Source: an uncultured Dysosmobacter sp. (GTDB lineage: Bacteria; Bacillota; Clostridia; Oscillospirales; Oscillospiraceae). From it: a DNA stretch of 64,000 bases. The notes under the pieces are model-generated. The model worked only from the letters and a program-made list of their open reading frames with translations. It was not told where the DNA came from and made no database searches. A program made the translations under genes and the position numbers. The stretch's first letter is position 1. Every line of letters starts with the position of its first letter. The DNA lies in contig NZ_CANRMB010000014.1 in the NCBI RefSeq assembly GCF_947631635.1, positions 1 to 64,000 on the forward strand, read 5' to 3'. This document shows, in pieces, positions 1-64,000 of this stretch.

Positions 1-301
1 GGCTAGTCGAATTATATGTGGTTCCAGCTTTTGCCTTGTTTTGAATTATAACCAACTTGGGCGAAAAATCGAACGTTAAACTGCACGGATTTGACTCCCC
101 ATAGGTGCCTGTTCCCACATAGCTGCCGGTCTGGATCTTCGCCGCTCCAGAGACGGCAGCGATTGCGGTTTTTAGTGTCTCAATATCCGTCTGGTTGGCA
201 ACGATGGACTGTCCGATTGCCAGCAGTTCGGCTGCGTCAATAGCCGGTGCGGCGTTATCCTTCCATGCGGGGCACACATACTTGTTATTAACTCTCGGCA
301 T
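1..301 (-). CDS. Tail fibre/spike protein, N-terminal part (runs off window)
   Basis: The reading frame is open from an ATG at 301 to the window edge (100 codons). An AAGGAGGAA ribosome binding site sits just upstream. The N-terminus begins MPRVNNKYVCPAWKDN, and about residues 62-83 carry the pattern SYVGTGTYGESNPCSLTF followed by SPKLVII. That pattern is common near the C-termini of short Firmicutes phage fibre and appendage proteins. It is the next gene after the Ig-domain baseplate protein, so a receptor-binding or appendage role fits. The rest of the gene is outside the window, so length and function remain open. Confidence 0.6.
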   Translation of the reverse strand, partial: MPRVNNKYVCPAWKDNAAPAIDAAELLAIGQSIVANQTDIETLKTAIAAVSGAAKIQTGSYVGTGTYGESNPCSLTFDFSPKLVIIQNKAKAGTTYNSTS

Positions 302-334
302 AATGATTCCTCCTTAAAATAATAGTCAAGATCC

Positions 335-378
335 AAAAAAAGACAGGGCTGTGCAGCGCATCATGCGCTGTACAGCCC
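335..378 (-). terminator. Intrinsic terminator A, fused to conserved element A
   Basis: A 15-bp stem with a 3-nt loop (arms 346-360 and 364-378, one A.C mismatch) is followed on the minus strand by seven U. It lies 34 bp before the start of the fibre gene. The base of its stem is the GGGGC end of the upstream conserved 38-nt element. Confidence 0.85.
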
Positions 379-412
379 CGATTGGCCTTCCCACCGCCCA
401 ATTGCGGCAGGG
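375..412 (-). ncRNA. Conserved pseudoknot-capable element, copy A
   Basis: This is the first of three nearly identical 38-nt elements in the late operon (others at 11430-11467 and 21530-21567). On the minus strand, CCUGCCGC pairs with GCGGUGGG around an AAUUGG loop. The loop's AUUGG can pair with CCAAU four nt downstream, an H-type pseudoknot. This copy differs from the others by one C-to-U change, which turns a G-C pair into G-U. It lies between the Ig-domain baseplate gene and the fibre gene and runs straight into terminator A. Confidence 0.7.
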
Positions 413-504
413 ACGTTATTGATTGATGGTATTTTACCACAGCGGGGCTGAAATGACAACCCCGTTTTGCTTCTCTAAAAAATTCAGTGCGCACCATCCG
501 CCGC

Positions 505-3500
505 TCAGCTTCCCGGCCTTTCCGTCTGTGTGGCATCCACAAAGTCCAGCACAGATGTGCAATTCACGACCATTTCTTCCGTGCCCGCCAGCGGTCTGGA
601 AAATCCCGTCACCAGATGACGCTCCGTGGGTGCGCCCTCCTTGTCCGGCCGGCGGATCTCCACCAGGCAGTTTTCCCGGATGTGGAAGATCTGTGCGGTT
701 CTGATTGAGACGGATTTCTGCAGCACGGTATTCCGCTTCAGCGTGTAGGCCGCGAATTCCCGGCACTGGGAGTCCGCGTAATAGCTGGGTGCGCTTTTCC
801 GCAGAGTACGTCGGCCCAGAGAGCTGTAAATGCTCGTGTCGCTCCGCGGGTCCATATTCGTTGCCCTGCCGAAGGGGATGCTCCCATCGTCCAGCGCCTG
901 TCCTTCAACGATGATGTCGTTGTAGACTTTGGTCATCTTGGTGGAATAAGTTGCCCCCAAAAACTGCCGCTCCGTGGGAGAAAAAGTCCACAGCACCGGC
1001 TTGGTGGTGTCCAAGATATCATCGTCTCCGGCGTCCAGCCGCAGATGTCCGGTCTGATCATAGCCAATCCATCCCACCAGCATCGTGTTCATCTCCAACA
1101 TCACGTCCGCGTAGGTCCCGCCGCCGCTGTCACAGCGGTAGGTATAGGGGGATGACAGCACGGACTCGACCGTGCCGTCCTGAAGCGTCACAGTCTTTCC
1201 GTTCCAATAATCGGAGAAGATGGGCGGAACATTGTCCACAGGATATCCGTTTCCCCGGTCCAGCTTCAGCAGGGATGATATCGTCATAAGAATATTGGTC
1301 CCAAGAGGCACCTCATAGATCCCCTCCAGATTCCCAAAAAGCGTTCCGTCCAGATATGCCCATTTATCCAAAAGTTGATAGGTCACTGTCCGCTGCCCTG
1401 GCTGAAAGGTCTCTTCCGGGTCACTCACATAAAAAACGCCCTGCGGCAGATAGAATTCATCTCCGTTGGAGAGCAGTATTCCCTCCATAAGGCGGATCTG
1501 CTGCCCAAACCAGATCTTCCCCACCGCGAAATCGTAAGCGCGGTCCAGATTGCTCAGCGTCACCGTGGCCCGCCGCCTCTGCCCGTTCTGCAAATTGACT
1601 TCCAGCGTCCCCTCCTGGATAAAGGCCCGGCTCCGCGGATTCCGTTGGTTATTGTCCAGACTGAACGCCACCGAACCGTCCGGCTGAAGGAAATCCAGGC
1701 GGCACAGCTTTTGGAAGTTTCCCTGCCGCAGCATCTCCAAATAGAGTGCCCATTTCTCAGATGGCGAAAGCCTGGTCTCTATAACGGTGATCTCCGCCGT
1801 ATTGCTCTGCGCGGAGCGGGATGACCCCCGCAGTGTATTGGTCGCCGCAACATAAAACCGTGTGACGCCCACAATCACAGTAGATGGTGTGTATACCGCA
1901 TCCGTGGCGCCGGGAATTGCCGTAAATTCCTCGCTATTCGGCAGCGCCCTGTACCACTGGTATGTAATGGTCCCTCCGTCCGCCACGCCCGCGCTTCCGT
2001 CCATCCGAAGCGCTGCGGCGGCATAGCGGTAAGCGGACGAGCGCAGCTGTGCCGAAAACACCGGCACCTGTGCCGCCCGAATATAGAGCACTGCGGTGCT
2101 GCTGTATCCCTCCGCCGCAGAGGTCCCCACTTGGTTCACCGCTGCCGCCCGGTAAAAGAAGGTCCCCTCCGCTTCGGTCGGCGGCGTATAAGTGCCTCCA
2201 GTTGCCCCCGGGATATCCTCCCATTCCCCGGCAGATGTCCTCCTCTGCCAGCGGATAGCAACAGTTCCTCGGGCCGCTTCGGCGGCGGCATACAGCGCAT
2301 CTGCCGGATCATTTTCCAAATACTCCGCGGATTCCGGATGCACGGTGAATATGGGTGCCTCCGCTCCATAAACCACAATGACTGCGCCCTCCAGCACAGC
2401 GCTTGCCGTAGAGGTGCCAACGGTATTGACCGCTGTCACAGAGTAAAGAAAGCGTCCTGCCTCTGTAGTCGGCGGGACGTATGCCGCCGACGTAGCGCCG
2501 GGGATCGCCATGCCGTTCTGATACCACTGGTAAGAAACGGTGCCCCGTTCCACCTTCGCTGTGCCGTCCAGGGCCGCCGCAGTGTCTCCGCACTCATATT
2601 CCGCGCTGGAGAGCGCTCCAACGAACACCGGCGCTTTTGCGCCGTATATCGTGATTGTGGCGGTCCCGCTCTGGGCGCTCTCCCGCATGTCTCCCACGAC
2701 ATTGGTTGCGACCACATAATACTGGTGGACTCCAGCCTCTGCGCTCGGTGGGCTGAAAAGGGCCTCCGTCGCTCCCGGGATGGCCTGTCCATCTTCATAC
2801 CACTGATAAGTGACGGTCCCGTAAGATGCCGCCGCTGTCCCGTTCAGCGCCGCCGTCACATCTCCGCAGTCATATGCGGCGTCTTGCAGCTCCGCAGCAA
2901 AGGCAGGGACCTCCGCCACATAGACCGTGATGATTGCAGCCTCGGATATGGATGCGGCGGAGTCGATGCCCACCCGGTTTTCCGCCGCACAGCGGTAGTG
3001 CGTAACGCCTCCCTCATCGGTAGGCGGCAGATATTCCAGGCCGTCAGCCCCGGCGATATCCTCCCAGGTCTCCCCGTCCGCAGACTTCTGCCACTGGTAG
3101 ACGATTGTGCCATAGGGTGCCGAAGCCTCCACCGACAGCTCCGTGGCCGCCGTGTCCCGGATATACCCGGCGGAAACCGGCTGTCTGGAAAACACAGGGG
3201 CCGCCGCACCCACAACATTGATCTCGGCTGTCTCACTGGTGGCACTTGCCTGATACAACGTATTTTCCGCCACCGGATTCAGGTCTCCCGCCGGATATAG
3301 GGAATCCGCCGGTGTCAGGCCATTGGGATACCCATTGGTGTTGGTCACAATGACCCGGTAATAGGAAACACCGACGGTCTCCGATCCCGGAACATATGCC
3401 GCGCCGTCAGCCCCGGCGATATCCTCCCAGGTCTCCCCATCCGCCGACTTCTGCCACTGATAAGACAGGGTTCCGCCGTCGCTCACCTGGGCCGCGCTGT

Positions 3501-3585
3501 CCAGGGCGGGAATCGGATCTCCAATGCCATATACGCCGCCGGTCAGCGGCGTCAAAAAACTCGGACTCTGCGCGCTTGTGATCAC
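505..3585 (-). CDS. Baseplate/tail protein with six Ig-like repeats
   Basis: This 1026-aa protein starts at a GTG preceded by GAGGCGGC. Residues from about 7 to 600 hold six related modules of roughly 90-100 aa. Each has an APVF-like start, a central SYQW(Y/Q) strand, a GAT..YVPP turn and an Y.V.A.N.VG strand, the hallmark of Ig-like or FN3-like beta sandwiches in phage tails. The last 420 aa form a different domain that contains patterns such as SNLDRAYDF and LPQGVFYVSDPEET, resembling phage baseplate or antireceptor proteins. It follows the distal tail gene. Ig modules in such proteins usually bind host surface glycans or decorate the particle. The exact baseplate role is inferred from position. 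Confidence 0.75.
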   Translation of the reverse strand: MITSAQSPSFLTPLTGGVYGIGDPIPALDSAAQVSDGGTLSYQWQKSADGETWEDIAGADGAAYVPGSETVGVSYYRVIVTNTNGYPNGLTPADSLYPAGDLNPVAENTLYQASATSETAEINVVGAAAPVFSRQPVSAGYIRDTAATELSVEASAPYGTIVYQWQKSADGETWEDIAGADGLEYLPPTDEGGVTHYRCAAENRVGIDSAASISEAAIITVYVAEVPAFAAELQDAAYDCGDVTAALNGTAAASYGTVTYQWYEDGQAIPGATEALFSPPSAEAGVHQYYVVATNVVGDMRESAQSGTATITIYGAKAPVFVGALSSAEYECGDTAAALDGTAKVERGTVSYQWYQNGMAIPGATSAAYVPPTTEAGRFLYSVTAVNTVGTSTASAVLEGAVIVVYGAEAPIFTVHPESAEYLENDPADALYAAAEAARGTVAIRWQRRTSAGEWEDIPGATGGTYTPPTEAEGTFFYRAAAVNQVGTSAAEGYSSTAVLYIRAAQVPVFSAQLRSSAYRYAAAALRMDGSAGVADGGTITYQWYRALPNSEEFTAIPGATDAVYTPSTVIVGVTRFYVAATNTLRGSSRSAQSNTAEITVIETRLSPSEKWALYLEMLRQGNFQKLCRLDFLQPDGSVAFSLDNNQRNPRSRAFIQEGTLEVNLQNGQRRRATVTLSNLDRAYDFAVGKIWFGQQIRLMEGILLSNGDEFYLPQGVFYVSDPEETFQPGQRTVTYQLLDKWAYLDGTLFGNLEGIYEVPLGTNILMTISSLLKLDRGNGYPVDNVPPIFSDYWNGKTVTLQDGTVESVLSSPYTYRCDSGGGTYADVMLEMNTMLVGWIGYDQTGHLRLDAGDDDILDTTKPVLWTFSPTERQFLGATYSTKMTKVYNDIIVEGQALDDGSIPFGRATNMDPRSDTSIYSSLGRRTLRKSAPSYYADSQCREFAAYTLKRNTVLQKSVSIRTAQIFHIRENCLVEIRRPDKEGAPTERHLVTGFSRPLAGTEEMVVNCTSVLDFVDATQTERPGS

Positions 3586-3615
3586 GCCGCCTCACTCTCC
3601 TCTCTGGCGCTTAGC

Positions 3616-3822
3616 TCAGGGCGCTTCATTCCTCGCCGCTTCCGCTCCTTTCGTGTGCCTGCCGGAGCGTGTCTCAATTTTCTGAATATGAGGATTGCTC
3701 CGCAGAAACCGGCGGTCTCCGCAGTGATAGTATTTTCCGTCCTCAGATTTGATGCGGAACGCGCCAAAGTCCAGAACAAGCCAGCGTTCCTCCGGCTCCT
3801 GTGCTTTTCGTTTTGCTGCCAT
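3616..3822 (-). CDS. Small tail-region protein, unknown function
   Basis: This 68-aa basic protein begins MAAKRKAQEPEERWLVLDFG. The start was chosen because AGGAGG lies five nt upstream of the ATG at 3822. It sits between the distal tail gene and the Ig-domain baseplate gene in the same direction. An alternative frame across the same stretch (3582-3839) has an Arg-rich shadow-like composition and no comparable ribosome binding site. I do not recognise a family. Confidence 0.55.
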   Translation of the reverse strand: MAAKRKAQEPEERWLVLDFGAFRIKSEDGKYYHCGDRRFLRSNPHIQKIETRSGRHTKGAEAARNEAP

Positions 3823-3835
3823 AGGCTCCTCCTTT

Positions 3836-5920
3836 TCAAATGTCGAACTCCGGGATGCCATCCTCCGGGGTCTGGATAATGGAAATATTCTCCGCGCTAT
3901 CGGTCTCTGCCCATGGAATCTGGGCGGTGTAGGGCTGCGGTGCCTGAACGTCTCCCGCTGTCATCATGATTGCGGAGGACAGTTCCACCCGCATCAGGTT
4001 TCCCTTTCGGTCCTTTAAAAACTTTGGCCGGGTATCCGTCGACAATGCGTAAATGCTGTCCGCCAGCTCCGGTGTATCCACATAGCGGCTGTTCTCCTGG
4101 TCCACCTTACCGATCAACGCCGTCAGCGTCCCGCTGCGGTAATTGGCGCTGTCCCGCTGGATCATGGGATACCGGGTGAAGTTCTTCAATATTCCCGGAG
4201 CGCTGTTGTTGCTGACGGTCCCGGACTCCACATTGTTTCGGAACACAAACTCGTCCTCCACATGGAAAATTCCGTTTTCATCCTCCCTGCACACCAGCAG
4301 CGTCCAATTCCAAAACGCTGGGCGGACCTCAGCTGAATAGAGCGGGGCGGAAATAAAGGTGTTTTCACCCTGGGGGAACAAATAGTATTGGTATGCCGTC
4401 TGGTTTTTGAATCCATAGTCCAAAAAGCGGGTTGTTGTCAGCGGCAGGTCCAGCAGGTGCGTCAGCTTGGCCTTTCCGACCTCCTGTCTGTAAAGCCCCA
4501 CGCCTTTAATGGGCTCGCTGGCGGACCGAAGGTTTCCCGCGTCCAGCTGATGTTTGAAATCCGCCAGCATCCAGGTGTTGTCTCCAAATTCCGGCTCAAA
4601 GGACAGCTCTCCCATCATCCGCTCTATAACTTCCGGTGCGAAAGTCCCCTTTTCCACCCATAGATATTCACACACCTGCGGTCCGATCAGCTGTACGCCC
4701 GTGATTGGGAACTGTTCCATCTCTATCGGTCCGTCAAAGCGGAATGCCGTCAGCACGCCTGGGTCCGGGTACAGCGTTGGGGCCGGATAAAGCCCCGGAG
4801 CCGGATAAAGTCCATAGCACATGCGGTCCAACCGGAGATAAACGGCGTTCGGTGTCAGCGCAATGAGCCAGATGTCTTTCTCCTGCAGGGCGTAGTCTAA
4901 GTGGAATACAGCTTCGCCATTTACCCGGATGAAAAAGCCGCTGTCCGCCGCGTTGATCTCCAGCACCGTTCCCTGTCCAGACAGCCGGAGCAGCGTGCAG
5001 TTCGTCACCGTTAAAACGCCCTTCCATGCAATGCTCCACGGCGGATCAAACCGCATGGGCATCCCATTTTCCTTGTCCCATGTCACGGTGGCCCCCTCCG
5101 GCAAGGTCAGCTGCCCATCTGCAATGGCGTAGTCGCCGGAGGCCGTTCCCGTGATATAGCGGATGGCCGCCCAGGAGACGAGCAGACAGTCCTGCATGGA
5201 GGTCCTGCATACCTGTATCACACCCTCCAGGTCGGAAAGGCTGTACAAAACGCTGAAAGCGGTCCAGCCCGTGTCTGCCTGGATGCCGTTCTCCGTTTCA
5301 CAGATGCAGCGCACCGTGTATGTATTTCCCGTAAAGAATCCGTCGTAGGTGCACCGCACATCCTCCGTTCCATAGATGTTGCCTGTGTCCTTCAGGGGCG
5401 TGCTCTCCTGTCCGCTCTCCGCGATCATCCAGCGGAACCAGTTCAGCGTGTCCCCCTCTTTTTGTGTATACTCCGCCTCAAATGTGTGTTTCCTCGCCTC
5501 CATAGGGACGGGGATCTCCTTTAACCGCAGTTCCGGTTCCGACCGGGTGTTAAAATACGCGGGCTGGAGCTGTTCCACATAATCGGAGGCGGACCACCAC
5601 GCTTTGATCTTCAGCTTATAGCCATTTGCATACCCATTGGCGAGCCTTGACAATTCCGCCGCTTTGATCACAGCGGTATATCTCTGCTTGGCGCCATTGC
5701 AGTCTGTTCCGAAGAACGGTTCATCAAGCACGATTTTCCCGCTGTCATACACCTTTGAGGATGCCGTGGTGTTTTGCTGAATGATGATCTGGTAGGCTGT
5801 CATGGCAGAGGATCCGTCCACCTGCCATGTGACCTCCATATCCTTCTTCACATCCACTGTTCCATTGCCCAGCCCGGAAAAGGAGGACGGTGTGATGTCT
5901 GTCGGTCTGTAAAGTGCCAT
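3836..5920 (-). CDS. Distal tail / baseplate protein
   Basis: This 694-aa protein is encoded directly downstream of the tape measure gene, the usual place of a Dit-like protein in siphoviruses. The N-terminal 230 aa look like two FN3-type beta domains (for example VTWQVDGSSAMTAYQI and FRWMIAESGQ). A middle region carries a short tandem repeat LYPAPGLYPAPTLYPDPG near residue 375. The C-terminal third is beta-rich. A GGAGGAG ribosome binding site precedes the ATG. The family assignment rests mainly on gene order; sequence motifs are weak. Confidence 0.6.
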   Translation of the reverse strand: MALYRPTDITPSSFSGLGNGTVDVKKDMEVTWQVDGSSAMTAYQIIIQQNTTASSKVYDSGKIVLDEPFFGTDCNGAKQRYTAVIKAAELSRLANGYANGYKLKIKAWWSASDYVEQLQPAYFNTRSEPELRLKEIPVPMEARKHTFEAEYTQKEGDTLNWFRWMIAESGQESTPLKDTGNIYGTEDVRCTYDGFFTGNTYTVRCICETENGIQADTGWTAFSVLYSLSDLEGVIQVCRTSMQDCLLVSWAAIRYITGTASGDYAIADGQLTLPEGATVTWDKENGMPMRFDPPWSIAWKGVLTVTNCTLLRLSGQGTVLEINAADSGFFIRVNGEAVFHLDYALQEKDIWLIALTPNAVYLRLDRMCYGLYPAPGLYPAPTLYPDPGVLTAFRFDGPIEMEQFPITGVQLIGPQVCEYLWVEKGTFAPEVIERMMGELSFEPEFGDNTWMLADFKHQLDAGNLRSASEPIKGVGLYRQEVGKAKLTHLLDLPLTTTRFLDYGFKNQTAYQYYLFPQGENTFISAPLYSAEVRPAFWNWTLLVCREDENGIFHVEDEFVFRNNVESGTVSNNSAPGILKNFTRYPMIQRDSANYRSGTLTALIGKVDQENSRYVDTPELADSIYALSTDTRPKFLKDRKGNLMRVELSSAIMMTAGDVQAPQPYTAQIPWAETDSAENISIIQTPEDGIPEFDI

Positions 5921-5938
5921 TGCTTTCTCCTCCTTCTC

Positions 5939-8900
5939 TTAGTTGCTTTCTGTGTGGATGGGCAGGACGGAAAGTATCCTGGAAAGCGGCTGATCCGCCA
6001 TGTCATTTCCCACTTTGATTCCGTTTATGAAATAGTTGACATCGTGCCTGTCCGTGGTCGATACGCTCCCCGGCACCGCGTTCTGCGCACCTCTCCGGTC
6101 CACCGTTCCAAACAGCAGCCCCAGGGATTTTGTAAAGCTGATGAACTTCTCATTGCTGCCGGGGTCCAGGACCTTTCGCGTGGTCTCCGGCCCAAGGACG
6201 ATTTCATCCTCCGTGGTGTCCTTCACCATCACGCCAAGGCCCTTCGCCACGCCGCCGGAGTCATAGGCTTTTACAGCTTTTCTCGCGTATCCATGCTCAT
6301 TGTAGGTAATGGAATAGCTGCCCTTTGTCACGGTTTTTCCCGCGTTGGAAGTATCCCGGGACATATCCGGCCGGACCGAGGCTTTTTTTGCGGCGGTCTC
6401 GCCCTTTCCGCTGCCGCTTCCGGCGGTCCCGATTTCATCCCGGTCCCCTTTTCCAGATCCACCGGCGGCGGCATAGGCGTCCATGATCTTGTCCCAGGCG
6501 TCCTTTTGGCTGGTGCCGCGGTCATCTCCCTGGGCAGCCACCTTGTCACCCCTGCGCTCCCACAGTTCCTGCGCCGCGTCAAGATCACCGCTGGATGCCG
6601 CTTTCAGCGCCTCGGCCAAATAATCGGTGTTGGCGTTATATGAGCTGCCGAAGCTGTACCCGCCGTCAAGCCCTCCGGTGCCGCCTCCATCCGCCCCGGC
6701 GCCTATCCCGGAAATTCCCGTCTGGGACCCTGTGGCTCCGCCGATATACTGGGCCAGTCCGTCCAGCATCTCCGTCACGCTGTTGACGGCCTCCTGCATG
6801 GCGGGTGCACCGTTTTCGTTGATGTCCGCCAGGATCTCCGCGATATCCCGGGACGGCTCCGCAATGGAATCCTTAATGGCCTCCCACTCCGCTTCAAAGG
6901 CGTCATATTCCTGATTGATGCGCTCCTTCTCCGCTTCCAGACTGTCAATAACAGCATTGTAGGCCAGTTCCTGTTCAAATTCCTTAAGCTCGTCCTCGGC
7001 CTTGTCCAGTGCGTCCTGTGCGGACTGGACCGCGGACCTGTCCGCCACCCATTCCCAGCTTCCGTCCGCCTGGATCTGGCGCACGGTCCGCTCATTCTGT
7101 GCATTCAGCAGTTCCTTCCGGGCCTTTTCCACCGCAAGCCGCTTTTCTTCCAGCGTCAGAAGGTCGTCCTCTTCCTCTTTGGCCTTCTTCAGCCCGTCGA
7201 TCTGCTCGTCAATGGCGTCTATCTGCTCATCCCGGGCGTCCTTGGCCTTAGCCAGGATATCGTCAACGTAGTCCTCCAGCTCTTCCCAGGCTTTTTTCTG
7301 CGCCTCCGCCTGTTCTTCCAAAAGATCGTTGATCTCATTGGTGATCTTCCAGTGCTCGGTGGAAAGGGCATTGATATCCGCCTGGTCTCCGCCGATGGAC
7401 CGCAGATACTCCGCCTGGGCGTGAAGGCCAGCCTGGATTTCCCGCATCTTGGCGATCTGGGCCTCAGTGGAATCCCCCCGCTCCTTCATTAAAGAGAGTT
7501 CCGACTTCCGCAGGGAAACAACATCCTTCAGCTGTTCCAGCTCTTTATCCGTCTTGGAACCGCCGGAACCACTCGAAGAACCATTTCGTCGCAGGGTACT
7601 CTCGACTGCGGCATAGGTGTCCAAATTGCTTTGCGCCGAGTCGATAGCCGATAACGCGCTCTGCGCTCCCAACATCAAGGACTCGTACTTTTTAACACTG
7701 CTATCCTGATTTGCCATCTGTCGGCCAATTGCATCGTCTCCATAGACCGACATAGCGTCAGCACGCGCTTCATTTACCTTTAACGAGTATAATTGCAGCA
7801 GTGCCGCGATCTGTTCTCGAATACTGGCAGTTGTCCTTTTAAACCCAGCTTCTTTGGCGTCTTCGGAGTCTATCAGCGCATTTGCCGCACTTTCCGCCTC
7901 ATTGTAAGCCAGAGAGTACTGCGCCTTTTGTGCTGTCAAATAGTCCTCAAGTGCTCCAGTTGTCAGTTTATACCCATCGGCGGTCTCAACCAGATATCCC
8001 ATTAAATCTGGATATTTGCTCAGCAAAGTATCCAACGTGGAAGCGGAGATATATCCGGTCTCGTTGGTCTCTTCCTGCGCAGTTTTGAGGAGGTCATAGC
8101 GGTCCTTCAGGGTGTCCAAAATGGACGCGGCATCCGCTTTGGCCGCCGTGTTGTCCTGCGTAGCCTTGGTATTGCTCTCGGTTTCCGCTGTCAGTTTCCC
8201 AACTGCCCCAACCAATTCGTCATACTGATTGATGGACTCGTTCTGAGCATCTGAAAGGTCAAATCCGGCCTTTTTTGCTTCCCGCAGATATTCGATATAT
8301 TCAGACGCGTCGACCAGCATTTTTTGCAGGCCCTTACGGTATTCTTCGAGCGAAACCTGCCCGTCCTGATACTCCTGCTGCAGATCCGCCCATGTTTCTT
8401 TGAACCGGTCGAGAGCGTCAATGTCAGCTGTTGTCCACCCGCTTTGGTACTCCCCCTGTTCATCGTAGTAGGAATCACTGACCCATATTTCTCTGCCAGT
8501 TCCCTGTACTTCGTTAAACTTGTTCCACTCTTTCTGCTTTGCAAGGTTCAGTTCTTCTTCTCTGGCAGCAACCTCGGCCTCCAATACTGTCAAACGTGCC
8601 CGCTCGGCCTCCGTCAGCTCGTCTATGCGCTTTTTCAGGTCTGCATATTCGGAATCTTCGCTTGTGAGGTCATTATACGCTGATTGTAAATCCTTAACGA
8701 CTTCTTTTTGTTCTTCAAAAGAGACTGTAACTGCATCAATGAGTTTAGGCAGTCCGAAAATCAACAGGCCACCAGCAGCCGCCCAGAAAAGCGGGGATGC
8801 AAGTAATGTTGTGTTGAGCACCAGCATGGCGGAATTCAGCAGTCCGGCGCCGGCAGCGGTCTCAGCAAAAATCAGGCTCAGCGCTGCCCATGCGCGGCTG

Positions 8901-10840
8901 GCCGCTGCAGCGCCTTTCAAGGCTCCAACTATTTTCACCAGTGCCACAAGCACAGCCACCAGCTCCGCCGCTTCCACGGCGGTATGCACAAATCCGTTAT
9001 CTGCCAGATTCAGCATCGCAGTGCCGATATCCAGCAGTGTCTTGATAGCGTCCTCAATTCCAAATTCAGCGACAAACTTGGTCCACGCCGCGCTCAGCTG
9101 GTTCAGTTTGGCCTCCCAGCTGTTCAGGTAGATATCAAACTCCTGATCCGCGCTGCCGGCGGCATTGGCAAAATCCGTTCGCATGGACTCGAACATGTCC
9201 CAATTCTGGATCAGCGCCAGCAGTTGGTTGCTGCGCAGCTTCCCGCCCAGGTCCTGGATCAGGTCGTTCAGCTCCGCCTCAGAGATCACATCCGCTTCCC
9301 ATTGCGCGGCCATATCCCCGATGACCGCCATGGGGTCCCGCAGCTTTTCAACGCCGTCCACGGTCTCCCTCGTGGCGATATTGAACTTTTCCAGGGCGGT
9401 GGCCATGGCCTGGATCTCCTCCGCCGTCCAGGTCTCGTCGCTGTCCTCGTCCAGTGTGATCTGCGTATTGCCCAGGATATTCAGATAAATGGCCCGCAGT
9501 GCCCGGGCCGCCTCGGTGCCGGAGCGCTGTGTCACTGCCGTAATGGTGCCGATGGCCGCCGCCAGGTCCCCCACGTCTGTGTGGGCGGACTTGGCAACAC
9601 TGGATACGATGCCCATGCCCTCGGCGATCTTCTGCACGCTGGTGGCATATTTGTTGCCCAACTCATTGGCGCCGTCCAAAACCGCGCCCAGCTTCTCCAC
9701 GCTTCCGGCGTATTGGTAGGCCGCGTCCACCGAGAGCAGGAACTGGTTTGCCGTCTCCTTGTCCACATCGCCGACCACCTGCGTCTTTAGGGCCAACTGC
9801 CCCAAAGATGCGGATAGATCAGAATAGCCCGCCTTGGCAAACTCCGACACGGAGTTCAGATAGTTGGACGCCGTAGAGCCATAAGCCGCCGCCACATCAT
9901 AGGCGGAGGCCGCCAGCCTCTGCATTTCCTCCGCGGTGTAGTTGGTCACTTTCTGGATCGTCACCAGCTCCGTGTCCACATTTTTCAGCTCGTCTACCGC
10001 TTTTTTAAAGGCCCGGACCGGGGTATATACCAGTGTTGTCAATGCCGCCCACTTGGCGATCTTCGTCACCAGATTTCCGAAGGTGTCGCCCATATGCGTG
10101 GCCGACGTGTCCACGGAGGTCACGCCTTTCTCCAGCTGATAGGTCGCACCGGTGGCCCGGTTCACCGCATATGTATAATTCTGAAAACTGCCGTCGGAGT
10201 TCTTCACGGTGGCGGTATATCGCTGGAAGGAATCCCCCGCCACGCTGATCACGCCCTCAGCTTTCACTGTGGCGTTCTGCATACCCTCCATGGACTGGAT
10301 ATACCGTGTAAAGCCCGCAGTCCCCTGGGTCAGTCTGACATCTACGGTCCCGATCTGCGTTCCCAGGCTGGCCAGTGCCGCCTGGTGACGTGCGGCAGCT
10401 CTCTCGGCGGCTGCCGCTTGGCGGTTTGCTGCATCCGCTTCCCGATTTGCCCGCGTTTCTGCCGCTGCCGCCATCTTCTCTGCCAGCAGCTGACGCTGCT
10501 GCTCAATCTGAATAACCCTGGTTTCAGCCTGATGGCTTTTTTCATGCTGGGCGGATGCCTTTGCCCATTCAGCTGATTCCTTCGCAACAGCCTGTGCGGT
10601 CCTTTCATGTTGGGCCGCCAGTTTTGCTTCCTCCTGAGCTGCCTTAGCGCTCTCTCCCGCCAGTTTTGTCAGATTTTTCAGTGCGGAGAGCGTGTTCTTA
10701 TTGAGATTCTCCAGTCCAGCCATATCGACCTTAACAGATATGACTTTTCCACTGAGTTGTTTGATGATAGTATCCAACCGGTTCAGTGTGTTTAAGGAGC
10801 CGCCTTCGTCTAAACTGACCTTCAATATCACATTTTCCAT
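5939..10840 (-). CDS. Tail tape measure protein
   Basis: At 1633 aa this is the longest gene of the prophage, and it lies in the canonical tape-measure slot after the tail tube. Residues 40-150 form a charged Ala/Glu/Lys/Gln-rich coiled coil. Residues of about 280-460 match the TP901-type tape measure core, with the pattern TAEEMQRLAASAYDVAAAYG and an LAAAIGTITAVT segment. Hydrophobic segments near 640-720 are consistent with membrane insertion during DNA ejection. Long helical coiled coils fill about 1130-1350. The protein sets tail length and is probably proteolysed or ejected at infection, as known for the family. The start is ATG with AAGGAGGGC upstream. Confidence 0.93.
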   Translation of the reverse strand: MENVILKVSLDEGGSLNTLNRLDTIIKQLSGKVISVKVDMAGLENLNKNTLSALKNLTKLAGESAKAAQEEAKLAAQHERTAQAVAKESAEWAKASAQHEKSHQAETRVIQIEQQRQLLAEKMAAAAETRANREADAANRQAAAAERAAARHQAALASLGTQIGTVDVRLTQGTAGFTRYIQSMEGMQNATVKAEGVISVAGDSFQRYTATVKNSDGSFQNYTYAVNRATGATYQLEKGVTSVDTSATHMGDTFGNLVTKIAKWAALTTLVYTPVRAFKKAVDELKNVDTELVTIQKVTNYTAEEMQRLAASAYDVAAAYGSTASNYLNSVSEFAKAGYSDLSASLGQLALKTQVVGDVDKETANQFLLSVDAAYQYAGSVEKLGAVLDGANELGNKYATSVQKIAEGMGIVSSVAKSAHTDVGDLAAAIGTITAVTQRSGTEAARALRAIYLNILGNTQITLDEDSDETWTAEEIQAMATALEKFNIATRETVDGVEKLRDPMAVIGDMAAQWEADVISEAELNDLIQDLGGKLRSNQLLALIQNWDMFESMRTDFANAAGSADQEFDIYLNSWEAKLNQLSAAWTKFVAEFGIEDAIKTLLDIGTAMLNLADNGFVHTAVEAAELVAVLVALVKIVGALKGAAAASRAWAALSLIFAETAAGAGLLNSAMLVLNTTLLASPLFWAAAGGLLIFGLPKLIDAVTVSFEEQKEVVKDLQSAYNDLTSEDSEYADLKKRIDELTEAERARLTVLEAEVAAREEELNLAKQKEWNKFNEVQGTGREIWVSDSYYDEQGEYQSGWTTADIDALDRFKETWADLQQEYQDGQVSLEEYRKGLQKMLVDASEYIEYLREAKKAGFDLSDAQNESINQYDELVGAVGKLTAETESNTKATQDNTAAKADAASILDTLKDRYDLLKTAQEETNETGYISASTLDTLLSKYPDLMGYLVETADGYKLTTGALEDYLTAQKAQYSLAYNEAESAANALIDSEDAKEAGFKRTTASIREQIAALLQLYSLKVNEARADAMSVYGDDAIGRQMANQDSSVKKYESLMLGAQSALSAIDSAQSNLDTYAAVESTLRRNGSSSGSGGSKTDKELEQLKDVVSLRKSELSLMKERGDSTEAQIAKMREIQAGLHAQAEYLRSIGGDQADINALSTEHWKITNEINDLLEEQAEAQKKAWEELEDYVDDILAKAKDARDEQIDAIDEQIDGLKKAKEEEDDLLTLEEKRLAVEKARKELLNAQNERTVRQIQADGSWEWVADRSAVQSAQDALDKAEDELKEFEQELAYNAVIDSLEAEKERINQEYDAFEAEWEAIKDSIAEPSRDIAEILADINENGAPAMQEAVNSVTEMLDGLAQYIGGATGSQTGISGIGAGADGGGTGGLDGGYSFGSSYNANTDYLAEALKAASSGDLDAAQELWERRGDKVAAQGDDRGTSQKDAWDKIMDAYAAAGGSGKGDRDEIGTAGSGSGKGETAAKKASVRPDMSRDTSNAGKTVTKGSYSITYNEHGYARKAVKAYDSGGVAKGLGVMVKDTTEDEIVLGPETTRKVLDPGSNEKFISFTKSLGLLFGTVDRRGAQNAVPGSVSTTDRHDVNYFINGIKVGNDMADQPLSRILSVLPIHTESN

Positions 10841-10856
10841 TCTCGATCAGCCCTCC

Positions 10857-11312
10857 TTAAAGCTCCTGCACGTCATACCCCAACGCCCGCAGCCCTGCCG
10901 CCAGTTCTCGCTCTGCGGTCCCACTTTCAACGACCGCTTCCTCTGTCTCTCCATTGAACGGCCTTGCCCCCGGAGAGAAATAGTCATAGCCGCTCCCCGA
11001 CTCGATTACCGGTGTCAGAAGGCGGTCTCCGGCTCCCGGCGGCCTCCAGTATCCAGCGTCTTTTGTAAGGTTCTCCACGGTCAGCGTCATCTTTCCGCTG
11101 TCGACAGAAGCTTCATAGTTTTCAATGTCACCCATACCGCCGTCATCGAAGCGGCGAACGTATACCCTTGGCTCATAGGCCTCATACACCTTTTCATAGA
11201 CCTGTTCCCGCATCGTTCTTTTCACGGCCGGCGCCACATGGGTCAGCAATACTTGATCCACATCGCCAATCAGCTTCGCCCTCCAGCGTGCGTATTCATC
11301 CAAGAGCCCCAT
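10857..11312 (-). CDS. Small protein between tail tube and tape measure
   Basis: This 151-aa protein (MGLLDEYARWRAKLIGDVDQ start) is encoded immediately before the tape measure gene. The ATG at 11312 has AGAGGTG upstream. It is acidic and mixed alpha/beta, with no motif I can name. In siphoviruses this slot often holds a tail assembly chaperone or tape-measure chaperone, so that is a reasonable guess from position only. No slippery frameshift site was evident at its 3' end. Confidence 0.55.
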   Translation of the reverse strand: MGLLDEYARWRAKLIGDVDQVLLTHVAPAVKRTMREQVYEKVYEAYEPRVYVRRFDDGGMGDIENYEASVDSGKMTLTVENLTKDAGYWRPPGAGDRLLTPVIESGSGYDYFSPGARPFNGETEEAVVESGTAERELAAGLRALGYDVQEL

Positions 11313-11398
11313 GCGGCACCTCTCTTTCACGTGAAACTTCCTCTGTGTGGCGCACAGGAAAGCCCTGTTGGTTTTCCTCTACGCCGCATCAAAATGAG

Positions 11399-11433
11399 AA
11401 AAAGGGCTGATATCCCCGAAGGAATATCAGCCC
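11399..11433 (-). terminator. Intrinsic terminator B, fused to conserved element B
   Basis: A 10-bp perfect stem (GGGCUGAUAU with AUAUCAGCCC) encloses UCCUUCGGGG, followed by five U on the minus strand. The stem sequence differs from those of terminators A and C except for its GGGC base, which comes from the conserved element. It lies between the tail tube gene and the gene before the tape measure. Confidence 0.88.
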
Positions 11434-11467
11434 CGATTGGCCTTCCCGCCGCCCAATTGCGGCAGGG
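11430..11467 (-). ncRNA. Conserved pseudoknot-capable element, copy B
   Basis: This is identical over 38 nt to copy C and differs by one base from copy A. It begins 48 nt after the stop codon of the tail tube gene and ends in the GGGGC that starts terminator B. The stem CCUGCCGC/GCGGCGGG and the loop contact AUUGG/CCAAU are both intact. The preceding GCCCU could alternatively pair with the terminal GGGGC, which would break the base of the terminator. Confidence 0.72.
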
Positions 11468-11514
11468 CATCTATTGTATTTCCCCAACTCGAACGTTCAA
11501 GCGGCCATGACATC

Positions 11515-12594
11515 TCAGGCAACGCTGACATTGCAGGTGGTGGAGAATTCCCTGCCGTCTGCCGTCAGCTTGATAATCAGCTCCGTATCCCCGACGGCCT
11601 TGCCGGTGATAACGCCCGCCGCGCTGACCTCCGCCGTATTGGTGTCCACGATTTGATAGGTCAGTTTGGTATAGTCAGGCTGAATCAGCTGGTCATTGTC
11701 CATCACCAGCTTCACAGGGCACTGGACCGTCGCGTTGACGCCGACATTGATTCCGCCGCCGATCACGACAAGGCCCGCCACGCCCTGCATATCTCCGCTG
11801 ACGGGCACCAGCACCTGATAGGCCAGTTTCGGCTGTGCCGCAGTGCTGCCGCAGTCCAGGCCGTTTCCACACGCCTCGTCATAGCTCAGCGCCGTGCCGT
11901 CCATAACGGTGGTGGCAGGGTTCGTCTGGTCTCCGGTGGTGGAGACGTTGCCGCCGAACTGCATTCTGGGGATGGTGGTGTACAGGTATCCGTACAGGCT
12001 TCCCATCATGGCATCGGGCGCACCGTCCTTGGTGTAAACAGGCATCTTCATCATCCAGCGCACCACAGAGGGGGCAAACATGGTGTTTACGGCCATCCAC
12101 TTCGCATCCGGCATGTGGTAGTAATAATGGACACAGTATTTTACACCGTCCTCAGCTGCAAATCCCTGCACTTCCCGGGTCTTGGGGTCAATGGTATATC
12201 CCTTACCGCTCTTGTTGATGCGGCACTCGATGTTGCAGCTGCCATAGGGTGCGCAGGGCTCCTGGCTAACGGTCAGCTTGCCTCCCTGCGCCTCCACAAC
12301 TTCATCGATCTCCGTGATGCCGTTGTAGGCCACATTGGTTCCAACCTGCAATGCTCTCCCCTCCAGGGAGAAATCCGCGGCTGTGGCCTTCACATCCAGT
12401 TTGGAGGTGTCCGGGATCTGGATGACCGTGGGATTGCCGATTCCGGCGTGGATATCGCCCAGATTGACGCTGGACTCCACACCGCTGGTTTGGAGTTTGT
12501 TGGAATAGTAGAGGACATCGCCAGTCTTGATGTCAAAGGCATACGCCTCATAGGTTCCCTTCACAAACAGGTTTTGGTTGTTCAGATTTACCAT
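11515..12594 (-). CDS. Major tail tube protein with C-terminal Ig-like (BIG_2) domain
   Basis: This 359-aa protein lies just before the chaperone slot and tape measure, as expected for the tail tube subunit. The first 280 aa are beta-rich (for example YEAYAFDIKTGDVLYYSN and a long GG-rich segment). The last 80 aa show the BIG_2 bacterial Ig pattern: NTAEVSAAGVITGKAVGD followed by TELIIKLT. Such a C-terminal Ig domain is known on several siphovirus tube proteins. The ATG at 12594 and a GTG at 12606 are both possible starts behind AGAGGAG; ATG is preferred. Confidence 0.75.
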   Translation of the reverse strand: MVNLNNQNLFVKGTYEAYAFDIKTGDVLYYSNKLQTSGVESSVNLGDIHAGIGNPTVIQIPDTSKLDVKATAADFSLEGRALQVGTNVAYNGITEIDEVVEAQGGKLTVSQEPCAPYGSCNIECRINKSGKGYTIDPKTREVQGFAAEDGVKYCVHYYYHMPDAKWMAVNTMFAPSVVRWMMKMPVYTKDGAPDAMMGSLYGYLYTTIPRMQFGGNVSTTGDQTNPATTVMDGTALSYDEACGNGLDCGSTAAQPKLAYQVLVPVSGDMQGVAGLVVIGGGINVGVNATVQCPVKLVMDNDQLIQPDYTKLTYQIVDTNTAEVSAAGVITGKAVGDTELIIKLTADGREFSTTCNVSVA

Positions 12595-12676
12595 TTCTTG
12601 ATTCACTCCTCTTGATTTAATAATTTGTGGGGCAAAATGCCGGAATACTTACCTAATTGGGTTTTACAAAACCTTT

Positions 12677-13492
12677 TTAAGCCCGTGTCTCCACTGCGCC
12701 GCCCACCTGCCGCTGATACTGGCTCATGGGAATAAGCGCGGCGGAAAGTCCCCGCTTCCGGTTGAACTTCCAGGAGGGCCACGGGTTTCCCTTCGGATAT
12801 TTTGCGCCGCTGGCCATCGCCAGATAGGCAAGCTGATAGCCGATCCCGCGGTCAATGGCCTCCTGCATCTTGGAAAACCTGCGGACCGGCCAATCCAGGA
12901 TCTCCGTTTCGGAAATGCCGCTCTGGAAGGCCACCGCATACACCAGGTCCTCGAAATTCAGGTCCAGGTCCGCGCTGTTGGCGGCCGCGATCTCTCTTTC
13001 CGCCGCCTCCAGCTCCGCGTTGTGCGCCTCGTTGGGAAGCTCCAGCCCGTTCATCTCCGCCAGCAGGGGGCGGAGCGTGTCAAACGCCTTGGGGGCCATT
13101 TTCATCATCGTCTGCCCTTGGCGGACTTCCACGGCGGCCAGTCTGCTCTGGTCCTTTGCATCCACATAAATGCGAAAGGGCAGCATCGCCCGGCCCTGGC
13201 CATTCATCTGCTCCGGCAGCCGCAGCGCCAGTGCAAGAAATTTCATGGCCCTGGCAAACAGGCCCGGCTTCTCGCCTCCATGTGCCATGCAGTCGGCATC
13301 CAGAGCAAACAGCGCTTCCAGATAGCGCATCCCAGCATATTTTGCGGGAAGCGTCTGCTGGGACAGGACGATTCCCTCTTTGGCGTCATTGAATTCCAGA
13401 AACTTTGACACCGTTATTGGATACAGCGTGAAGCCGTTCCACTCGATTGGGTCTCCCCTGAGAATGGCTTCGCTGGTATTCCCCTTTGTCAT
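12677..13492 (-). CDS. Tail region protein, unknown (possible assembly factor)
   Basis: This 271-aa mostly helical protein begins MTKGNTSEAILRGDPIEWNG. It lies between the connector-type gene and the tail tube gene, eight bases after its neighbour. The C-terminal part has a conserved-looking stretch ILDWPVRRFSKMQEAIDRG followed by LAYLAMASGAKYPKGNPWPS. I cannot match it confidently to a family. The 70-nt gap after it contains only a short GGTTTT/AAAACC hairpin (12660-12673) and an AT-rich stretch that could be a weak promoter for the tail tube gene. Confidence 0.6.
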   Translation of the reverse strand: MTKGNTSEAILRGDPIEWNGFTLYPITVSKFLEFNDAKEGIVLSQQTLPAKYAGMRYLEALFALDADCMAHGGEKPGLFARAMKFLALALRLPEQMNGQGRAMLPFRIYVDAKDQSRLAAVEVRQGQTMMKMAPKAFDTLRPLLAEMNGLELPNEAHNAELEAAEREIAAANSADLDLNFEDLVYAVAFQSGISETEILDWPVRRFSKMQEAIDRGIGYQLAYLAMASGAKYPKGNPWPSWKFNRKRGLSAALIPMSQYQRQVGGAVETRA

Positions 13493-13499
13493 ATGTGCC

Positions 13500-14141
13500 T
13501 CACTCCATCCAGGAAAGACCCATCACCAGGGCCCTGCCGATGTTCGTTCCCCGGTCTCCGACAGCCAGGGAACCGCAATCTCCATGGGCCTGCCGGTTGA
13601 AGTACACCGTGCCCATGCCGTCGATATTCACGCCGTTCAGCGCCTCGATGACGCACTGTTCCATGGCAAACACCCGGGACATGGCCGCTCCCGCCGTCTG
13701 CTCGCTGGACACTGAGGTCAGGATATCAAAGTGGACGGCCAGCGCGATATTATGGGTGTTCACCGGCGTGGTCCTCCCCATGTAAACCAGCAGACGGGTT
13801 TGGGCGTCCGTCTGGCTCTGCGCCACATAGGACTGCGGATACAGACGGTATCCTCTTTTCGTCGGCGGCCTGGCCGCGTTCTTCGGGTCAAAGAGGATGG
13901 ACAGTTTCTCTTCCGTGGTGGGAGCCAGCTCCCGGAGCGGGTCCGCCGTATCCCAGAAGAGATATTTCATCAGCCGGCATCTGGGATAGGCATTGTCATC
14001 CGGCGGGACATATCCGGGAAGCGGCAGGTCCATCAAGTACTGCACCAGCTTCCGCGGCACATTTTCCACGCCCCGCAGCCGCGGCGCCTCAATGGTCCGC
14101 TCATAGGGATATGTGGGGGAAACACCCGCGCCGCAGGTCAT
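13500..14141 (-). CDS. Head-tail connector / tail completion-type protein
   Basis: This 213-aa protein overlaps the preceding gene by four bases (ATGA), indicating translational coupling. The sequence is mixed alpha/beta, with LLVYMGRTTPVNTHNIALAVHFDIL in two parts around residues 118-142 and an AMSRVFAMEQCVIEALNGVN helix near 155-175. The position between head genes and tail tube and the length of about 200 aa fit tail terminator or completion proteins. Motif-level support is weak. Confidence 0.55.
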   Translation of the reverse strand: MTCGAGVSPTYPYERTIEAPRLRGVENVPRKLVQYLMDLPLPGYVPPDDNAYPRCRLMKYLFWDTADPLRELAPTTEEKLSILFDPKNAARPPTKRGYRLYPQSYVAQSQTDAQTRLLVYMGRTTPVNTHNIALAVHFDILTSVSSEQTAGAAMSRVFAMEQCVIEALNGVNIDGMGTVYFNRQAHGDCGSLAVGDRGTNIGRALVMGLSWME

Positions 14142-14842
14142 ACCTTCCCTCCAAACTTCTCCATAGCGGTCTCATTCATCCGCTTTTCCACCGCCTTGCG
14201 CTTTGCGCCCTTCACCGCCAGTTCCACGGCCTCCCGCGTCACCTTGTCCTGCAGCTCCGTGGTTTTGTGCGCCAGGGCGTCCGCCTGTTTCAAAGCGTTC
14301 TCAATGGTCTTCGGGTCTGTCTGCTGGGAGAACATCGCGGTCATCCGGCTGCACAGGTCATTACGGATATTCAGCAGATTGTGAATCTCCAGCCCCAGGC
14401 GCCGTTCAAAATCCTTGTAGTCCGCCAGCAGTTCAAAAATCCTGTTTCGTACCTCCGTGTCCTTGCAGGATGCCTTCATCCGCTCCAACTGTGTCATGAT
14501 GTGGCGGTAACGGTCATAGTCGTTGGCCGCCAGCTTCATTTCCCCGTTGGGGTCATACTGACTGGTGATGTCCGGCATCTTCAGGTAGAAGTAAAGCAGA
14601 ACAAACGTGGAGCACAGCGTCCGCTCCAAGGCGGACTCCTGGTCCATATCCGGCACTGGGATCAGCGTCGGTTCGATATCCTCCCCGTCTCCTCCCACCG
14701 GAACCGCAATGCGAACCTTCTCGATGCACGCTGGAGCCATCACCTGTACGATTGCTGTTTTATCCATGATCGGCAGATAGGTTTCTGCCCGCCGGATATC
14801 CTCCTCTGTGATCGTCACATTTCCTACATAATTGACAGCCAT
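14138..14842 (-). CDS. Phage structural-region helical protein, unknown
   Basis: This 234-aa protein starts MAVNYVGNVTITEEDIRRAE from the ATG at 14842, behind AAAGGAGA. It is mostly helical, with charged C-terminal helices from about residue 150 (DFERRLGLEIHNLLNIRNDL). It overlaps the next gene by ATGA. Its place between connector genes suggests a neck or head-completion role. I do not recognise the family. Confidence 0.55.
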   Translation of the reverse strand: MAVNYVGNVTITEEDIRRAETYLPIMDKTAIVQVMAPACIEKVRIAVPVGGDGEDIEPTLIPVPDMDQESALERTLCSTFVLLYFYLKMPDITSQYDPNGEMKLAANDYDRYRHIMTQLERMKASCKDTEVRNRIFELLADYKDFERRLGLEIHNLLNIRNDLCSRMTAMFSQQTDPKTIENALKQADALAHKTTELQDKVTREAVELAVKGAKRKAVEKRMNETAMEKFGGKV

Positions 14843-14862
14843 AATCTTTCTCCTTTCGGTTT

Positions 14863-15045
14863 TTAATGGCGTTCTGCTTCTGTGCGCATCTTGCACCCTC
14901 CGGCTCCGCCGGTATGCTCATACCGGCCGCCTTTGCTGCAAAACTGCTGAAACGCGCAATACGGGGGCTTCCCCGCTTCCATCATCTTCAGGCACCGTAT
15001 CGCAGCGGCGCCGCCCTGTCGGATGGCGTATGGACATGCCTCCAT
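14863..15045 (-). CDS. Small cysteine-rich phage protein
   Basis: This 60-aa protein has five cysteines in the pattern MEACPYAIRQ, RCLKMM, YCAFQQFC, GGCKMR. Such spacing suggests metal binding. A clear GGGAG ribosome binding site lies six bases before the ATG. It fits neatly between two structural genes in the same direction. Small proteins with this cysteine arrangement are familiar from Firmicutes phages, but I know of no assigned function. Confidence 0.6.
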   Translation of the reverse strand: MEACPYAIRQGGAAAIRCLKMMEAGKPPYCAFQQFCSKGGRYEHTGGAGGCKMRTEAERH

Positions 15046-15069
15046 TCTGATCTCCCTCTTTTCTGAAAT

Positions 15070-16407
15070 TCAGAATCCCCGCAGTGTGATCTCTGTGGTA
15101 ACGCTGTGCGCTCCGCTCTCCGCCGTGATCTCCAGCGGCGTGCGGCTTGGGAACAGGCACCGCAGCGTGATGCTGCCAAAGCCCGGAATGATCTCATAAC
15201 AGCTGGGGTCCGGGCCTTTCACGTGAAACTCCACCGGGTCATTGACCGGCACGCCATCCTCAAATACCGCCGCCCGCAGTGTCAGATCCTGATACTGCGC
15301 CAGTTCCGCCGGCACGGTGTCCAAAAACGCAATGTGCGGCACATTCCGGTCAGCCTCGACCTCCATCACAGTGGTCTGAAAGATATCCGGGTTCTGAGCA
15401 AGCCGGCAGGTGATCACCGCCGTGCCTGGGCCGATTGCCTGGACCCTCCCAGTCTCATCCACCGTCAGCACATCAAAGTCACTGCTCTCCCAAAGGTAAC
15501 TGGCCGGACGTTCCGGTGCCATGCCGCAGCGCAGGGAGTCCGCTGTCAGCTGGGCAGTGCCGCCCTCCGCCAGCCGCCGGGGGCCGGATACCGTGATTTC
15601 CCAGGAAAACGCCTTTCCTTCGGCAATTCCCCGCTCCATATCGTCATTCTCCGTCGGCTCCTGCCGGTAGATGGTGAAGTAGAGGATTCCCACAGAGTCC
15701 GGATTATCGGTGAAATCCCGGGCGGAATCGTTTAATCCCGCCACCGTGTATGCGCTGCTGCCCAGGATCATCCGGGTATTCTCCCGCAGGTCCCGGCTCA
15801 GGTCATCCCTGCCCATCAGACAGTTGTTGTAGTGCTGGGCGATCAGGGTATACTGCTGTGTCTGGTTGTCGTTGGCTTTGGTCGCCAGCTTATCCCGGAC
15901 AAATGGCACATATACGGGATTTCCGTAATAGTCCAGTTTCCCCCACACCGCGTCACACTGTCGGATGATGCCGCTGACCATCACACCGCCGATATTGGCG
16001 GGGTTTACGGACAGCCAGCAGCTTCCGGCAAACCAGAGCTTTGCCCCTCTGGGCAGTTCTTCCACCGTCGGGTCCTCAAAGTAGACTGTTTTCCAACCGT
16101 CATACATGTTGGCGCCAACCACGGCGTTGGTGATGATATCGGCCACACGGATGCGATACCATTTTTTCTCCATGGGATGCTCCCGGTCCATACCCTGGAT
16201 CTCAGCCTCATAGAAATTATGGGCATACCTGGCCCGGTCCGCCACATACCGCCGCGTCTCGGCGGCGAAATATGGTTTCAGGCGTCCGCCGGACATTCTG
16301 TCCGTGCGTCCTCCCCCGGGGGCCATGCAGATACCATTTTTCAGATAATCATGGATGTCCAACTCTCTCGCCTCCGATGTGAACTCGTGCATATCATGTG
16401 GGGACAT
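15070..16407 (-). CDS. Head/neck protein with Ig-like (BIG_2) domain
   Basis: This is about 445 aa from the ATG at 16407 (MSPHDMHEFTSEARELD). The frame stays open upstream to 16509, so an earlier start overlapping the neighbouring gene is possible. The first 250 aa lack a recognised fold. Residues of about 255-445 include a BIG_2-like module (PASYLWESSDFDVLTVDETG, then VQAIGPGTAVITC) and another beta domain. It lies among connector genes after the capsid genes, which suggests a surface-exposed neck, head fibre or head decoration. This assignment is by context. Confidence 0.6.
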   Translation of the reverse strand: MSPHDMHEFTSEARELDIHDYLKNGICMAPGGGRTDRMSGGRLKPYFAAETRRYVADRARYAHNFYEAEIQGMDREHPMEKKWYRIRVADIITNAVVGANMYDGWKTVYFEDPTVEELPRGAKLWFAGSCWLSVNPANIGGVMVSGIIRQCDAVWGKLDYYGNPVYVPFVRDKLATKANDNQTQQYTLIAQHYNNCLMGRDDLSRDLRENTRMILGSSAYTVAGLNDSARDFTDNPDSVGILYFTIYRQEPTENDDMERGIAEGKAFSWEITVSGPRRLAEGGTAQLTADSLRCGMAPERPASYLWESSDFDVLTVDETGRVQAIGPGTAVITCRLAQNPDIFQTTVMEVEADRNVPHIAFLDTVPAELAQYQDLTLRAAVFEDGVPVNDPVEFHVKGPDPSCYEIIPGFGSITLRCLFPSRTPLEITAESGAHSVTTEITLRGF

Positions 16408-16447
16408 GCGGCAGTATTCCCGCTTAATTTTCAGGAAAAGCGGGCTT

Positions 16448-17143
16448 TCATCTCCGCCGGAAATGCTGGTTTCGGGGCACCACATTGCGGTACGCCAGAT
16501 TCTGTGCATACCGAATCATGGTGTCGTTCAGTTCGCTGGTCAGGAATCTTAGGCGCTCCGTGTCCGCCCTGGTGCGGTTTGCCTCACTGCCCATGTCAGA
16601 GGACTTGTCCTTCACCTTGGGCACCCGGCTCAGCCAGTCCCCGGCAAATCTCCCCTCCCAAACCAGTTGGATGCACATCCCCAGGATGTTCTTCTCCTCC
16701 ATGGAGAGTTCCCGATGGAATGTGCCGTCGGTGTAGAAGTCCATGGATATCCTGGTGTAGCTGTCGATGCCGCTCGGCAGTGTCACCCGCCCGGTCAGGG
16801 CATCGTACCGGCAGCCCTCCAATGGGACCGCCACCGGGTTTTCAAATTTGTCCCTCCCGATGACCGCGGCGCCGAACACCTCAAATTCCAGTTTCCCGGT
16901 CTCCACAGTTTCGCCGTCCATGCCCTTTGCCTGGTACTCAAAGCTGTCATATACCGGCTCCACGCATCTCAGCCACTCCTGCTCCTCTGCCGGTCGGCTG
17001 AATCGTGGGATGGCGTTTTTCATATAGAGAGACATCTTGCGGAAGAAGAGGGCGGGGTTTGCCTCCATCTCCTCTGTCAGCCGGATATCGTTGATCTTCG
17101 TAAGGCCATAATCCACAATGACCTCCGCCCATGAAGTTCCCAT
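16448..17143 (-). CDS. Connector-region protein, unknown
   Basis: This 231-aa protein (start MGTSWAEVIVDYGLTKINDI, GAGGGAGCGGC upstream) combines an N-terminal helical segment, a central beta region (residues 60-130) and a C-terminal helix pair ending HFRRR. The length, order after capsid and overlap-free spacing fit a head-tail adaptor. I see no diagnostic motif. Confidence 0.55.
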   Translation of the reverse strand: MGTSWAEVIVDYGLTKINDIRLTEEMEANPALFFRKMSLYMKNAIPRFSRPAEEQEWLRCVEPVYDSFEYQAKGMDGETVETGKLEFEVFGAAVIGRDKFENPVAVPLEGCRYDALTGRVTLPSGIDSYTRISMDFYTDGTFHRELSMEEKNILGMCIQLVWEGRFAGDWLSRVPKVKDKSSDMGSEANRTRADTERLRFLTSELNDTMIRYAQNLAYRNVVPRNQHFRRR

Positions 17144-17176
17144 GCCGCTCCCTCCTCTCTGCGCTGTGATATAGCC

Positions 17177-18088
17177 TTAATCCCGTTCCTCCATGGCATT
17201 CATTTCCCGAATGATCGGGGTAAACATCCCCCGGCGGCCGCCGCGCTTGGAAAGCTCATTCAGCGCCACGATCAGATCCCTGTCGTTTGCCCTGTGGTCG
17301 CCCTTCTGATATGCGCTCAAAAACCGGCTGGCAACCATCTCCTGGTGGCTCTGGCACAGTCTCGGGAAAATGGCGATCAGGTCCCTGCCAAGGTCCAGCA
17401 GCTTCGTAAAGGCCCGCTGGTCCAGCAGTTCTCCCTCTCGGTAATTCACGCCATACATCTCGCGCTCGTCATCATCCAGACCGGACAGGACGATCAGTTT
17501 CCGGCTGTCCAGCAAATACCGCACCTGCTCCGTCAAAAAGCGGCTCCACTCCGATTTTGGCACGGTCACATATCCGGTCTTTCCCGTCACCTGACCATAC
17601 ATGCCGCCGGGGCCAAATACAGCAACGTTGTCATCGGCGCACTCGCTCTGGAAGCGCATCGCCACCTTCTCCGTGTCGGCCATCACCTGCACCACCTGGG
17701 GCCGCCGGTCCGCCAGCTCCTCACGCATCTGGCGCACCATGGCTTCCAGTTCAGCAACGCGGCCGTCTGTCTCCGGCTTTTGGCCGGGAGACTCCGTTTT
17801 GCCGTTCTCCGCTGGTTCCGCTCCAGGCGCCCCGGTCTGCTCCGCCTCCGGTTCCTCGCCGGAGGCCCCGGTCTGCGTCTCCTCCGGCTCCCCACCGGAC
17901 ACCGTGGTCTGCTTTTCCTCCAGTTCCACGGCATTTACCTCTGTATGCTCCGCAGGGCGCTCACTTTCACTCAGCTCCGGCGAATCATCTGCAAGGCCCA
18001 CTTTTTCATCCGGCATAACACCCTCTGTCAGAACTACGCCAGAATCCTTTTTCACCTCGTCAGCGGGGTTCTTTTTCGGTCTTCCCAT
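17177..18088 (-). CDS. Head-region protein with acidic Pro/Glu/Gly repeats
   Basis: This 303-aa protein starts at ATG 18088 behind AAAGGAGA (MGRPKKNPADEVKK). Residues of about 45-105 consist of imperfect repeats with the motif (A/S)G.EPEE.QTGA, a flexible, very acidic linker. A helix follows, then a globular C-terminal half from about residue 125. It is encoded immediately downstream of the major capsid gene. A role as a connector or capsid-associated protein is inferred from position; I do not recognise the domain. Confidence 0.55.
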   Translation of the reverse strand: MGRPKKNPADEVKKDSGVVLTEGVMPDEKVGLADDSPELSESERPAEHTEVNAVELEEKQTTVSGGEPEETQTGASGEEPEAEQTGAPGAEPAENGKTESPGQKPETDGRVAELEAMVRQMREELADRRPQVVQVMADTEKVAMRFQSECADDNVAVFGPGGMYGQVTGKTGYVTVPKSEWSRFLTEQVRYLLDSRKLIVLSGLDDDEREMYGVNYREGELLDQRAFTKLLDLGRDLIAIFPRLCQSHQEMVASRFLSAYQKGDHRANDRDLIVALNELSKRGGRRGMFTPIIREMNAMEERD

Positions 18089-18190
18089 GATTTTTGTCTC
18101 CTTTCGGTTTTCAATCATTCTCTCAGGGCCACCTGATGCATGGGGAGGGCGGGGCGCCGCCCTCCCCAAAGCATATAAAGTGGTTTCAGT

Positions 18191-19429
18191 TTACACGCCA
18201 TGCATTACGGCCATTTTGTCAGCAAACACCGGCACAGCCGCCATGGAGGCGACCACGGTAATGTCAATGGTCATGTCGGCGGTCTTGGATGCCTCCATCT
18301 CAATGGTGATGGGCGTTCCCTCCTCAAAGCCCAGATAGACGGGCTTCCGGGCGCCTGCTCCGGCGAAATACACGGTGTTGCTGTCGATCAGCGGCGTCAC
18401 GCTGGTGTGCTGGGTGCCGGGGACCACCACATTGTTGATGGGCATCAGGCGGGCGCCGCCGGTCTCGCCGATGTAGCCGTACCGGGCGTACTCCACGCCC
18501 AGCAGCTCGGTCAGGGCCGCGTCCAGGTTCACGGAAGCGGCGTTCACGTTTCCGCTGGGCAGCATCCGGCTCAGGGGCTCGATATCGCCGATGGCGATCA
18601 CATCCTGGAAGCCTGTCACCATCCGCACCTTCTTCACCGCTTTCACCACGTTGGCGGTGGAGTAGGTGTCGAACTGCATTCCAGAGGGGATGATCCCGGC
18701 ATTCTCGTCAATGCCCGCATTCATGGCCTTGTACCACAGGGCCACCACTTTGTTGTAAAGTCCGGCGTAGATGCTGTTCAGCAGGGCGCCGATGTCCGCG
18801 TTATTGCCCACCAGCTGATACCATTTGATGGATACAGCGGCGGTGCGGGGCGTCGGATTCAGTGTCACGGGCTTCACATAGCCGCGGTTCTTGGGCTTGC
18901 TGTGGCTGGCGCCCCAGCTGTCCTCCTCAAACACAAAGAGGCTGGCGGGCTGAATGTCAATCTCATAGGTCTTTCCCATGGGAACATTGACCGTCTGGCA
19001 CAGCCAGCCCAGCGCATTGGACATGAAGGTGGGAAGCATGGGCGTCACCATATCCCGGATCAGGCCGGACATCACTTTCAGGAAGGTGCCGTCCTGCATG
19101 TACTTGCGCTGATTCCGCATGAAGTCCTCGTAGGTTGCAGGCGGGATCTCTCCGCTGTTGCCGGCGGCAATCTTGGCGGCAAACAGGCACATCTTTTGCT
19201 GCAGGTTCCGGTTGGTCATGGCATAGGTGTTGTCATCCAGACGGCAGGTATAATCCGCCGCCCGTTTTTCAGCCAAACGCATGGCGTTCATGCCGCGCCC
19301 CGCCTTCTCCACGGCCAGAAGACGGCCGCAGGCCACAATCGCGGCGCGGCTCTGGTCACCGCTGTTCTCTGCGGCGTTCACGGAAAAAATGCTGGGGTTC
19401 AGGCTGCTCAGTCTCAAAATTTCAGACAT
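18191..19429 (-). CDS. Major capsid protein
   Basis: This 412-aa protein is the third gene after portal, following a scaffold/protease-type gene and a decoration-type gene, which is the standard capsid slot. The length fits HK97-fold capsid proteins. An N-terminal helical segment of about 110 residues precedes a region with VKPVTLNPTPRTAAVSIKWY and the sequence RKPVYLGFEEGTPITIEME near the end. Its codon use is strongly biased to C/G-ending codons, stronger than its neighbours, as often seen in highly expressed capsid genes. A GAGAGGAG site precedes the ATG. Confidence 0.8.
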   Translation of the reverse strand: MSEILRLSSLNPSIFSVNAAENSGDQSRAAIVACGRLLAVEKAGRGMNAMRLAEKRAADYTCRLDDNTYAMTNRNLQQKMCLFAAKIAAGNSGEIPPATYEDFMRNQRKYMQDGTFLKVMSGLIRDMVTPMLPTFMSNALGWLCQTVNVPMGKTYEIDIQPASLFVFEEDSWGASHSKPKNRGYVKPVTLNPTPRTAAVSIKWYQLVGNNADIGALLNSIYAGLYNKVVALWYKAMNAGIDENAGIIPSGMQFDTYSTANVVKAVKKVRMVTGFQDVIAIGDIEPLSRMLPSGNVNAASVNLDAALTELLGVEYARYGYIGETGGARLMPINNVVVPGTQHTSVTPLIDSNTVYFAGAGARKPVYLGFEEGTPITIEMEASKTADMTIDITVVASMAAVPVFADKMAVMHGV

Positions 19430-19458
19430 TGTTTGTCACTCCTCTCTCAATTTCCGTC

Positions 19459-20082
19459 TCAGGGGTTATCAGGATCTGCCGTTCCGCTGGAAGCGGCGCC
19501 CATAGCCACACAGGCCACCACATCCACATAGCCAAAGCTGGCCCGGTTGCCCTCCTCAAAGCTCCCGGTATCCACCAGTTTGAAATACGGCACGCCATTT
19601 CCGGTGGGCGCGGCAGCCGCAGGAACCATCAGACCGTCAGCGATGGTAAAGAACTTGTTCTCCCCCACCTCACCGGCGGCATTGCCAACACCGAAACGGT
19701 AGGTATGAACGCCGTCAAAGAAAATGCGGGTGTAAGTAACAGTCTCTCCCTCGGCGGCTTCCAGCCCCAGGGTCTCCGGGCCGATCTTCCGCACCACGTC
19801 CCCCTGCATCATCTGACTGACGTTGTGGGTGTTGCAGGCAAAGATCGGCACATTCACAAGGTCTCCGGCTCCAGCGGCCTGCATGTACCAGCTGCCCTGG
19901 TTCTTCAGGTGGTCCTCATAGCCCTCACAGGGCAGGTTCTCTCCCTGCTTCACCAGGAACCCAGCGGGGCAGATCTCCGGCTTGCCGTCCTTATTCAGGA
20001 AAACGCCGGTGACATTTGCCAGTGCGTCAAAGGGGCTGTTGGTGATCCGCTCCTCAAAAGCGGTCTTTTGGATTTTCGCCAT
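19459..20082 (-). CDS. Capsid decoration / head fibre-type protein
   Basis: This 207-aa protein is encoded between the scaffold/protease-type gene and the major capsid gene. It is rich in Gly, Ala and Val, with predicted beta strands (for example VTYTRIFFDGVHTYRFGVGN). Small proteins in this slot are usually head decoration or stabilisation proteins. The ATG has AAGGAG upstream. The assignment is by context. Confidence 0.55.
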   Translation of the reverse strand: MAKIQKTAFEERITNSPFDALANVTGVFLNKDGKPEICPAGFLVKQGENLPCEGYEDHLKNQGSWYMQAAGAGDLVNVPIFACNTHNVSQMMQGDVVRKIGPETLGLEAAEGETVTYTRIFFDGVHTYRFGVGNAAGEVGENKFFTIADGLMVPAAAAPTGNGVPYFKLVDTGSFEEGNRASFGYVDVVACVAMGAASSGTADPDNP

Positions 20083-20113
20083 AACTCATTCACTCCTTCT
20101 CAAAATTGCTCTC

Positions 20114-21481
20114 TCAGTTGTTGATGCTGCTCAGCAGGGCATCAATGCCGTCGGGCTCCTGCTGTCCACCCAGATTCTTCTGCTCCCAGATGAATCCGGC
20201 CTTCTGGCTGGACTTGCGCAGCTCGTCCAGCTTTGTCTGGGCCTCGCCCACGGCGGCCATCAGGCGGGTAACGGCCTCTTTGTCTCCGGTCCAGTTGCCG
20301 GATGCATCTACGCAGGCATTGAACCTGCCGGCCTTGCAGTCGGCCACAATGGTGTCGGCCACCTTGGAATCGATCTTCTCACTCTCTCCGCGGTTGGCGT
20401 TCACAGCCAGCAGTCTGGACTTTACCGCTTCCTCGGCGGCCAGTGCCCGGCGGCTGTTCTCCTGGTTCTGCATGGCGGTAATGGTGCTCTTCGCCGTGTT
20501 CAGTTCGCTGTTTGCCTGTGTCAGGCCCGCCTGGGCAGCGCTCAGCTGGGCGGACAGGGTGGTAAACATGTCGCCGGTGTCCACTGTCAGTGCGGTCCCA
20601 TCCTCAAACTGATGCGTGGCGGACAGACAGACGGGTTTCACCCGGTCCGCATACACATGTTCCATAGGATCATCCTCAGAGAACTGATATGTGCAGACGG
20701 TTCCATCCTCGGCCAGCAGCAGCACATGGCGGCCGGTTTCGCAGCAGCTGAGAACACGGTATCCCTCAAACAGTTTGCCGAGCTTTTCCAGCAGTTTCTT
20801 GTTCATAGGTCTCTTCACTCCTTCTTTGACTTTTGTTTGCGGCTTTTCCAATGCGGCCGCACGGAGCTTCGCGGTCTCAAACTCCTGCTCCATGGCGGCC
20901 AGCGCACGGATGTGCGCATTTGGCACAGCGGGGTCCACCCGGTCGCCCAGGATAGTCACACCAATTCCGGTCCAGGTGTTGTAGATCTCTCTTTCTCCCT
21001 CGGTCTCGGTGGTCTCCTGGTAGGTGTTGGTCTCAGCGGACACATCCATGCGGCCCTGCTCCGCGATCTTGTCCACCAATTCCTTTGCGTAAAAGCGCCA
21101 GAGTTTTCCCCGCGCTGTAACCCATTGATATCCGTTCTTCTCCTGGACAAACACGTCATCGGGATTCTCGGAAATGGAACCGACGATGCGCTCCGCCGTA
21201 TTCCCCATAAAACTGAAATACGCTTCGCCCTTGCTGTCCCGCCGTTTTTCCATGTTGTGGCTGTCGCCCACCTGCCCAAGCACATAGGCGCACAGGATCG
21301 GGCAGCCCACAAATGTATGGGCATATGTCTCCAGATTGCGGAACTCCCACGTTCCGTTCTGCACAGGCCCGGACCGCAGAATATCGATCTCCACGTTGTA
21401 GTTCTTATAGCTGTCCTGACCCAGCACCCGCAGATGACAGCCAAATGTCCGTCCATGCAGGATTTCTTCCTTCTCACCCAT
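20114..21481 (-). CDS. Capsid assembly protein, probable protease-scaffold fusion
   Basis: The first 200 residues of this 455-aa protein look like a prohead protease-type domain (IDILRSGPVQNGTWEFRNLE, then LCAYVLGQVGDSHNMEKR with a candidate catalytic His, then SFMGNTAERIVGSI). A linker and a scaffold-like part follow, with a long Ala/Gln-rich coiled coil near residues 305-375 (LSAQLSAAQAGLTQANSE). This architecture and the slot between portal and capsid genes fit a fused maturation protease and scaffold. I could not assign the full catalytic triad. GGAGGTG lies upstream of the start, directly after terminator C. Confidence 0.5.
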   Translation of the reverse strand: MGEKEEILHGRTFGCHLRVLGQDSYKNYNVEIDILRSGPVQNGTWEFRNLETYAHTFVGCPILCAYVLGQVGDSHNMEKRRDSKGEAYFSFMGNTAERIVGSISENPDDVFVQEKNGYQWVTARGKLWRFYAKELVDKIAEQGRMDVSAETNTYQETTETEGEREIYNTWTGIGVTILGDRVDPAVPNAHIRALAAMEQEFETAKLRAAALEKPQTKVKEGVKRPMNKKLLEKLGKLFEGYRVLSCCETGRHVLLLAEDGTVCTYQFSEDDPMEHVYADRVKPVCLSATHQFEDGTALTVDTGDMFTTLSAQLSAAQAGLTQANSELNTAKSTITAMQNQENSRRALAAEEAVKSRLLAVNANRGESEKIDSKVADTIVADCKAGRFNACVDASGNWTGDKEAVTRLMAAVGEAQTKLDELRKSSQKAGFIWEQKNLGGQQEPDGIDALLSSINN

Positions 21482-21494
21482 TCATTTCACCTCC

Positions 21495-21534
21495 AAAAAG
21501 ATAAAGGGGCAGAGTGATCCCCTCACTCTGCCCC
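21495..21534 (-). terminator. Intrinsic terminator C, fused to conserved element C
   Basis: A 12-bp perfect stem (GGGGCAGAGUGA with UCACUCUGCCCC) with a GGGGA loop is followed by UUUAUCUUUUU on the minus strand. The U tract runs into the ribosome binding site of the capsid assembly gene. The stem is unrelated to those of terminators A and B above the shared GGGGC base. Confidence 0.9.
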
Positions 21535-21567
21535 GATTGGCCTTCCCGCCGCCCAATTGCGGCAGGG
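21530..21567 (-). ncRNA. Conserved pseudoknot-capable element, copy C
   Basis: This starts 16 nt after the portal stop codon and is identical to copy B over the 38-nt core, including the AAUUGG loop and the downstream CCAAU. As in the other copies, its final GGGGC forms the foot of an intrinsic terminator. It lies between portal and capsid assembly genes. Confidence 0.72.
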
Positions 21568-21582
21568 CATGTTCCTTCATTT

Positions 21583-23391
21583 TTATGCGTCCTTGGCATC
21601 CTCTGTTCCATCGGACACCACATTCTCCATCGCCGTCTCAGGCCGCCCCCCCTCCTTCTGTTCCAGGGGCGGGGCCTCCGTTCCCGCCGTTTTCTGCTTC
21701 ACTGGCGGCAGGTCCGGGTCCTTTTTGCTCATGTTGAACGCCGACACCAGCGGCAGTCGCAGATCCATTACACCGCACTTCTCAACCACACGGCTCATGG
21801 AGATATCGTCCAGCGTGGAGCGCTCCATCAGCGCGTTGTAAACGAACAGGTCCGGCAGCATCCCGGATGCCATGGTTTTCTGCACCTGCGCCAGCATCTT
21901 CTCGTCCGACTGGATATCCCCAAACATACGGAACTTCCAGGTGTAGTCCAGATTCAGCCGCCGGTAGATACTCTCCATCATTTTGGAAAATGTCCAGTAG
22001 ATGCACTGGCAGTACCGGGCCTCCAGCTTCGCCGAGAAATTCACCACGCCCGCCCGGGGATTGTCGTTGACGGGGATCAGCCCCGCCAGGCCTGATTTCT
22101 CCACGGCATAGGCATAGCCCTTGGCGGAAATGTCTGTGGCGCTGGGGGCTTCCGCCAGCTGGTGCAGTTTCATGTTCTCCACGGGTGCCGTGAAGAAACC
22201 GATGCCGCTGGTGTTGGTTGCCGCCAGCATGTCATACCAGTAGGCCTCAAACATCAGCCGCCCACCCTCGCTGAGCATGTATTTGTCCTCCAGGTCTTTC
22301 GCGTCGGTCGATTTCTGATACGGGATCTCGCCAGTCATCACAGACACCAATGGGTTTTGCACCAACTCCAGCTGCACCTGCTCATACTGAGCGATCTGCA
22401 GCATAGCTAGAAACAGCCCCGTCATGATGGGCGCCGCGTTGGCGTTAGTATCATCCACGCCAAAGGTCCACACCCGGTCCGGCGGCAGCGTCACCCAATA
22501 TGCCCAGCGTCCGTTCTGCACATAGCAGTCCGGTTTTCCCGGTGCGCCCTTTGCTGCCAGCGAGCGGAATTTCTTCATATCGAGCCCCACCTGGCGGCCA
22601 TCCGCCGTCCGGTTCCCAACGCCGAACAGAATATGTTCGCCATAGGCGTTCTTTACCGTCGGCTCCGTGGTCAATATGCTGTTAAAATCATCCAAATACG
22701 GTGTCAGCAGGTCGCCAAACTGCTCCGCTGTCACGCCTGGGCGAAATAGATAGAACAGATTGAAAGCCACGGTGTAGCCGCTCTCACTGTTCATCCCCAC
22801 GATTTTGATCCAGTCGCTGGGCAGCGGCTCTACAAAGGCGGCGTTCACCTGGTTGTGGCTCTTGTCCACCTCTATGCGGGGAGTATAGCACACTTTTCCT
22901 TCCTGGATGGCCCGCCCCGCGATCTCATGGGCCTTGGCGCTTGGTTGGATGGCGTCGTTCAGCTTCTCCACAAGCGCCCACTCCCGCCGCAGCTCCTTCT
23001 TCCCCGCATCCCCGGCTTCCAAATAGGAAGGATAGGCATAGTAGCGGTATGTCATGATGTCCGTATAGGTCTTGCGTATCTTCAAAAGCGGATACGCTGT
23101 GCTTTCCAGGGCGTGGGAGACCTGTCTGAGCGGCAATTCATTCTCCCCAGGAGCACGAATCATCTGTGCTACCTGATTTTTGGAATAGTCCGCCGGCATA
23201 GAGTTGATGGCCTTTACTCTCCGGTTCTGGATGTAAGGGTCCGCTGTGAAGTTCTCACGGATCCTGCCGGAGGAGGCACGGACATAAGCCGCCATGATAT
23301 TTTCCATCGGCATATCGCCAAAGGTTTTTGATAAGCTCCGAAAGCGCTGATACAACGCCCGGTAGCCTTTTCCGCCGCTCTCGATCCTCAT
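21583..23391 (-). CDS. Portal protein
   Basis: At about 602 aa from ATG 23391, behind AAGGAG, this is the second gene after the large terminase, as expected for a portal. Helical N-terminal and stem regions and a C-terminal acidic tail rich in Pro and Glu fit the family (usual range 400-650 aa). Segments such as WTFGVDDTNANAAPIMTGL and SFNMSKKDPD-type C-terminal helices are visible. No single catalytic motif exists for portals, so the assignment combines size, order and general architecture. It would form the dodecameric DNA entry channel. Confidence 0.8.
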   Translation of the reverse strand: MRIESGGKGYRALYQRFRSLSKTFGDMPMENIMAAYVRASSGRIRENFTADPYIQNRRVKAINSMPADYSKNQVAQMIRAPGENELPLRQVSHALESTAYPLLKIRKTYTDIMTYRYYAYPSYLEAGDAGKKELRREWALVEKLNDAIQPSAKAHEIAGRAIQEGKVCYTPRIEVDKSHNQVNAAFVEPLPSDWIKIVGMNSESGYTVAFNLFYLFRPGVTAEQFGDLLTPYLDDFNSILTTEPTVKNAYGEHILFGVGNRTADGRQVGLDMKKFRSLAAKGAPGKPDCYVQNGRWAYWVTLPPDRVWTFGVDDTNANAAPIMTGLFLAMLQIAQYEQVQLELVQNPLVSVMTGEIPYQKSTDAKDLEDKYMLSEGGRLMFEAYWYDMLAATNTSGIGFFTAPVENMKLHQLAEAPSATDISAKGYAYAVEKSGLAGLIPVNDNPRAGVVNFSAKLEARYCQCIYWTFSKMMESIYRRLNLDYTWKFRMFGDIQSDEKMLAQVQKTMASGMLPDLFVYNALMERSTLDDISMSRVVEKCGVMDLRLPLVSAFNMSKKDPDLPPVKQKTAGTEAPPLEQKEGGRPETAMENVVSDGTEDAKDA

Positions 23392-23401
23392 TCCAAACTC
23401 C

Positions 23402-23740
23402 TTATGCCGGTGCTTCCGCTCCCAGTTTTTCACGTTCCGCCATCAATTCCCGTTCAAACGCATCCACAAAAGACTCCATGCCTGCCGCTGCTGTCTGCTC
23501 ATGCTTTTCGGCAAACGCCCGCATGATAGAGAGATTGCATTCCCGCAGCCACTCCGTTTCTTTTTCAGAGAGCCGAATATCCGGTGCGACCGCCTTCACA
23601 CCCTCCGGCATTTTCCGCCATGGTCTCCGGTAAATCAGGATATGTGTGGGAGTGACCATGAAAAAGCGCTCCCGCTCCGCTCTTTGCAGTCCTTCCTGAG
23701 ACACCTTCATGGCATACAGCTTATAACGGATTTTCTTCAT
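23402..23740 (-). CDS. Small protein between terminase and portal, unknown
   Basis: This 112-aa protein (MKKIRYKLYAMKVSQEGLQR) has an N-terminal basic beta-like part and a C-terminal charged helix (EFMAEREKL-type, Glu and Arg rich). It lies ten bases after the terminase gene and ten before the portal start. It probably belongs to the packaging module. No family is recognised. Confidence 0.55.
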   Translation of the reverse strand: MKKIRYKLYAMKVSQEGLQRAERERFFMVTPTHILIYRRPWRKMPEGVKAVAPDIRLSEKETEWLRECNLSIMRAFAEKHEQTAAAGMESFVDAFERELMAEREKLGAEAPA

Positions 23741-23749
23741 ATCCGCACC

Positions 23750-25576
23750 TCAATCATCCTGTATCCGGCCGCCCCGATACCCAATCGTCCGGGATACCGG
23801 CAGATTTCTTTTTCCGGCAATTCCACGCTGATACTGCTCTATTTTCCCGGCCCAGCTGGATTTCTTTTTGGCGGCGTCCCTCTGCATTTTATATTCCAGT
23901 ATCTGCGCCAGCCGCAGGCCGTATTTGGTGCAGGACCACATATCGCGGTTGATGTTTTTGCTGATGCGCTCCTCCCGCCAGGAGGTGCCGGACAGTTTCT
24001 TCTTCAGGTTTCCGATCTGGTCCAGCATTTCCTTTGTCTTCGCATAGGGAATGGCGATCTTTCCATCATCAGAGCTGTCCTTGATGCCATGGTGCCGCTT
24101 GTATGCCTCCACGCCCTTGTAGATGTCCGTGGTCAGCAGCCACACGTTGCCATGCTCAAATTCCAGTTCCGCGTACCGCAGCATTTCACTGTCCGGGTCG
24201 TGAACGCCGTCATTTCCCGGTGTCGCCTTAATGGGATAGATGACCGGCAGGGCACCGTCCAATTCCAGCTCCGTGTAGAACTTGTGGTCGTAACAGCACA
24301 GCGGCGGCAGTCCATCGTGCAGATCCTTCATCAGGTCCTCCACCACAGCCTTGCCATACTGCCATCCGTCGATCACCAGATAGGTCCCTGCGCCGCCCTC
24401 CATGCAGTAATCCTGCCATTTCCGCTTCAGATAGATAGCCTGCTCCATGTGTCCCTTCGGCCTCATGTCCTCCACATACACGATCTTCTTCAAATACCGG
24501 TCTCGTTTCAAAAACTCTTTCTGGGGAGTCAGTTTGACAACAGACAGCGCACACTTGGCGTTCTTGGCGCCGTCCTCATAGGAAACGTCATAGTCGACGA
24601 TATAAATGGCCTCCGGATCACCGCAGTGGTGGGTTTCCATCACCGTCAGCTTTTTCGCCTCGGTCAGCACGCTGTCCCGTATGACCGGATTCTCCGACGT
24701 ACCGGTGTAATTTGACTCCATCTCCCGCTGCCACACTTCCGGCGTCAGTTTTCTGCGCAGGTCTTCCGCCCAGCTCCAGTCCCGGATACCGGACAGCAGG
24801 GCCACCTGATATGGGTAGTCCACCGCAAAAGCGTTTCCACCGGCCGCCATATCGGCCAGAATATCCAGGCGGTATTGAAAGGTCTTGTTCTGCTGGGTGC
24901 AGGCGCTGGTGATATAGGCTTTCTTAAAATCTATGTGAAGCGGGTCCCGCATTTTGCTGACCCGGTGGGTAAGCCGTACCGCCGGCAGAACGACCGCGGC
25001 GAAGGTCACATGGTCAAATGCCTTGCCCTTCTCCTCCTGGCCCACCTCCTCCGCCAGCACGGCGCTGCAATTGTCTCCGCGCATAGCCGCCACGGAAAAT
25101 ACGCTTCCATAATCGCTGCGCATTTCAAAGTTTTCCTTGGAATCCGATGTGACCCGGTAATGCTCCGCCAGCAAAGGATAGTTCTTTGCAATCTGCTTAT
25201 ATGTTTGAGAGGCAATAGGGGCCAGCTGGTTCAGCGCCGGTCCAAAGTAGCGCATCACCTCTCCGGGCCACAGGATGCCGTCCAGATACTTGCTGGATGT
25301 CGCGATATAGGTCTTGCTGGTTCCCCGGCTTCCGGTGATAAACGTCTCTTTGTATCTGGCAAGTATTCGCAGGTTCATCCGCTGGATCAGCGCCAGTTCA
25401 AAATCGGCGTTGTCATCCTCCAGCAGGTCAAGAAGCGCATCAGGATACCAGCGCCAGTAGGAGATCAGAAGCGCCCAGCTCTCGCCGTCATCCCGCTCTT
25501 CATATTTGATCTCTTCCGTGGTCTTTTCCTTCACCCATCGCCGTGCGGTGGGGGACCACTTATATCCTCTTGGCAT
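23750..25576 (-). CDS. terL: Terminase large subunit
   Basis: This 608-aa DNA packaging motor has an N-terminal ATPase and a C-terminal nuclease. Walker A is GSRGTSKT at residues 82-89. Walker B is VLAEE at about 173-177, with the catalytic Glu. The RNase H-like nuclease begins with IVDYDVSYEDG at about 326-336, supplying the first metal-binding Asp, and LVIDGWQYG supplies the next strand. The length is typical. It cuts and pumps concatemeric DNA into the prohead through the portal encoded next. The ATG has only a weak ribosome binding site. Confidence 0.93.
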   Translation of the reverse strand: MPRGYKWSPTARRWVKEKTTEEIKYEERDDGESWALLISYWRWYPDALLDLLEDDNADFELALIQRMNLRILARYKETFITGSRGTSKTYIATSSKYLDGILWPGEVMRYFGPALNQLAPIASQTYKQIAKNYPLLAEHYRVTSDSKENFEMRSDYGSVFSVAAMRGDNCSAVLAEEVGQEEKGKAFDHVTFAAVVLPAVRLTHRVSKMRDPLHIDFKKAYITSACTQQNKTFQYRLDILADMAAGGNAFAVDYPYQVALLSGIRDWSWAEDLRRKLTPEVWQREMESNYTGTSENPVIRDSVLTEAKKLTVMETHHCGDPEAIYIVDYDVSYEDGAKNAKCALSVVKLTPQKEFLKRDRYLKKIVYVEDMRPKGHMEQAIYLKRKWQDYCMEGGAGTYLVIDGWQYGKAVVEDLMKDLHDGLPPLCCYDHKFYTELELDGALPVIYPIKATPGNDGVHDPDSEMLRYAELEFEHGNVWLLTTDIYKGVEAYKRHHGIKDSSDDGKIAIPYAKTKEMLDQIGNLKKKLSGTSWREERISKNINRDMWSCTKYGLRLAQILEYKMQRDAAKKKSSWAGKIEQYQRGIAGKRNLPVSRTIGYRGGRIQDD

Positions 25577-25706
25577 TGCGTTTCTGCAAGTCTGCTCCGC
25601 CCCGTTTTCCGCTGCCGCGGAAAGCCGTGCACGCTTCCTTGCTCCTCCTTTTCAACTGTGGGAATTCAGCTCCTATTCTCAGGCGGTTTTGGAGCTTTAT
25701 GCAGGC

Positions 25707-26801
25707 CTATGGTCCTGCTGCTCCAGGTTCCCCCCGTTCCCTGTCCGAAAGGGGGAACAGCCCCAGTTTTGCCTTGATGTCCCTCTCCCACTGCGGGGCT
25801 TCCTCCTCAAACTCCCCAGACATGGCATCAAACCGCATCGTCTCCGGTAATTCCGTCTCGATCCCAAGCCCCATATTTTTCCGCATGGTGTTATTGATGC
25901 ACAGCAGCATCTGGTCTGCGGCATCCTTGGAGTGGGGGTAATGCGGACGCTCTCCCTGAAGCTTTTTCAGCAATTCCGAATATCCCAGCAGTTTTCCGTT
26001 TTTCAGAAATCCCTGCTTTTCCAACTTGTCCACAATGGTGTCGACCCGCAGGTCTTCCACTGGCTTCTCGTCTTTTCGCCGCATCAGATTACTGGCCTTG
26101 ATGGTTTCTGCTATGTCCAAATATTTTTTGGCATTGGCGGCACTGTCTTTAGAGTTACAGGATAGCTCTATGGAATACCGCAGCAGATTTTTGCAGATCT
26201 CCCGCAGATTGTATTCCATCATGGCGTCAATGCCCGCCGCCTCATAGGGCTTACTCTGGATAGCATACAGCCGGTCCAGCTCCGTATACTGCTCCGACGT
26301 AAATCCATCTATCGTTCCCCACACCTTGCGCTGGCGCTGGCTCCCCTGCTGGGTATCCCGGATATTCTTTTCCAGCTGGATTGCCTTTGCCACCTCGCCG
26401 CTGGACAGATCTCCGCCAAACAGTTTCAGGATATCCACGATTCCGTCAAAAAACGTGGAGGGTTCTCCGTTGTCCTGTTCCAGGCGGCCGCTCCGCCGCA
26501 GGTTCTCCAGATAGGCCAGCCAGGGTGTGGAGACATCATCCATATTGGGGATCTCCAGGGGGGCCATAGGGATGTTGAATGCCACACAGCAATAAAACAG
26601 TGCCAGGTGCGGCGTGGTCTTTTGGGCCAGCTCCTCAAAATAGCTCTCCTGGCAGTCCCTGCAGTAATGGACAAAGCGGGTGTCCTTGTACCAGTCCTCT
26701 GCCGCAGGCACCCCTGTAAACTCGTCCAGTTCTTTCCCGCAGTTTACACAGGTGATGACCGCGCTTTCCTGCTGTCCAATTGTCCGAGAACTTCCAGTCA
26801 T
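25707..26801 (-). CDS. Zinc-ribbon protein upstream of terL (possible small terminase)
   Basis: This 364-aa protein starts from ATG 26801 with GGGAG five bases upstream (MTGSSRTIGQQESAVITC); a TTG at 26813 is less likely. Residues near 18-50 hold CVNCGKEL and HYCRDC, a zinc ribbon. The rest is helical. Its position directly before terL suggests a small terminase or packaging recognition subunit, but it is longer than usual (100-200 aa) and has no clear HTH. It overlaps the end of the 58-aa gene upstream. Confidence 0.5.
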   Translation of the reverse strand: MTGSSRTIGQQESAVITCVNCGKELDEFTGVPAAEDWYKDTRFVHYCRDCQESYFEELAQKTTPHLALFYCCVAFNIPMAPLEIPNMDDVSTPWLAYLENLRRSGRLEQDNGEPSTFFDGIVDILKLFGGDLSSGEVAKAIQLEKNIRDTQQGSQRQRKVWGTIDGFTSEQYTELDRLYAIQSKPYEAAGIDAMMEYNLREICKNLLRYSIELSCNSKDSAANAKKYLDIAETIKASNLMRRKDEKPVEDLRVDTIVDKLEKQGFLKNGKLLGYSELLKKLQGERPHYPHSKDAADQMLLCINNTMRKNMGLGIETELPETMRFDAMSGEFEEEAPQWERDIKAKLGLFPLSDRERGEPGAAGP

Positions 26802-26813
26802 ATGAACTCCCAA

Positions 26814-26990
26814 CTATTCCCTCTCTGCCGGCCGTGTTTTTCCGTACACATAACTCGACTGTCCGAACACAAGTTCTTTCTGCACTTTCAGCACTTTGAT
26901 TCCATCAGGCGTCATGCGGACTTCTGCGGTCTCTCCACGTTGTACGATGCGCATAATCGCATTCCAGGCCGCCTTGTCCCTCTGATCCAT
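26814..26990 (-). CDS. Short first gene of the late operon
   Basis: This 58-aa protein starts MDQRDKAAWNAIMRIVQRGE and ends in a basic-acidic tail. The ATG at 26990 has CAGGGAGGC seven bases upstream, right after the U tract of the leader terminator. It is therefore the first gene transcribed when the terminator is read through. It has an N-terminal helix followed by short beta strands. No family is recognised. Confidence 0.6.
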   Translation of the reverse strand: MDQRDKAAWNAIMRIVQRGETAEVRMTPDGIKVLKVQKELVFGQSSYVYGKTRPAERE

Positions 26991-27003
26991 GGTCGCCTCC
27001 CTG

Positions 27004-27061
27004 ACAAAAAAATCGGCACGAATTCCGCTCCAAAAATTTTTGGCCGGAAATCGTGCCGATT
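27004..27061 (-). terminator. Leader terminator at the entry of the late operon
   Basis: On the minus strand, AAUCGGCACGA followed by UUUCCGGCC pairs with a GGAGCGGAA/UUCGUGCCGAUU arm across an AAAAAUUUUU loop, followed by seven U. It lies 25 nt downstream of a promoter's -10 box and 14 nt upstream of the first late gene's start codon. It would stop late transcription unless it is suppressed. Confidence 0.85.
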
Positions 27062-27085
27062 ACTTGATTCATTTTGTCTGTTGCA

Positions 27086-27114
27086 AATGTAACACATTCT
27101 TGTGTAAAATGCAA
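27086..27114 (-). promoter_or_regulatory. Candidate late promoter
   Basis: Read on the minus strand, TTGCAT (27114-27109) and TACATT (27091-27086) are separated by exactly 17 nt. The spacer contains an ACACA-agaa-TGTGT inverted repeat, which could bind a regulator. The -35 box begins four bases after the stop codon of the last early-type gene. The leader of about 20 nt runs into the terminator at 27004-27061, an arrangement typical of late phage control by antitermination. Confidence 0.6.
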
Positions 27115-27117
27115 GCC

Positions 27118-27306
27118 CTATTTTACAAAATGATTTTCTGCTCCGCATGTTTCACATGTAATATCCAGGGTTATCGCCGCATTTAGTGCCGAAAAAGATA
27201 CTTCCCTTCCCCTGTGCCTGACCTTGATCGTCCCGTCTTTTTCCTTGGCAATGACCTTCCCGCAACCGCGGCACAGCAACGGTTTCCATCCTGTATCAGG
27301 GATCAT
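27118..27306 (-). CDS. Com-like zinc ribbon protein
   Basis: In this 62-aa protein, LCRGCGKVIAKEKDG and ITCETCGAENHF form a four-cysteine knuckle pair around a basic beta segment. The layout resembles the Com family of phage zinc fingers, in which the Mu member activates translation of the mom mRNA. That is a resemblance, not proof. It overlaps the preceding gene by 11 bases and is the last gene before the late promoter. GGGAGG precedes the start. Confidence 0.6.
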   Translation of the reverse strand: MIPDTGWKPLLCRGCGKVIAKEKDGTIKVRHRGREVSFSALNAAITLDITCETCGAENHFVK

Positions 27307-27562
27307 TCAGGTTCCTCCCATGAAATTCCCGGGCCAGTCTTTTCAGCACGGATTCCGCTGGACACTGTTGAATGTCCAAAGCCGCGCAAATATCTTCCAG
27401 GGTATATTCTGCGTCCTTTGCAAAAGGCATCAGCCCAATCACCCGGCGGATACTGGCCTCACACATCCATTGGCCGTCATGCAAATAAAGCGGTTCCCCT
27501 CCGCCGATCTCATTTCCACAGCAGGGGCAATGGAATATATCCCGTTTCCTATAATGCCGCAC
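27296..27562 (-). CDS. Small zinc-finger protein
   Basis: This is about 88 aa from a GTG at 27562 behind AAGGGGGTA; an upstream start at 27589 is possible. Cysteines in CPCCGNEI and WMCEASI suggest one zinc site. The remaining 50 residues are helical with a winged-helix flavour (YTLEDICAALDIQQCPAESV). It may be a small DNA-binding regulator. No family is recognised. Confidence 0.55.
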   Translation of the reverse strand: MRHYRKRDIFHCPCCGNEIGGGEPLYLHDGQWMCEASIRRVIGLMPFAKDAEYTLEDICAALDIQQCPAESVLKRLAREFHGRNLNDP

Positions 27563-27582
27563 GGCTATACCCCCTTCTGTTT

Positions 27583-27867
27583 CTAACAAAAATCAAAAGT
27601 GATCTGTTCTTCCTCTTCCAGCGTATGCAGGATATCCGCGTAGCTGATCCGACCTTCTCTGATCTCCTGCCACAGTTTATCAACCATCTTCCATATCTCC
27701 AATAATTCTCCCTCGGGCAGGATGTCCCGTTTCTTATCGCGCAGGACCATCGTATAGGTCGCCGCCATAAATCTGGCGCCATCCACCCGTCCTTCCCGCC
27801 GTGCCCGCTCCACATCCGCCTGCGTGGCTGGCCGCCTATTGGGATTTGTTTTCTTTCTGCTGCCCAT
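27583..27867 (-). CDS. Small helical protein, unknown
   Basis: This 94-aa protein (MGSRKKTNPNRRPATQADVE) has a basic N-terminus and helices down to ITFDFC. It overlaps the preceding gene by 32 bases and has AGAGGAGAG upstream of the ATG. Proteins of this type occur near the end of early operons in Firmicutes prophages. Its function is unknown. Confidence 0.55.
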   Translation of the reverse strand: MGSRKKTNPNRRPATQADVERARREGRVDGARFMAATYTMVLRDKKRDILPEGELLEIWKMVDKLWQEIREGRISYADILHTLEEEEQITFDFC

Positions 27868-28645
27868 GACTCTCCTCTAAAATCTGGTCGATGTCCACAC
27901 ATTCGTTGATCTGGAGTGATGGAAATATCTTGCAGTGCCGCAGTGACAGGCTTTCTAGCACATCTCCAGTACAGGTCAGGTACACAACAACAGAAGTGTA
28001 GTATTCATCTCCATAGCGCCTTACTTCCACAGTTCCAATCGGCCACATCCGCCGCAGGGCCTTTGCGTCCTGGATGTCCTCCTCTGTCCACCGCGGCGGC
28101 TTTATGACTTTCTTCGGGTGCTGGATGGCATAGGCAATGGAGTTGCCGATCTTGTCATGCCGTTTGCCGCCATCCACCCGCTCAATCAGTCCACCCCCCG
28201 TGATGTACAGCTCACCTGTGATTCCCTTGGGATAATCGATGCGGAACCGTTCCCCCACATGGACTCCCAACAACTGGCACAGCTTCGGCTCCGCTGCCTC
28301 TTCCAAGGTCATCCGCCCCCGTTTCGGAATAACCTTCATTGCCTGTACCTGAGAGGGATTCTTCTTCAATTCGTCCTTTACCAAAAGCGTCTCATAGCCG
28401 ACTCCACAATCTGGAATGCGGATTTCTGAAGTTTTCAATATTCCATTGCGCCCGGTAATGCGGAACATATAGATTTTCACGCCAGTCTCGAAGCAGTTCG
28501 CGCTCAGTCTACTCGCTGCAAAGTTTTCACATATAAATCCGTCGCTCACCGCCCGCCGGATGAAATCAGCCGTCTGCTGACTCCCATAACATACGATAAC
28601 CGTTTCATACGGTTGGACCTTAGTCCAATCAATTCGAGTTCTCAT
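27836..28645 (-). CDS. Phage accessory protein, unknown
   Basis: This 269-aa protein has a GGGAG site before the ATG, which overlaps the end of the methyltransferase gene by 17 bases. Residues 15-80 (PYETVIVCYGSQQTADFIRR) look alpha/beta. A later segment (WTEEDIQDAKALRRMWPIGT) is helical and charged. Coupling to the methyltransferase suggests joint expression. I do not recognise a domain. Confidence 0.5.
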   Translation of the reverse strand: MRTRIDWTKVQPYETVIVCYGSQQTADFIRRAVSDGFICENFAASRLSANCFETGVKIYMFRITGRNGILKTSEIRIPDCGVGYETLLVKDELKKNPSQVQAMKVIPKRGRMTLEEAAEPKLCQLLGVHVGERFRIDYPKGITGELYITGGGLIERVDGGKRHDKIGNSIAYAIQHPKKVIKPPRWTEEDIQDAKALRRMWPIGTVEVRRYGDEYYTSVVVYLTCTGDVLESLSLRHCKIFPSLQINECVDIDQILEESHGQQKENKSQ

Positions 28646-29480
28646 ACAAGATATCTCCCTTTATGTCCATCATCCTGATTTGCTGAAAAGGCGGTTCATA
28701 GTTCATCCAAATGCACTCCTCCGCTTTTTCCCCAGAGGTAATCGCCGCTCTCACACTGTCCTTCCGCCATCCTTTCAGTGCGTTGTCATAGAGTTCACAG
28801 GTATAGCCGGACAAAATAATCTTTGCCTGACTGTTGACCGCTATCTCCAACATGCGCTTGTGGGTGGCATCGTCCATCTCATGGCGGTACAGCCGGCCAG
28901 AGCGGCGGGTCCCCATCACATAGGGCGGGTCCAGGTACATCAGCACCTCCGGTTTGTCATACCGTTCCATAAGCCGCAGTGCATCCATATGCTCGATCTG
29001 CACCAGATTTGTGGCGCTCCCCCGGAGCCGTTCCGCCGCAATCCCCAGCGCACCTGGAATACCATGCCAGGAGCACGCAGTCCCACCAACTTTTTCGCTC
29101 TTATGGTTGCGCCATCCACTTTTCCCATCTCTCTTAGTCCCAATGGCTTGACTCGTCTTTACCATAAAGCGCCGTGCTTTCTCCAAAGGCTCCACGCAGG
29201 GTTCAAACGCCCGGTCATACTCCTCTCTGCTAAAGGGTGTCAGCTCTATTGCCCGTGACAGCGCCTCCGGCTGCTCCCGCAGGACCTGAAACAGATTCAC
29301 GATATCGCCGTCCAAATCGTTGATCGTCTCAACAGCACCAGGATTTTTTGTAAAAAACACCGCGGCACTTCCGGCAAAAGGTTCCAGATAGACCATCTTC
29401 TCATAGCCCTCCGGGAAATGGGATACGATCCACTCTGCAATGGCCCACTTACTCCCCGGATACCGCATGATCGACCGCAT
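28629..29480 (-). CDS. D12-class N6-adenine DNA methyltransferase
   Basis: This 283-aa Dam-like enzyme would transfer methyl from AdoMet to adenine N6. YPGSKW at residues 7-12 and EPFAGSAA at 33-40 form the AdoMet-binding motifs, and DPPY at 184-187 is the catalytic motif of the class. The ATG at 29480 has AAGGAG upstream. It overlaps neighbours on both sides. No cognate restriction gene is nearby, so it is an orphan, probably protecting phage DNA or regulating expression. Confidence 0.9.
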   Translation of the reverse strand: MRSIMRYPGSKWAIAEWIVSHFPEGYEKMVYLEPFAGSAAVFFTKNPGAVETINDLDGDIVNLFQVLREQPEALSRAIELTPFSREEYDRAFEPCVEPLEKARRFMVKTSQAIGTKRDGKSGWRNHKSEKVGGTACSWHGIPGALGIAAERLRGSATNLVQIEHMDALRLMERYDKPEVLMYLDPPYVMGTRRSGRLYRHEMDDATHKRMLEIAVNSQAKIILSGYTCELYDNALKGWRKDSVRAAITSGEKAEECIWMNYEPPFQQIRMMDIKGDILYENSN

Positions 29481-29778
29481 CTGCCATCTCCTTTCCCCAC
29501 TCCTCCAGAACTTCCCGGCAGCAGACCGGCCCTGGCTGCTTCTCGCAGTACGCACGGGCCGGGCAAGTGGGGCATATGATCTTCTCACGAAGCAGCAGCC
29601 GCATCACCTGATCATGCATGTCCTCCAGCAGCAGCTTTTCCATATTGGTCCGCCGGCGCACCTGCGGTTCCGCAGCCCTTGCCGCTCCAACCGTGGAGGG
29701 ACGTTCTGCCTGTTTCTCCCCCAAGCGCGTCTCAACTTCCTGCCCGCATACTGGGCAAATTCGTTTTCCTTCTTTCAT
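29449..29778 (-). CDS. Small two-zinc-site protein
   Basis: This 109-aa protein starts MKEGKRICPVCGQEVETRLG, behind GAGGAG. The N-terminal CPVC and a C-terminal cluster (IICPTCPARAYCEKQ, PVCC) could bind metal. The middle is an Arg-rich linker and helix. It overlaps the methyltransferase start. Function unknown. Confidence 0.55.
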   Translation of the reverse strand: MKEGKRICPVCGQEVETRLGEKQAERPSTVGAARAAEPQVRRRTNMEKLLLEDMHDQVMRLLLREKIICPTCPARAYCEKQPGPVCCREVLEEWGKEMADAVDHAVSGE

Positions 29779-29840
29779 ATACAAGCTCCTCACAGCGCTA
29801 CGCGCCGCAGTTTCCGCAGGAGATATGCAGATATCTCCCT

Positions 29841-30245
29841 TTACCCATTGGCTTTTTCTCCCTCCACATATGCCTTGTTGACAAATCGGATCACGGTGCT
29901 GGGATCAAACGCCTCACCACATTTGGGGCATATCGGAAACATCCCGTTTTTGTAGCGTCTGGTGATGTCCTGTACCCCACGAAACCGCATAGCTTTTCGC
30001 GCTTCTTCATTGAACACCGCCATCCGCTCCCGGCTGCTGCGTTCCATCTTCTTGATCTCCTCCCATCGCTCCGCAAAGTCCAGCAGCGCTGTGAATGGAT
30101 CCAAAACGGCCCCGCAGCCGTCGCACTGGACGATGTGGTTCTTCACATCCAGGCGATACACAGCGTTCTTGCAGGTACATACCCTCTGCCTGTTCCGTTC
30201 AATGATTGCCGGGAAAACATTGACCACTTTCTCCTTTTCATCCAT
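29841..30245 (-). CDS. Double zinc-finger protein, unknown
   Basis: This is 134 aa from ATG 30245, behind AGGAAAG. It has two CxxC pairs near the N-terminus (VCTCKNAV and VQCDGCGAV), a helical middle and a C-terminal MFPICPKCGEAFDPSTV knuckle. It is one of many zinc-ribbon proteins in this early block. A nucleic-acid-binding role is a guess from that composition. Confidence 0.55.
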   Translation of the reverse strand: MDEKEKVVNVFPAIIERNRQRVCTCKNAVYRLDVKNHIVQCDGCGAVLDPFTALLDFAERWEEIKKMERSSRERMAVFNEEARKAMRFRGVQDITRRYKNGMFPICPKCGEAFDPSTVIRFVNKAYVEGEKANG

Positions 30246-30249
30246 GAGA

Positions 30250-30363
30250 TCACACTTTCCTATCGCACATATACTCGATAAGATCATCTTTGCGCATACA
30301 GCGAAGCGTGCTGTCCGCTTTTGGTTTAATCGGCATTGTTATCATTGCAACATCAACCAGCAT
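30250..30363 (-). CDS. Very small protein after the radical SAM gene
   Basis: This 37-aa frame starts MLVDVAMITMPIKPKADSTL at ATG 30363, with AAGGCGGTG six bases upstream. It overlaps the 3' end of the radical SAM gene by 11 bases and stops five bases before the next start. The spacing and ribosome binding site support translation. The sequence is too short to classify. Confidence 0.4.
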   Translation of the reverse strand: MLVDVAMITMPIKPKADSTLRCMRKDDLIEYMCDRKV

Positions 30364-31087
30364 CGGCTTCACCGCCTTTCTGCTCCTCCATTTCCTTACG
30401 CAGGCTGTCCTTAATGTAATAGTCCATATCCAACGACTTGCAAAGTGCCTCTGCCTCCCGGCCAAACTTCGCCCAGTCAATATCCGACGGCCAGTAATTT
30501 AGCTTCCCAATTTTCACCTTGTCGATGAAATAGGCGCAATTCCTGATACATTCCAGCACAGCCACCGGGTCAAGGACCGGCTCGAACGATACCCAAGTGT
30601 TGATTCCCCGGCACTTTGCCGCCTCCAGCTCCAGCAGGCGGTTTGCCGGAGTTTCGGCAAACGGCTCCGCCTTGTGCGCTATCGATAGGTCGCAGGAAAT
30701 AGACACGCCGTACCAATCCTCGGCGTCCAACAAATCAAAGTCCCGGCTCCCGTCGCCCTTGGTCAAAATCTGGACGTGGTTCCCGTGCTCCTTCAATGCC
30801 TGAATGACTTCTCGTGTGGCCGTTGTGTCATATCCGGTAGGGTAGGGGTCGCAGGTAAAGCACAGGTGAATGAGCTTTCCAGTAATGTTTTCCCGCTTCA
30901 ACTGCCGCCGTAGCTCCCGCACAATATCCTTGCGAGGCTCCATGCAGTTGTGAAATGCTTCCCGCTCCCGGTGCAACACATTGGGGGCGAAACAGTAATA
31001 GCACTGGTGTGGGCAGCCCATATAGGTGTTAATGGCATAGTCGCCATATTCTTTTGCTTTCCCCTTTGGTTCATATATCGGTTTCAT
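30353..31087 (-). CDS. Radical SAM protein, SplB-like
   Basis: This 244-aa protein has the radical SAM cluster motif C25-x3-C29-x2-C32 (MGCPHQCYYC). The start MKPIYEPKGKAKEYGDYAIN is typical of the spore-photoproduct-lyase-like group found in phages and bacteria. ATG 31087 has AAAGGA upstream. The substrate is unknown. It is encoded next to a PP-loop (PAPS reductase-type) gene, and a similar pairing of Cys-motif and PP-loop genes recurs at 36646-38728. Together these suggest a nucleotide or nucleic acid modification task, which is inference. Confidence 0.8.
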   Translation of the reverse strand: MKPIYEPKGKAKEYGDYAINTYMGCPHQCYYCFAPNVLHREREAFHNCMEPRKDIVRELRRQLKRENITGKLIHLCFTCDPYPTGYDTTATREVIQALKEHGNHVQILTKGDGSRDFDLLDAEDWYGVSISCDLSIAHKAEPFAETPANRLLELEAAKCRGINTWVSFEPVLDPVAVLECIRNCAYFIDKVKIGKLNYWPSDIDWAKFGREAEALCKSLDMDYYIKDSLRKEMEEQKGGEADAG

Positions 31088-31122
31088 GGTGTGATCCTTT
31101 CTGCGCCTCCAGCGCCGCCAAT

Positions 31123-31917
31123 CTAAAAACTGCAATCACATGGTATTTCAAGCTGTTCCTCCGGCATCGTTTCCCGTACCCGTTTCCAAAATCGGGCGCT
31201 GTTGGTCTTATCCGTTGGCACAATGCGGAGTGTATCGCGCATTTCCCGGAATTGCGGTTCAAGCTCTTTCAGATAAGCGCCTTTAATAATGCTGTATCCG
31301 ATCTGTTCTTCCGCTGCTTTCGCCTCCTCCCAAATATCCGGACGCAGGCAGTACACACAGTACCAATGCTGTTTTCCGGCTTTGAGACATCCGATACAGT
31401 TAGCGTGTTTGTAAGTCTGGTATGTAGACGGGCGGGCTATGCCGATTTCCTCTGTGCTGTAAATCGTTCTGTCCCAGTCGGCCAATGGGAAAACAGCTTT
31501 ATACCCCAGGGCGTTCATAACATCACTTCGGCGCATCATCCGCCCTGCTTCTTCTGCGTCGAAGCCGTATATTACCCAATCGCCCCGTTCTCCGTTTCCT
31601 TCGAGCCACTTGTGAAACGGCTCTGTTTTGAGCCGGGAAGTGCAAAAAGCGGGGCGGTTGTAGGCTTTGAACGCCTTGTTTTTGATTGCCACATCCAGTG
31701 GAGGTGTCGTTTCCCACCCTGGCATATTTGCGTAGGTGATAGGCAGCCCAAGATATGCGGCCACTTCTTTTTTAAATCGCTTGATGTCCTCATGTTCAAC
31801 GTGCGGGGAAATATCGTGATTCAAAATCACCATGCCATCTGTGCCATACTTCCTAGCCGTTTCAATCGCAGCTAGCGCGGAGGAGTGACCGCCGCTAAAG
31901 CAAACTATTTTCTTCAT
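31123..31917 (-). CDS. PP-loop (PAPS reductase-like) family protein
   Basis: This 264-aa protein opens with the PP-loop FSGGHSSAL (residues 6-14), which binds the pyrophosphate of an adenine nucleotide. A cysteine cluster (CIGCLKAGKQHWYCVYC, about residues 175-191) could hold an Fe-S site. Enzymes of this fold include PAPS reductases, tRNA thiolases and DndC. The phage versions are uncharacterised, so the reaction is not assigned. It overlaps the neighbour upstream by four bases (ATGA). Confidence 0.75.
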   Translation of the reverse strand: MKKIVCFSGGHSSALAAIETARKYGTDGMVILNHDISPHVEHEDIKRFKKEVAAYLGLPITYANMPGWETTPPLDVAIKNKAFKAYNRPAFCTSRLKTEPFHKWLEGNGERGDWVIYGFDAEEAGRMMRRSDVMNALGYKAVFPLADWDRTIYSTEEIGIARPSTYQTYKHANCIGCLKAGKQHWYCVYCLRPDIWEEAKAAEEQIGYSIIKGAYLKELEPQFREMRDTLRIVPTDKTNSARFWKRVRETMPEEQLEIPCDCSF

Positions 31918-32192
31918 AATAACCCCTCCAGCGCCGCCTCGGCCTGCGCCAGCTCGCGAATTCGGTCAGTGCCAAGTACTGGGACAGAGCAACCGGCGCA
32001 GGTCCCTTTTTTCAACGCTTCTACCTCCTCCGGCTCCAGGCCGGTGTCCTCATAGGCAGCGAGGCGGTTCAGCGCGTCCGTCAATGCATTTGTTTCTGAG
32101 TAAGACAATTTTGCGTACAATTTCGGCATCATGTCACTGAGTGCAATAATATCCGCATTCCCGTATTCGTCGCGTTCTGTCAATCTTTCCAT
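31914..32192 (-). CDS. Small phage protein with YEDTGLEPEE motif
   Basis: This is 92 aa from ATG 32192 behind AAAGGAG. It starts MERLTERDEYGNADIIALSD and contains LNRLAAYEDTGLEPEEVEAL, a combination seen in many short Firmicutes phage proteins of unknown function. A CAGC pair follows. It is coupled to the next gene. Confidence 0.65.
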   Translation of the reverse strand: MERLTERDEYGNADIIALSDMMPKLYAKLSYSETNALTDALNRLAAYEDTGLEPEEVEALKKGTCAGCSVPVLGTDRIRELAQAEAALEGLL

Positions 32193-32246
32193 GCTCAATT
32201 CTCCTTTAAGCCCCTTTATCCCAGGGCCTCCTATGACGGTTTTCAA

Positions 32247-32801
32247 TCAATCTCTAATCCTAATCGGCAGCACCATTTTTACATCATTTTTGTTGGTGCG
32301 GATGATAACCGGCTCAACTGCGCTTCTAAATTCCAAAATTACCGGGCTTTTGAACGAACTTCCATTTGATATTTTGGCTGCTTGCAGCGCGTCCAGCAGA
32401 TAGTTTCCATTAAAACCGATTTTAAAAGTCGCTTCTTTATTCGGAAGTACCTTTTCCCATTCCAGGAACTCTCCTTCTGGTTGCTTTAGGCCGAAGATGA
32501 ACTCCCCGCAGCGGATCATCAGGTCTCCGCCTTCAAGCTCTAAATCTGCGTACATCTTGTTTGGCAGCTTGATATTGTTTCTGACGTATGCTACAAAGCT
32601 TTCATCACAAGCAGAGACAACAGCATGCTCAACAGACATCCTATAGCCGTCAACCGCAATAGCCGTCACAATAGAGGTCTCGGAATCGAATTCAAGCCGG
32701 ATATACTGATGCAGTCCTTTTTTGCTATTAGTCCCAGTGAAATTCTTGGTTGCTAAAATCATGCGGTTAAAATCATTTGTATAAATTCTTGCTTTTTTCA
32801 T
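32247..32801 (-). CDS. Mini beta-clamp-like protein (two clamp domains)
   Basis: This 184-aa protein resembles bacterial DNA polymerase III beta subunit domains 2 and 3. Residues 28-120 show a clamp-like strand pattern (TAIAVDGYRMS, echoing the A.DG.RL motif). Residues 122-184 match the last domain: GFNGNYLLDALQAAK, then PVIIR, and a final MVLPIRIRD where host clamps have an MP(V/M)R type ending. The host protein is about 370 aa, so this one lacks the first domain. It may be a phage-specific sliding clamp or a decoy for clamp partners. Confidence 0.65.
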   Translation of the reverse strand: MKKARIYTNDFNRMILATKNFTGTNSKKGLHQYIRLEFDSETSIVTAIAVDGYRMSVEHAVVSACDESFVAYVRNNIKLPNKMYADLELEGGDLMIRCGEFIFGLKQPEGEFLEWEKVLPNKEATFKIGFNGNYLLDALQAAKISNGSSFKSPVILEFRSAVEPVIIRTNKNDVKMVLPIRIRD

Positions 32802-32812
32802 AATCTCATTCC

Positions 32813-32926
32813 TTATTCAATCCGCTCAAAGCGGGTCTTGATGTGCTCCGGCCAGTCGGACGGGAGCGGGGCGGAAGGAAAATTCTGGTCCAATAGAGAT
32901 TGTCGAGATGCCTTTTCATGGTTCAT
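32813..32926 (-). CDS. Possible small protein upstream of the clamp gene
   Basis: This 37-aa frame (MNHEKASRQSLLDQNFPSAP start, ending PEHIKTRFERIE) has a normal polar composition. An AGAGAGG lies directly before its ATG, which is too close to be ideal. An overlapping frame of the same size starting seven bases downstream has better spacing but odd composition. Treat it as provisional. Confidence 0.35.
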   Translation of the reverse strand: MNHEKASRQSLLDQNFPSAPLPSDWPEHIKTRFERIE

Positions 32927-32932
32927 CCTCTC

Positions 32933-33061
32933 TCATCCATCAAATTCACAAGGCTTCCTTGCACCGGAGCGCGTCATATTCCGCCCATACACCTCAGCAT
33001 TGCTGATATAGTCCACAACTCCACCGCAGAGGTTGCAGGTTTTTGGGTGAAGATTGATCAC
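32933..33061 (-). CDS. Truncated zinc-finger protein
   Basis: This 42-aa frame starts at a GTG that overlaps the previous stop codon (GTGA), behind GGGAGGC. The sequence MINLHPKTCNLCGGVVDYIS then NAEVYGR resembles the N-terminal half of phage zinc-finger-containing proteins, which normally continue with a second Cys pair. Here only one CxxC and one late Cys remain, so it may be a remnant. Confidence 0.45.
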   Translation of the reverse strand: MINLHPKTCNLCGGVVDYISNAEVYGRNMTRSGARKPCEFDG

Positions 33062-33231
33062 AACCGCCTCCCATGCTCTTCCACGGTCACTGTCCATCCG
33101 CAAGTACAGGTTCTGGTGAATGTGTGATCCGTAATATCCAGAAGCCCATCATTAGGACCTACCATGTCGTTCCCGCAGTTTGGACATCTACCGAAAAGCC
33201 GAATCAATTTGATAGTCACGTCCAATTCCAT
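33058..33231 (-). CDS. DUF3797-like zinc ribbon protein
   Basis: This 57-aa protein starts MELDVTIKLIRLFGRCPNCG and ends with a TCTCGWTVTVEEHG segment. Two CxxC pairs separated by about 24 residues form a zinc ribbon, the layout of DUF3797 proteins of Firmicutes phages. AAGGCGGTG precedes the ATG at 33231. Function unknown. Confidence 0.65.
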   Translation of the reverse strand: MELDVTIKLIRLFGRCPNCGNDMVGPNDGLLDITDHTFTRTCTCGWTVTVEEHGRRL

Positions 33232-33243
33232 ATGTACACCGCC

Positions 33244-33762
33244 TTATCCATGCAGTTCTATCCTGATCTGCTGGTCCTCCTGGACCAGTTCCTCATATCT
33301 TTGCCAATAAGACTCCTCATCCAGCGCCCCGCTCCGTCTTTGAACCCGAAGCTCGTGCTGTTCCATCAGGATTTTGGATTGGCGGAGCCGCAGTTTCTCA
33401 TAGCGTGTTGTCCGCTCCCCGATCTCCTTCAGCCACTTCTCCATCAGCGGAGGCCAGTAATCTGTCCATTCCACTTCCGGGAGTGTCACCGTCGGGTAGT
33501 CACCTGCCTTGTCATCCACGTTCAGTGGCGGATGAAGCGTCAGGATGAAGTAGATCTCATAGAGGTTCATGTTTGCCTCTGTTTGGAACCTGGCATATTG
33601 GACCTTCGTCACCAGGCTGATATCAATGACCCGGTGCATGGGCTTCTGAAAGAAGTGTCCCCGCAGGCGGCTTGCCAGCGGCTGCTTCGTCCTGCCCAAA
33701 TAAACCAGCGTCGAACCACAAAAAATCTTGTAAAGGATAAATCCTTGTATCCGATTGCTCAT
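33244..33762 (-). CDS. GIY-YIG-like protein
   Basis: This 172-aa protein has an N-terminal half resembling the GIY-YIG fold. ILYKIFCGSTLVYLGRTK replaces the usual GIY..YIG pair, LASRLRGHFF carries the conserved Arg region, and E62 and later Glu residues in the TEANMNLYEIYFI helix could be catalytic. The C-terminal 60 residues form a charged coiled coil. It could be a homing-type or repair nuclease, or a catalytically reduced relative. It overlaps the upstream gene by four bases. Confidence 0.6.
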   Translation of the reverse strand: MSNRIQGFILYKIFCGSTLVYLGRTKQPLASRLRGHFFQKPMHRVIDISLVTKVQYARFQTEANMNLYEIYFILTLHPPLNVDDKAGDYPTVTLPEVEWTDYWPPLMEKWLKEIGERTTRYEKLRLRQSKILMEQHELRVQRRSGALDEESYWQRYEELVQEDQQIRIELHG

Positions 33763-34139
33763 ACAGGTTTTTCCGCTTTGGTCAGCGCCGCCATATCATA
33801 TCCGCTCTCAATAAAGCGGAGGGTCTTTTCATGGTTGCAGGCGTTTCCCAGATAGGTATAGATTTCCATCATGTCCTCCTGCGTAAAGGACGTTCCAAGG
33901 AACGAGTTAATGCCATCCAGGTGATACCTCCGCGAGATGGGCGAAATCCCCTTCGCCGCCTCCCGTGAAAGCCACTCCAGAACCTTGCATTTCAATTTCA
34001 GCTCCGTGTCCACGCCATCCAGCAAAAAGTATGTATTCCGGCTCGGCAAAGCGATAAATTCAAACTGCCTGTTGATGTATGCCTTCGGGAAAGCCCGTCC
34101 CAATCGGTTGCGGATCTCCCCATTTTCCATTACATTCAT
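33759..34139 (-). CDS. Unknown early protein
   Basis: This 126-aa protein (MNVMENGEIRNRLGRAFPKA) has GAGGAG before the start. An alpha/beta N-terminus is followed by helices (FTQEDMMEIYTYLGNACNHE). It is coupled by ATGA to the GIY-YIG-like gene. No family is recognised. Confidence 0.5.
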   Translation of the reverse strand: MNVMENGEIRNRLGRAFPKAYINRQFEFIALPSRNTYFLLDGVDTELKLKCKVLEWLSREAAKGISPISRRYHLDGINSFLGTSFTQEDMMEIYTYLGNACNHEKTLRFIESGYDMAALTKAEKPV

Positions 34140-34149
34140 TTTGATCTCC

Positions 34150-34725
34150 TCATAGTTTAGCCTCCGGGCACCTCAGCACGCCCCAGCCATCCTTATAGAG
34201 TTTTGACGGCTCAGCCACCCATCCCTCCACAGGCTCCCCGCACAGCATCCAGGAGCATGTGCATACAGAGCATATATTGCAGAGAGACTTCTTCTCACTG
34301 GGGCTTCCCGCTCTGGTGTTCTTCCGTTCCAGCCCCCGCAGGTATTTCTGGCGCTGTATCGTCGTCCGCCTGACTTTTTCTTTGAATCCGTCCGGCCGCA
34401 GGATATTTTTGCGCTGTTTTTCTGCGGTCTGGACCATCTCCTTTTGGTGCATGACCGCCTCGGCCTGCCGCTGCACTTCGTTTTCGGCTTCTCTGGCCCG
34501 CTTTCGCAGATTGTACATCCGCGTCCGCTCCTTCCGAAGCTGTGCCTGCATCCTCTCCAGTTCCGCCATGCCGCAATGTAGGCGCTCATCCGCGGCTTCC
34601 AGGTGACGCCCAAAGCAGGTCGGACTTTTAAAAAGCCCGCAGGCCGAGCATCCGTATTCCGTTCTGGCCGGACATAGCTGCTGTTCCAGCTCCGCAGCAG
34701 AGCATTTATCTTTGTTGGATTCCAC
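34150..34725 (-). CDS. Coiled-coil zinc protein, unknown
   Basis: This 191-aa protein starts at a GTG at 34725 behind GAGGAG. Cysteines cluster at both ends (QLCPARTEYGCSACGLF and LCNICSVCTCSWMLCGEP), flanking a long Arg/Glu/Gln-rich coiled coil of about 75 residues. The paired clusters could join in the folded protein. Function unknown. Confidence 0.55.
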   Translation of the reverse strand: MESNKDKCSAAELEQQLCPARTEYGCSACGLFKSPTCFGRHLEAADERLHCGMAELERMQAQLRKERTRMYNLRKRAREAENEVQRQAEAVMHQKEMVQTAEKQRKNILRPDGFKEKVRRTTIQRQKYLRGLERKNTRAGSPSEKKSLCNICSVCTCSWMLCGEPVEGWVAEPSKLYKDGWGVLRCPEAKL

Positions 34726-34728
34726 TGC

Positions 34729-35187
34729 TCATAGCTCCTCAAACGCCCGGCGGTCTATCCCCGCCCGCACGATCAGATTGCGGACCGTTATCCCGGTGTC
34801 AAATAGCTTCTGCCAGATCCGCATGATCTTGTGAAGGTAGCTGCTGCAATACGTCACAATGCTCTGTCCCTCCGGCAGTTTCTGCTCGGAGATGTACCAG
34901 ACATCCTCCATATCCAAAATCAGGATGTCGGTATCCGTCCTTGTTATCAGCATCCTGATAATATATGCCGTGGTCTTTCCCCGGGGATTCTGCGGGACTT
35001 TTCCGCCATGCAGGATATATTCCCGCTGCCACCCATAGAGCTTGAAGCCCATGGCCCATTCGATCCTGCAGACCATCCACCACTCCCGCACCTTCGTGCT
35101 GTTCAGCCATACAAACAGCCAAATCAAAATTACTCCGGCGATAATAGTAGCCATAATTGCCGCCGTCAACTTATAGATCATAATCAT
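34729..35187 (-). CDS. Membrane-anchored protein, unknown
   Basis: This is 152 aa from ATG 35187, behind GGGAGG. One N-terminal transmembrane helix (about residues 7-28, MATIIAGVILIWLFVWL) precedes a cytoplasmic region with WQREYILHGGKVPQNPRGKT near residue 52 and an ILILDMEDVWYI strand. The layout suggests a small membrane-tethered phosphate-binding fold (an NPRGKT turn followed by a strand ending in acidic residues), but the nucleotide-binding reading is tentative. Confidence 0.45.
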   Translation of the reverse strand: MIMIYKLTAAIMATIIAGVILIWLFVWLNSTKVREWWMVCRIEWAMGFKLYGWQREYILHGGKVPQNPRGKTTAYIIRMLITRTDTDILILDMEDVWYISEQKLPEGQSIVTYCSSYLHKIMRIWQKLFDTGITVRNLIVRAGIDRRAFEEL

Positions 35188-35468
35188 ACACATCCTCCCA
35201 GATCATGTTCCGGCATCTGCCGTTTCATTTCCTGTTCTGCTGCCCTGACAGCCGCCAGCGTCCCCGGGCTCCACTTCTCCAATGCCACCAGAAGCGCCCT
35301 GCGTTTTTCCTCGGACATGTCACAGGCGGTACTCCTCGCTCTATAAATAGCGGAAATACTCAGCCCGCACATCCCCGCCAACTCACCGGCCCTGATGTCT
35401 GCGATCTCCATGCCCACCCGAAGCCGGTGCGGAAACCTTTCCCGATCCAGCATGTCATAAACTTCCAT
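35184..35468 (-). CDS. Small HTH protein
   Basis: This is 94 aa from ATG 35468 behind GGAGGG. Residues of about 24-65 (IADIRAGELAGMCGLSISAI) match an XRE-like helix-turn-helix in which the recognition helix follows GLS. It ends with a charged tail. It is probably a DNA-binding regulator acting within the early operon. It is coupled by overlap to the next gene. Confidence 0.55.
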   Translation of the reverse strand: MEVYDMLDRERFPHRLRVGMEIADIRAGELAGMCGLSISAIYRARSTACDMSEEKRRALLVALEKWSPGTLAAVRAAEQEMKRQMPEHDLGGCV

Positions 35469-35482
35469 GTTCTTTCCCTCCA

Positions 35483-36088
35483 TCAACCTGGCTGCTCCAC
35501 CCAGTAAACCGTGGCCTGTGTAACGCCAAGCAGTTCCGCCTCCTTGTGCGTCGAAACTGCCAAATCAATGTGACCTCCGGTCGGCCCTGTGTCATCTGCC
35601 ACAAAATAGCGCAAATCCCCATCGCCGAAGTCTATCAGTACATCGCTGCCCAGTGGAATCATGGATGGGTCCACAGCACAGCTGACCCCCGCCAACACCT
35701 CTGTCCCAGACGCTGTGATCCCATCTCCGGTCCCGCAGATATGGGGATATCGCTCTACACAGTAATAGGTGATCCGGCATCTCTCGATCACACAGGCCCG
35801 CTCCAACAGAGCCGCCTCAATCAATTCGTTTTCATAATCCTCCTGTATCTCCGCCTCATCCAATGCCTCTTCCCAGGCGGGAATGTATGTGACCGTAGTG
35901 CCTGCCCCTTCCTCCCTCTGGAATATATCCTCTGGAGTATCCGGCAAATATGTACTGGCCTCAGCGCCTCCGGCGGGCAGGATCAGGGCCGACACAGCGG
36001 CCAGCACCATTGCCACCGCAAAGATCCCTGCCAGCACCCGGCGGGCAAGCCGCCGCTTTCTTTCCTCTCTTGTCCAGTTTCTTTTCAT
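35483..36088 (-). CDS. 3D-domain cell wall protein
   Basis: This 201-aa protein has a basic N-terminus and a transmembrane or signal anchor at about residues 18-42. A linker follows, then a C-terminal 3D domain (about 105-195). The three conserved aspartates appear in VDPSMIPLGSDVLI, YFVADDTGP and HIDLAVS. The double-psi beta-barrel of this family is found in MltA-type lytic transglycosylases and Rpf/YabE-like proteins. Its location in the early block rather than the lysis module is unusual. Confidence 0.75.
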   Translation of the reverse strand: MKRNWTREERKRRLARRVLAGIFAVAMVLAAVSALILPAGGAEASTYLPDTPEDIFQREEGAGTTVTYIPAWEEALDEAEIQEDYENELIEAALLERACVIERCRITYYCVERYPHICGTGDGITASGTEVLAGVSCAVDPSMIPLGSDVLIDFGDGDLRYFVADDTGPTGGHIDLAVSTHKEAELLGVTQATVYWVEQPG

Positions 36089-36106
36089 GAATAACCCATC
36101 GCTTTC

Positions 36107-36607
36107 TCAATATTTGAAATATGCAAGGCAGTCCTGATAGGCCCGGTTCAGTTCCTCAAAGGCTTGCCGACTCCCCGAATCACTGTCCGGGTGCAGCTGC
36201 TTCGCCCGCTCATGGTATCGGCTCCGCACCTCGCCTTCATCCCGCGGCACTTCTGAAAAGCCAAGAAATGCAAAGCAGACAGGAACTGTGATTTTAGCCG
36301 GAAGACTCGGAACCCCTTCGAACAGCATGTCCAGTGTAAAAATATCCTTCTCCGTCGCACGGGCAATTGCCTCCAGGGAAAGCACCACTTCCGCAAACAG
36401 GTCGCTGACATACTGTATTCTTCTGCCGCAGGCGGATGCCTTTTCAAAACTGTTCTCAAAGCGGTACACCCGCCCGTGATAAATCATCTCCACAAAGCAG
36501 TCTCTCCGCGTCCAGTCGTAGTTGAATTTCTCAATCCCCAGCCGCTCCATCACCGTTTGGAGCTTGGCTTCATAGTCCACACTGGCGCTGTATTTCTTCC
36601 TTGGCAT
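36107..36607 (-). CDS. J-domain (DnaJ-like) phage protein
   Basis: The C-terminal 55 residues of this 166-aa protein form a J domain: CFAFLGFSEVP helix I, EGEVRSRYHERAKQLHPD with the HPD motif at residues 139-141, and AFEELNRAYQDCLAYFK helix III. The N-terminal 105 residues are a separate alpha/beta domain that I do not recognise. J domains stimulate host DnaK, so this protein probably recruits Hsp70 to a phage complex such as the replisome, in analogy to lambda replication. Confidence 0.75.
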   Translation of the reverse strand: MPRKKYSASVDYEAKLQTVMERLGIEKFNYDWTRRDCFVEMIYHGRVYRFENSFEKASACGRRIQYVSDLFAEVVLSLEAIARATEKDIFTLDMLFEGVPSLPAKITVPVCFAFLGFSEVPRDEGEVRSRYHERAKQLHPDSDSGSRQAFEELNRAYQDCLAYFKY

Positions 36608-36645
36608 AGGCCTTTTTGTCTCCCTTCTCTGTCAATTGGCCGCGC

Positions 36646-37476
36646 TCAGTCCAACCTGTCCCATGGAAACTGCTGGATCAGCTCTTCGCCCCATATCTCC
36701 GCCAAGCTGCCTTTCATAAAGACCGGAACATTTCTGAATGCACAGTCCTTGACGATCTTCTCGATCCACGCTCGCTTGGGCTTGCTCTTTTTGCTTCCGC
36801 TTCCCGTCATAGCCCCGATGATGATCCAATTTGCATATGCGCCATTCTCTGCATATGTCCATCCTGCGGACTCTGCTATATCTTCCAGCAGCGGCTCCAT
36901 GCTCAGGAATGTCCGTGTCCTGGAGGAAAGCTGCCCAAAGGCATCAGCGGCCTTTTCCATCTGGAATGCCGTTGTGGCAGAAGCACCATACCAAAAGTTC
37001 TTATCCTGCGGCAGAAGTCCTTTGGCATCCAGGTCGTTGTACCGATCAGGCGCTTTTGTCAGGAACAAATAATTGTGCTGTGGGGCCTCACTGCAGGCAT
37101 CAAATACCGCCTTGATCCAGTCATCCGGCACCCACTCCCCAAACAGGTCGGCCATCGAGCAGACGAAGATGGTCTGAGGCTTCTTCCGCTGCGGCTCCTT
37201 CAGACGGTAGCGGTGGAATGTCGGCAGAAATTCCATAGGAAACGGCTGGACTCTTCCGTCGCGGATATACGGCTTTTCGAGTTCCAGCATGGTGTCCATG
37301 CCCTCCGGGCTATCGTACTTGCTGGCTCCCTCCATTCCTGGGTCTCCCAGCTTCGGCGCAAATGGCAGGCCAAAACGGTGAGCCACGCTCCTTGCGTAGC
37401 AGTAGGGGCATCCGTGAAGGCAGCCCGTGACCGGGTTCCAGGTGGCGTCACACCACTCAATCTTGGTCTTGTTCAT
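36646..37476 (-). CDS. DUF5131 (phage Gp37/Gp68) family, radical-SAM-like
   Basis: This is 276 aa from ATG 37476 behind GGAGGA. MNKTKIEWCDATWNPVTGCL opens the protein, followed by HGCPYCYARS. The cysteines C19-x3-C23-x2-C26 match a radical SAM cluster site, and this opening is diagnostic for the DUF5131 group. The family is common in phages and its reaction is not established. A PP-loop gene follows upstream in the operon, similar to the pair at 30353-31917. Confidence 0.8.
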   Translation of the reverse strand: MNKTKIEWCDATWNPVTGCLHGCPYCYARSVAHRFGLPFAPKLGDPGMEGASKYDSPEGMDTMLELEKPYIRDGRVQPFPMEFLPTFHRYRLKEPQRKKPQTIFVCSMADLFGEWVPDDWIKAVFDACSEAPQHNYLFLTKAPDRYNDLDAKGLLPQDKNFWYGASATTAFQMEKAADAFGQLSSRTRTFLSMEPLLEDIAESAGWTYAENGAYANWIIIGAMTGSGSKKSKPKRAWIEKIVKDCAFRNVPVFMKGSLAEIWGEELIQQFPWDRLD

Positions 37477-37478
37477 AC

Positions 37479-37811
37479 TCAGTCCTCCGATACCCTGATG
37501 TGGTCCCCCTGCATCGAATAGCCGAAGCACAGGTTCCCTTCGTCGCAGAGCAAGGCCAACTCAGCGGTGGTCAGGCCGGGGGCGTTCTTGTAAATGCGAT
37601 ATAAGGCGTGATGATAACCAGGTTTCCGGCCAATCACAACATCGTAATTTTCAAAATTACAGTCCGCGCCATCTTTCAGATCCATTTTGAGATCGTGACG
37701 ATAAACCCTGTATTTTTCCTTCAGTTCTTTATAAATTTCATAGTTTTGCTTCCCTTTTTCTCTCTCGTTCTCTGTAAAAGCCCATGGAGCATAAATCCGT
37801 TTCTTATTCAT
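37479..37811 (-). CDS. Small unknown protein
   Basis: This is about 110 aa from the ATG at 37811 (MNKKRIYAPWAFTENEREKG); three in-frame starts lie just upstream behind GGGGAG. The C-terminal half (APGLTTAELALLCDEGNLCF) looks like a small winged-helix or HTH unit. It sits three bases before the DUF5131 gene. Confidence 0.5.
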   Translation of the reverse strand: MNKKRIYAPWAFTENEREKGKQNYEIYKELKEKYRVYRHDLKMDLKDGADCNFENYDVVIGRKPGYHHALYRIYKNAPGLTTAELALLCDEGNLCFGYSMQGDHIRVSED

Positions 37812-37879
37812 GTTCATCATCACTCCCCATTGTTCCAGCGTGTACCTATTGCAAGCTCCTGTCTTTCAAGGAAACGAAC

Positions 37880-38728
37880 TCAAAATCCATTCCATACCTG
37901 TCTGCCATGGTATTCAAAGCACTCAGCATCACAGCAGTCCTCCGGTGTCAGCTCCTTGATCCGCTTGCGGCTTCTGGAGATAAACAAATCGGAATCCATC
38001 GGCGGCTTTGGGTTCTTGTCCCGCAGCAGCTCGTCCACTTCTACCAGCCGTCTGTACTCCTCCGGCAGGTTTTTCTTCAAATACTGAAAAAAGTAGTTTT
38101 TATGAAATGGACAGAAGGTACAGGCAGACGCCCTTGTTTCCAGCCCCCACACATCCTTGATGTATGCGTAGTTGTCAGCTCTCACCAGTCCCATCTCTAC
38201 CAGGGGGAATTTGTTAATAAACATCGGGTTTGGACTTTCCTTGCACCGGCGTGCTTCTTCAGCGCTGAATCCCATATGCATCTCATGCGCTTTTTTATCC
38301 TCATCCCGGAGCCGCTGACCCTTTTTGTACCCCAGCACTTCCCATCGGAAAAACTTTGAGATCATCTCCACCTTGTAGTCGATGGTGCAGTTCCTGGGCA
38401 TTCGTGACTTATGGCCGTCTTCGCCAAGCGTCCACCACGGGATACTGATAGTCCGCCTCTCCCCGAAGTTCTTCATAAAATCCTTATAGAGCGGGGAGTC
38501 CAGTACCTTAAACGGAATACCAGCCGACTCACATGCCTTTCGGATGAATTCCACCTGACGCTTCACCCAGGGAGGTTCAAGGCCCAAATCACAGAACACC
38601 ACCAAATCGTAAATCGGCACCGCCGGGTACGGAATGGGCAGTTTCTTTTCTTTTGCGAAGGAATTCTCACAGCTCATCAGCGCTAAGGCGGTTGATTGCA
38701 TCCCAGCGCCGCAAGACAAAATTTTCAT
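37880..38728 (-). CDS. PP-loop (PAPS reductase-like) family protein, second copy
   Basis: This 282-aa protein has the PP-loop SCGAGMQSTALAL at residues 5-17, a WWTLGEDGHKSRMPRNCT region, and a CTFCPFHKN motif near residue 206 that could coordinate a metal or Fe-S cluster. It belongs to the adenine-nucleotide alpha-hydrolase-like fold but is clearly distinct from the gene at 31123. The upstream gene overlaps it by four bases. Its reaction is unknown. Confidence 0.75.
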   Translation of the reverse strand: MKILSCGAGMQSTALALMSCENSFAKEKKLPIPYPAVPIYDLVVFCDLGLEPPWVKRQVEFIRKACESAGIPFKVLDSPLYKDFMKNFGERRTISIPWWTLGEDGHKSRMPRNCTIDYKVEMISKFFRWEVLGYKKGQRLRDEDKKAHEMHMGFSAEEARRCKESPNPMFINKFPLVEMGLVRADNYAYIKDVWGLETRASACTFCPFHKNYFFQYLKKNLPEEYRRLVEVDELLRDKNPKPPMDSDLFISRSRKRIKELTPEDCCDAECFEYHGRQVWNGF

Positions 38729-39150
38729 TTGTGCATTCTCCTAGTACACCATCCGTATTCGTTTAATTCACAGTCGCATTTCATGCCATACGGAGGCTCG
38801 CATTCTTCTTCGTTACAGTGCGGCAGCTCACCCGGCCAGTTCGGATCAAGGCCACGCTTTCTACGGTTCCTTTTCCATCCCTGATACACTTTCAGGTCTC
38901 GCTCATCAATGCTGTAACCGCAGCCGCCTGAAGTGCGGTCATGGATCAGTAGAGGCCGTGGATAGTCTGGGCGCCGCGCCCGAAGGACCTCATATTTTCC
39001 GACAGGCTTTTCAATCTGCCACCCACTCTTTATCAGATAAGCGGTGAGGTCCGCCAGCAGTCCATGATGTACCGTCATGTGGTTTTTCATCGTATCCGAA
39101 ACACGCTTCCTCTCCCCTTCATCACGGCTCCCCATCACCCTTGAACTCAA
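38725..39150 (-). CDS. Unknown protein with C-terminal cysteines
   Basis: This is up to 141 aa; the ATG at 39090 (MKNHMTVHHGLLADLTAYLI) would give 121 aa. It ends with ECEPPYGMKCDCELNEYG and WCTRRMHK, a likely metal site. It is translationally coupled to the PP-loop gene by ATGA. No family is recognised. Confidence 0.5.
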   Translation of the reverse strand: MSSRVMGSRDEGERKRVSDTMKNHMTVHHGLLADLTAYLIKSGWQIEKPVGKYEVLRARRPDYPRPLLIHDRTSGGCGYSIDERDLKVYQGWKRNRRKRGLDPNWPGELPHCNEEECEPPYGMKCDCELNEYGWCTRRMHK

Positions 39151-39397
39151 TGACCGGAATACTTTTATCCGCAGGGCCGCCCGGAACCCTCCGTTTAGTC
39201 AGCCGGACGTTATATCCCGCCTTCAGCAAAAGCTCTCCAAGGGCCAGCCGGTCTACCTCGGTCATTTTGCCGTTCTTCTGCACATAAATCAGATTCATGC
39301 CGCCCACTTCCTTCCTGCTGCCATAAGCCTCGCCTGAACGGGCCTGCCTCCGCATCTGCTCATAGGCAGGCCCATGGTTTAAAAGCCGATCCGACAA
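39122..39397 (-). CDS. Small unknown protein, start uncertain
   Basis: The frame runs from a TTG at 39397, but an internal ATG at 39298 (MNLIYVQKNGKMTEVDRLAL) has AAGGAAG at good spacing and may be the real start, giving 58 aa. The C-terminal 55 residues form a beta-alpha-beta unit (GELLLKAGYNVRLTKRR). Function unknown. Confidence 0.45.
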   Translation of the reverse strand: MSDRLLNHGPAYEQMRRQARSGEAYGSRKEVGGMNLIYVQKNGKMTEVDRLALGELLLKAGYNVRLTKRRVPGGPADKSIPVIEFKGDGEP

Positions 39398-39413
39398 GGT
39401 TTCGTGCAGCTGC

Positions 39414-39578
39414 TCACTGCTTTTCTCCTTTGATGATATCTCCGCGTACCCATGCGCGTGTCTCCGCTCCTTTGGTCCTATATGCCCTGGTGCGGGCGCC
39501 GCATGTACCGCAGAGTACGATATACCGTTCGTCAGGTCCTTCTATGACTTTCCGCTCTCCGCTGTCCTTGTCCGTCAT
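39414..39578 (-). CDS. Small zinc-knuckle protein
   Basis: This is 54 aa from ATG 39578 behind AAGGAGA. A single VLCGTCGAR knuckle sits in the middle of a charged sequence. It overlaps the preceding gene by ATGA. It may bind metal as a dimer. Function unknown. Confidence 0.5.
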   Translation of the reverse strand: MTDKDSGERKVIEGPDERYIVLCGTCGARTRAYRTKGAETRAWVRGDIIKGEKQ

Positions 39579-39934
39579 GTCCGATTCTCCTTTTGGGAAC
39601 ACATAGCAGCTGTCACATCGTCGATGCTCTGGATGGCATTGACATCAAGCCCACTCTGCTCCAACTTGTAGATTTTCATGACGTTTGGAGTCCCTTGAAC
39701 CGTCTGGACACTCATCAGCAAATCTGCCATCACCGGATCACACTTTGCTCTGCGCAGGATCTCGTCGAACATGCGCTGATAGCAGATCGCCGCCAGGGCG
39801 AGCAGCTTCACCGTCTCCAATGCCTCATCCGCCGGTTTCTCTGCCAGCGGCAGCGCATTTCCGCAAATCACACAAAACCGGGCATGATCCGGGTGTTCTT
39901 CATTGTGGCAGACCGGGCATGTAAACTTTCTCAT
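39575..39934 (-). CDS. Zinc-ribbon protein, unknown
   Basis: This is 119 aa from ATG 39934, overlapping the previous stop. FTCPVCHNEEHPDHARFCVI and CGNAL form a four-cysteine ribbon in the first 35 residues. A helical domain follows (ETVKLLALAAICYQRMFDEI). It belongs to the zinc-ribbon cluster of this operon. Confidence 0.55.
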   Translation of the reverse strand: MRKFTCPVCHNEEHPDHARFCVICGNALPLAEKPADEALETVKLLALAAICYQRMFDEILRRAKCDPVMADLLMSVQTVQGTPNVMKIYKLEQSGLDVNAIQSIDDVTAAMCSQKENRT

Positions 39935-40113
39935 GCCTTCTTCCCCTCCAATGCCGTCCCACCGTCTGTTTGATAGGTGGCCCCGTACCGCCGCCGGCCG
40001 CACCTGGAGCAGGTCAGCTTCACATTAGGCACTTCCCGGACCTTCCGCATCCGGCTCCCCTGTTCAAAAAGCGCCGCAGCGCATGGCACGCAAAGGTCAA
40101 ATTTATCGCTCAT
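39931..40113 (-). CDS. Small zinc-finger protein
   Basis: In this 60-aa protein, LCVPCAAAL and KLTCSRCGRRRYG provide two CxxC pairs. The C-terminus carries a YQTDGG segment. It has GAGAGGTGA upstream and overlaps its neighbours at both ends by four bases. A nucleic-acid-binding role is plausible but unproven. Confidence 0.55.
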   Translation of the reverse strand: MSDKFDLCVPCAAALFEQGSRMRKVREVPNVKLTCSRCGRRRYGATYQTDGGTALEGKKA

Positions 40114-40550
40114 TTCTCAATCGTCACCTCTCTCAGAAGCGGATACCGCTCCCGGATGATTTTCATGTTGTTCTTGAATACCCGGGTCTCTGTGGCGTCG
40201 CTCTTGGTGTCCACCAGCTCATAGGTGCCGTCTGCATGAAGCAGTACAAAGTCCGGTTCATAGGTCACAGCCCGGTTGTCCCTGTCCGTCCCATCCACCA
40301 GTAGCAGCTTCCCGTGATAGAGAAACCCCGCCAGCACCCCGGCCCTGGTCAGCAGCACACAGTTGCCCAAGTATCCAGCTTCCTTCTGGCTGTCACAAGG
40401 CATCCCGAAAGCCCAGGTTTTCCGAGCGCCGTATTTGTTGCTCCCTGTCACCTTCCGGGCAATCTGTGCCGCCTGCGGACTCTGTTCCGCCAGCTTGGCA
40501 AGGGCCTGCTTCTGTGCCTTGGGGGATAAGTCCTTTAAATCAATCCCCAT
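40110..40550 (-). CDS. DUF1064 family protein (endonuclease-like)
   Basis: This is 146 aa from ATG 40550 (MGIDLKDLSPKAQKQALAKL). The core NKYGARKTWAFGMPCDSQKE at about residues 46-65, and the later YEPDFVLLHADGTYELVDTK with an acidic-x-K pattern, match DUF1064. This is a restriction-endonuclease-like fold seen next to phage replication genes, sometimes compared with Holliday junction resolvases. It overlaps the helicase loader gene. Confidence 0.75.
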   Translation of the reverse strand: MGIDLKDLSPKAQKQALAKLAEQSPQAAQIARKVTGSNKYGARKTWAFGMPCDSQKEAGYLGNCVLLTRAGVLAGFLYHGKLLLVDGTDRDNRAVTYEPDFVLLHADGTYELVDTKSDATETRVFKNNMKIIRERYPLLREVTIEK

Positions 40551-41247
40551 TGCAGCGTTTCTCTTCCCGCGATGGCTTCCCGGAGCGCAGCATGGCAATA
40601 ACCTCCTCGCGGCTCCGCTGTACCGGCTTTTCCGCCGGCTCCGCCATCCATGCCGGTATCTCACGCTTTGGAGGCGGCAGCTGGGATACATCTGTTTTTT
40701 TCTCAGGCACCGCAGGCTCTGACTGGGCGCATCGCAGACTCAGGACCAACTCTTTCACATCCGGCGGCAGCTTTTTGAACTCGCGCTCCCGTTCAGATAT
40801 TGCCCGGTAGCTCCGCTGGAAGTTTGAGGCAACTACACTGTGGACGGTTTCCGAGTCCATTCCGGCCCATTCCCGAAGTGTATTGGGACTGCCTACGATC
40901 CGGCGTATGATCGGCGGAAATTTCTCAAATTCCGCCTTTGCCCCGTATGTACCGTTTCTGATGGCGGAGGCCACCATGCTCCAAGCCTCTGCTTCGGACA
41001 TTTCATCGCCAACGGTCAGAAGCCGCAGTTTGGCCTTGACAGCCCCAATATGGGGAGGGAATCCCTTTTCATCCGTTTCGATAAGCGCCTTGACTGCGGC
41101 GGCAACAAGTGAAACATCGTCATTGGCGAACATCTCTGCCCACAGGAGGACTATTTTTCGTTCATTAGCTTTGGATATGTCCGCATAAAACCGTGGATAT
41201 GCGGCCTGCAAAATATTCATGATGGTTCCGGTCTCTGCCGCGGTCAT
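40540..41247 (-). CDS. Replicative helicase loader/inhibitor
   Basis: This 235-aa protein has an N-terminal domain (MTAAETGTIMNILQAAYPRF, then LWAEMFANDD and GFPPHIGAVKAKL) that matches the phage G40P-type loader and inhibitor family. That family brings the replicative hexameric helicase to the origin. The C-terminal third is charged and probably flexible. It follows the initiator gene with a coupled ATGA start and GGAGGAAGG ribosome binding site. No helicase gene is seen, so it probably acts on the host DnaB-type helicase. Confidence 0.75.
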   Translation of the reverse strand: MTAAETGTIMNILQAAYPRFYADISKANERKIVLLWAEMFANDDVSLVAAAVKALIETDEKGFPPHIGAVKAKLRLLTVGDEMSEAEAWSMVASAIRNGTYGAKAEFEKFPPIIRRIVGSPNTLREWAGMDSETVHSVVASNFQRSYRAISEREREFKKLPPDVKELVLSLRCAQSEPAVPEKKTDVSQLPPPKREIPAWMAEPAEKPVQRSREEVIAMLRSGKPSREEKRCNGD

Positions 41248-42038
41248 AATCCTTCCTCCAATTCTCTGGCAACTTTTTCCCAGTCTGTGGGCTGTTTTTC
41301 CTCTGCTCCCATTTTTCTAGAAATATCTCTTCCTCGGTCCTGTTCTCTTGCTAGCCAGCCATTGATAAATCGCAAGATGCCCCGGCGTGTTTTCCGCTTT
41401 GTCGGATTCCCATCAAGCCATCCTTTCATATTCCGAAGCTGCTGTATCACGTCGACAGCAGGGTACAGGCCCGCCCATTCATGGCACTGCTCCGCGGAAA
41501 CGGGATAGCCGTCTCCGGTATTCAGCGGTAATACGATTACTGGCGGCGCGGAGGCGGTTTCCGCCTCTGCGCATATATCTTTCTTCTTTTCTATTTCTAT
41601 TTCTTTTTCTACTTCTTTTCTATTTAGGCGGAACTTGTCGACGATTGGTCGGGGATTAGTCGTCGACGAATCGCCGATTGGTCGGGGATTATACTCAATT
41701 CCTTGCGGTGCAGGGATTTTAGACGGTTTTGCCTTCTCAATGGACTGCCACTTCTTCCAATTATCAAGCGAATAATATTGATTTCCGTTATCGGCGGAAT
41801 AAAACGTCACGGACAAATTCAGAGCTATCTCCGATAGCGCAGTCTCAATGTCGATGATCCGTATTTTCTCGTCATAAGGGAAAAGTATTGACTTGATATA
41901 CATGGGTTTGGCTCGTCCACGTCCCTCATCATCCGCATTGGAAAAAAGGCCAATGAACACCAGTTTTGCCAAAATAGAAAGATTTGAAAAATCTTCGCTT
42001 TGCCATATATTAGGGTCTATCATTCTTCGCCTTGGCAC
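41244..42038 (-). CDS. DnaD-like replication initiator / replisome organizer
   Basis: This 264-aa protein starts at a GTG at 42038 behind AAGGCGGTG. The N-terminal RRRMIDPNIWQSEDFSNLSI and LVFIGLFSNADDEGRGR form the winged-helix domain of phage replication organizers. A charged low-complexity linker (around residues 140-160) leads to a C-terminal domain with a WLDGNPTKRKTRRGILRFIN segment as in DnaD-type proteins. It would bind the phage origin and recruit the loader encoded next. No obvious iteron array was seen inside the gene. Confidence 0.8.
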   Translation of the reverse strand: MPRRRMIDPNIWQSEDFSNLSILAKLVFIGLFSNADDEGRGRAKPMYIKSILFPYDEKIRIIDIETALSEIALNLSVTFYSADNGNQYYSLDNWKKWQSIEKAKPSKIPAPQGIEYNPRPIGDSSTTNPRPIVDKFRLNRKEVEKEIEIEKKKDICAEAETASAPPVIVLPLNTGDGYPVSAEQCHEWAGLYPAVDVIQQLRNMKGWLDGNPTKRKTRRGILRFINGWLAREQDRGRDISRKMGAEEKQPTDWEKVARELEEGL

Positions 42039-42050
42039 AATTTCACCGCC

Positions 42051-42503
42051 TTAAAACGGCAGATCGCCGTCCTCCTCGCCGATCTCGGCAAAGTCATCCG
42101 GCCCTGGATTCACATCCACAGGGCGGCCCGCCGGATGGAAGTTTGGGGCCCTTCCATCCGCCGCCGGCGCCGCACTGGCATCCCGCTTGGAATCGCCAAA
42201 GTAGACATTCGCGGCAATGACCTCTGCACTGCGGCGCTTATTGCCGTCATTGTCGGTCCAGTCGCGGATCTGCAACCGGCCCTCCACCACGGCCATGCGG
42301 CCTTTGGTGAAGTACTTGCTGACAAACTCCGCAGTGCTGCGCCAGGCCACCACATCGATGAAATCCGTCTCCTTCTCGCCGCTTTGAGACTTGAAGTCCC
42401 GGTCCACAGCCAGGGAGAAGGATGTGACAGCAGTTCCGCTCCCGGTGTGGCGCAGTTCTGGGTCACGGGTCAGGCGTCCCATGATGATGATCTTGTTGAG
42501 CAT
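42051..42503 (-). CDS. ssb: Single-stranded DNA-binding protein
   Basis: This 150-aa protein has an OB fold with MLNKIIIMGRLTRDPELRHT at the N-terminus, the FSLAVDR strand and a FIDVVAWRSTAEFVSKYF core, all typical of bacterial SSB. The C-terminal acidic tip ends in GDLPF, which recruits partner proteins. It lies between recombination and initiation genes. The start overlaps the preceding stop by four bases. Confidence 0.95.
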   Translation of the reverse strand: MLNKIIIMGRLTRDPELRHTGSGTAVTSFSLAVDRDFKSQSGEKETDFIDVVAWRSTAEFVSKYFTKGRMAVVEGRLQIRDWTDNDGNKRRSAEVIAANVYFGDSKRDASAAPAADGRAPNFHPAGRPVDVNPGPDDFAEIGEEDGDLPF

Positions 42504-42727
42504 CAGCCCACCGCCCCCAACACGTCCTGGGCCAGCATGAGGAGCGTATCGCCAGTCACGTCAACCTCCTGGCGCGTTCCGTCCTTATATGTAATGGTCA
42601 CTGTTTCGCTGCCGTCCCGATACTCAAAATCCAGGCCGGCAACATCTCCCTCGGTTGCAGCCGCAGTCAGAGGGAGAAGCCTTGCACTAATGAACTTGGC
42701 CTTATCTTCAAATTCGCAAAATCCCAT
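42503..42727 (-). CDS. Small acidic protein upstream of ssb
   Basis: This 74-aa protein (MGFCEFEDKAKFISARLLPL) has AGGAG before its ATG and a beta-rich middle (VTITYKDGTRQEVDVTGDTL). It is coupled to ssb. Function unknown. Confidence 0.5.
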   Translation of the reverse strand: MGFCEFEDKAKFISARLLPLTAAATEGDVAGLDFEYRDGSETVTITYKDGTRQEVDVTGDTLLMLAQDVLGAVG

Positions 42728-42731
42728 GCTT

Positions 42732-43411
42732 TTACTCCTGTTCTTCCGTTATTTCTGCTCTCTCTTGGTGCCCATGCAGATAGGCAAAGCAACTCTTTGG
42801 CCCAGCGTTTGCCATCAAAAAAGCATCTGCCTGCTCTTTGGAAAGGTGTGTCGCCTCTACCCTACCCTCATAGGCCATCTCTCCAGCCGCCAGTTTCTGT
42901 GCCATACGCTCTTTCAGTTCCGTCTCCCTGTAATTCGCCTCAATCAGATAGAGTTCATAAGCAGGGGCGCTCACTCCTTCCAGTGTCCCGGTATCCGTGA
43001 CATACAGCACCCGTTCACCATTTGGCAGTTGGATCTTATAGCCGCAGTTCGGCACATCATGGAAAAGGTCAAAGGCTTCAATGATATAGTCCATTCCGAA
43101 GATGTGGTAGTGCATTTTCCCGCCGGGATGAAATGAATCGATCCGCCTCACATCAACGCCGCACTCCACCAGGGGCAGAACCATCCAAGAACAGCACCCA
43201 AAGCGGAGCATTGGCCGCTCCTGCGCCAGACAGCGAATGGTCGAGCGGTTAAAATGGTCTCCTAACCATGCCTGTGTGTCAAAAGCACCAGATTCAGCTC
43301 CATAAAAATGGGCTGAAGAACCTTAAAGGGAACACCGCAGTCCAGCAGCAGCCGGTGGTCCAGCTGGATTGCGTTTCCTTTGGAACCAGTTGCAATGATA
43401 TTACAGGTCAT
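42732..43411 (-). pseudogene. Frameshifted metallo-beta-lactamase-fold nuclease
   Basis: The frame from ATG 43411 (MTCNIIATGSKGNAIQLDHR) runs to LLTHRHG and then hits TAG at 43262-43264. The continuation GDHFNRSTIRCLAQERPMLR lies in another frame and runs to 42732, ending QERAEITEEQE. The break falls exactly inside the HxHxDH metal-binding motif. Removing a TTAGG (minus strand, near 43260-43264) would restore H-R-H-G-D-H. Intact versions of this family sit beside RecT-type genes as putative exonucleases. Without frameshifting the product is inactive. A sequencing error is the main alternative. Confidence 0.75.
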
Positions 43412-43460
43412 CAGGCATCACCTCCTCAAATCGCCATTGATATCTTTCCATCTCTCACAC

Positions 43461-44423
43461 TCACAGCTCACCGAGTGTCACTTCTCCAGTCTTATCGTCA
43501 ACCTTCATACCATCCGGTACAACATCCCCGGACGCATCCTGCGGCTCAGGCCGAGATGAGCTGTAGCTTTCAGCGTCTTTTGCACTGGGTAACTCGCCCT
43601 TTTGGGCTGCGGCATCGTCTTCCTGCTCCTTTTTATCAGGTGCGGCCAGCGACATGTCAAAATACTGTTCTACAGATGCCGAGCCATCCCGCAGGGTGTT
43701 ATAGACATTCTTCAGCCGCACCACGCTCTGCCGTGAAAATGCCTTCGCCTTGACGCCGATATAGTTCTCCAGCATCTCCCGGGTCACGCCATACTGCTCT
43801 TGAAAGTTCTTGACCAGAGCTCGCACCATGTCTTCCACTGTCATCTTGCTATCGCCAGCCAGTGTTACATTGCACTGCCCGATAGCGGCGTCGGTCACAT
43901 CACCGGGGATCACAGCCAGAATACAGGCACGTTCCCGCCGCGCCGCTTGGTTGGCGATCAGTTCATAAATATCGCGGGGGTCGGTCAGTGCATAGTTGCC
44001 TTTCTTCGTCTCCCGCACATGCGCCACTGTAAAAATCTTGGACTCTCGGAAGTTCGTCTCCAGGTCCCAGCAGTAGGCCATTACTGTGGATTCTGTTGCC
44101 GTCTGCTCCAAAACCTTGAAACCGGCATCCAGATTGCCCCAGCATCTCGCCATAGTGCGGGCCAGATGGATGGAGGGGCCAGTGACCATGCTTCCGCCGC
44201 GGGGATATTCATACATTGCCTTCTCTGCCAGTGTTTTCCGTTGGCACTCTGTCAACACACGATTGTATGCGTCAATGGTATCCCGCGGAAAATTCTTTGC
44301 AATCAGCATGGCCGTGTGGACCTCTTGCGCCTCTCGGCTCATAACCAGCGCCCTTCCAACTCCGCTCATCTGTTTTGACAGTTCGGAAGTTCCGAACTGT
44401 TGGATCAAATTCTTATTTTCCAT
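43461..44423 (-). CDS. Putative phage recombination/annealing protein
   Basis: This is 320 aa from ATG 44423 (MENKNLIQQFGTSELSKQMS); an earlier ATG at 44444 is possible. Conserved-looking stretches are EYPRGGSMVTGPSIHLARTM, YCWDLETN and DPRDIYELIANQAARRERAC, known from phage proteins encoded in the recombinase slot. The C-terminal helix EQYGVTREMLENYIGVKAKA resembles RecT/ERF-type tails. The neighbours DUF1351 and an MBL-fold nuclease strongly suggest a single-strand annealing role. The exact family is not certain. Confidence 0.55.
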   Translation of the reverse strand: MENKNLIQQFGTSELSKQMSGVGRALVMSREAQEVHTAMLIAKNFPRDTIDAYNRVLTECQRKTLAEKAMYEYPRGGSMVTGPSIHLARTMARCWGNLDAGFKVLEQTATESTVMAYCWDLETNFRESKIFTVAHVRETKKGNYALTDPRDIYELIANQAARRERACILAVIPGDVTDAAIGQCNVTLAGDSKMTVEDMVRALVKNFQEQYGVTREMLENYIGVKAKAFSRQSVVRLKNVYNTLRDGSASVEQYFDMSLAAPDKKEQEDDAAAQKGELPSAKDAESYSSSRPEPQDASGDVVPDGMKVDDKTGEVTLGEL

Positions 44424-44440
44424 GACTTTAAATTCCTCCA

Positions 44441-45364
44441 TCATTCATACTTGTACCCATTGGCATCCATCCAGTTCTTCAGGATCAGCAGTCGGGCACG
44501 TGTATCCCGAATCCTGAATCCGACAGTCAGCACATCGTTTGGGTCCTTTTTCGCCTTTCCGTCCGCAGATTGCGGCGGGGCCGCAGATGCAGCAACTGGT
44601 GCAACTACTGGCGCCGAAAAGGCAGACGGCAAAGATTCCAAGGTTTTTTGAGCCGCTTCCTCTTCCATCCGCCGCGCCTCTTCCCGCTGGGCCGCCAGCT
44701 CCTTTTGCCGCTGGATCTCCTTGTGCCGCTCCACCACCGTAGTGATGGCAGCAGACACATGGCATCCATTCTTCTGGTACTCTGCCATGATCTCGCTGGC
44801 GTGCTCCTGCGTCTCGATCATGGCAGCATCGGTCGCCACCCGCTCGATGAATGCCGTGGCATTCTTTTTCAGGGCAGTCAGAGAGGCTGAGAGCGTTACA
44901 GTCAATCCCGCATCCTCCAGACGCAGGAACTCAACATGCCTTGCCGCCGCCAACTCGTCAAAATAGGCCCGCAGGTCATCCGATTTCCGCTTCTTCACAC
45001 CGGCCTCGGTGTCGCCGATCTTTGCTTTCAGATCAGCATCCGCACTGCGGAACTTATCGGTAATGTACTCCTTATAGGCCTTCTCAAACTCGTCGTAAGG
45101 GGCCAAAATGGCCTGTTTAACGGCCTTGCGCCGCTCTTCAAGCCCTGCGAACTGGGCATTCATCGCCGCCCTGGCCTTCTTGACGGCAGTCACCGTCTCC
45201 TCGGTGCAGGCCAGCGATTTCGCCTCCGCGACCTGCCGGTCGATCTCGGGTGCCAGTTCCCGGAGCTTCTGTGTGATAATGGGGAGCTGGACCACCTGGA
45301 TCAGCTGCTGCTCCGTTTCTGGAGCCTGGGCCTTTACGCTCAACGCTGCCTGCGCTTCTTTCAT
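44441..45364 (-). CDS. DUF1351 family protein
   Basis: This is 307 aa from ATG 45364 behind GGGAG. The N-terminal 200 residues (KAQAPETEQQLIQVVQLPII, then YDEFEKAYKEYITDKF) match DUF1351, which regularly accompanies RecT-like genes in Firmicutes phages. A basic coiled coil and an Ala/Pro-rich linker (about 240-270) lead to a short conserved end (TVGFRIRDTRARLLILKNWM). The role is unknown; association with recombination is by context. Confidence 0.8.
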   Translation of the reverse strand: MKEAQAALSVKAQAPETEQQLIQVVQLPIITQKLRELAPEIDRQVAEAKSLACTEETVTAVKKARAAMNAQFAGLEERRKAVKQAILAPYDEFEKAYKEYITDKFRSADADLKAKIGDTEAGVKKRKSDDLRAYFDELAAARHVEFLRLEDAGLTVTLSASLTALKKNATAFIERVATDAAMIETQEHASEIMAEYQKNGCHVSAAITTVVERHKEIQRQKELAAQREEARRMEEEAAQKTLESLPSAFSAPVVAPVAASAAPPQSADGKAKKDPNDVLTVGFRIRDTRARLLILKNWMDANGYKYE

Positions 45365-45365
45365 G

Positions 45366-46022
45366 TCAGATCTCCCTTCCCGCTTCCAGCAAATTATCCA
45401 TGCCGCTAGAGAGCTTTTGATATGTCTCATTTGCCATTAGCAGGTTTACCACGCTGGAAGTCAGTGTCTGCCGCGTCGCTTCATCCAGAAGGTTTTTCAA
45501 GTCCCGGTTGATATCCTTTTTGAGCTTTTCGGAAAATGTCCCGATCTGATTCTTTGCCTCAGTTTCACACATCTTCCTGATACTGTTCCCATCCGCTTTC
45601 TCATGAAGGCTCTTTTGGACGCACTCTGATAAATAGTCGTTCCTCGTGAGAGTCCGATTCGGTTCCAACCAACCACCGCCAATCGTGATCTCACCTGCCA
45701 TAAAAGCAGCGACCTGTTCGATGACGATTTTCTCCATTGCCGCCTTGGTCATTGCCTGGATTTCCTGCTTGTAAGTATCTGTTACGATGCTGTGGATAGA
45801 CTCTTTAATGGTCTCCTCCGCAACTCGTTTGGACGTATTCATCATCGTGCTCCGGAGATATTGAGTCAGACGGACACAATCGATTGAAATATCAAAGCCA
45901 GAAGACTTGGCTGCTTCCATTTCATCCGCGAATGGGCAGCCATCAATCCCTTCATCGTACTCGCAGATAGGTTCCCCTTCGTCATTCCAGCCACAGAAAT
46001 ATCCACATTTCTCACATTTCAT
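45366..46022 (-). CDS. Zinc-finger and helical protein, unknown
   Basis: The N-terminus of this 218-aa protein has MKCEKCGYFCGWNDEGEPIC with further Cys at DGCPF, a metal site. The remaining 180 residues are long helices with conserved Glu/Lys, ending MDNLLEAGREI. It overlaps the upstream gene by ATGA and is followed after one base by the DUF1351 gene. No family is recognised. Confidence 0.5.
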   Translation of the reverse strand: MKCEKCGYFCGWNDEGEPICEYDEGIDGCPFADEMEAAKSSGFDISIDCVRLTQYLRSTMMNTSKRVAEETIKESIHSIVTDTYKQEIQAMTKAAMEKIVIEQVAAFMAGEITIGGGWLEPNRTLTRNDYLSECVQKSLHEKADGNSIRKMCETEAKNQIGTFSEKLKKDINRDLKNLLDEATRQTLTSSVVNLLMANETYQKLSSGMDNLLEAGREI

Positions 46023-46255
46023 TCTGCCTCCACCTTTCTGGTGATGGTTTTCAGCAGCGGCAGCACATGCTCGTCCACCGTGCTCTCCGGCACAGCTACT
46101 GCGCAGACAACGCCCTCACCGTCGCCTTTATATGTAGGTACAATCACCCGGTCGCCGACGGCCAACGGGATATCCGTGTAATAGCTGTACGCTTTCCCCC
46201 GGGGCTGTCCATCCTGCCCGCAATAGCGGATCTCAACAATTTCTTTCTTATCCAT
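46019..46255 (-). CDS. Small beta-barrel-like protein
   Basis: This 78-aa protein begins MDKKEIVEIRYCGQDGQPRG, with VGDRVIVPTYKGDGEGVVCA resembling the N-terminal beta-barrel seen in PriA-type and small phage proteins. GAGGAGG lies upstream. It is the second gene of the leftward early operon. The function is unknown. Confidence 0.55.
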   Translation of the reverse strand: MDKKEIVEIRYCGQDGQPRGKAYSYYTDIPLAVGDRVIVPTYKGDGEGVVCAVAVPESTVDEHVLPLLKTITRKVEAE

Positions 46256-46268
46256 ACATGTAGCCTCC

Positions 46269-46583
46269 TCAAATTGAGATTTTTCTGACGATTGGCCGCC
46301 TGCTTCTGCGCCGTCCAGTGGCCGCTGCCGTTGTCCGGTTCACAAACTTCTTTGGGCGGCGGAACCCTCCGCTCTGTTCAAAAGCCTGCAAAGCCGCCTC
46401 CGACACGCGCCAGCTCCCGCCGATTTTGAATCCGCCCATGCTTCCCTGACTGAGCGCTTCATAAACAAGTCTTGTAGAGACGCGGTAGCGTTCCGCAACC
46501 TCTTCAACAGTAAAATATACGGTCGTGTGGTCTCTCTCACAGCCTCCGGGTGCCACCGGCTCCTGGCTGTTGGGATTCTTCAT
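46269..46583 (-). CDS. Excisionase-type HTH protein
   Basis: This is 104 aa from ATG 46583 behind GGAAGGAG. YFTVEEVAERYRVSTRLVYE, then IGGSWRVSEAALQAFEQ, is the winged helix of MerR/Xis-like excisionase family DNA-binding proteins. It has a basic C-terminal tail. It could direct excision or regulate the early operon. It is divergent from the DUF2513 gene. Confidence 0.75.
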   Translation of the reverse strand: MKNPNSQEPVAPGGCERDHTTVYFTVEEVAERYRVSTRLVYEALSQGSMGGFKIGGSWRVSEAALQAFEQSGGFRRPKKFVNRTTAAATGRRRSRRPIVRKISI

Positions 46584-46663
46584 GTTCTGTCTCCTTCCTG
46601 ATCGTCCCCGCTTGTCCCGCTGATGCCGCCATGGTAAAATAGAGGAGAAAGGGGGTGAATGCA

Positions 46664-47104
46664 TTGCGCCTAAATCCTGATTGTGTGCGAGATGTTCTGC
46701 TGTGTGTTGAAGAGCATACCAGCCTGCGAAAATGCGCTGTCTTTATAGACCTGGACCTGCATAGCCAAACCGCGGATATTCTTGGACTTGATGATCCAGA
46801 GATCCCAAGCTTTCAAAAAGAGCTGATGGAGCAATATGACTGTGACGAACTGATATACCACATCAACTACTGCGCCGAGGCCGAACTTATCAAACTTTCG
46901 GATATGACTGCCGGGGACGCCATTTGGGTCGCCGATCTGACTCCCAAGGGTCATGAATTTTTGGCAAATATCCGAGAGCATAATAACTGGCAAAAAACCA
47001 AGGAAATCTCTTCAAAGGTTGGTTCCGCTGGAATTTCCATGCTCGGAAAGATTGCCGAGGGTGTAGCGTCTGCTTGGATGAAGCAGCAGTTAGGACTTCT
47101 TTGA
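46664..47104 (+). CDS. DUF2513 family protein
   Basis: This is about 146 aa. The TTG at 46664 gives MRLNPDCVRDVLLCVEEHTS, the usual opening of DUF2513, with AAGGGGGTG six bases upstream; a GTG at 46655 is the alternative. The middle IYHINYCAEAELIKLSDMTA and VADLTPKGHEFLANIRE match the family, which occurs in lysogeny regions of Firmicutes prophages. It reads against the flanking leftward genes and overlaps the 3' end of the small membrane gene. Confidence 0.75.
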   Translation: MRLNPDCVRDVLLCVEEHTSLRKCAVFIDLDLHSQTADILGLDDPEIPSFQKELMEQYDCDELIYHINYCAEAELIKLSDMTAGDAIWVADLTPKGHEFLANIREHNNWQKTKEISSKVGSAGISMLGKIAEGVASAWMKQQLGLL

Positions 47105-47305
47105 ACAAAACAGCGTTTTCAAATCTTCTATCTGGTGCGCCGCAGCCTTCCGGGTGAACTTCCGTAGTTCTGCATCTGAAGGCTGTGGCAAATTCTTATC
47201 CATGAGCCACAAAAGTATCGCCTGGATTCCCGTGGACAATGACCACGAATGGATCAGCAGCACAATAACTGCCACGGCAAGCAGTGCAATTATCAGCCCC
47301 ATCAT
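47090..47305 (-). CDS. Small membrane protein next to cro
   Basis: This 71-aa protein has one N-terminal transmembrane helix (residues 3-20, MGLIIALLAVAVIVLLIHSW). The C-terminal part (LPQPSDAELRKFTRKAAAHQ) is basic and cytoplasmic in the likely topology. The start overlaps the stop of the Cro-like gene by four bases. Function unknown. Confidence 0.55.
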   Translation of the reverse strand: MMGLIIALLAVAVIVLLIHSWSLSTGIQAILLWLMDKNLPQPSDAELRKFTRKAAAHQIEDLKTLFCSKKS

Positions 47306-47520
47306 CCAACCGCCTCGCCCTGCAAGTCCAGAATTTCACAGATTGCGCTCACAATTTTGGGGGCATTTCGCTGACCTGTCAGAATTTTAGAGAGATATGC
47401 GTCATCAACGAACAGTCCGGTTTTCTCTGATACCTGGGCCGCCAGCCATGTCTGTGTTCTCGCCGGTGGTCCAAGCAGTTTGGTTTTTACCTCCAAACCA
47501 AATCGTGTATATTCGGCCAT
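47302..47520 (-). CDS. Cro-like HTH protein
   Basis: In this 72-aa protein, residues 24-66 (TWLAAQVSEKTGLFVDDAYL, then SKILTGQRNAPKIVSAICEI) form an XRE-type HTH. It is the first gene behind the leftward promoter at 47634-47662 and opposes the repressor gene at 47721, so it is probably the lytic-side regulator. GAGAGGAGG precedes the ATG. Confidence 0.75.
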   Translation of the reverse strand: MAEYTRFGLEVKTKLLGPPARTQTWLAAQVSEKTGLFVDDAYLSKILTGQRNAPKIVSAICEILDLQGEAVG

Positions 47521-47554
47521 ATCGCCAAAAATCCTCCTCTCTTAAAAGAATCTG

Positions 47555-47583
47555 TTGACAGGTACAAGTCTTTGTACTAATAT
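47555..47583 (+). promoter_or_regulatory. Rightward promoter of the repressor operon
   Basis: TTGACA (47555-47560), a 17-nt spacer and TAATAT (47578-47583) form a near-consensus sigma-A promoter. The palindrome GTACAAGTCTTTGTAC (47562-47577) occupies 16 of the 17 spacer bases, so bound regulator would directly block RNA polymerase. It drives the repressor at 47721 through a leader of about 130 nt. Confidence 0.85.
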
Positions 47584-47677
47584 ATAAGTGCTACCAAATA
47601 TATCGCACTAATTCTTGTACCTATCATGGTTCGATTTTAGTACAAGCACTTGTACAAGTCAAGCCATTTTGTACAAA
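47562..47677. promoter_or_regulatory. Operator cluster of the lysogeny switch
   Basis: Repeats of a TTGTAC/GTACAA unit are GTACAAGTCTTTGTAC at 47562-47577, a half site TTGTAC at 47615-47620, TACAAGCACTTGTA at 47641-47654 and TTTGTACAAA at 47668-47677. Two lie in promoter spacers, one between the promoters and one upstream of the leftward -35. This is a typical multi-operator layout for cooperative repression and autoregulation. Confidence 0.75.
47634..47662 (-). promoter_or_regulatory. Leftward promoter of the cro/early operon
   Basis: On the minus strand TTGACT (47662-47657), a 17-nt spacer and TAAAAT (47639-47634) form a strong promoter. The spacer contains the TACAAGCACTTGTA palindrome. 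It faces the rightward promoter across about 50 bp, so both transcripts overlap at their 5' ends. Confidence 0.85.
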
Positions 47678-47720
47678 TATTAGTGCAATCTGCGTTATGC
47701 ACAAAAATAGGAGTATAAAA

Positions 47721-48371
47721 ATGGATGACTTGTATAATCGTATCCATGCTTTATGCGAAAGCCATGACATTACTATTGGAAAAATGTGCAATAAGCTTTC
47801 GATCAGTCGCGGCAATCTTACCGAGTTGAAAATGGGGCGCATTAAAACGCTGAAAGCAGAAAATCTCACAAAGATCTCTGGATATTTTGGCGTTTCGATT
47901 GACTATCTGCTCCATGGAACTGCACAAAACAGTGAAAAACACCTCGAAAACGGCATCCACATCTGGAAGAATGAATCGCCTGTTGGCGTGGATATCTCTG
48001 TTCTGGACGCACTTCCTCCCGATTCTTATAAAACTCTGTATCAGAGCAAGTCCCTTCTGATTGCCGCAGATAAAAACGCTACTGCAACCGACGCAGACAT
48101 TGCCGAAATCATCCGCACCTATACCAGCCAAGATTCGGCGGAGAAAAACGTTACTCAGGCGCTTTCAGATCGTGAGCAGCGTGATATTGCCCGCCGTGTA
48201 GAAAAGATCATGTCCGATATGGCCGCCGGCGGCGAGTTGATGTTTGATGGAACGCCAATGTCTGATGAAGACATCAGAAATTTGAGAATTGCAATGGATG
48301 CCGGCCTTCGCCTTGTCCGAGAAAAAAATAAGGAAACCTATACGCCCAAGAAATATAAAAAGGAGCAATAA
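47721..48371 (+). CDS. CI-type repressor
   Basis: This is 216 aa from ATG 47721 behind AGGAG. The N-terminal XRE HTH (MDDLYNRIHALCESHDITIG, then MCNKLSISRGNLTELKMGRI) should bind the TTGTAC-type operators. The rest is helical without a LexA-like Ser-Lys protease site. That fits repressors inactivated by an ImmA-type metallopeptidase, here encoded immediately downstream with stop and start codons adjacent. The leader contains operator TTTGTACAAA, suggesting autoregulation. Confidence 0.85.
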   Translation: MDDLYNRIHALCESHDITIGKMCNKLSISRGNLTELKMGRIKTLKAENLTKISGYFGVSIDYLLHGTAQNSEKHLENGIHIWKNESPVGVDISVLDALPPDSYKTLYQSKSLLIAADKNATATDADIAEIIRTYTSQDSAEKNVTQALSDREQRDIARRVEKIMSDMAAGGELMFDGTPMSDEDIRNLRIAMDAGLRLVREKNKETYTPKKYKKEQ

Positions 48372-48833
48372 ATGGACAGTAAGGCCCTGACCTCTCGAAT
48401 TGTCAAAAAATATGAGACACGGGACCCTTTTCGCATTGCGGAGAAACTAGGCATTATTCTGGTATATGCCCCTCTTGGGTCTCTCCGTGGACTGCGCCAG
48501 TATTGTCAGCGCCGAACACTTATCTATATCAACTCCGATTTGGACGAACACCAGCAACGGTTGGTCTGCGCACATGAACTTGGGCATCACTTCATGCATC
48601 GCGGCCTAAACCGGGTATTCATGGATCACGAAACATATATGGTCCCCGGCAGATATGAAAAAGAGGCCCACCAATTTTCGGTAGACCTTCTATACAACGA
48701 CTATGAACTTCAATGCTTTCTGGACAGGCCGCTCCAAGATGCGGCCAACTATATGGGGGTTTCTCTTCGGCTTGCCGAATATCGGATGAAATCTGTTCAG
48801 CCAAGTCTTTTCAATTTAGATATCGCCACTTAA
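48372..48833 (+). CDS. ImmA/IrrE-type metallopeptidase
   Basis: This 153-aa protein has the zinc-binding HExxH motif as HELGHH at residues 68-73, followed by the helix HQFSVDLLYNDYELQCFLD. Members cleave their partner repressor to induce prophage or mobile element excision. The adjacent repressor is the likely substrate. The start follows the repressor stop without a gap, so the two are co-translated. Confidence 0.9.
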   Translation: MDSKALTSRIVKKYETRDPFRIAEKLGIILVYAPLGSLRGLRQYCQRRTLIYINSDLDEHQQRLVCAHELGHHFMHRGLNRVFMDHETYMVPGRYEKEAHQFSVDLLYNDYELQCFLDRPLQDAANYMGVSLRLAEYRMKSVQPSLFNLDIAT

Positions 48834-48871
48834 AAAGCAAAACGGCCCGCCGGATGGCACCCCGGCAGGCC
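48831..48871 (-). terminator. Leftward intrinsic terminator 1 after immA-type gene
   Basis: On the minus strand GGCCUGCCGGGG pairs with a CCGGCGGGCC arm, followed by GUUUUGCUUUUU. The U tract is on the leftward side, so it stops transcription entering the repressor operon from the integrase side. Confidence 0.7.
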
Positions 48872-48888
48872 ATGCACGATCCAATCAA

Positions 48889-48924
48889 TAAAAAAAGCCG
48901 CCCCGGGTGGCACCCCAGAGCGGC
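48889..48924 (-). terminator. Leftward intrinsic terminator 2
   Basis: GCCGC and GCGGC arms with an inner GGGGUGCC/ACCC pairing are followed by seven U on the minus strand. It shares a GGGTGCCA-type loop region with terminator 1 only 40 bp away. No leftward gene is visible before it. Confidence 0.7.
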
Positions 48925-48967
48925 GGCAGAAGTATCCAAAAGACCACACGACCAAATGTAATCAAGG

Positions 48968-49008
48968 GGCTACCATCTGCATTTTTTAGTATACCACAGA
49001 TGGCAGCC
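48968..49008. promoter_or_regulatory. Inverted repeat upstream of the integrase
   Basis: GGCTACCATCTG (48968-48979) and CAGATGGCAGCC (48997-49008) pair at 11 of 12 positions around a 17-nt AT-rich loop containing TAGTATAC. It ends 22 bp before the integrase ATG. It could be a regulator or excisionase binding site, or a transcript hairpin that hides or exposes the integrase ribosome binding site. Confidence 0.5.
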
Positions 49009-49030
49009 TCCCACAAGGAGGAAATTTTAT

Positions 49031-50170
49031 ATGGCACGAAAAGATTATGTCACAAAAACGCTGTCTCTCCCGAACGGAAAGAGGAAATATATCTACGGAA
49101 AGACAGAGGCAGAAGCGGAAGAAAAGCTCCAAGAAGCCAAAATGCTGCTCCGCGCCGGCATTGACTTGGGCGATGATACTACTTTTGGTGAATACGCCCA
49201 GATGTGGTATAATGTCTACAAAAAGCCCAAGCTTAGAGAAAATTCCAAAGCCAGCATCACAAATGCGCTGAATGTGCATATTCTCCCCTATTTAAGTGCG
49301 CTGAAAATGCAGGATGTCACTCCCATGGCTATTCAAAGCTGTTTGAACCACCTTTCAAACTCCAGCAAGTCACTGTACGGAACAGTTCTTCAATGCCTCC
49401 GCGCAATTTTTGACAGTGCGGTGGACGATAACCTGATTATACGTTCGCCTGTACCAAAACGCCTCAAAAACAATGGTGTAACAAAGAAGAAGCTCCGGGC
49501 ATTGACAATTGCCCAGGAGGAGATTCTGCTTACCGCTCTGGAGGGGACCACTGCTAGACTTTTCGTCTGGTTTCTCTCCAAAACCGGACTCCGCCGCGGC
49601 GAGGCTCTTGCTGTTATGCGCGACGCCTTAGAAATTGCCGACCCAGACAATGCCGTAGTCAAGGTCCATAGAACGCTTGTATTTATTGGTACGAATTCGA
49701 TTTTGCAGGATACTACAAAGACCCCTGCCGGCTATCGGGAAGTACCGCTACCAAGGGATCTAGCTATTGCTATCAAGGGTGAACTGTGCAAATCGAATTC
49801 TATGTTTCTATTTCACAAGAGAAATGGGGAGATGTTGACAGAAACCGCTTTTAGAGGCATGTGGAGTGCCGTTACCGCCAGAAAAACACCCCCGCCTCTT
49901 GCGCCCGGCGAAAAAGCAAAACCCAATAAGCATCCCTGGGTAAAGCGAATCATTGATTTCAAAGTAACACCTCATATCCTTCGACACACTTACGCGACCC
50001 GTTGCATCGAAAAAGGCATGGACCCCAAAGAGGTTCAGTATCTGCTCGGTCACACCGATCCAACCATTACAATGCGCATATATGCCGATTATTGTGAAGA
50101 TCAGCAAAGGGAAATCACATTTCCGAAAGTCAGAAAAGCCATGGAACTTCCGAGCGAAGCAGCAAATTGA
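49031..50170 (+). CDS. Prophage tyrosine integrase
   Basis: This 379-aa site-specific recombinase has an N-terminal arm-binding domain (residues 1-50), a SAM-like core-binding domain (about 51-145) and a catalytic domain. The active site residues are R188 (TGLRRGEA), K230 (DTTKTP), H315 and R318 (HILRHT), H341 (LLGHTD) and nucleophile Y351 (MRIYADY). AAGGAGG precedes the ATG. The gene ends 83 bp from the tRNA-Pro fragment that marks attR, so it catalyses integration into that tRNA gene. Confidence 0.95.
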   Translation: MARKDYVTKTLSLPNGKRKYIYGKTEAEAEEKLQEAKMLLRAGIDLGDDTTFGEYAQMWYNVYKKPKLRENSKASITNALNVHILPYLSALKMQDVTPMAIQSCLNHLSNSSKSLYGTVLQCLRAIFDSAVDDNLIIRSPVPKRLKNNGVTKKKLRALTIAQEEILLTALEGTTARLFVWFLSKTGLRRGEALAVMRDALEIADPDNAVVKVHRTLVFIGTNSILQDTTKTPAGYREVPLPRDLAIAIKGELCKSNSMFLFHKRNGEMLTETAFRGMWSAVTARKTPPPLAPGEKAKPNKHPWVKRIIDFKVTPHILRHTYATRCIEKGMDPKEVQYLLGHTDPTITMRIYADYCEDQQREITFPKVRKAMELPSEAAN

Positions 50171-50172
50171 AT

Positions 50173-50193
50173 GTTGTACAAGTGTGGTACAAC
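50173..50193. repeat. Palindrome between integrase and attR
   Basis: GTTGTAC and GTACAAC flank a 7-nt spacer three bases after the integrase stop codon. The arms match the TTGTAC/GTACAA unit of the lysogeny operators. It could be a distal operator, an arm-type integrase site or just a short hairpin. Confidence 0.5.
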
Positions 50194-50252
50194 AGCAAAT
50201 AGTAACCGCTGTGTCAATTGCAGCCCTAGGCATACACTGTCCAGCTGGTTAA

Positions 50253-50300
50253 TGGTTCGGGACCAAGAGGCCGTGGGTTCAAATCCCGCCACTCGGACCA
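50253..50300 (+). tRNA. tRNA-Pro(CGG) 3' fragment, attR of the prophage
   Basis: This is the 3' part of a tRNA-Pro gene: anticodon loop TTCGGGA with anticodon CGG at 50258-50260, stem CCAAG, a T arm GTGGG-TTCAAAT-CCCGC, acceptor strand CACTCGG, discriminator A and encoded CCA ending at 50300. The 5' acceptor strand (expected CCGAGTG) and a proper D arm are absent upstream, although CAGCTGGTTA at 50242-50251 looks D-loop-like. The fragment is what remains distal to an integration that rebuilt the intact gene at the other prophage end. Confidence 0.85.
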
Positions 50301-50336
50301 AAAATCCGGCAGAATCTGTTGATTCTGCCGGATTTT
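50300..50336 (+). terminator. Native terminator of the tRNA-Pro gene
   Basis: The perfect inverted repeat AAAATCCGGCAGAATC with GATTCTGCCGGATTTT around a TGTT loop is followed by T residues. It follows the tRNA fragment directly, supporting the view that this is the original downstream flank. Confidence 0.9.
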
Positions 50337-50439
50337 TGCCGTTTTTCAGAACTTTCCATGAGTTTTACCCTTGCACTTTTTTAGGTCGACCCACGCCGTG
50401 ACCCACACGGCGAAAGGTCCGGAAAGGTCCAGAGAGGAC

Positions 50440-50477
50440 AAAACAGCACCGGAGAGCAGTCCTGCCCTCCGGTGCTG
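50440..50477 (-). terminator. Terminator of the second integrase (bidirectional)
   Basis: CAGCACCGGAG and CTCCGGTGCTG form an 11-bp stem. The minus strand continues GUUUUGUCC for the integrase gene ending at 50486, and the plus strand has six T at 50481-50486, so it may work both ways. Confidence 0.8.
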
Positions 50478-50485
50478 ACGTTTTT

Positions 50486-51640
50486 TCAGATGACCCGCTC
50501 CATGAAGCTGCCGATCTTTTCGGCGGCTTCCTTTTCCATCTCCTTCGTCACATTCGTATAGACATCCAGGGTAAACTCAGCGGAGTAGTGACCCAGCATC
50601 CTGGAGACTGTTTTCGGGTCTACACCATTTTGCAGCGCCATTGTAGCGAAAGTCCTTCGGAGATCATGGAATCGGACATTCTCCTCGATTCCAGCTTTCT
50701 TCAAGAGTTTCTTATGGGTCCTCCCTACGCAGTCCGGGCCGTACATCCCGCCTGTCACTGGGGACGGGAACAGGTAGGGGCTGAACGGGTGATTCTTGCG
50801 GTCCTCCACCAGCAGGCGGATGGCCTCATCGTCGATGTATACTGTCCTGATAGAATTTTTCGTTTTCGGCTCCGTGACTCGCAGTTCCCCCTTGCCTCTT
50901 GCCACGGACTTGGAGACCGTCAGGCACCTTTCCTTGATATTCAGGTCTGACCAGAGGAGTGCCAGCAGTTCGCCCCGGCGGAGTCCGGTGGTCAGTTCCA
51001 GATAGAACATCGGCAGGACACCGTGTTCTTCCGCCGCACGCAGATAGTCTCCCAGTTTCTCCGGCGGGATGATCTGCATGTCCTTCTTCTCCTTCGGCGG
51101 GAGTTTGCAGTTGGCGGCGGGGTTGTATGGAATCAACCGCTCCGTCACAGCCTGTTCCAGGCACTGGCGCAGCACGGCGTGGAGGCCCCGGATGGTCTTG
51201 TTGCTGAGGTGTAGGTCTTCCATGCCCTCGTAGCGCTGGACCCTTCCTGATTCTCTGCTTTTGTTGTAGAATTTCTGAATATCCAGCGTAGTCAGCTTTC
51301 GGAGCATGATCTTACCAATCCGGGGGACAATGTGCTTCTCGATGTAGTTCCGGTAGTGCTCCGCTGTACTCTCGCGGATAGCAGGCTTTGCGTAGTTCTC
51401 AAACCAGAGCGTTGCCCACTGCCCTACGGTGAGGTCCTGTCCCTTGGCGGCGTCGATCTTCTTGTTGTCCTCTACCGCCAGTCTCAGCTTTTCTTTGACT
51501 TCTGCCTGTGTGCGGCCCAAGACATTTTTGATGATCCGTTTGCCTGTCTCTGGGTCATAGCCTGCGGTATACCGGCCTTCCCAGCGGCCATCTTTTCTCT
51601 TGCGAATACTACCCTCACCGTTAGCCCTGCGCTTTGCCAT
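50486..51640 (-). CDS. Tn916-type tyrosine integrase of a mobilizable element
   Basis: This 384-aa protein has an N-terminal AP2-like arm-binding domain (GEGSIRKRKDGRWEGRYTAG), a core-binding domain and a catalytic domain with R221 (TTGLRRGEL), K259, H325 and R328 (HDLRRT), H351 (MLGHYS) and nucleophile Y361 (LDVYTN). This architecture is typical of integrative conjugative or mobilizable elements of Firmicutes. It is convergent with the prophage integrase across the attR region. The relaxase genes beyond the IS110 insertion are probably part of the same element. Confidence 0.92.
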   Translation of the reverse strand: MAKRRANGEGSIRKRKDGRWEGRYTAGYDPETGKRIIKNVLGRTQAEVKEKLRLAVEDNKKIDAAKGQDLTVGQWATLWFENYAKPAIRESTAEHYRNYIEKHIVPRIGKIMLRKLTTLDIQKFYNKSRESGRVQRYEGMEDLHLSNKTIRGLHAVLRQCLEQAVTERLIPYNPAANCKLPPKEKKDMQIIPPEKLGDYLRAAEEHGVLPMFYLELTTGLRRGELLALLWSDLNIKERCLTVSKSVARGKGELRVTEPKTKNSIRTVYIDDEAIRLLVEDRKNHPFSPYLFPSPVTGGMYGPDCVGRTHKKLLKKAGIEENVRFHDLRRTFATMALQNGVDPKTVSRMLGHYSAEFTLDVYTNVTKEMEKEAAEKIGSFMERVI

Positions 51641-51953
51641 TTGCCTGCTCCCTCCTCTCCCTAAGCCTTTGGCAGGTCAATTGTTCATCCTCCAATTCGA
51701 AGGAATACACACCTTTCTCTTCCAGTTCTTTTGTGATCCCATATGCCAGCTGGAATCCTGCCACGAAGCTATCCAGCGAGATATTTTCACAGAGTTCTGT
51801 CTGCATATCCATGATCCCCAGCAGCAGGTTGCACTCCCGTTCACCTAGTCTGCTATTCAACTCCTGATGGGTTCTCTCAATATCCTGCCGCAGTTTTTCA
51901 TACTTTGGGGGCTGGAAGAACCGTTGCTTTAAGGCTTGCATGTAGTTATACAT
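51621..51953 (-). CDS. Small helical protein beside integrase (DUF6809-like)
   Basis: This is 110 aa from ATG 51953 with AGGAGGTG upstream. It starts MYNYMQALKQRFFQPPKYEK and contains CNLLLGIMDMQTELCENISL then DSFVAGFQLAYGITKELEE, an all-helical arrangement known from small proteins of Clostridia. It overlaps the integrase start by 20 bases, so the two are coupled. The IS110 element has inserted 58 bp upstream and may have separated it from its promoter. Function unknown. Confidence 0.6.
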   Translation of the reverse strand: MYNYMQALKQRFFQPPKYEKLRQDIERTHQELNSRLGERECNLLLGIMDMQTELCENISLDSFVAGFQLAYGITKELEEKGVYSFELEDEQLTCQRLRERREQANGKAQG

Positions 51954-52021
51954 TGTGTGCCACCTCCTTTTCAGCGACACACAATACCATGCACTGACCT
52001 TAATAGCTGTTATGAAATGAC

Positions 52022-52396
52022 TTTTTTCAAGGGGAAAAGTCAACGAAATTTTACCTGTCAAATTGTGCAGGATACCGAACAGCATCAGAAAAGGGCTAAG
52101 ACGATACAGATTTCCGGCATTGGCCACTCTGTTATACGTGGATTGGTTACCACAGGACAATGGTTCTCCGCCAGCACTACCGTCTACCGTCGTGGATCGC
52201 CGCAAGGGCGCCGCCATAGCTATTTCGTAGATTGCTGAACCTTCAAAGTCGCTTAGCCCCTTTCAGATGCCGTTTGGCAGCACAGTTGTACATTGATCCC
52301 TTGGAAAACCATATATTGCATGAAAATATGTGGGTCAAGGACGAAGCCGCGCAGCGGTGCGAAGCATCCTTGACGCACGGATTTTCATGCAATACC
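52022..52396 (-). ncRNA. IS110 non-coding end, candidate bridge RNA region
   Basis: These 375 nt downstream of the transposase have no supported gene. In the IS1111 subgroup the guide (bridge) RNA is encoded on this side. On the minus strand the first part is a 79-nt hairpin (52315-52393) with 27-nt arms and three mismatches, starting ATTGCATGAAAAT. A segment rich in short complementary blocks follows (52110-52260). Loop-target matching cannot be done by eye, so the RNA assignment is inferred from the family. Confidence 0.5.
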
Positions 52397-53515
52397 CTAT
52401 GCACAAGAAATGTTATCTGTCATCATGCCCCAAATAAAGCATGCCATCTCTCTTGCCACGGCAGTTTTTGCGATGTTCGCCTTAGAACGCATTGCAATTT
52501 TAAAGTATTTTTTCTTCAACCGTGCGTTCGCTTTATCCGCATAGGCAATCGTTAAGGAGTCGCATTTTGCCTGCCGCGCCTTGAGAGCCGCTGATTTCCC
52601 GCTTTTTGTTGCGCATCGGCCAAATACCTGAGCCGTTTCCACAAGCAGTTTGCGAAGATGTGAATTGCCAGCCTTTGTAATTCCGGTATATTGCTGTTTG
52701 TCACCACTGGAACATTCTCCCGGCACCAGTCCGAGATAGGACGCAAACTGCTGTGCGGTCGCAAACCGCCGGAAGTCTCCTACCTCAACGCAGAAAGACA
52801 GTGCCGTATGCGCAGCAATGCCACGGAAGCACCCCAGCTTTTCTACCTTTTGCCGGTAGGGTTCTGCCTGTGAGAGTTCATTGATCCGCGTATCATACAT
52901 ATCCACCTGCTCCCGCAGTTGGTAGTAACGAATCAGGTACTCCTGCAATACCTCGGATAAAATATCATTGCCGAAATTCAAATTTGAAAGCCACTCCAAA
53001 TGCTTGTTTGTCCAATAGCTCTTACCATCATGGACCTTGCCGTGTCGGATGCAGAATGCAATGATCTGCTGCTTGACGCGAACCAGTGCGCTGTTTGCAT
53101 CATCACGCATACGGATATACTCTTTCACTGCGTCATCTATCTCCGTTGGAATATACACGGAGCTGTAAGTATGAAATGCAAGGCACTTGCTGATTAGGCG
53201 GGCGTCTCTGCGATCCGTCTTGATACGCTTGCCAGGCGTTGTCATCATCGTGGTCGGTGCAAGGATCACGCAGTCGATACCATGTGCGTGCAGTTGATGA
53301 TACAGTGAGTAACCCAGGCATCCTGCCTCGTAACCACAGACAATACGGCACTCTTTGTTCTGTTGCTTTTCAATGCGAGCAAGGTATTTCAGAATATTCT
53401 TCGCATCCGGCTCAACCTGAACTTCGGCGAAAAATCGGTCATCCTCCATGCTGTAGCAGCAAAGTGTGTAATTTGTGGTATGGACATCCATTCCTACATA
53501 GATTATACTTGTCAT
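52397..53515 (-). CDS. IS110-family transposase (DEDD recombinase)
   Basis: This 372-aa protein has an N-terminal RuvC-like domain with acidic residues D10 (YVGMDVH), E63 (GYEAGCLGY), D101 and D104 (KTDRRDARL). The C-terminal Tnp domain carries ASYLGLVPGECSSGDKQQ with the conserved Ser of the family. The length is normal and the frame intact, so it may be active. The start has GAGGAGTCATT upstream. Confidence 0.93.
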   Translation of the reverse strand: MTSIIYVGMDVHTTNYTLCCYSMEDDRFFAEVQVEPDAKNILKYLARIEKQQNKECRIVCGYEAGCLGYSLYHQLHAHGIDCVILAPTTMMTTPGKRIKTDRRDARLISKCLAFHTYSSVYIPTEIDDAVKEYIRMRDDANSALVRVKQQIIAFCIRHGKVHDGKSYWTNKHLEWLSNLNFGNDILSEVLQEYLIRYYQLREQVDMYDTRINELSQAEPYRQKVEKLGCFRGIAAHTALSFCVEVGDFRRFATAQQFASYLGLVPGECSSGDKQQYTGITKAGNSHLRKLLVETAQVFGRCATKSGKSAALKARQAKCDSLTIAYADKANARLKKKYFKIAMRSKANIAKTAVAREMACFIWGMMTDNISCA

Positions 53516-53691
53516 AATGACTCCTCCTCTTGTATGTGGTGACTCCTGTGTGCTTTTGTTCGCACCTTAAGTATGACAGGTAAATCCACGCTTTACAAGT
53601 GAAGGGGTCATTTCATATTGTCTATCTCAACTGGGCAGAGTTATCAAACTGTTATCAATTTGGCTTGGAGAGATTCTTTCTTTGAATATTG

Positions 53692-53730
53692 CGATGCAAA
53701 ATTTGAGGTGCAGACCTTTGTCTGCACCTC
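53692..53730 (-). terminator. Terminator of the mobilization operon
   Basis: GAGGTGCAGA (53705-53714) and TCTGCACCTC (53721-53730) form a 10-bp stem, followed on the minus strand by AAAUUUUGC. It begins three bases after the relaxase stop. Confidence 0.75.
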
Positions 53731-53732
53731 TC

Positions 53733-55169
53733 TCACATCATTTTCTGGCCTTCCTCATGGTCGTCCGCCTTATGTCCCATGGCGATCTTCTTTTCCCGTT
53801 CTCTGGAGAGTGCCTTTCTATCACTGTGCTGACGTTGTGTGGTGCTGTCCATCACCTGATCCTCGGTTCCACCCTCCAGTCTGGACAGCAGGTGGATGAT
53901 CTCCTCCGTTATCGCACCAGGATCCGCATTAGGATGGTGAACACCGTGGATACCGCTGCCGCCCCGATGAATGTCAGCGGGGTCCAGAGCCGGAAAGTGT
54001 TCAGAATGTCCTCCCCATCCGATTGGAACTGCCGCTCCATATCGGAGAGTTTCCTCATAAACTCGTCGCGCATCTTCCCAGCCTGTCGGTTCTCCTCCTT
54101 CACATCTGCCAACACCTGCTGCATAGATCGATATGTCTGCTGATTGAGTTCCTGTACCTGGTTCACCCAATCCAACAATTCTTCCGATGTCGCCAGCGAG
54201 TCCAGGCTCTCTTTGGTTGCCAGTTCCTCCATAGATGTGCGGATGTTCTCTTGCAATGCCAGCGTCCTCCGCAGCACCTCCTCCAATCGCCCCACCGTCT
54301 GCATGGGCATTGTGTAGAGGACGTTGGGCTGTTGTTCCATCAATGTCGGGGGCATCTGTGCCCGCTGTTTCAAACTGGTTAATGCACTGTTGCTCTGCTC
54401 GCCGTATTCTGAATTCATCCTCCATCTTCTCCTTTCTGAATTTCCGCTCGTGTAACTTGTCATCCCGGCACTTCATGCCCGAGGGCGTGGTGTAGGTGAT
54501 GCTCTTTCGGTTTGCCTCCCACCGCACCTCATAACCCCGCCGCCGCATCTCCCGGATGAAGTCCTCCCTGCTGCCTACTCGTTCCATTGTAGTTTCAATG
54601 GCGGCGATAAGTTGGAACTTCCAGCTTTCTCCACGAACAGCAGCCCGGTATTCTCCTGTCCGCAGACCCTTGGTTTTTCGGTCCTGTCGATACGGTTTCA
54701 GGGTGGAGAGGCCATGCTCCATGCAGATCTGATCACTGATCTGCCGCATCTGTTCTAACGTTTTCGGCGTGAAGTGGAGCTTTTGCCCTGTGTCCGGGTG
54801 GACGGAATTCACGATGAAGTGGGAGTGCAGATGCTCTGTGTCGATATGGGTCGCTACCAGGACCTCGCAGCCAGGGAAGAATCTCTCGGCCAGCTCCAGT
54901 GCGATCTTGTGGGCCTCCGCTGGGGTGATCTGTTCATGTGGTGAGGAGGACTGGACGTACTGGTAGAAGAATGTTCCAGTTGCCTTTCCATACAGATTTT
55001 TAGTTGCCATGAAGGTCTGCTGCGCTAGATCCGCCACACAGTTAACGCCGTTAAGGTAGCGGGTACCGTTTTCGTCCACAGTCTTTTGTGCTTGAGATAC
55101 ATAACGGATCACACCGGCCATAGCGCCCGCTGTCTGCTTGGATTCCTTGATAAAGCTACAGATCGCCAT
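53733..55169 (-). CDS. MobA/VirD2-type relaxase
   Basis: The N-terminal 250 residues of this 478-aa protein form the relaxase domain, with the metal-binding triad in ATHIDTEHLHSHFIVN (H108, H113, H115, H117) and candidate catalytic Tyr residues near Y23. It nicks oriT and leads the strand during conjugative mobilization. The C-terminal part from about residue 250 is Gly-rich and unusual because a second gene is encoded there in another frame. The start overlaps mobC by 14 bases. No conjugation pore genes are present, so it depends on a helper element. Confidence 0.92.
   Translation of the reverse strand: MAICSFIKESKQTAGAMAGVIRYVSQAQKTVDENGTRYLNGVNCVADLAQQTFMATKNLYGKATGTFFYQYVQSSSPHEQITPAEAHKIALELAERFFPGCEVLVATHIDTEHLHSHFIVNSVHPDTGQKLHFTPKTLEQMRQISDQICMEHGLSTLKPYRQDRKTKGLRTGEYRAAVRGESWKFQLIAAIETTMERVGSREDFIREMRRRGYEVRWEANRKSITYTTPSGMKCRDDKLHERKFRKEKMEDEFRIRRAEQQCINQFETAGTDAPDIDGTTAQRPLHNAHADGGAIGGGAAEDAGIAREHPHIYGGTGNQREPGLAGDIGRIVGLGEPGTGTQSADISIYAAGVGRCEGGEPTGWEDARRVYEETLRYGAAVPIGWGGHSEHFPALDPADIHRGGSGIHGVHHPNADPGAITEEIIHLLSRLEGGTEDQVMDSTTQRQHSDRKALSREREKKIAMGHKADDHEEGQKMM
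53909..54418 (-). CDS. MobB-like protein embedded in the relaxase gene
   Basis: This is about 169 aa from ATG 54418 (MNSEYGEQSNSALTSLKQRA) with AAGGAG ten bases upstream, read in a different frame inside the relaxase gene. It has a long coiled coil (LLDWVNQVQELNQQTYRSMQ and following) and a C-terminal transmembrane helix (LWTPLTFIGAAAVSTVFTIL), ending MRILVR. Composition and helix pattern look like a real protein, while the relaxase frame over the same bases is low-complexity. ColE1-type plasmids also nest mobB in mobA and have membrane-anchored MobB, which supports the reading. Confidence 0.7.
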   Translation of the reverse strand: MNSEYGEQSNSALTSLKQRAQMPPTLMEQQPNVLYTMPMQTVGRLEEVLRRTLALQENIRTSMEELATKESLDSLATSEELLDWVNQVQELNQQTYRSMQQVLADVKEENRQAGKMRDEFMRKLSDMERQFQSDGEDILNTFRLWTPLTFIGAAAVSTVFTILMRILVR

Positions 55170-55497
55170 GGGAGATCACCTTGTCTTCCGATGTGAGCAG
55201 TGCATTGACCGCATCATAGGCCTTGCCCAACGCGTCCACCGCCGCCCGCAGGCCCACCGTTTGGATGCGTCCCTCATGCGCCAGCACAGTGAGCTGGTTC
55301 AAGTTCCTGCCGCAGGCCCGCAGCTCCGACAGGATCGGCTTCAGCTCCGCCACCACATGGATGGGCTGGCCCAGGGCGGTGTTCAGCAGATACTCCTGCT
55401 GGTTCAGGCCGGACTGCCTGATCTTGGCGTTGATCTGCCGCCGCTCCGCCGCAGTCACTCGGAATGCGATGACCTGGTGTCGTTTTCGGTTTGCCAT
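55156..55497 (-). CDS. MobC-like relaxosome accessory protein
   Basis: This 113-aa protein has N-terminal NRKRHQVIAFRVTAAERRQI, typical of the ribbon-helix-helix part of MobC proteins. The following helices (ELKPILSELRACGRNLNQLT) match the MobC family, which opens DNA at oriT for the relaxase. It is translationally coupled to the relaxase. A candidate oriT hairpin lies 25 bp upstream. Confidence 0.85.
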   Translation of the reverse strand: MANRKRHQVIAFRVTAAERRQINAKIRQSGLNQQEYLLNTALGQPIHVVAELKPILSELRACGRNLNQLTVLAHEGRIQTVGLRAAVDALGKAYDAVNALLTSEDKVISHGDL

Positions 55498-55521
55498 ATG
55501 CTATCACCTCCATATAAAAAA

Positions 55522-55564
55522 CTGGTATGGCGCCGTCCGCTTGTTCGGAACGACACCATACCAG
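55522..55564. other. Candidate oriT inverted repeat
   Basis: CTGGTATGG (55522-55530) and CCATACCAG (55556-55564) are perfect inverted repeats with a partly self-complementary 25-nt interior (GTCCG/CGGAAC). The location just upstream of mobC is where MobA-family elements carry oriT. The nick site cannot be identified by eye. It could instead be an operator for MobC. Confidence 0.5.
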
Positions 55565-55597
55565 AACTAGCGTTGGATAGCTATAGGTTTTGAGGAG

Positions 55598-56116
55598 TGT
55601 TATCAGTTTGTTATCATTTTCCTGACACCGGGAAAATTGCTGTCTACATAGGTCTTTTGAACATGGCCCGCAAGCGGCTCCACACCTCGTCTCTGGACCG
55701 AGGGGCGGGTGTTTACCTTCCCCTGCCGGAAAGCCGGCACACAGCGGCTCACAGGTGGGAACTGATTGTCCTCCCTGGCCCGCGTAACTTTCCTCCTTGC
55801 AGGGGCATCCCTTTCTTCTTTGTCATGGTGTACCACTTTGGGTGCTTGATCTTCGTATAGAGCTGTCTTCCTCTGCTCTCGGCCATCCGGCTGCTGAAAG
55901 TGGGTGTGGGCTTCTTGCCCGCAAAAAAGCGTTTGGCTGCCGCTCGTGGCAAGCCAAACGCTCTGCTTGCCCCACCTATGGGTGGGTAATTCCCTCAGCA
56001 TCAGTTGGAGGTGCTTCTCAATATACCAACCGCTGTCCGCTCTGTAAGAATTAGAAATGATTGAATAATCCAAAAACTATGCGATTAAAACAAAGCAGGA
56101 GTGCTTTCTGTGGATA
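55598..56116. other. Gap between mobilization genes and the DDE IS
   Basis: About 520 bp contain one leftward terminator (55923-55962) and no gene I can support. The minus frame at 55603-56073 (156 aa) is open but has shadow-like composition and no ribosome binding site. The stretch may be the end of the mobilizable element. A pair of TGTTATCA-like words at 55603-55620 resembles a pair at 53641-53661; the meaning is unclear. Confidence 0.5.
55923..55962 (-). terminator. Leftward intrinsic terminator
   Basis: AGCGTTTGGCT (55928-55938) and AGCCAAACGCT (55952-55962) form an 11-bp stem followed by six U on the minus strand. It would insulate the mobilization operon from leftward transcription out of the IS side. 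Confidence 0.85.
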
Positions 56117-56123
56117 CTATCAA

Positions 56124-57346
56124 CTATAAATGAGCAAATCTGAAAAATGACGAAAAAAGAAAGGCAAAGCCCAACTGTGATAGAATGGAAGTGAGAGCAA
56201 CCATATGACACAGAAGGGAATGCCTTATGGAGCGGATTGTATCACTGGAAGAAGAGATACGCAAGTTCTTTTTTGAAAAGCATCTGGATTTTTTGACCAG
56301 TGTGCCACAGCGGCGGACGCAGGAAATCATTCTGGCCAGTTGCGCGAAGGGGAACAGTGGGAAAATGACGGACTATGCCGAGGTCTTCCCGGGACACAGG
56401 ACGACCTATGGACATTTTCTGTCCAAGGGCAAGTGGGATGACGAAAAAGTGGCATAAACGCAGCAACGGGAGAGTCTCCAAACGATCACAGAACTTGCCG
56501 AATCGGAACAGGAGCCGGTTTTTATCAGCATTGATGATACCGTCATTACCAAAACGAAACCTTCCTCCAAAGCGAAACATCCAACAGAAGGAACAGGCTA
56601 GCATTACTCACACTTGGAGGGGAAGGTAGTTTACGGCTACCAGGTCCATGCCGCTATTGTCAGTGCCGGTCAGACCGCCTTGTGTTATTCTCTGAGGCGT
56701 TACAGCAAGGAAGGCAAAACAAAAGTTGAGATGACACTGGACGTACTCAAATCCTTGCCGGATCAGGCTGGAGCATATGTCCTTATGGACAGCTGGTACA
56801 CCAATCCGGCTATTCTGGAAGAATGCGAGAAAAAAGATTGTCACTTGATTGGAGCAACGAAAACCAACCGGACCCTGTATCCAAACGGGCAAAGAACGTC
56901 CGCCATGGATTACGCCTGCTCCCTCTCTCCTAGCCATTTTCACCTTGTAACGGTGAAAGGCCGCACGTATTGGGTGCATCGCTATGAGGGCCCTCTGAAT
57001 AAAATCCACAACGCTGTCGTACTGCTTTCCTACCCGAAAGAGGCCTTTGGCAATCCTAAGGCACTGCGCATTTTCCTGTGCTCTGATCTTTCTCTGGATG
57101 ACAGAACGATTCTGGAATACTATTCGCACCGCTGGAAAATTGAGATGATGTTCCGCTCTCAAAAACGGTATATGGGCTTCAAGAGCTTCATGGTAAGAGC
57201 GGCCAAGGCGTTTGACCGCCTGCTCACGATCCTTTGCCTTGCTCAATTTTTCTTCACTTGTGGTTTGGACTCCTATTTGCCTTTTGAAGCCTCTATTCGC
57301 TCTTGCAGAGCATCTTTGTGCACTTTTTGAATTTGCTCATTTATAG
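56124..57346 (+). mobile_element. Decayed DDE insertion sequence with 7-bp target duplication
   Basis: Terminal inverted repeats of 16 bp, CTATAAATGAGCAAAT at 56124-56139 and its complement at 57331-57346, bound a 1223-bp element. Both sides are flanked by the direct repeat CTATCAA (56117-56123 and 57347-57353), a target site duplication. It contains one transposase frame broken by two stop codons. The ends remain intact, so it might still be moved in trans. Confidence 0.88.
56227..57330 (+). pseudogene. IS4-like DDE transposase with two in-frame stops
   Basis: A single frame runs from MERIVSLEEEIRKFFFEKHL to about residue 367, interrupted by TAA at 56455-56457 and TAG at 56599-56601. The catalytic triad is readable: first Asp in ISIDDTVITK, second in VLMDSWYTNP, and Glu in HRWKIEMMFRSQ with the Y-(2)-R-(3)-E-like spacing of IS4-type enzymes. 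Both stops could arise from Gln codons by one C-to-T change. No frameshift was seen. Confidence 0.85.
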
Positions 57347-57492
57347 CTATCAAGTTATTCGCCGTTTTTTCAGCTGTAGGAACTCAAGGATTGAAAATGC
57401 CAAAACAATATGCTAGTATTTGAATGTAATTATTAGGCATTTATGTATTATTGGTTGTAATAAACTGTTTTTTACCAGGAGGAGCCTTTACA

Positions 57493-58086
57493 ATGCGGAA
57501 AATGACAAAACAAGCGATGAAAACCAATGAAACTAGACAGCGAATTGTGGCTACGGCTACTCAGCTTATGCGTTGCGACGGCTTCGAAAACACTTCGGTT
57601 CGTCAAATTTGTGAAGAGGCAAATGTCTCAATAGGTTCATTTTATCATCTTTTCGAATCTAAAGCAGCACTTTTAGATGCAATTTTAGGTGATGTTAATT
57701 CATTTTACACTGATGCTGAATTTGATTATGAAAGTGATTCTCCTTTCTTATTTGTTGATCGCCTTGTCGACAGTAACCTTAATTTAATCCAAACACTCAC
57801 TCCAACCATTGTGTTTAAAGCTTTTTTTGAACCTCCCAGTGGGAACAAAACCATATATTTTGAGCAACGCAGTTCCAATCAGTTTACTCTCAAACATCTT
57901 GAAGGCTTTCAAAACGCAGGAAAGTTAAAAAAAGAACTTTCCATTGAACAAATGCAGACAGAAATGGTATCCATCTTTTGCGGAAGTCTTTACACTTACT
58001 ATACACTAGAAAGAATGGATATTTTTCCGGAGAAATTAAGAGAGATTTATTATCATCTATTCAGTTTTTATTTAGCCCCATCTTGA
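57493..58086 (+). CDS. TetR-family regulator
   Basis: This is 197 aa from ATG 57493 behind CAGGAGGAG. The N-terminal HTH (RQRIVATATQLMRCDGFENT, then SVRQICEEANVSIGSFYHLF) is typical of TetR proteins. The C-terminal ligand domain is helical and specific. It precedes the catabolic cluster. The palindrome TTAGAACTGGTTCTAA in front of the enolase-type gene is a good candidate operator. Its AT-rich codon use differs from the prophage. Confidence 0.88.
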   Translation: MRKMTKQAMKTNETRQRIVATATQLMRCDGFENTSVRQICEEANVSIGSFYHLFESKAALLDAILGDVNSFYTDAEFDYESDSPFLFVDRLVDSNLNLIQTLTPTIVFKAFFEPPSGNKTIYFEQRSSNQFTLKHLEGFQNAGKLKKELSIEQMQTEMVSIFCGSLYTYYTLERMDIFPEKLREIYYHLFSFYLAPS

Positions 58087-58145
58087 AGTGAAGTAACTCC
58101 AAAAAGTTAGATAATATTTTAAAATAAAATTCTTTAAGCAACCGA

Positions 58146-58184
58146 AAAGGCTTGCGGCCTATGTAATCTGGGCGGCAAGCCTTT
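58146..58184 (+). terminator. Terminator after the TetR gene
   Basis: AAAGGCTTGC (58146-58155) and GCAAGCCTTT (58175-58184) form a perfect 10-bp stem followed by CATTATGTTTT. It ends the regulator transcript 60 bp after the stop codon. Confidence 0.75.
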
Positions 58185-58294
58185 CATTATGTTTTGCTGA
58201 CAAATGGGGTGCAGTTCAATGCCATATCAACAGGTTTTTAACCCATTAAATTTGAAGGGTCCCAATATCACCGCTAAATCTAGAATTTATTCAA

Positions 58295-58330
58295 AGGTGG
58301 CCGCCACATAAGTGACGGCCACCTATTTTA
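58295..58330 (+). terminator. Second hairpin before the catabolic operon
   Basis: AGGTGGCCG (58295-58303) and CGGCCACCT (58316-58324) form a 9-bp stem followed by ATTTTA. The weak T tract makes termination uncertain. Confidence 0.5.
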
Positions 58331-58421
58331 AAGACAATTTTCTGTTTTCTCTATATTTGGCGGCTAATTTTTGTTTGATATTTCCTATTGACTTTTTTTA
58401 CTTTTGGTACAATCATAATAA

Positions 58422-58437
58422 TTAGAACTGGTTCTAA
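58422..58437. promoter_or_regulatory. Palindromic operator upstream of the enolase-type gene
   Basis: TTAGAAC-TG-GTTCTAA is a perfect 7-bp inverted repeat with a 2-nt centre. It lies just downstream of the likely -10 region and 27 bp before the ATG at 58465, where a bound TetR-type repressor would block transcription. The length and form are typical of TetR operators. Confidence 0.7.
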
Positions 58438-58464
58438 AACTTGTTATAAAACGGAGTTGATGTC

Positions 58465-59655
58465 ATGCGAATTACAAGCGTTGATGCTATTTTGATTCCC
58501 CCTGAGGAGTTTAAGTTCGGCAACAGCCGTCCTGTGCTCTGTCGCATCAATACCGATGCAGGATATTATGGATACGGTGAAGCTGGCGCTACTTTCTTCA
58601 TGGGGTCTGATGCCGTTTTTGCTCTGATTCAGGAGATGGCACCTCTGATTATCGGTATGGATCCCATGTATAACGAAGTTATCTGGGAAAAAATCTACAA
58701 TAATGGCTATTGGACAAAGGGCAATGGCGCTATTATTTATTCCGCGCTAAGTGCGATCGACATTGCGCTCTGGGATATCCGCGGTAAGGCAACAGGGCTT
58801 CCGGTATATGCTCTGCTGGGTGGAAAGTTCCGAGATAAGCTGCGTTGCTACGCCAGTCAGCTGCAGTTTGGTTTTGACAAGACCGATCCAAAATTCAGCG
58901 CAGAAGAATATCGTGAGGTGGCAGAAGAAGCCGTTCGTCGGGGATACGATGCTGTTAAAGTTGATCCTATGGTCTTTGGGCGAGAAAGAGGCGGTGAACA
59001 ACTTACTAGTAAGCAGGAATTTGCCTTCTTCGACCATAAGACATTGAACACTATCGCCGAACGCATTGAAGCCACTCGCCAGGGCGTTGGCAAAGATGCT
59101 GATATCATTGTGGAAATGCACTGCACTACTCGTCTCCCGAATGCCATTCAGGTAGCGAAAGCCGTAGAACCCTATGATATCATGTATTTGGAAGAGCCTA
59201 TCGCGCCGCTTTGTCCCGATGCGACAAAGCAGCTGGCGGAGTCAACTACCATTCCGCTGACCAACGGCGAGCGGACCTATCTGCGCTCTGGATTCCTGCC
59301 CTTCCTTCAGGACAGAAGCCTTTCCATGCTGCAGCCTGATTTGGGGCTTTGTGGCGGTTTAACAGAAGGGAAAAAGATTGCTGATATGGCCTATACCTAT
59401 GATGTAGGTATCCAGGCTCACGTCTGCGGAACACCTATCAGTGTAGCGGCAGGTGTCCAACTGGAAGCCGCTATCGCTAACTTCACCATTCACGAAACCC
59501 ATGTTTCCTGTCTGCATGATGATTTCCGGGAAATGGGCACTTATGACGATTTTGTTCCTATTAACGGCTATATCACAGTGCCTGATCGGCCCGGTATCGG
59601 CCAGGAGCTTTCCGATGCAGCTCTGCGCCGTGCTGTTATTGCCACTATAAAATAA
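58465..59655 (+). CDS. Enolase-superfamily enzyme (galactonate dehydratase/RspA-like)
   Basis: In this 396-aa enzyme an N-terminal capping domain is followed by a (beta/alpha)7-beta barrel. Candidate active-site residues are K165 and D167 (AVKVDPM), metal ligands E217 (VEMHC, with H219), E243 (YLEEP) and E269 (NGERTY), then D292 (QPDLGLCGG) and H319 (AHVCGTP). The barrel resembles the D-galactonate dehydratase and RspA groups, where the first ligand is usually in a D-x-H motif; here it is E-M-H. It would abstract an alpha proton from a carboxylate. The substrate is not known. The adjacent permeases point to an imported acid. Confidence 0.85.
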   Translation: MRITSVDAILIPPEEFKFGNSRPVLCRINTDAGYYGYGEAGATFFMGSDAVFALIQEMAPLIIGMDPMYNEVIWEKIYNNGYWTKGNGAIIYSALSAIDIALWDIRGKATGLPVYALLGGKFRDKLRCYASQLQFGFDKTDPKFSAEEYREVAEEAVRRGYDAVKVDPMVFGRERGGEQLTSKQEFAFFDHKTLNTIAERIEATRQGVGKDADIIVEMHCTTRLPNAIQVAKAVEPYDIMYLEEPIAPLCPDATKQLAESTTIPLTNGERTYLRSGFLPFLQDRSLSMLQPDLGLCGGLTEGKKIADMAYTYDVGIQAHVCGTPISVAAGVQLEAAIANFTIHETHVSCLHDDFREMGTYDDFVPINGYITVPDRPGIGQELSDAALRRAVIATIK

Positions 59656-59694
59656 TCAAAACAGCTTATAATTTAGAAAGAGAGGGTCTGCAAC

Positions 59695-61026
59695 ATGGAA
59701 AAGAAAAAGTTAAACTTGTTTTCTTTGGTTTGCATTGCCACAGGTAACGTTATCGGCGCCGGTATCATCACTACCACCGGACTGGCCATCGCACAGACTG
59801 GACGCTCTGTTTGGATTTCTTATGGTCTTGCTGTTGTTACTGGCCTGCTCTGGATCATGCCTACTATCATTTTCTCTGGCATTGCCAAATATAAAGGCGG
59901 TTCCTATACCATGATCACTGCCTGCATGGGAGAAAAATGGGGCGGTGTCGGTGCTCTGTGGTGGCTGCCCATGTTTCTGATGCAGGGCATGATGGGTGCT
60001 GCACTGGGTGCGTATGTCAGTTCTTTGGTTCCTGCTATCCCCCCCAACATAGCTGGTATTGTCATGGTGACGATCTTCTATGTAGTCAATCTTTTTGGCG
60101 TCAAGAGTATGTCTAAACTCCAGAATCCGACTACAGTCTTCCTGCTGATCGGTCTTGTTGTTTTTGCTGTGGTTGGCCTCTTCCATCTGAATGATGGTGC
60201 TTTCCAGGTTACCAGCTCTGAGTATTATCTGAACGGCGGCATTGGCCTGTTGGATGGCCTGATGCTTTTAGTTTTTTCTACCAGCGGCCACGCTTTGGTT
60301 TGTTCCTGCAGTTGGGATTCTGATAAGCCCAAGAAGAATATCCCCTTGGCGATTCTCATTTCCACCGCGATCATCCTTGTGCTCTATATGTCGGTTTCCT
60401 TTGTTGCCGGTAACGTTCTGCCTGTGGAGACTGTTGCAGGCCAGCCGTTGACCTTTGTGGCCAAAGAAATATTCCCGGGTCCCCTGTTCATCATTTTCAT
60501 CATTGCCGGCCCTATTATGGCCTTGGCTACATCCACAAACTCTGGATTTCCCACGCTGACTGCTCCTGTCGAGGGTGCCGTCAGCAACGGTTGGTTACCT
60601 CCTGCTATTGCCAAGCACAATAAATACGATGTTCCATGGATCCTCTATACCGCTCTCTGGCTTATTGCTGTCTTGCCTCTAATCATGGGTGTCAGCCTGT
60701 CAGCACTCACAGCCTATACTGTTCTCACCATGCGTATTAGTAGTCTCCTCGGAATTATCGCCGCATTCTATATTCCCACTAAGTTCAAGGAATCTTGGGA
60801 AACATCTTGGCTACATATGCCGAACGGGCTCTATTATGTTCTTTGCGCGCTTTCCCTTGTAACCAATCTCATTGCAATTTTCCTGTCTGTCCGCACCATT
60901 TCTCCGCCCGTGTTTCTGGCTAACCTGGGTGTGGTTGCAGTGCTCGCCGCAGTGGCCCTGATTCGGTATAAGCTGGGGAAAACCAAGGTCAATGTTGTCT
61001 ACACTCTCGACGAAGACCAGGATTAA
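59695..61026 (+). CDS. APC-family permease 1
   Basis: This 443-aa membrane transporter has about 12 transmembrane helices. The first helix carries ATGNVIGAGIITTTG, the glycine-rich substrate-binding turn of APC amino acid/polyamine transporters. Helix 6 region (LLVFSTSGHALVCSCSW) is also typical. It is 39 bp after the enolase-type gene with AGAGAGGGT upstream, so it is probably cotranscribed. It probably imports the substrate of this cluster as a cation symporter or exchanger. Confidence 0.88.
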   Translation: MEKKKLNLFSLVCIATGNVIGAGIITTTGLAIAQTGRSVWISYGLAVVTGLLWIMPTIIFSGIAKYKGGSYTMITACMGEKWGGVGALWWLPMFLMQGMMGAALGAYVSSLVPAIPPNIAGIVMVTIFYVVNLFGVKSMSKLQNPTTVFLLIGLVVFAVVGLFHLNDGAFQVTSSEYYLNGGIGLLDGLMLLVFSTSGHALVCSCSWDSDKPKKNIPLAILISTAIILVLYMSVSFVAGNVLPVETVAGQPLTFVAKEIFPGPLFIIFIIAGPIMALATSTNSGFPTLTAPVEGAVSNGWLPPAIAKHNKYDVPWILYTALWLIAVLPLIMGVSLSALTAYTVLTMRISSLLGIIAAFYIPTKFKESWETSWLHMPNGLYYVLCALSLVTNLIAIFLSVRTISPPVFLANLGVVAVLAAVALIRYKLGKTKVNVVYTLDEDQD

Positions 61027-61088
61027 TCGTTTCAAAGTTATTTCTTCACTGATATCACGTCGTATTGAGTGCGGGGAGTGATATGTAA

Positions 61089-61135
61089 GAAGCCGCTTCG
61101 GTACATCAGAAATCTACCGGAGCGGCTTCTCTTTC
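61089..61135 (+). terminator. Terminator between the two permease genes
   Basis: GAAGCCGCTTCGGTA (61089-61103) pairs with TACCGGAGCGGCTTC (61115-61129) with one mismatch, followed by TCTTTC. The two permeases may thus be in separate transcripts or the second expressed by read-through. Confidence 0.75.
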
Positions 61136-61194
61136 ATGAATTTTAAACAAACGGTTTTGGGAAGACCGATTTCCTATTAAGAGGTACTTGTTCT

Positions 61195-62547
61195 ATGAAA
61201 AAAACCAATAGTGAAAAAGGTCTTGGACTTTTTGCATTAGTTTCAATTTCGGCAGGGAGCTCTCTGGCCGGTGTCATATCTACATTGACGCTGGCAACAG
61301 AACAGACAGGTCGAGCTGCTTGGTTAGCTTACGCTGTTGCGGTAGTCATAGGCGGCGTACTGCGGGTACTCCCTATAATTTTCTTTGCCAGCATGTTTCG
61401 CTATAAAGGCGGAAACTATGCTATGACTACTGTTGCCCTCGGAGAACTCATGGGGGGTATCTATGCTCTGTGGTGGCTGCCCATGTTCCTCAGCAGGGGA
61501 ACAGTTGCCAGTGCCTTAGGCCAGTATGTCAACTCTATTTTTCCCGGTATCCCAACTATGTGGGCTGGAGTTGCCATCACAACCGTTCTATACGTGGTGA
61601 ATCTCTTTGGCACACAGTCTATGACAAGACTTCAAAAGCCCTTGACGACCATAGCGATGATTGTTCTGGGAGCTTTTACGTTGCTTGGCCTATTCCACCT
61701 TCAGGATGGTTCTCTGGCTCTGACGTCTCCGGGATATTTCTCAAATGGTGCGCTCGGCTATCTGTTGGCGATCACACTGGTGATCCAGTCCACTTCGGCT
61801 CCCTCTCTGGTCTGCGGCTTCAGTTGGGAGGCGGAAGACCCTCAGCGAAATATCCCGCGGGCAATCTTTCTTTCAGCCGGCATTGTTTTTCTGATCTATG
61901 TCGGTATATCCTTTGTGGCTTCCAATTTGCTTCCCATTGAAGAGGCCGCAGGAAAGCCGCTGACCTTTTTGGCTCAAAATTTGCTATCGGGGACTGTCTT
62001 GGTGGTTTTCCTGATAGCAGGCCCCCTTTTGACACTCTGCACATCCGTAAACTCCGGTATGACTTCCATAGCAGCACCGGTAATCGGTGCAATTCGAAAC
62101 GGCTGGTTACCAAGAACGCTTGGGCGGACTAACAAGCATGGAGTTCCTTGGATTATATACACAGCGATGTGGCTGATTTGTGTGATTCCAATGATGCTAG
62201 GCGTCAGTCTTAAAGCGTTCACGGCCTATACTGTCATGACGCAGCGTATCAGCGGTATGCTGTTGTTGTTATCCGGCTTCAGAATTCCCACGAAGTTCAA
62301 GGAGCAATGGAAACGTTCGGCATTGCATATTCCAAACTGCATCTATTATCCGCTTCTGACAGTGATCGCATGTATTGAGATCGGAACGTTGATCATGAGT
62401 ATCAGAACCATTCCGTTTGCTGCCTTTATAGGGAATATGGTCCTTGTAATGTTACTGGCGCTTTACGCCTGGATTCGCTATCAAACAGGGAAAACAAATG
62501 TTCAGATTCTTATTGAAGATGAGACCGGTCAAAGTCCGATTCTGTAA
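61195..62547 (+). CDS. APC-family permease 2
   Basis: This 450-aa paralogue of the preceding permease matches it along the whole length (for example SAGSSLAGVISTLTLATEQT at helix 1, and shared LWWLPMF and TKFKE segments). The first-helix motif differs (SAGSSLAGVIS against ATGNVIGAGII), so substrate preference probably differs. The ATG follows AAGAGGTAC. About 12 transmembrane helices. Confidence 0.88.
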   Translation: MKKTNSEKGLGLFALVSISAGSSLAGVISTLTLATEQTGRAAWLAYAVAVVIGGVLRVLPIIFFASMFRYKGGNYAMTTVALGELMGGIYALWWLPMFLSRGTVASALGQYVNSIFPGIPTMWAGVAITTVLYVVNLFGTQSMTRLQKPLTTIAMIVLGAFTLLGLFHLQDGSLALTSPGYFSNGALGYLLAITLVIQSTSAPSLVCGFSWEAEDPQRNIPRAIFLSAGIVFLIYVGISFVASNLLPIEEAAGKPLTFLAQNLLSGTVLVVFLIAGPLLTLCTSVNSGMTSIAAPVIGAIRNGWLPRTLGRTNKHGVPWIIYTAMWLICVIPMMLGVSLKAFTAYTVMTQRISGMLLLLSGFRIPTKFKEQWKRSALHIPNCIYYPLLTVIACIEIGTLIMSIRTIPFAAFIGNMVLVMLLALYAWIRYQTGKTNVQILIEDETGQSPIL

Positions 62548-62580
62548 AATCAATATTGAACGGTAACAGGAGGAATTACT

Positions 62581-63321
62581 ATGGCTACATACAGTATCGT
62601 GTTCAGTCCTACCGGAGGAACCAGAAAAGTGGCGGATATCTTCTGTACAGCATTGGATAAAAATGTAACCACTATCGACATCCTGCATAAGGCGGAATAT
62701 AGTTTCACCACCGAGGACTTTTGTGTCATTTCCATGCCCTCTTTTGGCGGACGTATTCCAACCGTATGTACAAACCGAATGATGGATCTACATGGAAATG
62801 GTGCAAGAGCAGTTCTGGTAGCAGTTTTTGGTAACCGGGCCATTGACGACACACTAATGGAAATGAAGGATTTGGCAGTGGCCAATGGGTTTGTCCCTGT
62901 TGCGGCCATTGAGGCTGTTGCGGAACATTCTATCATGCGCCAGTTTGCTACAGGTCGTCCAGACAACCAGGACAGAGCGGAATTGGAGGCCTTTGCAAAA
63001 AGAGTTAAAAAGCTTCCCGGCAATCCTGCGCTTGTTGTCCCTGGCAACCATCCTTATAAAGAATATAGTGGCATCCCCCTGAAACCTTTTGCTGACATCG
63101 GCTGCAATGCATGTGGAGAATGTGTGAATTCCTGTCCGGTAGGGGCGATTCCTACAGACGATCCAAAGTCCACGAACAAAGATGTCTGCATTTCCTGTAT
63201 GCGCTGTATAGCCATCTGTCCAAAAAATGTCCGAAAGATCAACTCTGAGATATTACTGGCTGTCGGACAGGGAATGGCGAAGTTGTTGAGTGACCGGAAA
63301 GAGAACAGGCTGTATTTTTAA
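62581..63321 (+). CDS. EFR1-type flavodoxin-ferredoxin fusion
   Basis: This 246-aa protein has an N-terminal flavodoxin-like domain with the FMN loop SPTGGT at residues 9-14. A C-terminal bacterial ferredoxin domain carries two 4Fe-4S motifs, CNACGECVNSCPVGAI and CISCMRCIAICPKNVR. Such cytoplasmic proteins are common in Clostridia and shuttle electrons between flavin and ferredoxin. The redox partner here is not evident. AGGAGG precedes the ATG. It lies between the permeases and the LarA-like gene. Confidence 0.9.
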   Translation: MATYSIVFSPTGGTRKVADIFCTALDKNVTTIDILHKAEYSFTTEDFCVISMPSFGGRIPTVCTNRMMDLHGNGARAVLVAVFGNRAIDDTLMEMKDLAVANGFVPVAAIEAVAEHSIMRQFATGRPDNQDRAELEAFAKRVKKLPGNPALVVPGNHPYKEYSGIPLKPFADIGCNACGECVNSCPVGAIPTDDPKSTNKDVCISCMRCIAICPKNVRKINSEILLAVGQGMAKLLSDRKENRLYF

Positions 63322-63409
63322 GCGATTTCATAGAAGTCATATAAGCAAATAATGTAGGCGAAGAATATGTAGTTATCAGAAGCAGATATATTACATGGAG
63401 GAGGATATT

Positions 63410-64000
63410 ATGAATCTGTTTAAATTATGGCAAACTGAGTGGAATCCCACAATTAAAACTCCTATAGAAATCCAACTACCTGAAAGTTGGAGTGTTGAGT
63501 TCCGGGATTTTCCGGCGGATTCCTGGCCAGAGATGACGCCTTCTCAGATGAGGGAGGCCATTCAGCATCCTATTGGTGGTCGTACTATCCGAGAAATGGC
63601 ACAGACTGGTCATGAAGCTTGTATTGTTGTGGATGATTTGAGCCGAGGGACCCAGGCTGGCAAAATTGCGAAAATCGTCCTGGAAGAATTAGAAGTCGGC
63701 GGAATTACAAAAGAACATACCCGTTTTGTGTGCGCTCTCGGCACCCATGCTCCTCATACCCGTGCACACTTAGTGGCAAAGTTAGGCAAGGAGATTGTAG
63801 AAAACTACATGGTCTACAACCATAACTGCTTTGATTCTTGCGTAAATATCGGGACAAATAGTAAAGGTGATCCGGTAGAGGTCAACATGGAGTTTATGTC
63901 TTGTGATATCAAAATTGGTATCGGAGCCTGCACTCCCCATGTCATGAATGGCTATGGCGGTGGAGGAAAACTTCTCTTTCCCGGAATTGCTTCTATAAAA
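63410..64000 (+). CDS. LarA-like (DUF2088) racemase, N-terminal part
   Basis: The frame is open from ATG 63410 (behind GGAGGAGG) to the window end, 197 codons. VVDDLSRGTQ, ALGTHAPHTRAHLVAKLGKE, VYNHNCFDS and IGIGACTPHVMNGYGGGGKL match the N-terminal domain of LarA, the nickel-pincer lactate racemase, with its conserved histidines. Relatives act on various 2-hydroxy acids and sugar acids. Activity needs the pincer cofactor made by LarB, LarC and LarE, none of which is in view. Confidence 0.85.
   Translation, partial: MNLFKLWQTEWNPTIKTPIEIQLPESWSVEFRDFPADSWPEMTPSQMREAIQHPIGGRTIREMAQTGHEACIVVDDLSRGTQAGKIAKIVLEELEVGGITKEHTRFVCALGTHAPHTRAHLVAKLGKEIVENYMVYNHNCFDSCVNIGTNSKGDPVEVNMEFMSCDIKIGIGACTPHVMNGYGGGGKLLFPGIASIK

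What the first reader, a model, noticed from the sequence alone, without database searches (positions are those of the whole stretch)
21495..21567. Three copies of a conserved pseudoknot-terminator RNA element in the late operon
The same 38-nt sequence occurs at 375-412, 11430-11467 and 21530-21567, always on the transcribed minus strand, always in a gap between late genes (after the Ig baseplate gene, tail tube and portal) and always fused to an intrinsic terminator. The core folds as an 8-bp hairpin whose AUUGG loop can pair with a downstream CCAAU. The only difference among copies preserves pairing (G-C to G-U). In contrast, the three terminator stems share no sequence above the GGGC base yet all pair well, so structure is kept while sequence changes. 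A GCCCU just 5' of the core in copies B and C could also pair with the GGGGC foot of the terminator, an antiterminator-like alternative. Because late genes downstream must still be expressed, I infer a regulated terminator or a put-like RNA that modifies RNA polymerase; an RNA-stability or protein-binding role is also possible. The 4-nt crossing loop is tight for an 8-bp stem, so the pseudoknot may be partial.
Basis: partly seen in the sequence, partly recalled or inferred. Interest (0 to 1): 0.85.

Follow-up and report, generated by a model that had tools for sequence, protein, structure and literature searches.

The report
Phage RNA switch with tiny protein
Three copies of a known but unexplained RNA (gut-2) sit in front of transcription stop signals in a gut-bacterial prophage and look like switches that a tiny phage protein flips to let later genes be read.

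Summary
The three copies are real (none in 100 shuffles), each fused to an intrinsic terminator. They belong to the orphan Rfam family gut-2, RF02990 (copy A scores 39.6, cut-off 39.8). The pseudoknot fails. Across relatives the element is two tandem hairpins with matching hexaloops (RANNGG). The loops vary together as copies, not complements (position 3 identical in 82 of 98). In a protein-found set, pseudoknot pairing is 40% and hairpin 2 is 99.4%. Hairpin 2 shares its 3' arm with the terminator in 60 of 60 elements, so the two exclude each other, as in ANTAR antiterminators. In 44 of 60 RNA-found elements a gene for an undescribed basic protein domain of about 40 residues lies within 150 nt upstream. 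Searching with the protein alone finds the RNA downstream on the same strand in 48 of 54 viral loci. The window's prophage encodes one such protein (26814-26990, minus), upstream of the elements. Best reading: an RNA-protein antitermination system staging phage genes. Direct binding and direction of control are inferred, not shown.

The parts
390..411 (-). copy A hairpin 1 (8 bp, hexaloop AAUUGG at 398-403)
   Evidence: sequence, cmscan and cmsearch, fold
374..387 (-). copy A hairpin 2 (GGCC/GGCU, hexaloop AAUCGG at 378-383)
335..378 (-). copy A intrinsic terminator (stem 346-378, U tract about 335-345); its 5' arm includes the 3' arm of hairpin 2
431..459 (-). copy A promoter-like sequence TTGTCA-17-TAAAAT (consensus match only; not enriched over the family)
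11445..11466 (-). copy B hairpin 1 (hexaloop AAUUGG at 11453-11458)
11429..11442 (-). copy B hairpin 2 (hexaloop AAUCGG at 11433-11438)
11391..11433 (-). copy B intrinsic terminator (stem 11404-11433 and U tract)
11473..11500 (-). copy B promoter-like sequence TTGAAC-16-TACAAT (consensus match only)
21545..21566 (-). copy C hairpin 1 (hexaloop AAUUGG at 21553-21558)
21529..21542 (-). copy C hairpin 2 (3-bp stem, hexaloop AAUCGG at 21533-21538)
21495..21534 (-). copy C intrinsic terminator (stem 21506-21534, U tract 21495-21505), directly before the ribosome-binding site of the gene 20114-21481
26814..26990 (-). 58-aa basic protein of the element-linked family (candidate trans-acting partner)
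   Evidence: HMM built without the window: E 8.3e-7 among 50,557 ORFs; coordinates, pI 9.6; model helix plus beta-hairpin
21583..23433 (-). portal protein, 5' of copy C
   Evidence: phrog_2739, E 7.3e-15
20114..21481 (-). gene directly 3' of copy C (phrog_3313, function unknown)
11515..12606 (-). virion structural protein, 5' of copy B
   Evidence: phrog_2729, E 3.5e-17
505..3585 (-). tail/Ig-type protein, 5' of copy A
   Evidence: phrog_1887, E 8.2e-37

Best explanation
Each copy is a conditional terminator. RNA polymerase transcribes hairpin 1, then hairpin 2, both showing the same kind of hexaloop (RANNGG). Hairpin 2 is weak and its 3' arm is also the 5' foot of the intrinsic terminator, so by default the terminator takes over and transcription stops. 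A tiny basic protein of the same mobile element (window 26814-26990, minus strand) binds the two loops, holds hairpin 2 closed and so lets polymerase pass into the next gene block. In the prophage this would stage late-gene expression at three checkpoints as the protein accumulates. Shown by sequence: the two-hairpin structure, its overlap with the terminator, concerted loop variation, and linkage with the protein gene. Inferred: direct binding, stoichiometry, antitermination (rather than enforced termination), and timing.
For: Covariation: 96.9% of 720 cells pair, 10 of 12 pairs change on both sides, control score 0.223 against 0.901. The protein-found set also has changes in an inner pair of hairpin 2 (CG to UA). 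Loop position 3 is the same letter in both loops in 82 of 98 (shuffled mean 36.4) and position 6 in 85 of 98 (mean 54.6). The terminator uses all four nt of hairpin 2's 3' arm in 60 of 60. Window energies: hairpin 2 -4.1 to -4.3, terminator -23.3 to -27.1 kcal/mol; the element alone folds as two hairpins in all three copies. A gene start with ribosome-binding site follows within 160 nt in 35 of 60 against 3 of 60 antisense. Linkage: 44 of 60 RNA-found elements have the protein domain within 150 nt upstream on the same strand; protein-first search gives the RNA in 48 of 54 viral loci, always same strand and downstream, against 2 weak matches in 843,597 bases of control loci. Host genomes: 7 of 8 gut-2 genomes have the protein. 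In 12 genomes with the protein but no gut-2 call, model R1 finds an element near it in 7. All 120 homologues held have pI above 8. Protein class tracks loop letter: U3 in 0 of 46 proline-class against 24 of 38 others; the window protein and loops fit this.
Against: No binding or expression data. G167 has a strong element (61.1 bits) but no detected protein gene, although its genome is listed as 97% complete. 14 of 60 RNA-found elements have no domain within 1,500 nt, among them the three window copies and the C37 copy. 12 of 386 gut-2-negative genomes in the order sample have the protein, and 4 of these 12 showed no element that I could see. The protein-loop association shrinks with clustering: p 0.0005 at 70% identity (33 clusters), 0.09 at 60% (20 clusters), none at 50% (2 clusters). 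No structural match supports RNA binding. The direction of control is inferred from the overlap alone.
Confidence: 0.62

Rival explanations
1. Same RNA-protein pair, opposite sign: the protein binds the hairpins and enforces termination or blocks antitermination, so the element is a feedback brake on the genes after the protein gene.
For: The protein gene is usually directly upstream of the element (44 of 60 within 150 nt), a layout that also suits negative feedback.
Against: The conserved hairpin 2 is incompatible with the terminator stem (60 of 60), and the terminator is already far more stable, so a helper for termination seems unnecessary. Nothing measured.
Confidence: 0.15
2. RNA-only element that acts on RNA polymerase in cis, like put of phage HK022; the protein is a passenger or an accessory.
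For: put RNAs are also two stem-loops (PMC9378689, passages). G167 carries the element without a detected protein gene.
Against: Protein-first searches recover the RNA in 48 of 54 loci; the loops vary in concert and with protein class. The element overlaps the terminator it would have to bypass.
Confidence: 0.08
3. The host's ANTAR regulator binds the two hexaloops.
For: Dual hexaloops with the second inside the terminator match the ANTAR layout (PMC3369931 and PMC8934654, passages). The host genome has one ANTAR gene, off the prophage.
Against: ANTAR loops need A1 and G4; here position 4 is C 27, U 24, G 5, A 3 in hairpin 1. ANTAR genes occur in 11 of 14 gut-2 genomes and 17 of 27 without; G167 (97% complete) has none.
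Confidence: 0.05
4. mRNA 3'-end or stability element (or small RNA, as Rfam types the family) without regulated read-through.
For: Rfam lists gut-2 as 'Gene; sRNA'. The element ends in a terminator and often follows a stop codon closely.
Against: Many copies stand inside runs of same-strand genes, with a ribosome-binding site just after the U tract (35 of 60); hairpin 2 competes with the terminator rather than adding to it.
Confidence: 0.08
5. The first reader's H-type pseudoknot fused to a terminator.
For: AUUGG and CCAAU are complementary in all three window copies.
Against: Three of its five pairs depart only by unpaired cells in A2 apart from one pair with a change on both sides; 70.2% of cells in A4 and 40.0% in the protein-found set pair; letters change the same way in both loops.
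Confidence: 0.02

Closest known systems
Rfam RF02990 (gut-2 RNA)
   Same: Copies B, C and the C37 copy score above its cut-off (44.5, 44.5, 43.1 against 39.8); copy A 39.6. Rfam's consensus already draws two hairpins.
   Different: Rfam types it as an sRNA and its 48-position model stops before the terminator; the terminator overlap, the matching loops and the linked protein are not part of that entry as seen.
ANTAR dual-hexaloop antiterminators (EutV/eut, NasR/nasF, AmiR)
   Same: Two small hairpins with hexaloops, second one overlapping an intrinsic terminator, several copies per regulon (passages of PMC3369931 and PMC8934654).
   Different: Loop consensus RANNGG instead of A1 and G4; linker 2-3 nt here against 5-12 nt in E. 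faecalis eut; linked protein is about 40-60 aa without an ANTAR hit; carried by phages and an integrative element.
put RNA of phage HK022
   Same: Two stem-loops in phage transcripts that counter termination (passages).
   Different: put is about 70 nt, near early promoters, needs no dedicated protein and acts at a distance; this element is at the terminator itself and is linked to a protein gene.
conAn bipartite antitermination of pLS20-type plasmids
   Same: A mobile element encodes both an RNA and a protein for antitermination (passages of PMC8955417, and PMC11658703).
   Different: conAn is placed once at the operon start; here the RNA recurs at terminators. A member of the protein family gave no tblastn match in 72,556 plasmid records. 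The original conAn paper was not held.
PHROG phrog_29211 (45 positions, unknown function)
   Same: Matches some of the protein family (L234 E 9e-15, L249 2.2e-8).
   Different: Does not match the window protein at E 0.1 (its best is phrog_24569, E 0.09); carries no function.

Membership tests
Rfam gut-2 (RF02990) | covariance-model score at or above 39.8 bits | tested here: met
   44.5 for copies B and C, 43.1 for C37; copy A is just below at 39.6
Rfam gut-2 (RF02990) | two tandem hairpins of the consensus structure | tested here: met
ANTAR target RNA | two tandem hexaloop hairpins, the second overlapping a terminator | tested here: met
   layout compared with passages
ANTAR target RNA | loop position 1 A and position 4 G in both loops | tested here: not met
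   position 4 is G in 5 of 59 first loops and 0 of 60 second loops
ANTAR target RNA | cognate ANTAR-domain protein linked to the element | tested here: not met
   ANTAR in 11 of 14 gut-2 genomes and 17 of 27 others; the linked protein has no Pfam family above cut-off
put RNA (HK022) | acts alone in cis on RNA polymerase, at a distance | not testable with these tools
   needs transcription assays; tight linkage with a protein gene speaks against it
conAn | protein homologous to ConAn1 | tested here: inconclusive
   P0005 gave no tblastn match in the plasmid collection; ConAn1 itself was not compared
H-type pseudoknot | loop-to-3' pairing conserved by compensatory change | tested here: not met
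   70.2% and 40.0% of cells paired
BglG/LicT-type RNA antiterminator | single RAT hairpin bound by a CAT-domain protein | not tested
   recalled family; no search made

The most novel reading that the evidence does not exclude
An undescribed family of about 40-60-residue basic phage proteins (helix plus beta-hairpin) founds a new class of sequence-specific hexaloop-binding antiterminators. Each protein class reads its own loop letter, and phages and integrative elements of gut Clostridia scatter the matching dual-hairpin switches through early and late operons to time gene blocks, which explains the orphan gut-2 RNA.
Probability: 0.55. Interest if true: 0.9.

Novelty: new variant of a known kind. 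Interest (0 to 1): 0.8.

Why it matters
gut-2 has been a catalogued RNA without a role (typed only as sRNA in Rfam). Pairing it with a specific tiny protein turns it into a testable two-part switch, suggests how phages of uncultured gut Clostridia order their genes, and adds a compact loop-reading protein that evolved the same logic as ANTAR regulators with a different loop code. A cultured phage carries both parts (Flavonifractor phage Chenonceau), so the idea can be tested.

Tried and rejected
Pseudoknot: my first count used a wrong register and was replaced; later sets reject it.

Host ANTAR as partner: not discriminating and wrong loop code.

A conserved larger phage protein as partner: all-against-all BLAST of ORFs from 19 gut-2 regions gave no family in more than 8 of 19; the small domain was missed there and only seen from upstream ORF ends.

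A promoter in front of every element: best promoter-like score averages 7.33 in 58 elements against 6.96 for shuffles; copies A and B look good, copy C poor, so I claim no general promoter.

Phage reference records: blastn with copy C found nothing. Stringent pattern found nothing. A loose pattern (capped) gave mostly unrelated loci, later used as controls.

Rows dropped: 11 pattern loci (L239, L241, L246, L256, L290-L296) were left out before alignment A4, because hairpin 1 had 6 or fewer of 8 pairs; L293 with 6 pairs is a borderline case. L010, L012, L013 and L014 were left out as repeats of L009 and L008. L247 was given to the model but not matched. L181/L043 (G278) was but missed E 0.1, so it is not in A4.

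Laboratory literature: searches; none of the held papers names gut-2 RNA or RF02990. The paper I recall as the source of gut-2 is not held.

Full report
Observation. The 38-nt core occurs three times in the window at the stated places, all minus strand, and not by chance (3 found, 0 in 100 shuffles). Each copy runs into an intrinsic terminator. Rfam identifies copies B and C as gut-2, RF02990 (44.5 bits each), and copy A just under the cut-off (39.6 against 39.8). The genome holds a fourth copy on contig C37 (43.1 bits), next to a gene matching a tail fibre family (phrog_1348).

Distribution. RF02990 matches 3 of 60 relatives, 8 of 394 genomes sampled from the order (5 of these over the cut-off), and model R1 2 of 391 sampled from the class; each count includes the window's own genome. 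One of 14 control genomes rings below the cut-off (Bacteroides ihuae). Viral scans gave further members; scan 26 was capped.

Structure. A seed of 15 ungapped members gave model R1. On the larger set A4 (82 matches, 61 distinct rows) the two-hairpin structure pairs in 96.9% of 720 cells, with both-side changes at 10 of 12 pairs and a covariation score of 0.901 against 0.223 in shuffles. Counted on 60 distinct cores: hairpin 1 454 of 476 cells, hairpin 2 232 of 232, pseudoknot 205 of 292. Two caveats. The viral patterns fixed the loop letters A2, G5, G6 and the inner C-G pairs of hairpin 2. An alignment fitted to a model also leans towards it. Neither pattern applied to the protein-found set A7 (below), where hairpin 2 pairs in 158 of 159 cells, including an inner pair that changes from CG to UA, and the pseudoknot in 80 of 200.

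Matching loops. Hairpin 1 and hairpin 2 carry the same kind of hexaloop. In 98 pooled distinct elements without gaps, A2 and G5 are invariant; position 3 is the same letter in both loops in 82 (shuffled mean 36.4, 0 of 5,000 shuffles as high) and position 6 in 85 (mean 54.6, 0 of 5,000). Relatedness inflates such figures. Still, same-letter change is the opposite of what pairing would give, and it suggests that one binding partner reads both loops.

Overlap with the terminator. In 60 of 60 distinct elements a hairpin followed by a U tract starts in the last loop letters or 3' arm of hairpin 2 and uses all four nt of that arm; the same lenient criteria accept 106 of 600 control GGGG sites. In the window copies the RNA up to hairpin 2 folds as two hairpins, hairpin 2 alone at -4.1 to -4.3 and the terminator at -23.3 to -27.1 kcal/mol. 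So termination is the expected default, and hairpin 2 would need help to win.

Position. A start codon with a ribosome-binding site follows within 160 nt in 35 of 60 elements, against 3 of 60 in the antisense direction. After copy C the U tract runs straight into the ribosome-binding site of gene 20114-21481, so that gene needs read-through unless an unseen promoter lies upstream. Contexts elsewhere include minor head protein to head protease (L010, L013), major head protein (G034, G376), tape measure (G072), early regions with UmuC-like polymerase or S24 repressor genes (L035, L012, L018, L038), and an integrative element with HsdR and relaxase genes (G167). It is therefore not confined to late operons.

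The linked protein. Upstream of many elements the last residues of a small ORF share a pattern, roughly AIEaiLxrGdrVEIxxxkDGxKVxxVkRe. An HMM of 22 such pieces, with no window sequence among them, finds a 58-residue protein in the window at 26814-26990, minus strand (E 8.3e-7 among 50,557 ORFs). It lies directly upstream of the packaging and portal genes and of the three elements; that these form one operon is inferred. In the listing none of the loosely matched viral loci L047-L160 falls below E 0.01. Pfam and NCBIfam have no family above cut-off; phrog_29211, of unknown function, matches some members. A protein search lists 510 homologues at E 0.001 among the 7,996 candidates scored, 120 shown, none with a Pfam domain; all 120 have pI above 8. 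AlphaFold2 gives helix 3-17 and strands 21-27 and 30-36 (mean pLDDT 79.4, pTM 0.52). A natural tandem copy in G071 models at 83.6 and 0.68. No known fold stands out.

Linkage tests. (i) RNA first: 46 of 60 distinct elements have the domain (E 0.1 or better) within 1,500 nt upstream on the same strand, 44 within 150 nt. (ii) Protein first, viral: 54 loci were found from the protein; R1 finds 49 elements in 48 of them, all on the protein's strand and downstream. Four more (L324, L335, L336, L362) show the element by eye; L331 and L334 do not. Control: 100 other viral loci, 843,597 bases, 2 weak matches; these loci are not matched for host. (iii) Genomes: in samples of 394 from the order, 7 of 8 gut-2 genomes also have the protein and 12 of the other 386 do. 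Three of the seven had contributed to the alignment; of the remaining five gut-2 genomes, four have it. (iv) Prediction: in the 12 protein-only genomes R1 finds an element on the same strand after the protein gene in 7 (E 0.074 or better) and one more is seen by eye (G392); four are negative or unclear. Several of these carry AGUC/GACU stems, a new compensated form of hairpin 2.

Protein-loop code. Among 84 protein-element pairs, proteins with an 'EIIP'-type proline go with G at loop position 3 (39 of 46, against 5 of 38 without it) and never with U (0 of 46, against 24 of 38). Clustering proteins weakens this: p 0.0005 with 33 clusters at 70% identity, 0.09 with 20 clusters at 60%, no test possible with 2 at 50%. 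The window protein lacks the proline and its loops have U, as the rule predicts.

Mechanism. The layout is that of ANTAR antitermination: dual hexaloops, the second inside the terminator, stabilised by a loop-binding protein (passages of PMC3369931 and PMC8934654). It is not an ANTAR target by sequence: position 4 is rarely G, and ANTAR genes are no commoner in gut-2 genomes beyond 11 of 14 against 17 of 27. I conclude that the tiny protein most likely binds both loops and lets polymerase pass. Binding, direction and timing are inferences. Evidence against: G167 has the RNA without a detected protein; 14 of 60 elements lack a nearby domain; some protein genes lack an element.

A test bed exists. 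Flavonifractor phage Chenonceau (ON453904.1) encodes the protein as WAK79802.1 and has an R1 element at record position 26222-26269 (E 3.7e-8), 1.5 kb downstream and shortly before the scaffold and major head genes.

Noticed in passing
window 27006-27060 (-): A strong intrinsic-terminator-like hairpin with a U tract lies directly upstream of the tiny protein gene; it is not matched by gut-2 or R1, so the gene itself may also be under termination control.
   Followed up: no
window 27121-27306 (-): A 62-aa protein with CxxC pairs just upstream; it resembles Com-type zinc proteins of Mu-like phages by recall only (listing).
   Followed up: no
G000:C37:30950-30996 (L003, L036): Fourth gut-2 copy of the genome, near a contig end and next to tail-fibre-like genes; no protein domain found near it, so the window's protein may serve it or its own gene lies past the contig end.
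   Followed up: partly
L316 (G071:C3), ORF 1126-1755: A natural protein with two tandem copies of the small domain after a cysteine-rich N-terminal part, as if built for two loops; the terminator seen after the near-identical copy in L305 has no obvious gut-2 element.
   Followed up: partly
L374 (ON453904.1): Cultured Flavonifractor phage Chenonceau carries both protein and element.
   Followed up: yes
window 52397-53515 (-): ORF whose relatives occur also in L036 and L182; looks like an IS110-type transposase by recall.
   Followed up: no
window 3025-3099 and 3388-3462: A 75-nt direct repeat, 89% identical, inside the tail/Ig-type gene 505-3585.
   Followed up: no
window 28629-29588 (-): Phage DNA methyltransferase (phrog_56, E 4.1e-60).
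   Followed up: no
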